The translations under genes and the position numbers were made by a program. Positions 1 through 40,578 of a stretch of 40,578 nucleotides of DNA are shown one piece after another. This stretch comes from Saprospiraceae bacterium (lineage in GTDB: Bacteria; Bacteroidota; Bacteroidia; Chitinophagales; Saprospiraceae). Where the stretch lies: contig JADLCC010000120.1 in NCBI GenBank assembly GCA_020847425.1, positions 1-40,578 of the forward strand, read 5' to 3'. Within the stretch, counting starts at the first letter, position 1; every line of letters starts with the position of its first letter. The notes beneath the pieces were generated by a model. The model saw nothing but the letters and a program-made list of their open reading frames with translations, was not told the DNA's origin and did not search any database.

Positions 1-74
1 ATATTCTGCGGTTCGATATTCGATATTTTTTAAGCCATTTACGTTGGAATATCGAATATCGAACCGCAGAATAT
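1..74. repeat. Perfect 27-bp inverted repeat (ATATTCTGCGGTTCGATATTCGATATT) with 20-bp spacer, built from tandem TTCGATA units
   Basis: 1-27 is the exact reverse complement of 48-74; both arms contain tandem CGATATT units. Confidence 0.9.
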
Positions 75-128
75 CGAATGTCGAAGTAAAAAAAGCGCCT
101 TCAAACGTTTAAGTTGATGGCTATGCCC

Positions 129-162
129 TCTAACCCTCTAACCTTCTAACCCTCCAACCCCA
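129..162. repeat. Period-8 tandem array (CYAACCYT)n
   Basis: ctctaacc ctctaacc ttctaacc ctccaacc cc; same octamer family as at 38132 and 39341. Confidence 0.85.
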
Positions 163-171
163 CTCGCCACA

Positions 172-201
172 AAAAAAGGGCCGCCCTCCCGGGCAGCCCT
201 G
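172..201 (-). terminator. Rho-independent terminator of the ygiD-like gene
   Basis: Minus strand reads AGGGCTGCCC-GGGA-GGGCGGCCCTTTTTTT, 28 nt downstream of the stop at 229. Confidence 0.85.
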
Positions 202-228
202 CACTGTATCTGTTTACTCAAAAATTGC

Positions 229-1113
229 CTACCCGATTTTCACCGAGGTCATCGTGAGCGCGCCGCCTACGGCCTTGTCGTTGTACAGGGTGGCTGTTTC
301 GCCTTTTTCCTGTAGGGCCAGCACGTACAACAGGGGCAAGTAATGCTCCGGCGTCGGGATGGCCAGGTCGAAGGCTTTGCCCTGCGCCCGGAAGTTGATC
401 AGGGGCTGGTGCTCGCCCGAGCGGATCTGGGTTTTCATCTTTTCACTAGCTTCTAGGGCCCAGTCGAAGCCGAAATTGGTGTCGTTCAGCCGGTCCCAGG
501 CTACGCGGCCGAGGTTGTGTACCATGTTGCCGCTACCGACGATCAGCACACCTTTGCGGCGCAGTACGGCGAGTTGTTGCGCCAGTTCGTAGTGGTACTG
601 CGGCGTCTGGTTGTAGTCGAGGCTCATCTGAATGACGGGCACATCGGCCTTGGGATACAGGTGTTTGATGACCGACCAGGCCCCGTGGTCGAGGCCCCAT
701 TTCTCATCCAGGCCCACTGCCGTTTTCGTCAGCACCGACTGGGTTTCCCGAGCCAGTTCCGGGCTGCCGGGCGCCGGATATTGTACATCGAACAGTTCCT
801 TGGGGAAGCCGCCGAAATCGTGGATGGTGCGCGGCTGTTCCATTGCGGTCACATAGGTGCCCCGCGTTTCCCAATGCGCCGACACGCAGAGCACTGCCCG
901 GGGGCGGGGGATACCCTCGCCCATCGCGCGGAAACCTGCTACGAACTCGTTTTCTTCGATCGCATTCATCGGGCTGCCATGCCCCATGAACAAGGCGGGC
1001 ATGGGCTCCGTGTTGTCGAAGGATTCGGTCAAACTGTTCAGGCTGTTCAATTTCATGACGGCTCCTGCTACTGGCAACATGGCCAGGGTTTTGAGAAATG
1101 TCTTGCGTTGCAT
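229..1113 (-). CDS. ygiD: 4,5-DOPA dioxygenase extradiol-like (LigB-superfamily) protein
   Basis: 294 aa; MPALFMGHGSPMNAIE..., SAHWETRG, DHGAWSVIKHLYP are typical of the YgiD/LigB family; Tat/Sec-like N-terminus. Confidence 0.85.
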   Translation of the reverse strand: MQRKTFLKTLAMLPVAGAVMKLNSLNSLTESFDNTEPMPALFMGHGSPMNAIEENEFVAGFRAMGEGIPRPRAVLCVSAHWETRGTYVTAMEQPRTIHDFGGFPKELFDVQYPAPGSPELARETQSVLTKTAVGLDEKWGLDHGAWSVIKHLYPKADVPVIQMSLDYNQTPQYHYELAQQLAVLRRKGVLIVGSGNMVHNLGRVAWDRLNDTNFGFDWALEASEKMKTQIRSGEHQPLINFRAQGKAFDLAIPTPEHYLPLLYVLALQEKGETATLYNDKAVGGALTMTSVKIG

Positions 1114-1118
1114 AGGTG

Positions 1119-1685
1119 TCAGGCTTGTTTTACAAACTGCAATTCACCGCCGATTTTCACCTCCTCGCTCACCAGCACGCCACCGGCTTCGAGGGCAGCG
1201 TTCCAGTTCAGGCCCCACGCTTTGCGGTTGATGCTGCCGCTGAGCGAGAAGCCCGCTTTTTCGTTGCCCCAGGGGTCTGTGTTGATGCCGCCGAATTCGA
1301 CGTCGAGCGTGACCGGATGGGTTGCATCTTTGATGGTCAAATTGCCCGTTAGGCGATAGTTTTCGCCGCTGAGGTGTTCAAACGCCGTGCCTTCAAACGT
1401 CAGTTGCGGGAAGTTGGCTACATCGAAGAAGTCGGCGCTTCTGAGGTGGTTGTCGCGGTTGTCTTCGTTGGTAAATACCGAGGCCGCGTCGATATTGGCG
1501 TGGATGGACGCCTTGGTAAAATCGGTCGAGGCGGAGGTAATTTCGGCGTGGAAGGTACGGAATTCGCCTTTTACGTTGGTAATCATCAGGTGTTTCACCT
1601 TGAACACGATCTCGCTGTGCGTCGGGTCGAGTACCCATTTGGTTTTGGTGGCGTTGGCTATGCTTGTCGATTCCATGTTGAACAA
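1119..1685 (-). CDS. YceI family protein
   Basis: 188 aa; WVLDPTHSEIVFKVKHLMITNVKGEFRTF... NLTIKDATHPVTLDVEFGG is the YceI signature. Confidence 0.9.
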   Translation of the reverse strand: MFNMESTSIANATKTKWVLDPTHSEIVFKVKHLMITNVKGEFRTFHAEITSASTDFTKASIHANIDAASVFTNEDNRDNHLRSADFFDVANFPQLTFEGTAFEHLSGENYRLTGNLTIKDATHPVTLDVEFGGINTDPWGNEKAGFSLSGSINRKAWGLNWNAALEAGGVLVSEEVKIGGELQFVKQA

Positions 1686-1787
1686 AAGTTGAATTTGTGT
1701 GCGGATGAATTTGATGCTGCAAAGTTCAGCCGCCCAAGCAGGAGCCGGGTAATAGTTTTCGGAAGCAAGGTTGTAATTTTAGGAAAT

Positions 1788-1900
1788 GCAGTTTGCAGTG
1801 GCAGTTTGCAGTGGCAGTAGCCGTTTGCAGTGGCAGTTTGCAGGGGCAGTAGCCGTTTGCAGTAGCAGTGGCAGTTTGAAGGGGCAGTGGCAGTTTGTAG
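1788..1900. repeat. Left arm of a two-armed array, about 13-bp unit (CAGTTTGCAGTGG)n
   Basis: tgcagtttgcagtggcagtttgcagtggcagtagccgtttgcagtggcag...; reverse orientation relative to the array at 2075-2316. Confidence 0.85.
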
Positions 1901-2012
1901 GTATTTAAAAAGTGCAGGTGGGTGTTGGAATACTGGTATCGAATTTAAAAATTCGAATTAACCAATTGACTTTCATACCGTTGTCGTTTAATTTCTTCGT
2001 CAACAACATGTC

Positions 2013-2070
2013 GAGGTTCTGGCATTTTTCGCTCCGCTGTTGCTGTTGGCGGGGACGCCAACAGCGGCAA
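2013..2070. repeat. Copy B of an interspersed hairpin element (GCTGTTGGCG-GGGA-CGCCAACAGC)
   Basis: Perfect 10-bp stem at 2042-2065; about 58 bp similar to 39271-39327 (ctggcat...cgctccgc[c/t]gttgctgttggcggg..acgccaacagc). Confidence 0.8.
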
Positions 2071-2074
2071 AAAC

Positions 2075-2316
2075 TGCCTCCTGCACCTGCCCACTGCACC
2101 TGCCTCCTGCACCTGCCCACTGCAACTGCCTCCTGCACCTGCCCCTGCACCTGCTAACTGCCACTGCTAACTGCAACTGCCAACTGCAACTGCTAACTGC
2201 AACTGCTAACTGCCACTGCTAACTGCCACTGCCCCTGCCCACTGCTACTGCCCACTGCTACTGCCCACTGCAACTGCTAACTGCCACTGCCCACTGCCAC
2301 TGCCCACTGCAAACTG
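2075..2316. repeat. Right arm of a two-armed array, alternating 7+6-mer (CTAACTG CMACTG; 13-bp period)
   Basis: ctaactgccactgctaactgcaactgccaactgcaactg...; runs up to the AraC stop codon at 2317. Confidence 0.9.
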
Positions 2317-3150
2317 CTACCTGTTCACCAGGCGGCGCATTTCTTCGCGGAATTCGGTGGGGGTTTGGCCGGATTTCTTTTTAAAAACGTTGGTAAAATA
2401 GGCCTTTTCGTTGTAGCCCAGTTCGAAGCCGATTTCAGACACCGGCAGGTCCGTCGTAGCCAGCAGGTTTTTGGCTTCGATCAGTTTGCGCGTTTCGATG
2501 ATCTCCGAGACGCTTTTTTGCAGGATGTGCTGGCAAATCAGGTTGAGGTTGCGGGCCGACATGAACAGTTTTTCGGCATAAAACTCGACGCCTTCCGGCC
2601 GGCGAAAATAGTCTTCCAGAATGGCCAGAAAATTTTTGAAGGTCGTGTTTTGGGTGGATTGCCGCAGTTGCTCCTCCGGCACCTGCTTGCGCCGCTCCGA
2701 TTCGATCATGGTAAACAAGGCACTCAACAGGTGCCGCACGATGCCCAGGTCGGGCACCGGCTGCTGCATTTCGCCGTCGATCAACTCGCAGAGCACGACC
2801 TGGCGCCGAAAACAGGCGCCCGCCGCCAGGGAAATATTGGCGTGGTCGTGGTAGTTGGCGTACAACTGGAAGGTCGTTTCCGGGATAAATTCGCTCTTGA
2901 AACGCAGCACCCACATGTTGCAGGCGCCGCCGAGGGCGCCGGGCTGCACCCGGTGCGTTTTGCCCTTGGTCACAAAACTGGCAAACGGCGCCTCCAACAC
3001 GGTGGTTTTGAAATCGATAAAATGCTCCAGTTGGCCCGCTACGCCGATGATCAGTTCCTCGTAGTCGTGCTGGTGCGGCTTGTTGGGTTGGGCAGCCAGG
3101 CGCTCTACGTCTTCGGTGCGCAGGTGTAGGATCTGGAACAGTTGATTCAT
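2317..3150 (-). CDS. AraC family transcriptional regulator
   Basis: 277 aa; C-terminal two-HTH region ...DLPVSEIGFELGYNEKAYFTNVFKKKSGQTPTEFREEMRR. Confidence 0.92.
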   Translation of the reverse strand: MNQLFQILHLRTEDVERLAAQPNKPHQHDYEELIIGVAGQLEHFIDFKTTVLEAPFASFVTKGKTHRVQPGALGGACNMWVLRFKSEFIPETTFQLYANYHDHANISLAAGACFRRQVVLCELIDGEMQQPVPDLGIVRHLLSALFTMIESERRKQVPEEQLRQSTQNTTFKNFLAILEDYFRRPEGVEFYAEKLFMSARNLNLICQHILQKSVSEIIETRKLIEAKNLLATTDLPVSEIGFELGYNEKAYFTNVFKKKSGQTPTEFREEMRRLVNR

Positions 3151-3410
3151 TTTGTGTGGTTCAGTTTGTCGGCCAGCAGGTTAGCATCCACTTCCATCAC
3201 ATGCGGGGTTTCGCAGGGCGCGAGGCCTTCCTTTCCGACGCCGACGTAAACAGCGGTCCGGGTGGAAAAGTTGTCGCGCAACAATTCGGAATCCAAGAGC
3301 AACAGGGAGCCGTTGTCCCACCACAAACTGGGGCTGCTGATGAGGTATTGGTCACTCTTATTTTTTCGAACCAGACACTGTCCCACTTTTCCGAACTTCA
3401 CCCCCAACAA
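3147..3410 (-). pseudogene. Remnant of an alpha/beta-hydrolase (esterase-like) C-terminus
   Basis: SDQYLISSPSLWWDNGSLLLLDSE... resembles the SPSLWWDN motif of IroE/Fes-like esterases; no N-terminal part; its TGA overlaps the AraC ATG. Confidence 0.5.
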
Positions 3411-3425
3411 ATACGTCTGCCACGC

Positions 3426-6400
3426 ATGTCCATCCTGACCCGGTCTATCGCTTTTGCCTGTTTTGCGCTATGCGCCTTATTCCTCCCTGCCCAAATCCCC
3501 GACCCTGCCCTGTTTGGCAGCCTGCAATGGCGCATGATTGGCCCACACCGTGGCGGCCGCACTGTGGGCGCCGTCGGTGTGCCCCAGCAGCCCAATGTGT
3601 TTTACATCGGCGTCAACAACGGCGGCGTTTGGCGCACCGACGACGCCGGCCGAACCTGGACCCCCATCTTCGACGAGCAGCCCACCGGCAGCATTGGCGA
3701 CGTGGTCGTGTCGCCCTCACATCCCAATATCCTCTACGTGGCTACCGGCGAGGGCCTGCAACGCCCCGACCTCAGTGTGGGCGACGGCGTCTACCAATCC
3801 ACCGACGCCGGCCAAACCTGGACCCACCGGGGCCTCGCCGATGGCCTCCAGATCGGCGGTCTGGCCATCGACCCGCAAGACCCCAACCGGGTATTTGCTG
3901 CCGTGCTCGGCCACCCCTATGGCCCCAACCCACAACGCGGCGTGTTCCGCACGCTCGACGGCGGACAATCCTGGAAAAAAGTATTGTTTCGCGACGACAA
4001 CACCGGCGCCGTGCAGGTGGCCATCGACCCAAGCAATCCACAGGTCATTTACGCCGACCTCTGGGAAAACCGGCTGGCACCCTGGGAAAACGGCGAGTGG
4101 CACGGCGAAGGATCCGGCCTCTGGAAAAGTACCGACGGCGGCGACACCTGGCGCCCGCTCACGAAAGGCTTGCCTACCCCCGCAGAAGGCCTGGGGCGCA
4201 TCGGATTTTGCATCGCGCCCAGCGACGCACGCCGGCTCTATGCCACCGTCGATTGCGACGAATACGGTCCAAATGGGCCCAAATACGGCGGCATTTACCG
4301 CTCTGACGACGCCGGCGAATCCTGGGCCCGTACCAACCCCGACCCACGGCTCTGGGGTCGGGGCAGTGATTTCGCAGAAATCAAATGCGACCCTAAAAAC
4401 CCCGATATCGTGTATAGCGCCAACATAGCCGCCTGGAAAAGCACCGATGGTGGCCGCCAATGGACCTGCTTTCGCGGCGCCCCCGGTGGCGACGATTACC
4501 ACCGCATCTGGATCAATCCGCTCCAGCCCGACATCATCCTGCTCGCCAGCGACCAGGGCGCTATCGTCACCCTCAACGGCGGCAAAACCTTTTCCTCCTG
4601 GTACAACCAGCCCACCGCACAGTTTTATCACGTGAGTACCGACAACGCGTTTCCCTACAACGTGTACGGCGGCCAACAGGAAAGCGGCTCCGTCTGCATT
4701 GCCAGCCGGGGCCACGATGGTCAAATCACCTTTCGCGACTGGCTGCCAGTGGGCGCGCAGGAATACGGCTACGTAGCCGCCGATCCGCTCGATCCCAACA
4801 TCGTGTACGGCGGCAAACTCTCCAAATTCGACAAACGCAGCGGCCAGACCCAGGATATCCGGCCCGAAGTGCTGCGCAGCGGTCAGTACCGCTTCCTGCG
4901 CACCGCTCCCGTGTTGTTTTCGCCCGTCGACCCGCAGGTCTTGTTTTACGCCGGCAATGTTTTGTTTAAAACCCGCAACGGCGGGCAATCCTGGGACATT
5001 ATCAGCCCCGACCTCAGCCGCGAATCCTACCCCGAACTGCCCGCCGGCACCGGTATCGGCAAATACTTCCAGCCCCGCCAAAACAACATGCCCCGCCGGG
5101 GCGTCATCTACACCGTGGCGCCTTCGCCGCTCGATTCCAACCGGATTTGGGCCGGCACCGACGACGGCCTCATTCACCTCACCCTCGACGGCGGACGTAC
5201 CTGGACCAACGTGACACCGCCCAGCCTCAGCGCCTGGAGCAAGGTCAGCCTGATCGACGCCTCCCATTCAGACCCCAACACCGCCTACGCAGCCGTCAAC
5301 CGCATCCGCTGCGACGACCTGCGCCCCCACATCTGGCGTACCCGCGACAGCGGCGCCACCTGGCAGGAGATCAATACCGGCATCCCCAACAACGAGCCGG
5401 TCAACGCCGTGCGCGAAGACCCGCAACAGCCCGGCCTGCTCTTTGCCGGCACCGAGCGCGCCGTGTATGTGTCGTTTGACGACGGCGCACACTGGCAAAG
5501 CCTGCGGCAAAACATGCCGGCTACTTCCATCCGCGACCTGGTGGTCAAAGACGACGACCTGGTCGTGGGTACCCATGGGCGCTCGTTCTGGATCCTCGAC
5601 AACATCACCCCCCTGCGCCAATTGGCGGCCGGCACCCAAGCCGCCGGCCCGGTTCTGTTTCAGCCACAGCGCGCCTTCCGGGTACGCTGGAACCTGAACA
5701 CCGACACGCCGCTCCCGCAGGAGGAACCCGCCGGGCAAAACCCGCCCGATGGCGCTATTGTCGACTACTATTTGCCAACCCAGGCCGCACGGAGCATAGA
5801 ACTGGAAATACTGGATACCGCAGCCAGCATGGTGCGGCGCTACTCCAGCCTGGACCAGGCGCCCGACGTGACACAGGTCAATCACCCGCTTTACTGGATC
5901 CGGACACCCCAAGTGCTCTCCGGGGAGGCCGGCGCCCACCGCTTCTGCTGGGACTTGCGCTACAATCCTTTGCCCGACGAACCGGCTGCATTCCCGATTG
6001 CAGCGGTTTATGAAAATACAGCACCTGAGCCTACGGCGCCTTGGGTCATGCCCGGCACCTACCTGGTGTGGCTGATGGTGGATGATAAAATTTACACCGA
6101 AAGCATGACCGTAGAAATGGATCCCCGGGTAAAAACCTCGCATGAGGAATTGCAATTGCAGCACGATTTGTCGGTCCAGGTCTACCAGCACCGCAAAACG
6201 TGCCGCAGTTTGCTAAAAGAAACACAAGCGTACCGGCGAAATATTGCCAGCCTGCTGCCGAAAGTCAAAGGCCGCTTGCTGGCTGATTTGCAGGCCCTGG
6301 ACCGGCAGTTGGCGGCAATGGAATCGGCGTCGGCAAGCAATGGAGCGAAGGATTTCCGGCGGCTGGACCAGGAACTCGCCGCCGTGTTCAATGTATTGCA

Positions 6401-7211
6401 AGACACCGACATGCCGCCCACCCGGCAAGCCATCGAGGCCACCAATCGTTTGATACTGGAAGCCGATACCAGCATCCAGCGCCTGGTTTTCCTGCGGGAG
6501 CAGGCAATTCCGAAACTCAACAAAACACTGAAAGCCAAATATTTGCCCGAGATAAACGGCTACTCGGACCAGCCGGCGCGCCGACCGGTACTGCCTCCCG
6601 CCGAGGCCGAAAAGGGCTGGGAAAAGGTATTTGCCAGCCCGGAACTCTCCGACGCCACCTTTCCCGCCGGCATCTGGAGCCTGCAAAACGGCGAACTCAC
6701 CGCCAGTGAAGACCAATGCATCTGGAGTAAAAAAACGTACCGGAATTTTGCCCTGGACCTGGAATTTAAAACCGCCGACGGCACCAACAGCGGTGTGATC
6801 GTACATGCTTCGGACACGGAAAACTGGATCCCTAATTCTGTGGAGGTTCAAATTGCCGACGACTATGCCCCGCAATGGGCCCAGGCGCCGGCGACCTGGC
6901 AGTGCGGCGCCATCTTCGGCCATCTTGCTGCCCGCAAGCGCGCCGTGCGCCAGCCAGGCGAATGGAACCGCTATACGATTACCTGCATCGACCGGGAGAT
7001 TTGGGTGTTGCTGAACGACCAATTGGTCAACCACATGGACATGAATCGCTGGGTATCGGGCAGCCACAACCCCGATGGCACGGCCATTCCTTCATGGCTG
7101 AACAAACCTTTTGCTACGCTGGCATTAGAGGGGCATATTGGGCTACAGGGGAAACACGCGGGGGCGCCGGTGTGGTTTAAAAATGTGCGGATTCGGGAAT
7201 TGGCGGAGTAG
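3426..7211 (+). CDS. Secreted BNR/sortilin-like beta-propeller protein with C-terminal DUF1080 (3-keto-disaccharide hydrolase-like) domain
   Basis: Signal peptide MSILTRSIAFACFALCALFLPAQ; many S/T-x-D-x-G-x-T-W BNR repeats; C-terminal GIWSLQNGELTASEDQCIWSKKTYRNFALDLEFK...NSGVIVHA. ORF is open from 3156; start placed at ATG 3426. Confidence 0.85.
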   Translation: MSILTRSIAFACFALCALFLPAQIPDPALFGSLQWRMIGPHRGGRTVGAVGVPQQPNVFYIGVNNGGVWRTDDAGRTWTPIFDEQPTGSIGDVVVSPSHPNILYVATGEGLQRPDLSVGDGVYQSTDAGQTWTHRGLADGLQIGGLAIDPQDPNRVFAAVLGHPYGPNPQRGVFRTLDGGQSWKKVLFRDDNTGAVQVAIDPSNPQVIYADLWENRLAPWENGEWHGEGSGLWKSTDGGDTWRPLTKGLPTPAEGLGRIGFCIAPSDARRLYATVDCDEYGPNGPKYGGIYRSDDAGESWARTNPDPRLWGRGSDFAEIKCDPKNPDIVYSANIAAWKSTDGGRQWTCFRGAPGGDDYHRIWINPLQPDIILLASDQGAIVTLNGGKTFSSWYNQPTAQFYHVSTDNAFPYNVYGGQQESGSVCIASRGHDGQITFRDWLPVGAQEYGYVAADPLDPNIVYGGKLSKFDKRSGQTQDIRPEVLRSGQYRFLRTAPVLFSPVDPQVLFYAGNVLFKTRNGGQSWDIISPDLSRESYPELPAGTGIGKYFQPRQNNMPRRGVIYTVAPSPLDSNRIWAGTDDGLIHLTLDGGRTWTNVTPPSLSAWSKVSLIDASHSDPNTAYAAVNRIRCDDLRPHIWRTRDSGATWQEINTGIPNNEPVNAVREDPQQPGLLFAGTERAVYVSFDDGAHWQSLRQNMPATSIRDLVVKDDDLVVGTHGRSFWILDNITPLRQLAAGTQAAGPVLFQPQRAFRVRWNLNTDTPLPQEEPAGQNPPDGAIVDYYLPTQAARSIELEILDTAASMVRRYSSLDQAPDVTQVNHPLYWIRTPQVLSGEAGAHRFCWDLRYNPLPDEPAAFPIAAVYENTAPEPTAPWVMPGTYLVWLMVDDKIYTESMTVEMDPRVKTSHEELQLQHDLSVQVYQHRKTCRSLLKETQAYRRNIASLLPKVKGRLLADLQALDRQLAAMESASASNGAKDFRRLDQELAAVFNVLQDTDMPPTRQAIEATNRLILEADTSIQRLVFLREQAIPKLNKTLKAKYLPEINGYSDQPARRPVLPPAEAEKGWEKVFASPELSDATFPAGIWSLQNGELTASEDQCIWSKKTYRNFALDLEFKTADGTNSGVIVHASDTENWIPNSVEVQIADDYAPQWAQAPATWQCGAIFGHLAARKRAVRQPGEWNRYTITCIDREIWVLLNDQLVNHMDMNRWVSGSHNPDGTAIPSWLNKPFATLALEGHIGLQGKHAGAPVWFKNVRIRELAE

Positions 7212-7214
7212 CCC

Positions 7215-8417
7215 TCAGGAATTGCGGACACGTTCGACACGGCCTGCGCATTCGATGACCACCTTATCCTGTTCGACCACCTCGAGTACAAACCGGGCCA
7301 AAGATCGAAGCAAATCGGGATGTACGGTGTCTGTCGCATATACGATCCAGATCAGTTCCTCCTGCAGCGCAGCGGTATCGGCGTTCGTCCGGCAGGCCAC
7401 GGCCCAGTTGCGCCGGCACATGCCGATGCTTGCGGCAGCCTCGATACAGCGGCTGACCTGTTCATCGGAGAGGCGCCGGCCGTATCGATCACTGCCGGGC
7501 AGGTGCAGGGCGTAGCGGGTGGAGCGACGGGTTTTTCCGAGGCTCGGCGGTTGTTCGTCCTCCACGCTCCTCCATAAGCCTTCCCCTTCTTCGATGAAGA
7601 AGGGGTCCGAGGCTAGCCGGGCTGCGGCCGGGTCGGGGAAAACGACCCGGGTAGCGCCCGGGGAATCGGTCCGAAAATCGTTCCGGCCGGCGAGCGCATA
7701 TGGGCGACGTTTGTCGGCAAAACAGTTAGTTTCCGTCTCCAATAAATTGAGCACAAAGTCCGTGAACGAATCCATCAGGGTATAGCCGCTTATTCGGTAC
7801 CCGTCCCCGGTGCTGAAGGTTGGAGGTGTTTGAAATACCCGTCCGATCTGTTCTGGTGCACCGGCTACGATCAGGTAGGCACTGCAATACAGGTTATTGC
7901 ACAGCCGAAGCGCGCCGCGGATCCGATACGGCGTCAGGCATTGGTCTTCTTTTAGATCGAGGCCGTACAGGCGTTTCACCTCTTTTTGTTCGCGCATCAA
8001 ATCGTAGGTTCCGCCGCCGAGCAAGGACCGCAATTCCCGGCTCTTGACCGATTGCCACTGGTCGTAGCTGTATTTATTGATCATCCAGACGTATTTCCAA
8101 TCGAAGCGCCCCAGTTCAAATACGGGCGGCGGCATCGGGGTTTCGGGCATTCCCCAGTCCGATCCTTTTACGGAGAAACCCCGCTCGGTAATGCCCCGGA
8201 AGGATCGCATGCCGAGGCCATAAAACAGGCCGTCTACGCCATTGCCGAGTTGGGTGATCACGCTGCGGAAGTCTTCCGGGAGGCGCAGTTGCAGCCGGTC
8301 TTCAAAATGCCGGATGACGAGTTCGGGCACTACGGGCTCCAGGGCGTATTGATTGCCCCGGCCGGCATAGGATTGGAGGATGTCCAGTTTTCTGGGGATG
8401 AGGTCGATGGATGGCAT
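7215..8417 (-). CDS. SMI1/KNR4 (SUKH)-like protein
   Basis: PELVIRHFEDRLQLRLPEDFRSVITQLGNGVDG resembles the SUKH N-terminal motif. Confidence 0.6.
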   Translation of the reverse strand: MPSIDLIPRKLDILQSYAGRGNQYALEPVVPELVIRHFEDRLQLRLPEDFRSVITQLGNGVDGLFYGLGMRSFRGITERGFSVKGSDWGMPETPMPPPVFELGRFDWKYVWMINKYSYDQWQSVKSRELRSLLGGGTYDLMREQKEVKRLYGLDLKEDQCLTPYRIRGALRLCNNLYCSAYLIVAGAPEQIGRVFQTPPTFSTGDGYRISGYTLMDSFTDFVLNLLETETNCFADKRRPYALAGRNDFRTDSPGATRVVFPDPAAARLASDPFFIEEGEGLWRSVEDEQPPSLGKTRRSTRYALHLPGSDRYGRRLSDEQVSRCIEAAASIGMCRRNWAVACRTNADTAALQEELIWIVYATDTVHPDLLRSLARFVLEVVEQDKVVIECAGRVERVRNS

Positions 8418-8444
8418 GTGGTGGGTGGTTTAGGGAGTGTTGGC

Positions 8445-8522
8445 TCAGCCAGTTTCGGTCACTTCGAGCCAATGGTCGAGGCGGTAGTGTTGAATGAGGG
8501 TGTCAAGGTGTTGGGTGGACAT
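8445..8522 (-). other. Short ORF (25 aa: MSTQHLDTLIQHYRLDHWLEVTETG), possible truncated gene start
   Basis: ATG (8520-8522) to TGA (8445-8447), directly upstream of and co-oriented with the SUKH-like gene. Confidence 0.3.
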
Positions 8523-8543
8523 GGTTGGGGGCTTTAGATTCGA

Positions 8544-9185
8544 TTATTGACCTGCACCTTGCCATTTGCCATTTGCAAGCATAGTTGTCCGCCGAATATT
8601 GAATGTAGCACCTTGACTAACCATGCGAATTGCTGACTCAACCGATGTATATAGTTCTTCCGGCAACCAAGGACTAAGTACAATTTCCTTGATTAAAGAG
8701 TAGTCAAAGGGAAAAGACTTAGCCGTAAGATCTATATCCTCATTAACAATAAGACGAACCTCGCCTTCATCCCGAAATGCAAAGCGCTTTGTGAAGGGCA
8801 AGTTTTCGAGCGGGATTTTGTTTTGATCAGCCTTATCGAGCTTTAAATAATTGACTTTTTGAAAATCTGCTCCAATTGAATTGGCCCATTCCCGAAATGC
8901 TGGTTCGTGAAATTCGATGCGAACACCGGATATGTTACCTGCAAATACGTGCCAGTGATGGTAGGTAGCGGCGGAATTTGTCATACAAAGCGCAAGGACA
9001 GACTTGATACCCTTGTCTTTTTTGTATTTTTCGATAAAATAGGAGTCGTTTTTGTCATCCCATATCATTGGGCTCAAAAAAGTGATAGTCCTTGTTTGAA
9101 GTATATGTAAGAGCTGAGGCAATTGCGTGTAGCGCTTTAGACCTGCCATAGAAACTTTATTTTTATTTACATTAATTGTCTTCAA
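8544..9185 (-). CDS. DUF2971-like protein
   Basis: 213 aa; YTQLPQLLHILQTRTITFLSPMIWDDKNDSYF... SVLALCMTNSAATYHHWHVFAG... resembles DUF2971 organisation. Confidence 0.55.
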   Translation of the reverse strand: MKTINVNKNKVSMAGLKRYTQLPQLLHILQTRTITFLSPMIWDDKNDSYFIEKYKKDKGIKSVLALCMTNSAATYHHWHVFAGNISGVRIEFHEPAFREWANSIGADFQKVNYLKLDKADQNKIPLENLPFTKRFAFRDEGEVRLIVNEDIDLTAKSFPFDYSLIKEIVLSPWLPEELYTSVESAIRMVSQGATFNIRRTTMLANGKWQGAGQ

Positions 9186-9304
9186 TAGGAACGTCAGAAC
9201 TCATAAATTTAAATAAAACCCTCAAATTTGCATCAGAAATTTCAGTCTTCCAAATGTGCTCATCAATGACGTCTCCCATATATCCTGAGCGAGCGCAACA
9301 TAGG

Positions 9305-9321
9305 ATTCATGCAACAAAGCC
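9305..9321. repeat. Solo IS/MITE terminus ATTCATGCAACAAAGCC
   Basis: Exact 17-nt reverse complement of the left end (GGCTTTGTTGCATGAAT) of the MITE at 10255. Confidence 0.65.
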
Positions 9322-9338
9322 TCGGCCTGGGTTAAAGA

Positions 9339-10226
9339 TTAATTTCCGATGTCATATATATCATACATGCCCTTCTGATATAAAAACCGTCGTAAATCTT
9401 TTACATTTTTATTCTTGTTTACATTTGGAGTATTACCGGAACTTAACACAGGTGTAATACCCTTATAATGATAATGGTCAGAAAGAAAAGAATTACCAAA
9501 TTCCCAGAAGTCTTTATTTTGCAATGTGCCAGGTAATTGAACATCCACATTTCTAACAAGGCATTCATTGAAACTAAAATCATTGTATACTTGTATTTTA
9601 ATGCCAATATTAAAAACAGATCCAGGTATATTGAGTACTTCCCCAACAGAGTATTCACCTCCTAATTCAACTTTTACCGGTTCCTTACCAAGGCCAAACT
9701 TCAATCCACCCTTAGTTTGACTATTTAATGAACCAGAATCCCATACACCCTGAATTACAATATTGATATCTTGAAAGTACGCAAAGCTATGAATCGATTC
9801 TTTTTCAAGGATTACAGGTTTAGATATTGACAATCCTGGCGATAAACTTATTTTTTTATTATTTTTCATTACCCACGTTTCTGCGTTTGGCTCAACTAAA
9901 TAACACTCCTTTATAGAAGTATAATTTTTTTTAAAATTCATTTTTTTTGCGAAATTTATTTTTCTTTTTGAAATTGAAAAAGAAAAATAAATTTCGCCCA
10001 AAATAGATTCTGGAACATTTGACAATTGTTTTTGGTCAGATCGTAGGCCTTTTACCTCACTTGATACTCTATGTAAATCATCATCGAATACTATCACACT
10101 CCCCTCGTATCTAACCCTATCTTTCACGATCATTGTACCATCATCAACATCTTCTGGCTTAAATATTCCATTATTACTTGCGCCATTCATGCGGCGGTCA
10201 GTATATCTATTGTCTATTTTACCCAT
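9339..10226 (-). CDS. Hypothetical protein (295 aa)
   Basis: Long AT-rich ORF with no signal peptide; no family recognised. Confidence 0.65.
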   Translation of the reverse strand: MGKIDNRYTDRRMNGASNNGIFKPEDVDDGTMIVKDRVRYEGSVIVFDDDLHRVSSEVKGLRSDQKQLSNVPESILGEIYFSFSISKRKINFAKKMNFKKNYTSIKECYLVEPNAETWVMKNNKKISLSPGLSISKPVILEKESIHSFAYFQDINIVIQGVWDSGSLNSQTKGGLKFGLGKEPVKVELGGEYSVGEVLNIPGSVFNIGIKIQVYNDFSFNECLVRNVDVQLPGTLQNKDFWEFGNSFLSDHYHYKGITPVLSSGNTPNVNKNKNVKDLRRFLYQKGMYDIYDIGN

Positions 10227-10254
10227 TTTCCTTTTGATATTTAATTTTTAAAAC

Positions 10255-10390
10255 GGCTTTGTTGCATGAATAAATTTTCTTAGGCTTAGGCCCAGAATTG
10301 ATGGCGAAAATTTTAAAAAGCATTGTTATTTTGAAAACAATTTGGCGTATTCGAGGTTTTCGAAATAAAATTTATTCATGGAACAAAGCC
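10255..10390. mobile_element. MITE-like element (136 bp), IS5/IS903-type ends
   Basis: TIRs GGCTTTGTTGCATGAATAAATTTT (10255-10278) / AAAATTTATTCATGGAACAAAGCC (10367-10390), 23/24 match; 9-bp TSD TTTTAAAAC at 10246-10254 and 10391-10399; no ORF. Confidence 0.85.
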
Positions 10391-10406
10391 TTTTAAAACA
10401 TGTAAT

Positions 10407-13400
10407 TTAGTCAGTAATTGTCATAATTGAACCAGCTCCATTTTCCACAACCACCTTCCTCTCCGTATCCGGATCATCCCTTTCATCATTTAACAGCCGG
10501 GCCGCATAGCGGATATTTTCCAATTCCATTTTGCGTACTTCCGCTTGTACTTTCTTCACATCCACTGCACGGTGGAGGGCTTTGAAGTTCTCCAGTATTG
10601 GATGGGCGCCTGGCAGGGCCTCAATAAAGAGCGAACCAGTAGGGACGGTAATCACTTCACCCGGGCGAAGCGGGTCGGTGAGAATTTCTTTATACAGGTC
10701 TTTTAGTGCTGCTTCCACCTCACTGAAGCTATCACCAAGCGATTTTTTAAGACAACAATACAGTTGTTCAAACTCATCCAGCGTCCAGTTTCCGGGAGCG
10801 TCGGGGTCGAGCAATTGAAACTCGCTGTCCACATAGGGTGACATCATAAAGTCGGTAATCACATTGGATTTACGCAAAGGAAAAATCATATAATTACCCT
10901 TAAAACCCAGTAAAGTGTCTAATTCCGCGACTTCCTCCAGTGTTTTCTCCTCGACTGACACCACTGGAGAGAAGGTATACTCATACCGTGTTTTTTGCTG
11001 ATCATCGTCCAAGCCGTTGTTAACCACAGCATCAAAAACCGGTGAGGGGGATGGAGTGTTTTTTATTTTAAGGTTGTATTGCCCAGAGGTCGCCGTCAGG
11101 GCCGGCACTTTAGTATTGAATAGCCTGAAAAAGCGCTGATCCCGATGCTCCGAGCGCCAAATGGCCTGCATATAATGAAGGATATTGTCTTTGATATGGT
11201 TTTTAAGGCGCGCAATCAGCACCTCTTTTTCGTTGATGGCTTTTCGTTTTTCTGCCACTTGTTTAGTCAAACCGTTTAGCACGCCTATTTCGCCTTCCAA
11301 ACGCCCCATGAGCTCACGCCGCTCTCTTTCAGCGCGTTCAAAGGTGCTTTTAACGCCTTCCTGGCGGATACGGGTTGCTTCTTGAGGGTCGTCACCCGAG
11401 CCCATTCCTAAAAACTTCCCTGCTCCTTTTAATGCGCCCTCTCCGACATCCATAATTTTGCCAAGCACGGGTATATTGTCCCAAATGTCACGATCTTCTA
11501 CCAGGTTTGCTTCCTTATTAACGGCCGCCTGCATCAATCTGCTTAACCGCCCCGTTTCATCAGTAAAAAACTTCACATTCTGACGCAAATCGCGGACAAC
11601 TTTGCGCTGTTCCTTGACAGTTTTTTCTATCTCTGACAGCATGAGTTGATCCCCCCGGATAGACATGATACAATCAAAGGCATAGGAAAAACTATCATCC
11701 ATAAGCACCCGACGAATCGTCCAATCATTTGTCATGATCCAGTCGTCGTCTATTTCATGAGGCGCTGGCATTTCCTGTGCAACAAAAATGACTGGTCGCA
11801 TACGGTGCAGCCTTTCATTAATCCTGAACTGGCGTTGCAGGTCGTAAAACAAATAGGTTACGGTTAGTTCATCATTTGGATTGGAGATTTCGCCGGACTC
11901 GGTTATTTCTGACTCATAATATGAATCAGTGGAAATTTCCACCCGGCGTTCATTTTTGAATTCTTGTGCAGATTTTACTACAGCCTCCCTAAATTCCTTT
12001 TTCGTTTGATTGGACTCCCGCTGTGCCTCCATGTTCATATTTGTACCAACAGATATTCCCATTTTCATTGCTTCCCCAAACGGCATCTCAAATTCCCCTG
12101 ATGTGTTCATAGAGAAAGCCGTTTTATTAAAGGCCTTATTCACAATCTCAGCCTCTGCTCTGTTGGTATCAGAGCTATCAGTCTTGGTAATACGCAAATT
12201 ATCCTCCATCTCCTTTTGGGAGCGGGTCTTCTTTACTACAGTTTTCGCATTATACCTTCGCACCTCCTTGGGCGCCAGTGGAATGGTCTTTACCAATTCC
12301 CCAACCTGATAATTCAATGGATCCCATCGTTGTCGATAAGTTAATACCACGCCATAATTGATGCTGCGTTCGGTACTATTAGCTGCAAAGTAGGTAAAAG
12401 AGTACTTCGTTTTTAGTTTCTTTTTCAACTCTTCGGCCAGTTCCGCTGCTTTTTGAAAGCGGTCAAAATCGGTCTTGAGCGTTTGTTTCTCTTCAATCTG
12501 TTCCAGGGCATTATCAATTATCCGTTGGCCTTTACGCCGAAGAAAGGCAATTACTTCATAGCCCTGATTATTTAATAAATGTTCTGCGGATATATAAGGA
12601 ACATTTGTTAGCTTATTTCCATTAACAGCAAGATCTTTATCGAGATCGGATTGCAAAAAAAGTAACCATTCAGATGCTGCTGCATCCTTAATTTCTGTAT
12701 ATTTTCCTAAAATAAGAATAGCTATTTTTTCCACCACCACACGTTCGTTATATGACAATTGAGGCCACACTGCTACTGCATCCGGAAACTCGAAAATAAC
12801 CTCTCTGGAGGGCTGGGAATTTGCATCCTTTGCTGGTCCCATTAAGACAAATTGGTTGGCGGATTGTACCTTTTTCACCGTATCCCAGAGATTGGTCTTA
12901 GGGGTGGATCCTACACCCACTAACTCATTATAAAGTGCCTCCCCGTCCTCCAGAATACCGGCATCTGTAGCTTCCGACCAAACATGCTCGAATGCCATCG
13001 TAATCCGATGAAAATCAAAGTATGCAGGAACATCGGCAGGGCCTTTTCGTAGCTCCAGATCACTTATTGTAGTTCCTATCTGTTCCGGATTTGCTCTATG
13101 CAGGGTATCAACACCAACGTTTACAATACCCTCTGGGGAAGTCGCTAGTTCCATTTGTTTGGCAATATATAAAGGAACATCACCAGTTTGTGCCGGGGTG
13201 TCTTGCATTTCATTTGTATCTGAATTACTTGTATTTGAGGGTTCATTGTCTGGGTCTTCGAAAAACTTACATTCAAAATCACCTTTTGCAGACTGTTTAC
13301 ATAATTTGACTGTAGGATGATCCATCAGAAAATCGTTCCCCGATCCGTCATCATTAGTACCCCCAAAAAGTTTCGGCAAAATCTCCTGCTCGATAATATC

Positions 13401-14285
13401 TTCTGGTAAAATGTACATATCTGTTTCTGGATCAAGGTATTCCTGATAGTTTTGGATTTGATCCTTGGTCAAATAAATAAACCCAGATGAGAAAGGTTTC
13501 TTCTGTGTTTGCTGGTTGATTCGATCTTTCAACTGTTGTTTTAGTGATTTTTCAGTTTTGTCGGACACACTATCTCCATCGGCTACGAAGTATTTACTAT
13601 TTCGAAAAGCCTTTGGCAGTTTTGAAATATCTTCTTTAATCTTTGAAGTAAAACTGGCATCACGCTCAATCACATGCTTCTCATGCTCTACATCAATATA
13701 TTTTTGTAAAATGGCCTTCCGGCTATCATAAAGAGCTTTGTTTTTTATCAGACTCCCTTCCAGCAGGCTTATACTATTTGCTGGTGCAATGGGATTACTC
13801 GTCCCGGGGACTTCCAGTCCTGCCCTTTCTAATTGGTCAGCAGCTATCTGAATTAAATAGTTTTCAATTCTACCCGCATTTTGCCTGATCTCTGTAGAAA
13901 CAAAAAGCAACTGATCTTTTGACGATGCACCGGCTCTCTCCGGAGCTAACACTATCAAAAGCAAATCAGGTCTTTTTTCGTCTTCATTTCGTACCCGAAA
14001 TTCAGTGTCCTCATATTGAAGTGTAAAAGCACCATTACCATCCGTCAGAACAGAGCCAATACGATCGCCCAACCCTTCAGGAAAGTGTGTCGGCCCCTGA
14101 GCAGGGTTGTTTTGAATTGCAAGCGGAGTGCTTGTTGACGGGTTGCCTTCGATTAAAATACTAGTGGCTGTTTCCCCAGTACGACTATCAGGATCAACAT
14201 CGTAAATGACAACCAAAAGATTGGAAAGACCCATTCCAGATTCTTTTAATACAATTTTACCAGTTACCGTATTCATGCGATTCAA
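10407..14285 (-). CDS. Large hypothetical protein (1292 aa), N-terminal transthyretin-like/CarboxypepD_reg-like module and long coiled-coil
   Basis: N-term TVTGKIVLKESGMGLSNLLVVIYD...GSVLTDGNGAFTLQYED; coiled-coil EIEKTVKEQRKVVRDLRQNVKFF... and ERERRELMGRLEGEIGVLNGLTKQVAEKRKAINEKEV; no signal peptide. Confidence 0.75.
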   Translation of the reverse strand: MNRMNTVTGKIVLKESGMGLSNLLVVIYDVDPDSRTGETATSILIEGNPSTSTPLAIQNNPAQGPTHFPEGLGDRIGSVLTDGNGAFTLQYEDTEFRVRNEDEKRPDLLLIVLAPERAGASSKDQLLFVSTEIRQNAGRIENYLIQIAADQLERAGLEVPGTSNPIAPANSISLLEGSLIKNKALYDSRKAILQKYIDVEHEKHVIERDASFTSKIKEDISKLPKAFRNSKYFVADGDSVSDKTEKSLKQQLKDRINQQTQKKPFSSGFIYLTKDQIQNYQEYLDPETDMYILPEDIIEQEILPKLFGGTNDDGSGNDFLMDHPTVKLCKQSAKGDFECKFFEDPDNEPSNTSNSDTNEMQDTPAQTGDVPLYIAKQMELATSPEGIVNVGVDTLHRANPEQIGTTISDLELRKGPADVPAYFDFHRITMAFEHVWSEATDAGILEDGEALYNELVGVGSTPKTNLWDTVKKVQSANQFVLMGPAKDANSQPSREVIFEFPDAVAVWPQLSYNERVVVEKIAILILGKYTEIKDAAASEWLLFLQSDLDKDLAVNGNKLTNVPYISAEHLLNNQGYEVIAFLRRKGQRIIDNALEQIEEKQTLKTDFDRFQKAAELAEELKKKLKTKYSFTYFAANSTERSINYGVVLTYRQRWDPLNYQVGELVKTIPLAPKEVRRYNAKTVVKKTRSQKEMEDNLRITKTDSSDTNRAEAEIVNKAFNKTAFSMNTSGEFEMPFGEAMKMGISVGTNMNMEAQRESNQTKKEFREAVVKSAQEFKNERRVEISTDSYYESEITESGEISNPNDELTVTYLFYDLQRQFRINERLHRMRPVIFVAQEMPAPHEIDDDWIMTNDWTIRRVLMDDSFSYAFDCIMSIRGDQLMLSEIEKTVKEQRKVVRDLRQNVKFFTDETGRLSRLMQAAVNKEANLVEDRDIWDNIPVLGKIMDVGEGALKGAGKFLGMGSGDDPQEATRIRQEGVKSTFERAERERRELMGRLEGEIGVLNGLTKQVAEKRKAINEKEVLIARLKNHIKDNILHYMQAIWRSEHRDQRFFRLFNTKVPALTATSGQYNLKIKNTPSPSPVFDAVVNNGLDDDQQKTRYEYTFSPVVSVEEKTLEEVAELDTLLGFKGNYMIFPLRKSNVITDFMMSPYVDSEFQLLDPDAPGNWTLDEFEQLYCCLKKSLGDSFSEVEAALKDLYKEILTDPLRPGEVITVPTGSLFIEALPGAHPILENFKALHRAVDVKKVQAEVRKMELENIRYAARLLNDERDDPDTERKVVVENGAGSIMTITD

Positions 14286-14430
14286 AAGGATTTAGATTCG
14301 TTAAAATATTATTTTAGATTCTTTATTACGAGTCAGTGAAAATTAACAAAAGACCCATTCCGCAAAGGGTTTGAATGCATATTTTCCTACTATTCAAAAA
14401 TCAGCAGATTGTGCAATTTTTGCGCGTGCC

Positions 14431-15120
14431 TCAACAAAATAGGACATCGAGCCCAATTCGTTTTTTTACCAGTTTATTTTTTGTGCCACATTTCAATAAC
14501 ATTCGTTCGTAATCCTTGCCCGGCGCAGCATTGGTTTCGTCAAAATAATCTCCGATGCGAAGCCGAATGACAAAATGTATGTTGTTCTCTTTCAGAAACT
14601 TAAACCATTCCTTACCAATATATTCCCGATCTGCAAGCAGGGTCATCCCTTCCAGATTGAACAAGGCAAATGCTGAGGTGAACATCGCTTTTCGCTCCGA
14701 TTGACTTGACGCTCCGATCTTTGCCAACTGCACCCAATAAATCGGAACCGCTACCGATCCTACCAACACACTCAGCACCAAGTAATGAACTTTCGCTTCC
14801 CCAATCGTCCAACTCGTTCCGTCCATAACCAGTGTTTTGAATCCCAAACCGCGTAGAAATCTCAGATTATGCCGCACCAAATCCCGGAAAAGCGCCTCGT
14901 TGTCGCTCCAATCCTGAAAAAACCGGATCAAGCGTTTGTAATGACTATCTGCTTTGGTGGTCTCCTTTTCCAAAACTCCGCCGACGAAGTCCTTCATCTT
15001 ATAAAGGTTCACCGTGCGGGCCAGTGGAAGCAGACAGGCCAAAAGCCAAACATTTTTTACGGCCCCTAAGCCGTAGGTTTCGTACAGTTCACTAAATTTG
15101 CGTAGATGTGGCGGAAGCAT
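14431..15120 (-). pseudogene. IS4-family transposase, C-terminally truncated
   Basis: VMDGTSWTIGEAKVHYLVLSV... LLADREYIGKEWFKFLKENNIHFVIRLR; ends at a stop where the IS4 C-terminal catalytic E region should follow. Confidence 0.75.
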
Positions 15121-15250
15121 TGATTATCATTTCTTTAGCAAACACGAAGATCGGCTTTCGCCACCTTTTTTCAAAAATGTCCAGTAGCGTGGAGAACAAC
15201 ATGTTTGCTAACAGCAGTGTAAAAATTGTTGAAATGATAATTTTTTTCAT
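15092..15250 (-). other. Short ORF (52 aa, MKKIIISTIFTLLLANMLFSTLLDIFEKRW...) overlapping the transposase start
   Basis: Signal-peptide or TM-like N-terminus; overlaps the transposase N-terminus in another frame. Confidence 0.3.
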
Positions 15251-15374
15251 GATTTAAGATGTTAGTTTTGAATTCGAGTCAATAGTATTTCCATTCGCTT
15301 TTAAGTCAGATTCCTCTGCCGCCAGCTGTTACTATTATATCCACCGATTTTTTTAAACTCACTATCCGCGACAC

Positions 15375-16253
15375 CTAGGAACAAATCCATAATTGCCCGG
15401 TCTCCTTATCATACTCCAACCGCCCCTCCCCGTTTTGTTGGACCATGCTTTCACGCACCCCTTTGAAAGAAAGCACCTGAGGCGTATTTTTCGCCAATTC
15501 CGGCTGCCAATACTTCTGAAAACTATTGAAAATATAATTCGTGTATTCATTTTGAAGAAGATGAACTCCCGGTACCCGCTCGAAGACTATCCCGCTGGCC
15601 GACAAAAAATCCAGTACTTTGGATATGGTAATCAGGTAAATCGCCTTTACCCGATCGGATGTAAAACACTCCAGTAGTTTCGCATAAAGCTGGTTGGTGA
15701 TGAATTTTAAAAACAAATTCACAACTGCCCTGTCGGTCGGAGACAATACGTACTTATAATCAAAAACCGGGTTAAACACCAGCGTATTGATATAACCGAC
15801 CTTGTCGATATTCTCCGGATCAAGTACGGGGGCCATGTCGTAAATCTGAAAGATTTCACTATCGGCTCCTTTTTGTCCAGACAAGGAGGCCAACAACACC
15901 CGTTTACTGCCGCACTTGACATACACGCCGATAGTATAGGCATTCTGCAATTTGGGTTTACATACATCCTTTGAACGTCCGTAACGTTTGGAGTAGGCCT
16001 TATTCGTAAAGGAATCCAGCGCCTGCAAGTCTTCCGTATTTTCTATACTGTCCGTTATTATACTACCTGTACTTATTATCAATGTATCAGACCCGAAATA
16101 TTTCCGCACTATTTTTCGAAACCTCGGGGCATAGTTCATTTTGTTAAATTCGACAACGAAAGCGTTCGTGGAAAAATCCAACATGACTTCCCCACCGGAA
16201 ATTCTGGATTGCACCAGGCGCCGTTTCAAGGCAAAACTGTCTATTCGATTCAT
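15375..16253 (-). CDS. Hypothetical protein, possible GNAT/N-acyltransferase-like fold
   Basis: Start MNRIDSFALKRR at 16253; ...DKVGYINTLVFNPVFDYKY...; stop/start spacing to the upstream E1 gene is very tight. Confidence 0.6.
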   Translation of the reverse strand: MNRIDSFALKRRLVQSRISGGEVMLDFSTNAFVVEFNKMNYAPRFRKIVRKYFGSDTLIISTGSIITDSIENTEDLQALDSFTNKAYSKRYGRSKDVCKPKLQNAYTIGVYVKCGSKRVLLASLSGQKGADSEIFQIYDMAPVLDPENIDKVGYINTLVFNPVFDYKYVLSPTDRAVVNLFLKFITNQLYAKLLECFTSDRVKAIYLITISKVLDFLSASGIVFERVPGVHLLQNEYTNYIFNSFQKYWQPELAKNTPQVLSFKGVRESMVQQNGEGRLEYDKETGQLWICS

Positions 16254-16263
16254 TTCGGGGTCG

Positions 16264-18555
16264 TTATTTGAATGTGAGTACCTGCTCCACCGGAATGCGC
16301 TGGGACATGTCCTGAACCGGGTCAGCATAAAAAAGGCGCAGCATAAACACCTCAGCGTCGCCGCGTGGCGCCGGAAAGATGTCGTTCCATAGCCCGCGCA
16401 GTTTATTCAGCGTGAGCAATTCTTTGCGATCAAAACAATCGTCCGTTTCGTTTCTCAGGCGCATAAAAAAGTAGCACAGGGGTACCATCGGATGTACTGC
16501 AATCCGGTTTTTCGTCGCCGTCAGCCAAAAGCGTTCGAGTGCCCGACCGCCGTTGAAAAAATCGCCCGAACTGATCTTCGGCATCGTGATCAACACCATC
16601 GCCGAACTCTGGGCAATTTGTTTCCTAGAAATGTCGCCCAACGACCTGCCCCCGATCTTCTTGACGATAGAGGCGACATCCCAGGAGCCGGCAATTTTGA
16701 AACCGACTTTTTCCTTGGCCGATATTTCAAAAGAATCCAGTTCCACACCGTAGGGCATTTTAACCGCCTCTTCTTTCGTCCAGCGGATTTCGTGCATCAT
16801 CTCCCGAAACAGGTTCTTGTTCAGGAATCGAAGGATATCGCTTTCCGCCACCAACTCTTTTAATCGCTCTATGGTGCCTCTGTCTTCTATGAATACCGCA
16901 TCCGCACCCGGCACAGAGCGCAAAGCCTCGAGCAAAACCGCTTTGTGCTCCGGGTTCAGAGGCCGGTATTCGGCGTTTTTTCTATTGCATTGCCGAAATT
17001 GAATATAATCATACAGATCCGGAAGGATCGCTGCGTTGCCTGAACTTGCTTTTTCCGTGAGTTTCAGTTCTATTCCAAAATCATGATCACCAAGGGCCTG
17101 CTCCTGAACCTTGACGGCATAACCATGATGATCAGCCGCCAGCACCGCATTTTCAACGGCACAGCCGAGCGACAAGGTGGAGCCCCAATAATTGTAATCC
17201 GTGTACGGGCTACATCTCGTTTTGTCCAGAAAAACAAACAACGAGCCACCTGAAAACACCCACTTCCAGGGTTGATTGTTCCCGCCGGAAGGCGCCAAAA
17301 TGGCGCTGGAGACTATCTTTTTGACCGTTTCCAGGTCGATTTCCAGCGGCTGGCCGACTAATTGAGGTATCCAGTGATCAACAGCCGCCTCGGCCGAAAG
17401 CGGCAACGTTTCCGATGGCTGATCGCCGGGAGATTCCAGCTCGGCATTTACGAAGATTTTATCCAGATCAACCGAATAGCGGCCCGAGTTGGTGAATTGC
17501 CCCAGCAGGATTTTCCGCACGATATCTACCGTCATACCACTGCCGTAAGTAACGGCCGATGACAGTTGGGGCCAGCCGGTAATGGTTTCGTCAATTTCAA
17601 TCAGCGAGGCCCGAAACCGGTCCGACATCGTTTTTTCATTGAGTATTTCGTACAGGTACGGAATCTTCTGCTCCATGCTCAGGTTGCGCAGCTTATTCAG
17701 ATCGGACACGGTGCTCAAACCGTGAAACACCTTCCGTTCCGGCTCCAGATCGAATCGTTCGACGTCGAGGAGCCCCCTGTCGCTCGTATCCATCACCACC
17801 GGAATGCCGTACGCCTTGCATTGGTACCGAATCTTGAATTTCACGAAAAAATCATCGCATTCTTCTATTAGGACGTCCAAACGGGAATTGCCTAATAGAA
17901 AATCGTCGATGTTGCCGTCATGAATGCCGTCGTGAAAACATTCCACTTCGATAAACGGATCTATTTCGGCTATTTCACGGGCTGCGATGATGGTTTTCTT
18001 CAGGCCCAGGTTTTCAATTCCGGTTTTAATTCGATTCAAATTGGTCAACTCCAGGGTGTCGAAATCGGCGATTTTCAGTTTTCGGCAAATCCGCTCCGAA
18101 GCCGCGGTCAGGGCAATGGCATGCCCTACTGACAGACCGACGATCCCGATTACCTTTCCGGCCAATACATCCTGTTCTTCCTTTGTAATTTTATACTTGT
18201 TCCGTACCGTTCTGATCTCCACAAATTCATCTTCGTGAACGGTATGGATCAATTTGTTCAACCAGGGGTAAAAAATCCACTTGCCGTACCTTTCGATGGG
18301 GACACCATTGAGCAAGCCGGCTATTAATTGATCGTATACCGGTTCCGTGAGCGTGATTTTAGGGTTCCTGAGTTTAACCAATTCTTTCAACTGGACATAG
18401 ATGGTATCCAAAACCACCACGCGCTCGTTTTTGCAATACTCCTGATATTGCAGTGCATCAGACTCATCGTTCAAGTCTAAAATGATCGGCTTGTATACGG
18501 CATCCATAATTTTTCTTTGGAGGCTTTGGAAAACTCGCATACCGGTTATTGTCAC
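16264..18555 (-). CDS. ThiF/E1-like adenylyltransferase fused to nitroreductase-like domain (Rv1355c-like architecture)
   Basis: VIGIVGLSVGHAIALTAA..IADFDTLELTNLNRI (E1/ThiF) and ILAPSGGNNQPWKWVF (nitroreductase). Start may be GTG 18555, ATG 18540 or ATG 18507. Confidence 0.8.
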   Translation of the reverse strand: MTITGMRVFQSLQRKIMDAVYKPIILDLNDESDALQYQEYCKNERVVVLDTIYVQLKELVKLRNPKITLTEPVYDQLIAGLLNGVPIERYGKWIFYPWLNKLIHTVHEDEFVEIRTVRNKYKITKEEQDVLAGKVIGIVGLSVGHAIALTAASERICRKLKIADFDTLELTNLNRIKTGIENLGLKKTIIAAREIAEIDPFIEVECFHDGIHDGNIDDFLLGNSRLDVLIEECDDFFVKFKIRYQCKAYGIPVVMDTSDRGLLDVERFDLEPERKVFHGLSTVSDLNKLRNLSMEQKIPYLYEILNEKTMSDRFRASLIEIDETITGWPQLSSAVTYGSGMTVDIVRKILLGQFTNSGRYSVDLDKIFVNAELESPGDQPSETLPLSAEAAVDHWIPQLVGQPLEIDLETVKKIVSSAILAPSGGNNQPWKWVFSGGSLFVFLDKTRCSPYTDYNYWGSTLSLGCAVENAVLAADHHGYAVKVQEQALGDHDFGIELKLTEKASSGNAAILPDLYDYIQFRQCNRKNAEYRPLNPEHKAVLLEALRSVPGADAVFIEDRGTIERLKELVAESDILRFLNKNLFREMMHEIRWTKEEAVKMPYGVELDSFEISAKEKVGFKIAGSWDVASIVKKIGGRSLGDISRKQIAQSSAMVLITMPKISSGDFFNGGRALERFWLTATKNRIAVHPMVPLCYFFMRLRNETDDCFDRKELLTLNKLRGLWNDIFPAPRGDAEVFMLRLFYADPVQDMSQRIPVEQVLTFK

Positions 18556-18640
18556 CCCGCAAGAAAAGGTGAAGCCGGAGCGCCGTTTTTTTTCAAAAAA
18601 ATACCCGCTTCAATGCCGGTACGAAGCGGGTATTGAAAAA
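18545..18640. repeat. Intergenic module copy 1 (paired with 23532-23627)
   Basis: GTTATTGTC-N11-(A)AAAGGTGAAGCCGnAGC.CG..TTTTTTC AAAAAAAT.CCCGCTT...AAGCGGG.ATT.AAAAA conserved in both. Confidence 0.75.
18600..18634 (-). terminator. Hairpin terminator of gene 18689-21970
   Basis: AATACCCGCTTC...GAAGCGGGTATT flanked by A/T runs. Confidence 0.8.
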
Positions 18641-18688
18641 TGGCGGTTCGATTTCCGATACTCAACTATCGGGCGTACAATATGCCGC

Positions 18689-21600
18689 TCAATCCGCCAT
18701 CCGAATTATTTTTTCAGCCGATACCCCGAATCGCGTAGTGAGTTCGCAATAGAACAAGCCGCTTGCCGAAATGCGCCCAAAATCAAGGGTTATGGCCTGA
18801 CGGCCGGCCGGATAGTCGTCAGATTGCCGGTAAAGCAACCGACCATTCGAGTCGTACATACGCAAAGTGGCTTCACCGGCTGCCGGCATTTCGAAGGCCA
18901 GGGTAGTCTGCGACCTGAACGGATTGGGATAGTTCGGGAACAATCGAAATCCACTTGCGTCCGCGCCGCCCCCGCTTCCGCTGGTTTGATCGAGGAATTT
19001 AAGTTGAACGTCCGACTGAGACAGCGCGGTAGAATAGGCATAACCCGGAAGCGCTTCGTGGTCCAGGCAGAGCACATCGCTCAACAGACCGGCATCCCGC
19101 AGCACCGAAAACCGGAGCTGGAATACCGGAGCGGCTTCCGGTAAGGCTGCCCCCTCCGGCCTCGACCAAATCGATCGAATTTCGCCTTCGTCAACATGGA
19201 ATAACCCAAAATGATCTGTGGTGAGCGGCAGTACATTCAAGCGCTCAATGCCCATTAATTGCAAGGCCGTCGGATCGAAATGCAAGGCAAACTGCCAGGC
19301 CGCCAAATCGTCCAACTGATCGGCATTAAATGTTGCCGTTATTTCTGTTCCTTTCTTCAATGCCCGGTTGCTTACCCGCCAGCAAAGGGTTCGCTCCGGA
19401 CCGAAATTGGCGGGGTTTGAATAGGTCGCCACCACATCCCCGAGTTTTATTCCCAGGAAGTTCTGGTTCGGTACATCACCCGAAACTCCGTTCAGGTTGA
19501 TTTGCTCCGGAAACCCCCAGGGTGGATTGTTTAGGGTAAACGATTGCGGAACGAAACGCCAAGAGGTGTTGAACAGAGCGTTGGCGGCGGGATTTCCCAG
19601 CAATACCTGTACGATCAGGACCGCATCCAGGGTGCTGATTGAATTGCTTTTGTTCACATCAGCGCCGATTATTTTATACGGATCGGCGATCAACATGGAG
19701 CCCGTCAGATGTTGTTGAATCGCCATGGCATCCGCCACAGTCAGGCCATTCAGTTTGTTGATTTTCTTGGTCGGTTTAATGGTGAAACTCGACCCGGAGC
19801 CCGGATTGAACGAGTACGCGCCGTCGGCACCCGTGATTACTGTAGCGGTTGGGTTTCCGGTGAGGCTTACGGTGGTTTGGTTGACGCCGCTCATCGCATC
19901 GTGTTCCCAAAGTACCGTTCCGCTGATTACGATTCCGGAAGAACAATTTTCTACGGAAATGTTTCGATTTACAACAGATTCGCAACCATTCGCCGCAGTT
20001 CCCGTCAGGTAAATCGTTCCGGTTCCCGCCGTCACCCAATCGATGACCACATTACTTTCGGAAGATGATCCGACAATATTTCCACCGATGACCGACCAGG
20101 AATAAGCGGAAAAGTCGCCGGGAGTACAGGTGTATGTGATGTCCGGATCGGTGACGCATGTGGCGGCATTTCCTCCGCTTATGGTTGGCGGTGCAGGCGC
20201 CGTTTCATCGATCAACCCGTCGCAGTTATCATCGATTCCATTGCAAATTTCGGTGGCCGCAGGATTGACGCCCGCCGCGTTGTCGTCACAATCCGTGTTA
20301 TCCGAAACGTATCCGATCGGCTGGTTGCAAGCACGCAGGAATACGACAGCGTTTCCATAGCCGTCTCCATCTGCGTCGGCATACCAGGTATCCGGCGCAT
20401 ACGTGATGGTGATACTCGTGGCCCCATAATTAACCGTCCAGCAATCCGGTGTAACACTATTAAAAACACCCGTACGACCGGCATAAGTCAGGATTGTGTA
20501 GGATGTACCGATGGATGGTTCGAATCCGCCTAACAGATCAACGGTCAATTTACCATCGATATTGACCGCATTGACGGACTGTAATTGGTCGTGCCCGGTT
20601 CCGGGACCGGTATAATCGGCTACCTCGATCGCGAGGTCGTGCACTTGCACGCCGGCACTGCGATTGATGGTGAGGATTCCGGGCGAAAAACCCGGAGAAA
20701 TCAGGCCCGTATTGGTAAAGGTACTAGTAAAGGAAATCGCGCCGAGGCCATTTACTGATCCTGCCAGCTGGTTAGAAAAAGGCTGAAAAAAGTTGGCGAA
20801 TCCGGTACCGGCGGGCTTGTTCACCGTTCCGGTATTGGTGATCGCCATTTGGCATCGAAACCCGTTTGCGTTGTTGCCGATGAGGTTGAAGATGCCGTTG
20901 TTCGTCAGGGTTTGCCCGCCGCCGCCCTGGTCGATCCAGCCGTCGTTCCAGTTAATGGTTTTGCCGGCGTTGTTGAGGATATCTGCACCGGTGTTGTGGA
21001 GGCCGGCGTTGTTGATGTTCAGCGTCCCGTCGTTGGTGATGCCGGTGAAGGCGCCGAATTCACCACTCCAGTTCCAGGTGGTGCCCGACAGGATCGTCAG
21101 GGCTGTGCCGGCGCCGGCGTTCAGCACCGCCAGGTGGTTGACGGTGGGGAGAGCCGGAGCAAATCCCCCGGGCGCCGTGACCGTTATCGTGGAGTTGATA
21201 TTCAAGACGCCGCTGCCGCTGAAATTGGTATTGAAGGTGTGGGCGCCATCGCTCATGATGAGAATGCCATCCACCGAAAACGTCCCGCTTTGGGTCAGGG
21301 TGCTGCCCGCACTAAACTGTATCGTAGCGCCGGAGGCCACGGTAAACGTGCCCGTCGACTGATTGTCGAGAGGTTGGACGATTGTAAATTGTCCGGTACC
21401 GGTGGGCTTGTTTACCGTTCCGGTATTGGTGATCGCCATTTGGCATCGATACCCGTTTGCGTTGTTGCCGATGAGGTTGAAAATGCCGTTGTTCGTCAGG
21501 GTTTGCCCGCCGCCGCCCTGATCGATCCAGCCGTCGTTCCAGTTAATGGTTTTGCCGGCGTTGTTGAGGATATCGGCGCCGGTGTTGTGGCTTGTAAATG

Positions 21601-21970
21601 CCGTATTGATGTTCAGCGTCCCGTCGTTGGTGATGCTGCCGGCGCCCACAAACGAGCCGGTTGTCCAATCTACCGTACCCTGGTTTAGAAAAGCGCCGGC
21701 GTTGTTCAGCGTGCCCGCAAGGGTGAAGGTGGCGCCGGATTCTACGGTAACGCCGGCGCAAGAGCGGCTATCCGATAGCGTAACCGTATGCCCGGCTTTG
21801 ATAACGACATCATCGCCGGCCACCGGTACCGCGCCACCTACCCAGGTGGAGGCAAGGTTCCAGTTGCCGGACACTACGGATTCGATCACAATGGCATGCA
21901 GGCTAAGCGGTAGAATTCCCAAAGCGAGCAGGAGCAATGATGCAAATGGTTTATAAATCCGGGACAGCAT
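18689..21970 (-). CDS. T9SS-secreted protein with MopE-like metal-binding motif, dockerin-like segment and C-terminal sorting domain
   Basis: DADGDGYGN...[53 protein letters not shown]-term [19 protein letters not shown]...[21 protein letters not shown]. Confidence 0.85.
20801..20999. repeat. Intragenic direct repeat copy 1 (199 bp)
   Basis: Near-identical to 21392-21590. Confidence 0.9.
21392..21590. repeat. Intragenic direct repeat copy 2 (199 bp)
   Basis: Near-identical to 20801-20999; encodes [40 protein letters not shown][YF][15 protein letters not shown]. Confidence 0.9.
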
Positions 21971-22088
21971 GAGTGGGTGTTTTAAAATTGGAAATAGACA
22001 CTATTTTCGAAACAGGCATTATGGAACTTTATGGCTGTTGGTAAAAGCAGGAGCAAAGCAGAAAAGCGGTTTTCGGGGTTACAGGGCA

Positions 22089-23483
22089 TTACATCTTCAC
22101 CACCGTTTGTTGTGCGGATCCTTCCGCGCAGGTGATCGTCAGGAAATAGGTCCCGGCCGGCAAATCCTGCACGTCAACGGTTGTGGCCCATTCCGTTCGG
22201 CCCGGATCGGCGCTTTGTTGCCGGAGCAGATGGCCCTGTGCGTCGTTGAGCAGCAGCAGAAAGTCGGCGGGTTTTACCGTTTTCACCCGAACGGTTAACC
22301 GATCGGAAACCGGGTTGGGGAAGCCGGACAGCTCCGCTTGCAGCGCTTGCCCCGAGAGGAGACCGGACAGGGGCGAACCGTTGTAGCGGTACATCCGGGT
22401 AGCGTGGTCGACGGGCTGCCATTCCCCGGCGTACCCGGCAGTCGGGCCGGCAAATGCCGCCCAACCCGCGAGTTCACCCGAGCCGATTTGTTGCCAGGTG
22501 GCGCCCATGTCTTTGCTCAACATCGTCACGAACGGTCCGGATACCGGATCGTCAAAATAAACCAGAACCAGAAATCCGGAGCCCGGTACTGCGACTAAAG
22601 AAGCCAGTTTGTGCTGCTTGTCGGGCAATACGGCATCCGTCCAGGTGGCGCCGCCATCCTGTGTGACCTGAAGCTGGAGTTCTTCGATCGTGAAATCAAA
22701 AGTGGCTACAGCGCCACGCGAAGTATCGGCAAAGGAAAAATAGACCAGGCTGTGCAAACCCGTTTCGAAAACTTCCCAATGCAACCCCTTGTCGGCCGAG
22801 CGAAACACGCGTCCGGGAACCGGCGTAGCCGAATAGGAAGAAGTTGTGAACCAGATGTACTGCCCATGTGCGCTGAAACTTGCCGCCAGGCCGTACTCAT
22901 CCGGCAGCGATGGGGGAATATTAGCCGCCGGGACGCGCGCCCAGGTTTGGCCGCCGTCGCCGGTGCGCCAGATTTCAAAAAAGAGGGTCGTGTCGGTGTC
23001 CGAAGCCGAAGGGTCGCCGCAGGCTATCCCGTTTTGCGCATCCCAAAAGTGGACGAAGTTGATGTATGACGTCGGTTGCTGAAACCCTTCCGTCAATTGG
23101 GGCGTCCAGGTTTGGCCGCCGTCAACGGTCCGGACGAGGTGGTTGCTGAAGTCCCCGTAATCCAGTCCGGCCACCCAGGCCGTATCGGCATGGATGGCGC
23201 TAACATTGCTGAACGACGGAACTTGTCCCATCAGCAGAATTCCGGCCGACCAGGTAGCGCCGCCATCGGTGGTGCGGACGTAGTACCCTTTGTCGGAGCC
23301 GGCCGGTTGGTAGCCGGCCGAGTCCACGAAGTATTTGATGGCCACGGCCCAGGCCGTATGTTCGTCCACGGCATCCAGCGCTTGGATCCCAACGGTATCG
23401 GGGATATTCGGGGTGAAGGCTTGCCATTGCGCAGCGAGTCGGAGGGAGAACAAGCAAAAAGCGAGGAGCAGAAGTTTTTTCAT
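22089..23483 (-). CDS. Secreted BNR-repeat protein with T9SS C-terminal sorting domain
   Basis: Signal peptide; RTTDGGATWSAG, RTVDGGQTWTPQ, RTGDGGQTWARV; C-term FPNPVSDRLTVRVK...LPAGTYFLTIT. Confidence 0.88.
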   Translation of the reverse strand: MKKLLLLAFCLFSLRLAAQWQAFTPNIPDTVGIQALDAVDEHTAWAVAIKYFVDSAGYQPAGSDKGYYVRTTDGGATWSAGILLMGQVPSFSNVSAIHADTAWVAGLDYGDFSNHLVRTVDGGQTWTPQLTEGFQQPTSYINFVHFWDAQNGIACGDPSASDTDTTLFFEIWRTGDGGQTWARVPAANIPPSLPDEYGLAASFSAHGQYIWFTTSSYSATPVPGRVFRSADKGLHWEVFETGLHSLVYFSFADTSRGAVATFDFTIEELQLQVTQDGGATWTDAVLPDKQHKLASLVAVPGSGFLVLVYFDDPVSGPFVTMLSKDMGATWQQIGSGELAGWAAFAGPTAGYAGEWQPVDHATRMYRYNGSPLSGLLSGQALQAELSGFPNPVSDRLTVRVKTVKPADFLLLLNDAQGHLLRQQSADPGRTEWATTVDVQDLPAGTYFLTITCAEGSAQQTVVKM

Positions 23484-23531
23484 ATCAAGCAGGTCGGTTT
23501 AGGAAAAAGAGGAGAAGGAGTGTTTGTCCTT

Positions 23532-23627
23532 GTTATTGTCGTGTCGGTGGAAAAGGTGAAGCCGAAGCCGACTTTTTTTCCAAAAAAAATTCCCGCTTGG
23601 CATCTCGTGCCAAGCGGGAATTCAAAA
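23532..23627. repeat. Intergenic module copy 2 (paired with 18545-18640)
   Basis: See copy 1. Confidence 0.75.
23588..23622 (-). terminator. Hairpin terminator of the CHAT gene
   Basis: AATTCCCGCTTGGCA-TCTCG-TGCCAAGCGGGAATT followed on the minus strand by a T run. Confidence 0.85.
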
Positions 23628-23649
23628 AGGATGTACGTGACAGGTAATT

Positions 23650-26600
23650 TCAATTACCCATTAATACAAATGCTCCCCACTGAAACGGGGTTTGGGTTTT
23701 CATTAAATCCAGTTGAGTCTGTCGAAAAGAATCGGGTATGGTTTTCTTGTCTTCCAACCAATGTCGATAGAAAGTGGTCATGAATTCCCGAGTGGCCTGG
23801 TCCTCCACTTCCCAAAGCGACATTACGATATAGTGCGCGCCTGCATACCGGAAGGCTCGTTGCATCCCGAACACACCTTCACCGTTTTCAATTTTGCCCA
23901 ACCCCGTGTTGCAAGCGCTAAGCACCACCAATTCAGTGCCTTCCAGGTTCAGGTTGGCAGCTTCGTAAGCGGTGAAAACACCATCGCCGATGGCCGGCGG
24001 CAAAGGCTGTTCGCGCAGGGTGTTGGTGGCGCCGGCGAAGAAGAGCATGGAACGAAGCATGGGGTTGTCTACGGTTTCTCGACGGTCAAACAGCAAATGT
24101 TCGCGCTTGGGGGACACCAAAAAATGACCATGGGTTGCCAAATGCAATACGCGGGGAGATGTAATTGATTTGATCTGCACCTCAGTGGCAGCAGTATCAA
24201 TCCATATCCGGGTCTGATATCCTTGCCTTTTGAGCAACTTCGACATCTCAATGATCTCCATTTCGCTGGCCGGCAAAGGCAAGAGCGAAAATGTAGAATC
24301 AGATAAAAAGGCACGCCAACTAACCCCTTCCGGGTTTACCGTTATGGCAAGCGGAGATGAAAAATCAAAGCGCGGATTGCCGACTAAAACAGCCGTTTTT
24401 TCTGAATGGCTCAAACTATCATTCGGGGGAATTAATAATTCCTCCATGCTTTGCAACACTCGAATGTCGTACACTTCCGATAAATATTTACCGTCTGTAC
24501 GCCGGAGAGTATTAAGGTTGATTTTATGAAAAATACCGTCAGGGGCCAGGTAAATAGTCTTTACACCTTTCAGGTAAGGATCAATTTTGCCCCAAAATCC
24601 GGCATAAACATCATGTGAAGGTGCTACACCGCGCCGCAAATCGGTTTGGTATTGCTCGATGAGAAAAGAATTTAAGTCGTTTCCGTTTTCCAGAATGAGC
24701 ATTTGGGGCTCGGGAGAATCGGGTTTAATAATGAAAATCGCATATCCCACACGATTCCCTTGATCAATTTTAGAAATTTTTTGCGAAAAACGAAATATAT
24801 CCACCATTACTTCATTGGGTTTAAGAAGGGCAGATAGTTTTGAATACGTAATATTTGAATTCACAGATGCCACCATGAAATAATAATTTCGCAATGCAAT
24901 TGCCTTTTCCAATTGAGTACTTTCTATCCTTAAACTATCCATTTTCAGGAAATACTGTTGGACTTTATTTGGTGGCAATGTAACGATACGCGATAGTTCT
25001 TCCTGATCAGATTTCCATTGTTGAAATAATTGAATTGAAAGTGAATCCGTGCTATTAAGAATCTTCGATTTTGCTTTTTTGGACAATGAAAATGCCAATC
25101 CTTTTCGAAAAAGCACATGCTCGTAAATCTTTCTTGGCGATTCCCGATTCGGCTGTTTTTGAGCAATTGCAATCTGTCTGTTGACTTTGTAAGCCAATTG
25201 CCCCAAAAGGCTTATTTGTTCGCGTTCAGGCAATATAAATAATCCATTTTTAATAAACAGAGTAGTTGTTTCAATATCATTTTGTATATCTTTGGCTGCA
25301 TTCTCCCAATCTTGCCTTTCAATATCAACCCAGACTTTTTGCGCTTTGGCAGTCTGAATGTTTTTACTGGTTTCACCAAAATTTTTAAGGGCAAACTCAA
25401 GCAAATCATCGGACATTGTACGAGAAAGTTCATAGTCTTCGCCCAATGAGCCGACAATAGAACAGGAAAGTAGAAAGTTGAAATAGGCCTGAGCATATCC
25501 ATCTTTTTCGATTGCATATTTCCCCTGGTTCTCTTTTAAAATACGCATAGCCCTATCCACCTGACCAAGTTTTGCCAGGCATTCGGCTTCTCCCCGCTTG
25601 CAATCTAAACACAGATTGTTATCTGGACCAAAAACTGGAACAGATGATTGTGCTGCCAATTGGTAATTTACTATTGCATCCTCATATTTCTGATAATAAT
25701 TTAGCGCAGCAGCATAATTAAATATACAGTCCCTGAAATAGTCAGGAGATCGAGTAGCATCTATGGATTCTAACAAGGTCTTCGCTTCAACAAAAGCCGC
25801 TAAGCATTTTACAGACTCCCCCAATTGAAAATAAGTTTGAGCCCGTTTTATTGATAACCTTGCATTTAGCGCTGTCTGAGCACCACTCATTGACTTCAAA
25901 ATCAATTCCATACTATCCACATAAACGAGCATCCTTACAAAGTCTCCCTGCAATTCAGCGACATTAAAAAGGGCATCTTGTATAGCAAATAGCGCATTTT
26001 TTGAGTTAAGATGCTCAAATAGTTGCTTTGCCTTAAAAAAATTTGCGTTTGCCTGGTCCAATAAATTGGTTTCATAAGCAATAATACCAAGGCTGTAAAT
26101 ACATCTGGCCTGATTAAAGGAGCCAGGATTAGTAGATTCCTCATGCGATATAACCCTTAGGAGCAAGTTTTTTTCCTGTTGATAAGATCCTTTTAAATGA
26201 TAGACAGGGGCCAGGTCAATCGCAATGGATATACTCAATACATGATCTATACCCAATACTTGATCACTGAGTAGAAGGGCTCGTTCAAAAGCATCCTTCG
26301 AAGTTTCCGTTTGACCTTTTTTGTTTAAAAATCGCCCTTTTCTGAAATAATAATAAGCACTTGCTTCAGAAGTCTCTTTCCCGGCTTTTTTTATCAATAA
26401 GTCAAGGCTCGCCAACCCATGTTCCAGACTATCTATTTGGGAAGTTATGTCCCACAAACGAAGCAATGTCTGCTGGGCGGCAATGTGATTATTACTTGTA
26501 TCTCCAAACCTCTCTAGAGCCAATTTACATACTTGCTCTGCGTACGATATGGCCCCTGTATAATTTTTAAGATTAAATAGAGAATCCCGCGAGTTTACCG

Positions 26601-26673
26601 CCTCTTCATAAGTTTGCCCAAAGGAGAAGTATCCCCAAAAAACAAGAGGTAATATAAATAAAGTCTTTTGCAT
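23650..26673 (-). CDS. Secreted TPR-CHAT domain protein (caspase-like peptidase family)
   Basis: Signal peptide MQKTLFILPLVFWGYFSFGQ; helical repeats; CHAT catalytic motifs VLHLATHGHF (His) and VVLSACNTGLG (Cys). Confidence 0.9.
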   Translation of the reverse strand: MQKTLFILPLVFWGYFSFGQTYEEAVNSRDSLFNLKNYTGAISYAEQVCKLALERFGDTSNNHIAAQQTLLRLWDITSQIDSLEHGLASLDLLIKKAGKETSEASAYYYFRKGRFLNKKGQTETSKDAFERALLLSDQVLGIDHVLSISIAIDLAPVYHLKGSYQQEKNLLLRVISHEESTNPGSFNQARCIYSLGIIAYETNLLDQANANFFKAKQLFEHLNSKNALFAIQDALFNVAELQGDFVRMLVYVDSMELILKSMSGAQTALNARLSIKRAQTYFQLGESVKCLAAFVEAKTLLESIDATRSPDYFRDCIFNYAAALNYYQKYEDAIVNYQLAAQSSVPVFGPDNNLCLDCKRGEAECLAKLGQVDRAMRILKENQGKYAIEKDGYAQAYFNFLLSCSIVGSLGEDYELSRTMSDDLLEFALKNFGETSKNIQTAKAQKVWVDIERQDWENAAKDIQNDIETTTLFIKNGLFILPEREQISLLGQLAYKVNRQIAIAQKQPNRESPRKIYEHVLFRKGLAFSLSKKAKSKILNSTDSLSIQLFQQWKSDQEELSRIVTLPPNKVQQYFLKMDSLRIESTQLEKAIALRNYYFMVASVNSNITYSKLSALLKPNEVMVDIFRFSQKISKIDQGNRVGYAIFIIKPDSPEPQMLILENGNDLNSFLIEQYQTDLRRGVAPSHDVYAGFWGKIDPYLKGVKTIYLAPDGIFHKINLNTLRRTDGKYLSEVYDIRVLQSMEELLIPPNDSLSHSEKTAVLVGNPRFDFSSPLAITVNPEGVSWRAFLSDSTFSLLPLPASEMEIIEMSKLLKRQGYQTRIWIDTAATEVQIKSITSPRVLHLATHGHFLVSPKREHLLFDRRETVDNPMLRSMLFFAGATNTLREQPLPPAIGDGVFTAYEAANLNLEGTELVVLSACNTGLGKIENGEGVFGMQRAFRYAGAHYIVMSLWEVEDQATREFMTTFYRHWLEDKKTIPDSFRQTQLDLMKTQTPFQWGAFVLMGN

Positions 26674-26706
26674 ACAAAGATGAATTAATATGGTAATTGG
26701 ACAAGA

Positions 26707-27573
26707 CTACTCTTTAATCTGCCCCAAAAGGCTGAAAGCAGCATCTCTTCTAGGATGATTGCCATTCCCAACAATACTCTCCAACGCTGCCCTTGCCGAC
26801 TCATCTTTGCCTTGCATCACAAATGCCAGTGCAAGTAGCCAATCTGCCTCATCAACTACTTTCCGGTCTCCCTGTCGCAACGGGAACAAGGCCTCCATTG
26901 CCGAAGCGGGTCGATGCAATTGAAGTAAGCAAGCCGCCCGGACCAATTCTGCCGAAGGTGTGGCTCCCTTGTCGGCAATCAGCCCTTCCAGGGTGCTGTA
27001 GTATTTATTGAAATCGCGTGCTTCCCAGTATTTATTCAGAACCGCCATGTTCATAAATGCGTAAGGGGAATAATTGGACAAAAAAGAGTCCGCGAGAGCG
27101 ATTCCCGCAGTCGGCAAGATCTCCTGAGCCGGCATGCTTCTGAATACCGGAGCTGTGGGGCCAGATATCGGATCAGGTCCGCGGGCAATGGGTTGCCGGG
27201 AAAGATCCCGAGGATTTTCCCTGGAAGGAGCCGGGGCCGGATTTTCTTTACTTTTCTCCCAGGGCTCGATTAGTTGATTATTCGGCGGAGCCTCCGGCTC
27301 ATGCTTGTACATTTTCCACCATACCAGCCCACCAATTCCCAATACACCTGCACATACCCAAATTGCAATCCACCACCGCCGCCGCCCGGCCCTTCTCCGC
27401 AACACCCCCTCCACCTGCCGCGACATCCCGACCCGCCGCAAGGCCTGCCAGGCGGGGCGCAATTGCTCCATCTCGGCCCGCAGATCCGGGTTTTCAGCCA
27501 GATCCCGCTCGAATCGGGCCCGCTCGGCCTCGGTCAATTCGTTGTTCAGATAGGCTTCTATATCAGGACGCAT
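26707..27573 (-). CDS. Single-pass membrane protein, anti-sigma-like, with C-terminal periplasmic helical region
   Basis: MRPDIEAYLNNELTEAERARFERDLAENPDLRAEMEQL resembles anti-sigma N-termini; RRRAGRRR then TM WWIAIWVCAGVLGIGGLVWW; overlaps the sigma gene by about 11 bp. Confidence 0.8.
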   Translation of the reverse strand: MRPDIEAYLNNELTEAERARFERDLAENPDLRAEMEQLRPAWQALRRVGMSRQVEGVLRRRAGRRRWWIAIWVCAGVLGIGGLVWWKMYKHEPEAPPNNQLIEPWEKSKENPAPAPSRENPRDLSRQPIARGPDPISGPTAPVFRSMPAQEILPTAGIALADSFLSNYSPYAFMNMAVLNKYWEARDFNKYYSTLEGLIADKGATPSAELVRAACLLQLHRPASAMEALFPLRQGDRKVVDEADWLLALAFVMQGKDESARAALESIVGNGNHPRRDAAFSLLGQIKE

Positions 27574-28264
27574 GTTGTTTTTGTTTCCAGTTTTCGGCAA
27601 TAGTGCTCAGTTTTTTCATACACTGGTAACGGGTCGATTTGAGCGAGTCCAACGATTTATAGGCGGTCATCTGCCGGTCGATCTGTTCCTGGTCGGAATA
27701 CCCCTCGAGGTACTTCAGGCGCACCAGGTCGCTACAGGGAGCACCCAGTTTTTTCAGCCAGCACCCGATCAGCTCGGCCTGTTCCTTCCGGTGCATTTTC
27801 CGGATCCAGTCATCATCCGGCAGGTCTATATCGGGATCAAGGGATACCGTTTGACGCCTCGAGTTTTTCCGCAACTCATTCGCCAGCAAATTCCGGCAAA
27901 CGGCTACCAGGTACGTCGTGGGCTGCGACCGTGCGGGATCGAATTCGCCATCGGCAATCTTTTCCAATACAAGAATTCCGGCATCGTGCAGCAGGTTGTC
28001 CACCAGTTCGCGTGACATCCCGCTTTCCCGCACCATCCGCCGTACCAAAGCCTCCGTTTTGGCAAAAAGATACTCGATGGCCGCGCTGTCCCTGCGGCGC
28101 AGGCCGTCCAACAGCACGCCTGGGTCGGCATACCGTCCCGGCTTGCCGGAGAACCATTTTTTGATGGTTTGGGAAAAATTCTGGTTCAAAGCGTCTTCCG
28201 GTTTATTGTCAAAAAGCGTTGTAAGGTAAAGAACAGCCCGTAAAATCAAAATCTTAATTCCCAA
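27563..28264 (-). CDS. RNA polymerase sigma-70 family (ECF-like) sigma factor
   Basis: LLHDAGILVLEKIADGEFDPARSQPTTYLVAVCRNLLANELRK (region 2-like) and C-terminal region-4-like LKYLEGYSDQEQIDRQM. Confidence 0.82.
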   Translation of the reverse strand: MGIKILILRAVLYLTTLFDNKPEDALNQNFSQTIKKWFSGKPGRYADPGVLLDGLRRRDSAAIEYLFAKTEALVRRMVRESGMSRELVDNLLHDAGILVLEKIADGEFDPARSQPTTYLVAVCRNLLANELRKNSRRQTVSLDPDIDLPDDDWIRKMHRKEQAELIGCWLKKLGAPCSDLVRLKYLEGYSDQEQIDRQMTAYKSLDSLKSTRYQCMKKLSTIAENWKQKQHAS

Positions 28265-28277
28265 ATCGCATTTCCCC

Positions 28278-28285
28278 TACCTTTG
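28278..28285 (+). promoter_or_regulatory. Bacteroidota -7 box TAnnTTTG (TACCTTTG)
   Basis: Lies 6 nt upstream of ATG 28292. Confidence 0.55.
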
Positions 28286-28291
28286 CCCCCC

Positions 28292-30106
28292 ATGTTTCGA
28301 CTCCTGCGTTATTTCAAACCCTTTCGGAAACTACTGGCCTTGTCGGTGCTCTGCAACCTGCTGATGTCGCTGTTCATGGTGGTCAGCATACCGGTTTTGC
28401 AGCCTTTTTTGCAAATCCTGTTCAGCACAGGCGAGGCGCAGCCGCTGCCCGAACCGGCCGTAAAAGCCAGTGGTTTTCAAGGCCTTGAACAACAGGTAAA
28501 TGCCTTTTTTTCCAACCTGATCCGGGAGCACGGCCGCGAAGAGGCGCTGCTGATCGTCTGCGGCTTTTTGATCCTGACCTTTTTTGGCAAAAACCTGTTC
28601 CGCTACCTCTCGCTGTATTTCCTGGCGCCGGTGCGCAACGGCATCGTGCGCAACCTGCGGCAAAAACTGGTGGGCAAAATCCTGGACCTGCCGCTTTCCT
28701 ACTTCTCTGAAGCCCGCAAAGGCGACCTCATGAGCCGCATCTCGGCGGATGTGCAGGAAATCGATTTCAGCATCATCGGGGTGGTCGAATCCATGGCCCG
28801 GGAGCCGATCGTGATCCTGGGCAGCCTGACCTTCATGGTCTATGTGTCGCCGCAACTACTGGTTTTTGTGTTCGGGTTAATGTTGTTTTCCGCCCTGATT
28901 ATCGGCGGCCTGGGGCGGTCGCTGCGGCGGCAATCGGGCGAGGTCCAGACCCGTCTGGGCCTCATCGGCGCCATGGTCGAGGAAACCCTCGGCGGACTGC
29001 GCATCATCAAGGGTTTCAATGCCGAGCAGTGGCAACTGGAGCGCTTCGGCCGCGAAAACAGCCGCTACGCCAGCACGACCACCCGGCTCAACCGCCGCAA
29101 AGACCTGGCCTCGCCCCTGTCCGAGTTTTTGGGCATCGGCGCCGTGTCGGTGTTGCTGTGGTTTGGTGCCAAACAAGTGTTTGCCGGCGAGATCACAGCA
29201 GCCACCTTTATTACGTTTTTATACGCTTTTTATAACATTATCGAGCCGGCCAAGCAACTGAGCAGCGCCTCCTACAGCATCCGCAAAGGCCTTGGCGCGC
29301 TGGAGCGCGTGGAGGCAGTACTGGACGCGCCGGTGTCGATCCGCGACGAGCCCGACGCGCGGCCTGTTCCGGCGTTTCGCGACAAAGTAGAGTTTCGAAA
29401 CGTGTCGTTCCGGTACCAAAATGCCGAGCGCGCGGCCTTGCACCAGGTCAACCTCAGCATCCCACACGGCAAAATAGTGGCCCTGGTAGGCGCTTCCGGA
29501 GCCGGGAAAAGCACCATTGCCGACCTCTTGCCCCGGTTTTACGACGTGACCGAAGGAGAAATTTACCTCGACGGTACCGATATCCGCCAGTTGCGGCTGC
29601 GCGAACTGCGGGCCCTCATGGGCATCGTGAGTCAGGAGGCTATTTTGTTCAACGATACCGTGCGCAACAACATCGCCTTCGGCAACGAACAGGCCTCGGC
29701 AGCCGATATCGAAGCCGCCGCCCGGGCCGCCAACGCGCACGACTTTATCTCCGCCATGCCCGAGGGCTACGATACCAATATCGGCGACCGTGGCTCCAAA
29801 CTCAGCGGCGGGCAGCGGCAACGCCTGACCATTGCCCGGGCCCTGCTCAAAAATCCGCCCATCCTTATCCTGGATGAAGCAACCTCGGCGCTCGACAGCG
29901 AGTCAGAGCAACTGGTACAGGCTGCGCTCGACCGACTTTTGCAAAACCGCACCGCCCTGGTCATCGCCCACCGCCTGAGTACGGTGCAGCACGCCGACGA
30001 AATCCTCGTGCTGGAGGCCGGCATGATCGTAGAGCGGGGCACCCACGCCGAATTGCTGGCCAAGGGTGGTATTTACCGCAAACTGGTCGAATTGCAGGCC
30101 TTGTAA
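28292..30106 (+). CDS. ABC transporter, fused permease/ATP-binding (MsbA-like exporter)
   Basis: Walker A GASGAGKST, signature LSGGQRQR, Walker B ILILDEATSALD. Confidence 0.93.
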   Translation: MFRLLRYFKPFRKLLALSVLCNLLMSLFMVVSIPVLQPFLQILFSTGEAQPLPEPAVKASGFQGLEQQVNAFFSNLIREHGREEALLIVCGFLILTFFGKNLFRYLSLYFLAPVRNGIVRNLRQKLVGKILDLPLSYFSEARKGDLMSRISADVQEIDFSIIGVVESMAREPIVILGSLTFMVYVSPQLLVFVFGLMLFSALIIGGLGRSLRRQSGEVQTRLGLIGAMVEETLGGLRIIKGFNAEQWQLERFGRENSRYASTTTRLNRRKDLASPLSEFLGIGAVSVLLWFGAKQVFAGEITAATFITFLYAFYNIIEPAKQLSSASYSIRKGLGALERVEAVLDAPVSIRDEPDARPVPAFRDKVEFRNVSFRYQNAERAALHQVNLSIPHGKIVALVGASGAGKSTIADLLPRFYDVTEGEIYLDGTDIRQLRLRELRALMGIVSQEAILFNDTVRNNIAFGNEQASAADIEAAARAANAHDFISAMPEGYDTNIGDRGSKLSGGQRQRLTIARALLKNPPILILDEATSALDSESEQLVQAALDRLLQNRTALVIAHRLSTVQHADEILVLEAGMIVERGTHAELLAKGGIYRKLVELQAL

Positions 30107-30224
30107 CACCCATTTTGCCAGCACAGCCCCTCCGTTCCTACAGCGGTATGCTACGTAGATGGATAATTTAATCCTTTCCTAAATTTGCCCTCTGGGGCAG
30201 GCGCATTTTCAGGAAAAAGCGGCG

Positions 30225-30232
30225 TACCTTTG
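30225..30232 (+). promoter_or_regulatory. Bacteroidota -7 box TACCTTTG
   Basis: Upstream of the T9SS gene starting at 30297. Confidence 0.5.
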
Positions 30233-30296
30233 AAGCAAATCATACTATTGAAGAAACTTTTAATCGCGCTTGCGCCATTTTAGCATCAACAATCCG

Positions 30297-31472
30297 ATGA
30301 AACGAATGTTATTGGCCGTATTCTCTGCCCTGTGCTTTCATGCCACTGCCCAAATTACCGTCACTGCAGCCACCTTTCCCGCGGCCGGTGATACCTTTCG
30401 CCATGCCTTCGACCTGGCCCCTGGCGGCGCCAATTTCCTGAGCCCTCCAGGAGGTAGTCAGGTGTGGGATTTTTCAAACCTTGGGTTTGAAGAAACCACC
30501 GAAACGGTGTATCAAAACGCCAACAAAGGAGCCAACTTCTCCAGTTTCCCGGGCGCCGAACTTGTCGTGATCAGCAACACCGGCGAAACGTACTACAACG
30601 TCACGAACAACAAGGTCGAACTGATGGGCTATTCCGGAAGCGACCCGGCCAATTTGGGGGTCAATGTGTTGGCTAAATTCGGCCCGGCGATCATCGAACG
30701 CCGCTCACCGCTGAACTTTTTCGATATTAACCAGCAAACGTCCGACCTGACTTTGCCGTTTTCGACCGAAGATTTGCCGCCGCAGTTCGACAGCCTCCTG
30801 TCTAATGTACCGGGTGCTAATTTTGTCGACTCCATCCGCGTGCGTATTAATTTTCAACGCCTGAGCGTAATGGACGGCTGGGGAAGTCTCAAGATTCCCA
30901 ACCTTAGCACCGCTGCTCAGGTCTTGCGCGAAAAACGCCAGGAATATACGACCACCTCTATGGACGTACACGTCGGTTTGCCGGCCCCTTTCGGCGGCTG
31001 GTTTGATATTGCTACGTTTTTCCCCGCTGGCGGAGGACCTTTCGGCGATTTCCTGGGCATCGATACGACTGTCACGTACCGCTACCAGAGCAATATCGAC
31101 AAAGAAGAACTGGCCGTAGTGACGGTTAGCAATGACCAATCCACGGTTGAAACCGTTCGATTCAAAAATATCGACGCCGTTACCTCCAGCCCCGAAGAAG
31201 ACGCTCCCGGTACTGCCGGCGTACAAGCCTTCCCGAACCCGGCCGTTCAATGGGTGCGCTTCGATTGTACCAACCTGCCCTCTGACCAGTACACCCTCAA
31301 GATTTTCAATATCGTCGGGAAAGTCGTTTGGAAAGACAATTTCAACATGGCCGGCAACCGCTCCATCCGGGTCGATTTGGATGATTTCAAAAAAGGCACC
31401 TACCTGTACAGCCTGGTCAATGAAGAAGGCACCATCATTGGCACCAAGCGGCTGGTGGTTGTAAAGCCCTGA
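30297..31472 (+). CDS. T9SS-secreted protein of unknown function
   Basis: Signal peptide MKRMLLAVFSALCFHATAQ; C-term FPNPAVQWVRFDC...FKKGTYLYSLVNEEGTIIGTKRLVVVK. Confidence 0.85.
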   Translation: MKRMLLAVFSALCFHATAQITVTAATFPAAGDTFRHAFDLAPGGANFLSPPGGSQVWDFSNLGFEETTETVYQNANKGANFSSFPGAELVVISNTGETYYNVTNNKVELMGYSGSDPANLGVNVLAKFGPAIIERRSPLNFFDINQQTSDLTLPFSTEDLPPQFDSLLSNVPGANFVDSIRVRINFQRLSVMDGWGSLKIPNLSTAAQVLREKRQEYTTTSMDVHVGLPAPFGGWFDIATFFPAGGGPFGDFLGIDTTVTYRYQSNIDKEELAVVTVSNDQSTVETVRFKNIDAVTSSPEEDAPGTAGVQAFPNPAVQWVRFDCTNLPSDQYTLKIFNIVGKVVWKDNFNMAGNRSIRVDLDDFKKGTYLYSLVNEEGTIIGTKRLVVVKP

Positions 31473-31522
31473 TTGTTAAGCCAGACCACAACATATTTAT
31501 CGCAGGGCTTCAAAGCCAGCGC

Positions 31523-31554
31523 AAAAAAGTCATCCGACTCCGGATGACTTTTTT
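31523..31554 (+). terminator. Rho-independent terminator
   Basis: AAAAAAGTCATCCG-ACTC-CGGATGACTTTTTT. Confidence 0.85.
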
Positions 31555-31566
31555 GATTTTTGCTCC

Positions 31567-32076
31567 ATGCTCAACACACCACGCACAAGCGCCTCAAGGG
31601 CCCGCTGGGCTTTTGTCCTGTACGGACTGGCCTTGGGCTTGCTGCTCGCGGCCCTGCAAGTGGCCCGCTACCGCTGGCTCCTCCTGCACCAGGCGCAGGA
31701 ATGGTACTTTGGGCTGATCGCCTTGTTGTTCACGGTAGTGGGCATCTGGGCCGGCCACCGCTGGCGTAGTGGGCGCAACAGCGCGGTACAAACACCTGTT
31801 GCCCTGGCGCCACCGCCGGCCGACACCTTATCCGGAGCAGAATTAGAGCAAGCCCTCCAAGACCTGGGCCTGACCAGTCGCGAATACGAGGTGCTGCAAT
31901 TGATCGCCGGCGGGCTGAGCAACCAGGAAATCGCCGGCCGGCTGTTTGTGTCGCTCAACACAGTAAAAACCCACACTTCCAACCTGTTTGCCAAACTCGA
32001 CGTGCAGCGCCGCACCCAGGCCGTACAAAAAGCGCAGGCCCTGGGCTTGTTGCCAACGGCTCACCCAAAAGTATGA
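31567..32076 (+). CDS. Membrane-anchored LuxR-type HTH protein
   Basis: Two TM segments, then [52 protein letters not shown]. Confidence 0.9.
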
Positions 32077-32175
32077 TTTCCGCCTGGCGGCGCCCAAATC
32101 ACCCGAAAGTATGGGGGCATTTGCCTGTATTGGGACTTGTTTTGCGCAGCATTTTCACAAAAAAAAGAACTGCAC

Positions 32176-32691
32176 ATGAAACAAATCGTCCTGCGCTACG
32201 GCCTTATTTCAGGCATCATCGGCGCCCTGCTCATGCTTGCCATGACCTCGTACATGCAAAACGACCCCACCCGATTCACCAACGCCGAGTATGCCGGCAT
32301 GGCCGGTATTATCCTGAGCATGATCGTCGTTTATTTTGGGGTTCGGGCTTACCGCGACCAGGTAGGCACCGGCCCGTTTTCGTTTTTTCAGGGCTTTCAG
32401 GTCGGCCTGTTTATCACCTTGATTTCCAGCGTGTTTTATGTGGTCACCTGGATGATCGTGTACCACACGATGATGCCCGATTTTATGGACAAATTCATGG
32501 AATATTCTTTGAACAAAATGAAGGAAGCCGGGGCATCCAGCGCAGAAATTGCAGAAAAAACGGCAGACATGAAGGAGTACAAGGAACTGTACAAAAACCC
32601 GTTGATCGCAGCGGCCATCACCATGATAGAGCCCTTTCCGATCGGGCTGGTGATTACCCTGGTATCGGCCGCTTTGTTGCGGAGGGCCTGA
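32176..32691 (+). CDS. DUF4199 domain-containing membrane protein
   Basis: MKQIVLRYGLISGIIGALLM... FQGFQVGLFITLISSVFYVVTWMIVY; typical DUF4199 layout. Confidence 0.8.
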   Translation: MKQIVLRYGLISGIIGALLMLAMTSYMQNDPTRFTNAEYAGMAGIILSMIVVYFGVRAYRDQVGTGPFSFFQGFQVGLFITLISSVFYVVTWMIVYHTMMPDFMDKFMEYSLNKMKEAGASSAEIAEKTADMKEYKELYKNPLIAAAITMIEPFPIGLVITLVSAALLRRA

Positions 32692-32858
32692 GAGATTGTT
32701 AAAATGGGTTAAAGGCTGTTAGAGAAAGGTGAATGTCGGCGGGCATTTGCCTTTCCCTGTTGGTCGAATGCAACCAGATGGATAATCTTGTTGTCGATTC
32801 GTCAAACTGGAGTGCACAACATCACCATCTGAACAATCCAACCCACAACTTATTTGCT

Positions 32859-33473
32859 ATGCGTACCAAATTCAGCCTTCTGACGATTGCCCTTTTCCTG
32901 AGTATTTTTTCTGCCCAGGCTCAACATGAAGAAACCGTACTGGGCAGCCGCAGCCTCGGCTTTTCCGGCATCTGGGGCGGCTCCCGGCACCAACTCACCC
33001 GCTTTGGCAATACCAACAACTACGTTCACGGCTGGCAATTCGGGCTGGAGTTTGGCAAAGCCCTGCTCGTCAACTTCGGCGGCTACAACCTCCACGATGA
33101 TATTTTGTGGAACAACCAGCCTTCTCAGCGCTTCGACATGAACTGGCGCTCTTTCGGGCTGGGCTACGGCTTCCAGAATTTCCGGGCCGTACACCCCATG
33201 ATCAACGTCGATGCCGGCCGCGGCAAGGTCAAACTCGCCGGCGAAGGAGAAGACCGCGTGTTTGTGATCCAGCCTTCTGCCGGGGTCGAAATCAATGTTT
33301 TCCGCTGGTTTCACGTTGGCATCGAAGGTGGCTACCGCTTTGTAACCGACAGCGACCTGGCCAGCATCAGCGACGAACAACTGTCGGGCGCCTACGGACA
33401 GGTCAGCCTGAAATTTGGTTTCTCCTGGGGCCGGTACCGCCAGGGCAACCACCACCATCGGGACGACGACTAA
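32859..33473 (+). CDS. Predicted secreted/outer-membrane beta-barrel-like protein
   Basis: Signal peptide MRTKFSLLTIALFLSIFSAQAQ; alternating beta pattern; His/Asp-rich C-terminus HHHRDDD. Confidence 0.7.
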   Translation: MRTKFSLLTIALFLSIFSAQAQHEETVLGSRSLGFSGIWGGSRHQLTRFGNTNNYVHGWQFGLEFGKALLVNFGGYNLHDDILWNNQPSQRFDMNWRSFGLGYGFQNFRAVHPMINVDAGRGKVKLAGEGEDRVFVIQPSAGVEINVFRWFHVGIEGGYRFVTDSDLASISDEQLSGAYGQVSLKFGFSWGRYRQGNHHHRDDD

Positions 33474-33610
33474 GGGACTCGTAGCCCAACACAACTACAC
33501 AACTACACAACCGCAGCGGGTGTGCCTTGTTACAGGGCGCACCCGCTGTTGTTGTGTGCCAGCGCGCCGCGCCGCTTTTCTCTCCTGCCGCAACAGTCCC
33601 TAAAAAGGCT

Positions 33611-33618
33611 TATTTTTG
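33611..33618 (+). promoter_or_regulatory. TAnnTTTG box (TATTTTTG) upstream of rocD
   Basis: 84 nt upstream of ATG 33702. Confidence 0.45.
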
Positions 33619-33701
33619 CAGCAAATTCCAACTACGCCAGCACACCACCACTTTCCGGCCCTGCCGGAGATTTGTTCACGTTCAATTACCTGTCCTCTCC
33701 A

Positions 33702-34952
33702 ATGGAAGTCCTGACCACCACCGCTTTTTCCGCCGCCGAATTAATGGAACTCGAAGACCGCTACAACGCGCACAACTACCACCCTATTCCGGTTGTGCTG
33801 GCACGCGGCCAGGGCGTTTATGTCTGGGATGTAGATAACAAGCGTTATTTCGATTTCCTTTCGGCCTACAGCGCAGTCAACCAGGGCCATTGCCACCCGC
33901 GGATCATCGGCGCACTGACCGACCAGGCCCAGCGCCTGACCCTGACTTCCCGGGCTTTTTACAACAACCTCCTGGGGCAATATGCCGAGTTTGTGACGCA
34001 GTATTTCGGCTACGAACGCATGCTGCCCATGAATACCGGCGTGGAGGCCGTAGAAACCGCCATCAAACTCTGCCGGAAATGGGCCTATCAGGTCAAAGGG
34101 GTGCCGGACGGCCAGGCGAAAATTATCTTTGTCGAAGGCAATTTCCACGGCCGCACCCTGAGCGCAATTTCCGCTTCCACCGACCCCAGCAGCCGCCGCA
34201 ATTTCGGTCCCTTTGTTCCGGGCCTCGAAACGGTGCCCTACAACGATATTCCGGCCCTGGCCGCCGCCCTGCAAGACCCCAACGTTGCCGGTTTCCTGGT
34301 AGAACCCATTCAGGGCGAAGCCGGCGTGTATGTGCCGGCCGACGATTATTTGCCGCAGGCATATGCCTTGTGCCAACAACACGGCGTGCTCTTTATTGCC
34401 GATGAAGTACAAACCGGCATCGCCCGAACCGGCAAACTGCTCTGCTGCGACCACTATGGCATCAAACCCGACATGCTGATCCTGGGTAAAGCCCTGAGCG
34501 GAGGCGTGCTCCCCGTGAGCGCCGTACTGAGCAGCCACGAAGTGATGCTCACCCTCAAACCCGGCGAACACGGCTCCACCTTCGGCGGCAATCCGCTGGC
34601 CTGTGCCGTGGCGATGGAAGCCCTGAAAGTGGTGGAAGAAGAGCGCCTTGCCGAAAATGCCGAACGGCAGGGCCAGGTGTTCCGCCAGCGTATGGAAGCC
34701 CTCCAACAACGCCGTCCCGACCTCATCCGGCAAGTGCGCGGCAAAGGCTTGCTCAATGCCGTGTTGATCAATGATTCGGAAGACAGCCATACCGCCTGGA
34801 ATATTTGCCTGGCGCTGGCCGACAAGGGCCTGCTGGCCAAACCCACCCACGGCAACATCATCCGCTTTGCGCCACCGCTGGTGATGAACGACCAGCAACT
34901 CGACGAATGCTGCGGCATTATCGAAAACGTGTTGTCGGTTTTTGAAAAATAA
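33702..34952 (+). CDS. rocD: Ornithine--oxo-acid transaminase
   Basis: [54 protein letters not shown]..., PLP lysine region [20 protein letters not shown]. Confidence 0.92.
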
Positions 34953-34969
34953 AGGCTTGACGATCTTAG

Positions 34970-35129
34970 AAACCGTCTGAAAACCCCTAGCGGGCGATAA
35001 GGCGCATCTTTTGCCATCATACGGCAGCTGTTTTTTCGGCAATAGGACATGGCTATTCCCTCAAAAACGAGCCTTGTCTGATACCAAAATCTACACCTTC
35101 TCGCCTCGCAAGGGGTTTTCAGACGGTTT
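34970..35129. mobile_element. MITE-like element (160 bp)
   Basis: Perfect 19-bp TIRs AAACCGTCTGAAAACCCCT / AGGGGTTTTCAGACGGTTT; 5-bp direct repeat CTTAG at 34965-34969 and 35130-35134. Confidence 0.75.
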
Positions 35130-35148
35130 CTTAGGTTTACCAACCCAC

Positions 35149-35182
35149 AACCGGATGATTTTCGTACGAAAATCATCCGGTT
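35149..35182 (+). terminator. 34-bp perfect palindrome, probable rocD terminator
   Basis: AACCGGATGATTTTCGTACGAAAATCATCCGGTT followed by TGTTTTT. Confidence 0.65.
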
Positions 35183-35298
35183 TGTTTTTATACCCGCATC
35201 GGCGACTGGCAGGTTTTTTGTTTCTTATTTTTTAAACTTTCAAAATATTTTGAAAATTCAAAAAATGAAAGTAAACTTGTTCCCTAAAACCAGCTGTC

Positions 35299-35994
35299 AT
35301 GCAAACTTTGGAAAACAAAGTAATCATCTACGACGACGTTTGTCCGCTTTGCCAGGCCTATACCGGCGCTTTTATCAAAATGGGCTGGCTGCACTCCCGC
35401 AGCGGCTTCGCCGAGAGCTCCCCTACCCTGCTGGCCCAAATAGACCTCGACCGCGCCCGGCATGAAATCCCGCTGCACGATACCCAAACCGGCGAGACCT
35501 TGTACGGGCTGGATGCCTTGTTCCTGATTTTGGGCACAAAACTGCCCTGGTGCCGGCCCCTGTTCCGGCAGGCATGGTTCCGGGCAGCCGTCCGGCAACT
35601 CTACCAACTGATCACCTACAACCGGCGGATCATCGCCGGGAGCCGGCCGCCCCAGGAGGGTTTTGACTGTGCCCCCGACGCCAACCTGTTCTACCAGCGG
35701 CTGTACGTGGGGGTGGCCGGCGCCCTGACCGCATTGGTGCTGTGGAACAACCGGGCCGATTGGACGCCGGCGCTGTTGGTTCTGGCGCTGGTCAACGCCG
35801 CACTCCTCCTCTACGGCTGTTGGAAAGCCGCCAGGCCGCTCGTTTTTGCCGGGCACTGGGCTACAGTGGGGCTGCTGCAAGTGGTGCTTTGGGCGATTAG
35901 CCCCATAGCCGCTGCAGGCGTGCCGCTGGCAGCCGCCCTGGGTCTTTGGTGTTGGGGGAAGCGTTGGGATCTGGCTACACAGCGCGAGGTTTAG
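35299..35994 (+). CDS. DCC-family (DUF393) thiol-disulfide oxidoreductase-like membrane protein
   Basis: VIIYDDVCPLCQAYTGAFIKMGWL near the N-terminus; hydrophobic C-terminal half. Confidence 0.7.
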   Translation: MQTLENKVIIYDDVCPLCQAYTGAFIKMGWLHSRSGFAESSPTLLAQIDLDRARHEIPLHDTQTGETLYGLDALFLILGTKLPWCRPLFRQAWFRAAVRQLYQLITYNRRIIAGSRPPQEGFDCAPDANLFYQRLYVGVAGALTALVLWNNRADWTPALLVLALVNAALLLYGCWKAARPLVFAGHWATVGLLQVVLWAISPIAAAGVPLAAALGLWCWGKRWDLATQREV

Positions 35995-37208
35995 CAGACG
36001 TTTTCTGTCACAAAATCGCTGAGGTAGGCGTAGCGCTCCGTCAGGTGGCCGTTTTCGGCAATCACCGCCCGTGTGATCACGGCGCTGTCCTGCGCGTGCA
36101 GCAGTTCTGGCAAGATATTGTCGATCAATTGATTGCCAAAAAAGCCGGAGGCATCGCGGGGCAATTCGGAGGGCAGATTGTCGATGGCCATGACGTCGAT
36201 GGAATCCGGCTGGCAGGGCGCGCATTCCTGTCCGGTGTAGCGGTGGATGCCGAATACCGGATCGGCGATGGTACTGGCGCGCAGGGTCACCGGGACGGAA
36301 GAATCCGGCATGATGTCGCAGGAAATATCGCCGATGACCTGGATAGTGAAGCGGGCGTCGGCCATTTCGGCTGCGGTAAAGAACATGGGGGCCTTTTTAT
36401 CGTAGAAAATACCATTGATAAAAATATCGGCCCGGTGGGCAAACGGTGCGAAACGGCTGATGTATTCGTCGCCGTGGGCATAAAAATGGGCTTTGTCAAA
36501 AATTTTCGGTCCGCTGCGGTGTTGCACATAGTCTTGTGCGAATAACTGGGTAAACACCGGAACGTTGTAATCGTGGTGGAGAAAATCGCGGGGTGAAACC
36601 TGTCGGATGCCCATGTCGTGCAGGTTGCGGATGGCGCCGGAAGCCACGCGGCCACCGCCGGTGAGCACGATGCGCAGGGGAGGCAGTTGGAGGCTGGCGT
36701 AGGTTTCTTTCACCTTGGCATAGTCGTGGCAGTCGCACATGCGGGGCAGTTGGAAGGCGCCGCTGCGTTGGCCAAAGGTGAACAGTGTGTTGTGGGCGCC
36801 CACGAGGCCGGCATAAAAGCCGAACGCAATGAGGCGGTCGCCGGCCTCGTCGGTGAGGACCTCGTAGTCGATCAGGCGGATATGTTTTTCCAGCACCACC
36901 TGGAGCAGGTGGCGGTTCTGGTGTTGTTTTTTGATGGTATGGGAAAAGAAAAGGTAGGTTTTGCCGGGGATGAGTTGGTCGACCGGGACCTCTTTTACCC
37001 CGAGCAACACATCGCAATGGCTGAGGTCGCTGCAGAGTTCGATCCCCTGCGCCTGGTATTCTGCATCGGTATAGCAGCGGATTGGGGATGGCTCGACCAG
37101 CACATTGACTGAAAATTCTTGTTTGATCCGGGCGCATTGCTGCGGCGTGAGCGGCGTGCGCGCATCGGGCGGTACTTTTCCTTCCCGGATGATGCCGATG
37201 TTGAACAT
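35991..37208 (-). CDS. NAD(P)-dependent dehydrogenase of the AlaDH/saccharopine dehydrogenase type
   Basis: MFNIGIIREGKVPPDARTPLTPQQCARIKQEF... VLLGVKEVP... KTYLFFSHTIKKQHQN; VLTGGGRVASGAI Rossmann motif. Confidence 0.82.
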   Translation of the reverse strand: MFNIGIIREGKVPPDARTPLTPQQCARIKQEFSVNVLVEPSPIRCYTDAEYQAQGIELCSDLSHCDVLLGVKEVPVDQLIPGKTYLFFSHTIKKQHQNRHLLQVVLEKHIRLIDYEVLTDEAGDRLIAFGFYAGLVGAHNTLFTFGQRSGAFQLPRMCDCHDYAKVKETYASLQLPPLRIVLTGGGRVASGAIRNLHDMGIRQVSPRDFLHHDYNVPVFTQLFAQDYVQHRSGPKIFDKAHFYAHGDEYISRFAPFAHRADIFINGIFYDKKAPMFFTAAEMADARFTIQVIGDISCDIMPDSSVPVTLRASTIADPVFGIHRYTGQECAPCQPDSIDVMAIDNLPSELPRDASGFFGNQLIDNILPELLHAQDSAVITRAVIAENGHLTERYAYLSDFVTENVC

Positions 37209-37300
37209 ATTCGTGGTGTTGTGTCTGGTTGGGCAAACAAAAAATGCGCCAGGCCTGTTACCTTGGCACATACCGGCGTCTATATTCCGGATTTGCCGCG

Positions 37301-37308
37301 CAAAGGTA
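37301..37308 (-). promoter_or_regulatory. TAnnTTTG box (TACCTTTG on minus strand)
   Basis: caaaggta on the plus strand, about 93 nt upstream of the start at 37208. Confidence 0.45.
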
Positions 37309-37411
37309 GACGTTTCCACCCTGTAATCCACACACAGGAAGAAGTTAAGGAGGGTTTTCCGCAAGGAAAAAATATCACCGCAAGCCGAACTTCCTGATCA
37401 CCGATTTCGTT

Positions 37412-37419
37412 TACCTTTG
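37412..37419 (+). promoter_or_regulatory. TAnnTTTG box (TACCTTTG), possible ssrA promoter
   Basis: Plus strand, upstream of the repeat arms and tmRNA. Confidence 0.4.
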
Positions 37420-37425
37420 CTAATC

Positions 37426-37572
37426 AAATGTGATCAATGTGGCCAATGTGGCCAATTGTTGAATGGAATGAATTTTTGTAATTTTTAAAATTCAACAATT
37501 GCCCACATTAAAAAAATTGGCCACATTAGCACATTGACCACATTGGCCACATTCATCCAATTGACCACATTT
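37426..37572. repeat. Two-armed array of about 10-bp TGTGGCCAA units around a central spacer
   Basis: aatgtggccaatgtggccaattgttgaat ... attcaacaattgcccacatt...ggccacattagcacattgaccacattggccacatt. Confidence 0.8.
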
Positions 37573-37579
37573 ATAAATT

Positions 37580-37950
37580 GGGCCTGTCCTGGTATTGACG
37601 GGAAAGTGAAGTCGCCTCGTAAGCATGCCAGAGCATAAGCGGTTACTCTGTAAAAACTAACGCTTAAACATTACCTGGCAACTATCAGTATGCCATGGCT
37701 GCCTAATCTACTAGATTAGAAGGCCTTTATGCCGCACGGTTGAGGTTCCATACACATTGTGCCGCGTATAACCACTTTGGGACTAGTTGGTAGAACGCCG
37801 TTACTGCCAGCGAAACTCTAACGGCTAAGGTGTGATCGTGTCTGCTCCCGAACCAGCCCCACACTCGAAAATCCAAATCGGGAACTAAGCATGTAGAAAG
37901 CGTTGTGGCGCTTTGTCCGGACGCGGGTTCGACTCCCGCCAGGTCCACCA
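37580..37950 (+). ncRNA. ssrA: tmRNA
   Basis: 5' GGGCCTG pairs with 3' CAGGTCC-ACCA including a G3-U pair; T-arm GCGGGTTCGACTCCCGC; tag ORF GGCAACTATCAGTATGCCATGGCTGCCTAA (GNYQYAMAA*) at 37677-37706. Confidence 0.93.
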
Positions 37951-38131
37951 CTTCAAAACGCAATGTTCTGTTTTTCAGAATGTTGCGTTTTTGTTTTGGG
38001 AATAGTCGTGGTGCCTTCGGTTATTTTATGGCGTATTTCGGGTGGATTTTGACAGATTGAAGCAGAACCACTAAACCAGCAGGCAGGTGTATTTATTGGA
38101 TTCTCCTAAAGCAATGGGCCAACCAAAGGCG

Positions 38132-38181
38132 TATCCAACCATCCAACTCTCCAACCTTCCAACCATCTAACCATCTAACCT
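38132..38181. repeat. Period-8 tandem array (CYAACCNT)n
   Basis: atccaacc atccaact ctccaacc ttccaacc atctaacc atctaacc tt, abutting the stop codon at 38182. Confidence 0.85.
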
Positions 38182-39090
38182 TCATTCCTCCACCGCAAGC
38201 ACAAAATCAGCCGTGTGCACCTTGCCCTCCGTCTGAAATTGCATCCACATCCGGTATAAACCTGGTTTGGCAAAGGTGGTGTGCAGGTCAAAAGCCCCTG
38301 CTTGCACATCAGGGTGTACGTGCTCGTAGGTTTTATCCTCCAGCCCCACCAGCACTACGTGCGCTTTGGCGCCCAGGTAGTTTTCAAAGTCGCTCACATC
38401 CAGCGGCCGGCCGGCCTTTTTCACCTGGCCCGTAATGTGCAGTGCTTTGTTGGTCAGCCACTTACCGCCCATCGGAGTGAGGCTTACCTCGTAGCCATCC
38501 ACCAGCACAGTGGCCCGGGCTGCTGCATACGTCACTGGTTGTGGAGCCGGGCCGCTCACCCGCAGGGGTAGTTTTTCGACCTGGTGGCCAGCCCCGGCGG
38601 GCTTGTAGTCGGCAAACAGGAAATATTGTCCGCCCTGCGGGAAGGTGTAGGCCAGGTCCAATCCCGTGCCGTTGTACTCCGGGTGCTGGTGATCGAACCA
38701 GGACAGGTCCTCCGACACCAGAATCAGGTGCATTTTTTTCTCGTGTACCACATCCAAGGGCACCGCTTCACCCGGCTTGCCGGCGATACCCGGCGTAAAC
38801 CGAAGTTGGACTGGCTTCCCCGCTGCTACCGCTGCCGGTTCTGTAGCCAAGGCCACTACATACGTTTGGGCAGTCGCACCGGTCTGCACGGCCTGCAAAT
38901 CCATGTTACACACCGGACAAGTTCCCGGCTGCTCGTACAACTTGCCTTTTTCACAATCCATCGGACATTGGTACCGCGCGCCGGCCACCGCCGTTTGAGC
39001 CGCATCGGCATGTTGATGGGTGTGGCCTCCCTGACAAGACAAAAACCAGGCGGCAAAAAATACCACGGACAAAAACATTGAGTATTTCAT
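38182..39090 (-). CDS. Lipoprotein with heavy-metal-binding domain
   Basis: Lipobox-like FFAAWFLSCQGG; YQCPMDCEKGKLYEQPGTCPVCNMDLQ. Confidence 0.82.
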   Translation of the reverse strand: MKYSMFLSVVFFAAWFLSCQGGHTHQHADAAQTAVAGARYQCPMDCEKGKLYEQPGTCPVCNMDLQAVQTGATAQTYVVALATEPAAVAAGKPVQLRFTPGIAGKPGEAVPLDVVHEKKMHLILVSEDLSWFDHQHPEYNGTGLDLAYTFPQGGQYFLFADYKPAGAGHQVEKLPLRVSGPAPQPVTYAAARATVLVDGYEVSLTPMGGKWLTNKALHITGQVKKAGRPLDVSDFENYLGAKAHVVLVGLEDKTYEHVHPDVQAGAFDLHTTFAKPGLYRMWMQFQTEGKVHTADFVLAVEE

Positions 39091-39235
39091 AGTTTTTAAT
39101 AGTTTTTAAATAAAAAAAATCATTCTTCTGCCTGATCCACAATCCTTCAGACAAAAGAAAATAAAGGCCCCTCCAAGCATCTAACCGTTTCTGTGCGCCA
39201 CAACGTTTTACTGTTGAAGTGCGCCGGAAAGTTTT

Positions 39236-39327
39236 GTTGCCTTCGTTGGCGTCCCGCCAACTACGTTCGAGATCCTGGCATGCCCTCGCTCCGCCGTTGC
39301 TGTTGGCGGGACGCCAACAGCAGCAAC
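39236..39327. repeat. Copy A of the interspersed hairpin element (about 92 bp, inverted ends)
   Basis: gttggcgtcccgccaac (39245-39261) and its exact reverse complement gttggcgggacgccaac (39302-39318); outer gttgc/gcaac extend the ends. Confidence 0.85.
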
Positions 39328-39340
39328 CACAACTACCCGA

Positions 39341-39496
39341 CCAACCCTCCAACTTTCCAACCCTCTAACCATACAACCTTCTAACCATACAACCCTCTAA
39401 CCATCCAACCTTCTAACCATCCAACCTTCTAACCTTCCAACCCTCTAACCTTCCAACCCTCTAACCATCCAACCTTCTAACCATCCAACCCTCCAA
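39341..39496. repeat. Period-8 tandem array (CYAACCNT), about 19-20 units
   Basis: ctaaccat ccaacctt ctaaccat ccaacctt ctaacctt ccaaccct ...; abuts the stop at 39497. Confidence 0.92.
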
Positions 39497-40573
39497 TCAT
39501 TGGTTGAAATACACCATTTTCAATTGATACGTGCCGGTCGTCACGTAGCGTTCGCCCGCTTCCAGGCCATTGGCCACGACGGTGGTGGTGCCGTTGTCGG
39601 CACCGGTTTTCAGGTACTGGAGCCGGTAGCGCTCGGCGCTGGTTTTGACAAAAACCGCCGGCATACCGCTGATTTCGGTGACGGCACTGTTGGGCACCAG
39701 CAAGGCGCGTTGGCTCTGTTGCTCGAAAATCCGGACGTTGACAAACTCGCCGATTTTGAAATCCCCGGCGGCATTGTCTACTTCAAACAGGGCGATTTGC
39801 GATTGGTTGGTCGGGTTGATGCTGTTGGGCATGGCCAGGAGCCGGATCTGGCGGCTCTGATGCTCGTTGTTGGAACATTCGATCTGAAAATCCCGCGCCG
39901 CATGGAGGATCTCGGCGTCTTTGTCGTACAACTGGGCTTCCACGATCACTTTAGCCGGATTGAGCAACACAAACAGTGTTTCGCCGGCATTCACCGTGGC
40001 GCCCGGCGCTCGCGAAAACGGCTCCACCCGGCCGCTGATCGGCGCTCGAAGGCTGAAAAACCGGACATTCTGCGCTCGAGCCTCGCCATACAAGCGCTGG
40101 AACAAATCGTGGTTCTCCCGGGCGCGTTGCAGGCGAGCCCTTGCTTCGTCGAGATCGCGTTGCGCAATGATGTCTTTCAGGCTACTCAGGCGGTCCACCG
40201 CCTGTTGGGCTGCACCCTCTTCTGCCACCACCGCATTTTGCTCACTCTGCCAATCGACCTGCGTGCCGGCATCCACGCTTTGCTCCACCACTGCGAGTAC
40301 CTGCCCTGCCCGCACCGTCTCCCCAACTCGGACCCGCACGGAGCGCAAGGTGCCGGCCAACGGCGATTGTACCGTGGCTTTGCCCATTGCCCCCGGCACC
40401 ACTGTGCCAAACAAGGTGATCGTGGGCGTAAATCGATCCACCCCCGCCCGGGCAATGGTCACGTCGAACAAAAACTGCGTTTCCTTGGGAATCAGAATTT
40501 CCGAGGCAAATCCATTCCTTTTTTCATCGTGTTCCTCGTCACCATGTGCCAACGCCGCATGCCGATCGGGCAA
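39497..40573 (-). CDS. Efflux RND transporter periplasmic adaptor subunit (CusB/HlyD-like), likely 5'-partial at the window edge
   Basis: GKATVQSPLAGTLRSVRVRVGETVRAGQVLAVVEQ (lipoyl-like), LRAPISGRVEPFSRAPGATVNAGETLFVL. Confidence 0.85.
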   Translation of the reverse strand: MPDRHAALAHGDEEHDEKRNGFASEILIPKETQFLFDVTIARAGVDRFTPTITLFGTVVPGAMGKATVQSPLAGTLRSVRVRVGETVRAGQVLAVVEQSVDAGTQVDWQSEQNAVVAEEGAAQQAVDRLSSLKDIIAQRDLDEARARLQRARENHDLFQRLYGEARAQNVRFFSLRAPISGRVEPFSRAPGATVNAGETLFVLLNPAKVIVEAQLYDKDAEILHAARDFQIECSNNEHQSRQIRLLAMPNSINPTNQSQIALFEVDNAAGDFKIGEFVNVRIFEQQSQRALLVPNSAVTEISGMPAVFVKTSAERYRLQYLKTGADNGTTTVVANGLEAGERYVTTGTYQLKMVYFNQ

Positions 40574-40578
40574 GGGCA

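Follow-up and report, generated by a model that had tools for sequence, protein, structure and literature searches.

Three adjoining genes on the minus strand (28264→23650) of the window, i.e., the whole 40,578-nt stretch of Saprospiraceae DNA analysed here, encode an ECF sigma factor, a secreted TPR-CHAT protein and, in between and overlapping the sigma gene, a single-pass membrane protein that resembles an anti-sigma factor (ASF). Both the presence of this set and its recurrence are solid. A functional link between CHAT and the sigma/ASF pair on the periplasmic side is likely, and the best single mechanism, to which we assign a probability of about 0.5, would be an envelope-facing sigma/anti-sigma switch gated by a caspase-like CHAT protease that makes the activating cut. 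In such a switch, the N-terminal domain of the ASF would keep the ECF sigma factor bound at the inner membrane, and the exported TPR-CHAT protein would meet the ASF ectodomain in the periplasm. The TPR superhelix would probably act as the sensor of the trigger signal. The CHAT protease would then cut first, either in the linker of the ASF or in its ectodomain, and a general intramembrane protease (M50, RseP kind) would finish the process, with the sigma factor being freed. We prefer this mechanism because the linkage between CHAT and sigma genes exceeds chance and is kept through changes of gene order in the source genome, in its family and in an isolate of another group; because the topologies match, the catalytic dyad is kept, and the sigma factor co-varies with the N-terminal domain of the ASF, as does the ectodomain with CHAT; and because a fused trypsin-like protease occurs in the same sigma/ASF family, DdvA offers a precedent, and the genome encodes M50 proteases.

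The preliminary description of this DNA had proposed three co-oriented, packed genes for an ECF-like sigma factor, a TM protein and a TPR-CHAT protein, and gene calls and domain matches place all three on the minus strand exactly where it had put them (Table 1). The stretch 28264-23587 looks like one three-gene operon, because a strong hairpin resembling a terminator lies just beyond the CHAT stop and the upstream neighbour of the sigma gene (an ABC transporter by its reading), at 28283, runs in the opposite direction. Downstream of the operon, past the terminator, lies a gene for a BNR-repeat protein with a T9SS sorting tail (TIGR04183; window 22089-23483), and other T9SS-tail proteins are also encoded in the window. 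Minisatellite arrays with an 8-nt unit (CTAACCAT/CCAACCTT) are found at 38103-38182 and 39317-39524; shorter ones are present at 2047-2330 and 1782-1900.

Table 1. Features of the three-gene set, its counterparts in the source genome, and trypsin-like relatives of the ASF in other Bacteroidia
Feature	Position	Strand	Basis or remark
ECF sigma factor, 233 aa as called	27563..28264	minus	TIGR02937 match
Whole ASF gene, 288 aa	26707..27573	minus	Counted from ATG; 11-nt overlap with sigma gene
ASF anti-sigma-like N-terminal domain, residues 1-66, predicted cytoplasmic	27376..27573	minus	NF052375, AlphaFold helices, sigma co-variation
ASF single TM segment, residues 67-85, RRRAGRRR just before	27319..27375	minus	Hydropathy
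ASF proline-rich linker, residues 86-154, predicted disordered; candidate cleavage region	27112..27318	minus	AlphaFold
ASF TPR-like helical ectodomain, residues 155-287, predicted periplasmic	26713..27111	minus	AlphaFold helices, fold matches
Whole TPR-CHAT gene, 1007 aa	23650..26673	minus	
TPR-CHAT signal peptide, residues 1-19	26617..26673	minus	Home-made Sec rule
TPR superhelix, residues 20 to about 510	25144..26616	minus	PF13424 E=1.4e-14; all-helical in model
CHAT peptidase domain, residues 690-1007	23653..24606	minus	PF12770 E=1.7e-58; fold matches separase, Csx29, DdvA
Catalytic His848 (ATHGH)	24130..24132	minus	Aligned with sigma-linked CHATs
Catalytic Cys921 (SACNTG)	23911..23913	minus	Aligned with sigma-linked CHATs
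Terminator-like hairpin, 16 pairs + T run, ends three-gene unit	23587..23623	minus	Just past CHAT stop
Co-oriented triads, source genome	C120 (= window), C245, C361, C524, C25		
Divergent triads, source genome	C421, C358		
Convergent triads, source genome	C283, C170, C71		
ASFs with fused trypsin-like ectodomain, other Bacteroidia	L205:5542-6684, L217:3868-4959, L215:5539-6573, L222:3902-5032		Trypsin_2

The first gene encodes an ECF-like sigma factor, as had been proposed: the protein falls among the ECF sigma factors (sigma2 and sigma4 regions, TIGR02937), reaching 49.4 bits with the sigma70-ECF model against a cut-off of 42.9 (E=3.9e-13); in Pfam, region 2 is slightly below the cut-off and region 4 is unmatched. 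The called TTG start is uncertain, and the real start probably lies further in. A profile (A5) of 31 sigma factors from triads, i.e., sets of sigma, ASF and CHAT genes, matches the solved ECF sigma factors SigW, SigH and RpoE with E values from 4e-23 to 3e-18.

The ASF shows several features expected of a membrane anti-sigma factor, namely a co-encoded sigma factor, one TM segment, a positive-inside arrangement and co-variation with sigma, and its library matches to anti-sigma models are weak and all below cut-offs. NF052375 (anti-sigma factor) aligns with residues 6-45 at E=2e-8, below its curated cut-off, and is matched by 14 of the 30 ASFs of the triad set. The TM segment at residues 67-85 is preceded by VLRRRAGRRRWW. 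According to our own simple hydropathy-type rules, used in place of a dedicated TM predictor, a single TM segment is called in each of the 30 ASFs tested; the N-terminal domain before it comprises 65-115 residues in 29 of them (L165 as called has an extra N-terminal reading frame), and K/R residues average 4.3 before vs. 1.2 after the segment, the arrangement being positive-inside (N-in/C-out) in 28/30. The single pass, the orientation and the overlap with the sigma gene suggested earlier are thus all upheld.

In the AlphaFold model of the ASF (pLDDT 80.9), a helical N-terminal domain (residues 1-40 form helices with pLDDT >90) is followed by a long membrane helix, a disordered linker (pLDDT <50 for most of residues 95-147) and a TPR-like ectodomain, which is helical from residue 181 onward with pLDDT mostly >90. 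TPR domains are the best fold matches of the ectodomain, none of them at E <0.001, and TPR Pfam models are found in up to 14 of the 30 ASFs. A beta-rich-looking ectodomain (..PGLYYYxIE..KFxVK) replaces the TPR-like one in five of the 30 CHAT-linked ASFs (L013, L018, L084, L171 and L200). The model makes the proline-rich linker a candidate region for cleavage. An FxxYYxPY-like motif after the TM segment was rejected as a cleavage site, as it is also present in ASFs without a CHAT neighbour. When iterated, the profile of the ASF strayed into TPR proteins; a profile of the N-terminal domain took its place.

The third protein matches TPR_12 (PF13424; E=1e-14), and its N-terminus, MQKTLFILPLVFWGYFSFG followed by QTYE, reads as a signal peptide by a home-made Sec rule rather than SignalP. 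Its AlphaFold model (pLDDT 80.1, pTM 0.71) consists of a TPR superhelix and a caspase-like domain. The protein belongs to the CHAT peptidases (PF12770, His/Cys dyad), and the His (ATHGH) and Cys (SACNTG) motifs, initially noted as intact, prove to be conserved across sigma-linked CHATs (His in 48/48 readable and Cys in 49/49 examined copies). The dyad is, however, a family hallmark, and thus its conservation does not single out the ASF as the substrate. By our simple rules, a signal-like N-terminus is found in nearly all CHATs with a readable start, and a C-terminal TM segment in about half. The signal peptide had been taken to put CHAT on the same side as the C-terminal region of the ASF; sequence-based topology across the set agrees, and CHAT and the ASF ectodomain are predicted to share one side of the membrane.

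A PF12770 search of the 5.9 Mb source assembly revealed 16 CHAT places, one of them doubtful, and there are 36 sigma matches; both families are highly expanded. A sigma+ASF pair adjoins 10 of the 15 clear CHAT loci, a recurrence within the genome that the preliminary description had missed; the remaining five are truncated by a contig end on one or both sides. Identity between the copies is no more than about 15-30%, and the association is thus an old one. On C358, the divergent sigma and CHAT genes are separated by a gene (L022:3305-5068) whose 587-aa product is secreted and has a TM segment at its C-terminus. The divergent gene beside CHAT on C531 matched the sigma profile but reads as a LuxR-type HTH protein and was discarded.

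Within the family, CHAT is present in 39 of 41 genomes, with up to 27 copies each, and triads L026 and L084 also belong to Saprospiraceae. Among the matches listed (source genome excluded), at least 59 of 139 sigma genes, from 19 genomes, have a listed CHAT gene no more than 6 kb away; 26 of these linked sigmas are convergent, 25 divergent and only eight co-oriented, and hence the operon order of the window is a minority form. In three genomes the CHAT list is complete, and there a sigma gene is linked to 16 of the 46 CHATs vs. 3.7 expected by a simple estimate from sigma density (P=3e-7), with strong differences between genomes (7/13, 8/19 and 1/14); about two thirds of the CHAT genes in these genomes have no adjoining sigma. 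Similar estimates of chance are available for four isolate genomes that we take to be Cytophagales: linkage is in excess in Catalimonadaceae JC749 (6/10 CHATs, P=2e-5) and Parachryseolinea silvisoli (3/6, P=0.008) and within chance in Chryseosolibacter histidini (2/8) and Chryseotalea sanaruensis (1/8). The preliminary description would have been refuted by a lack of conserved co-occurrence of sigma, TM and TPR-CHAT genes across genomes; such co-occurrence is found, and the proposal passes this check. A sigma gene lies near just a few of the best 80 CHAT relatives in GTDB; for this reason, the idea that TPR-CHAT proteins are generally sigma-linked was dropped, and the linkage is a lineage feature, not a CHAT-wide rule.

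It might be argued that the sigma/ASF pairs and CHAT are neighbours without a shared pathway, co-travelling on rearranging multi-copy gene islands, as both families are greatly expanded in the source genome and gene order is variable. However, this explanation has to contend with the excess over local density, the recurrence in other groups, the matched topology and the co-variation of the parts, and we regard it as very improbable.

Co-variation was assessed across 29 triads. The distances of sigma and of the ASF N-terminal domain are correlated (Mantel r=0.64), which is what a bound pair would lead one to expect. The ASF ectodomain is correlated with the CHAT domain at r=0.29, compared with 0.18 for sigma and 0.16 for its own N-terminal domain; when sigma and the N-terminal domain are controlled for, the partial r is 0.26 (P=3e-4), a modest effect, and one corrected only in part for shared descent. 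When the calculation is confined to the 25 TPR-type ASFs, r is 0.26 (P=1e-3), and the ectodomain also tracks sigma (0.33). Partners are occasionally swapped among triads (L163). Co-variation between the ectodomain and CHAT is a prediction of contact between them, but it requires contact, not cleavage. Thus, CHAT might instead serve as a periplasmic co-sensor that binds the ectodomain and holds or releases sigma without cutting, with the protease acting elsewhere or on itself. Most ASF ectodomains are TPR-like, i.e., of a binding fold, and the CHAT domain of DdvA lies within the anti-sigma protein itself. Nonetheless, every readable sigma-linked copy keeps both His and Cys, and the fused trypsin-like protease in other branches points to proteolysis, which makes a non-cutting CHAT a rather doubtful alternative.

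The same co-variation would be left unexplained if CHAT were an output of the system, i.e., if sigma switched on the CHAT gene, the secreted protease worked elsewhere and the ASF ectodomain alone acted as the sensor. Sigma and CHAT probably share a transcript in the gene order of the window, and autoregulation of their own locus is common among ECF sigma factors. However, no shared sigma/CHAT promoter was found at 12 loci with a separate CHAT promoter, where the sigma and CHAT upstream regions were no more alike within a locus than between loci (11.25 vs. 11.23, P=0.53, a weak test). We consider this role of CHAT unlikely and continue to favour a CHAT protease that would make the activating cut in the ASF.

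The wider sigma/ASF family is relevant to the proposed protease-gated switch. The triad-sigma profile matches nearly all Bacteroidia sampled, and at the best 40 loci outside the source genome, a candidate ASF with one TM segment comes after nearly every sigma, with CHAT occurring at only five of the 40 loci; TPR-type ASFs without CHAT alongside are found as well (L211, L232). A trypsin-like GNSG motif is present in the ASF ectodomain at 13 of the 40 sampled loci, and the four of these that were scanned with Pfam all contain Trypsin_2 (E 8e-23 to 4e-29). Two tandem sigma/ASF sets include ASFs with a cytochrome c-like ectodomain (L233:4494-7367 and L233:10856-13195; CxxCH, PF00034 in the one scanned), which could possibly sense redox or haem. 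Because the ASF ectodomains of one sigma/ASF family vary between TPR, trypsin-like and cytochrome c-like forms, it appears that one and the same switch in the cytoplasm is coupled to a variety of external modules, two kinds of protease included.

Among known systems, the TPR-CHAT model is matched by Foldseek to separase, Csx29 (E 4e-10) and DdvA (E 2e-10, over most of its length). DdvA is also the sole significant sequence match of the CHAT-domain profile in the PDB (E=4e-6, residues 831-975, LATHGK and AACEGG), with Csx29 chains behind it at E of only about 0.04. DdvA has been described as the anti-sigma factor of DdvS in Myxococcus xanthus, with an unknown inactivating signal (PMC4374960). 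DdvS-DdvA (DdvA structures 8rot, 8rw5) resembles the present set in that an ECF sigma factor is paired with a transmembrane anti-sigma factor whose chain includes a CHAT domain, His and Cys being in place. However, DdvA unites anti-sigma and TPR-CHAT parts in one 991-aa chain, whereas here the ASF and TPR-CHAT are separate proteins from separate genes, each with a part not shared by the other: a signal peptide in CHAT and an ectodomain of TPR or beta type in the ASF; a search for fused forms gave no anti-sigma-domain match on any of 188 Bacteroidota CHAT ORFs. Judging from the PDB-profile match, the fold match and the published description, DdvA is the closest known relative of the module, in which the DdvA arrangement is divided between two proteins.

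Type III-E Craspase, to which the locus had initially been likened, likewise brings together a protease of the TPR-CHAT type, an ECF-like sigma factor and an inhibitor of sigma; its Csx29 and Csx30 act together with a CRISPR effector and are not envelope proteins (PMC10028731). This parallel is confined to the three roles (Csx29, Csx30 and CASP-sigma); Csx29 is a fold match, but sequence and fold put DdvA closer. Unlike in Craspase, CHAT is secreted here, bearing a signal peptide, and the inhibitor is membrane-bound; moreover, no credible match to CRISPR or defence families was found on the three genes of the operon, and no CRISPR-like array within the window. By sequence and model, the module seems nearer to a split DdvA than to Craspase. 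Within our partial coverage of the literature, only the Csx29 paper was found to join a CHAT domain with anti-sigma function.

The proposed logic of a periplasmic site-1 cut and a membrane site-2 cut would be that of RseA/sigmaE and RsiW/sigmaW, which also have a single-pass N-in/C-out anti-sigma factor, and M50 site-2-type (RseP-kind) protease genes are present in the source genome. In contrast to these systems, the proposed cut at site 1 would fall not to DegS or PrsW but to a genetically linked caspase-like enzyme specific to its locus. ECF54 sigma factors have CHAT-domain genes in their genetic context, with proteolytic control proposed, and are described without an anti-sigma factor (PMC8999054); they share CHAT-domain neighbours with the present sets, in which, however, the membrane ASF is found in all triads examined.

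As about two thirds of the CHATs in the three fully listed genomes have no adjoining sigma and other Bacteroidota CHATs are mostly without one, CHAT has other uses besides sigma control. Tentatively, and at odds somewhat below even, Bacteroidota of more than one family might run large parallel sets of CRISPR-free, envelope-facing caspase-sigma switches, in which each secreted TPR-CHAT would cut its own ASF, and one sigma/ASF family might have taken up different proteases again and again, both in cis (trypsin-like) and in trans (CHAT). The module occurs in named cultured strains and is thus amenable to experiment. Recognised anti-sigma factors have been reported beside 6% of Bacteroidetes ECF sigma genes, compared with 32% over all phyla (PMC7406223), and the proteins described here may help to account for this scarcity. 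The secreted TPR-CHAT proteins of Bacteroidota, which are very common and poorly understood, gain a natural partner and a candidate substrate. If the proposed switch is true, caspase-like control of sigma factors would be a general means of signalling at the envelope rather than something peculiar to CRISPR, and type III-E Craspase would represent a single application of an older principle.
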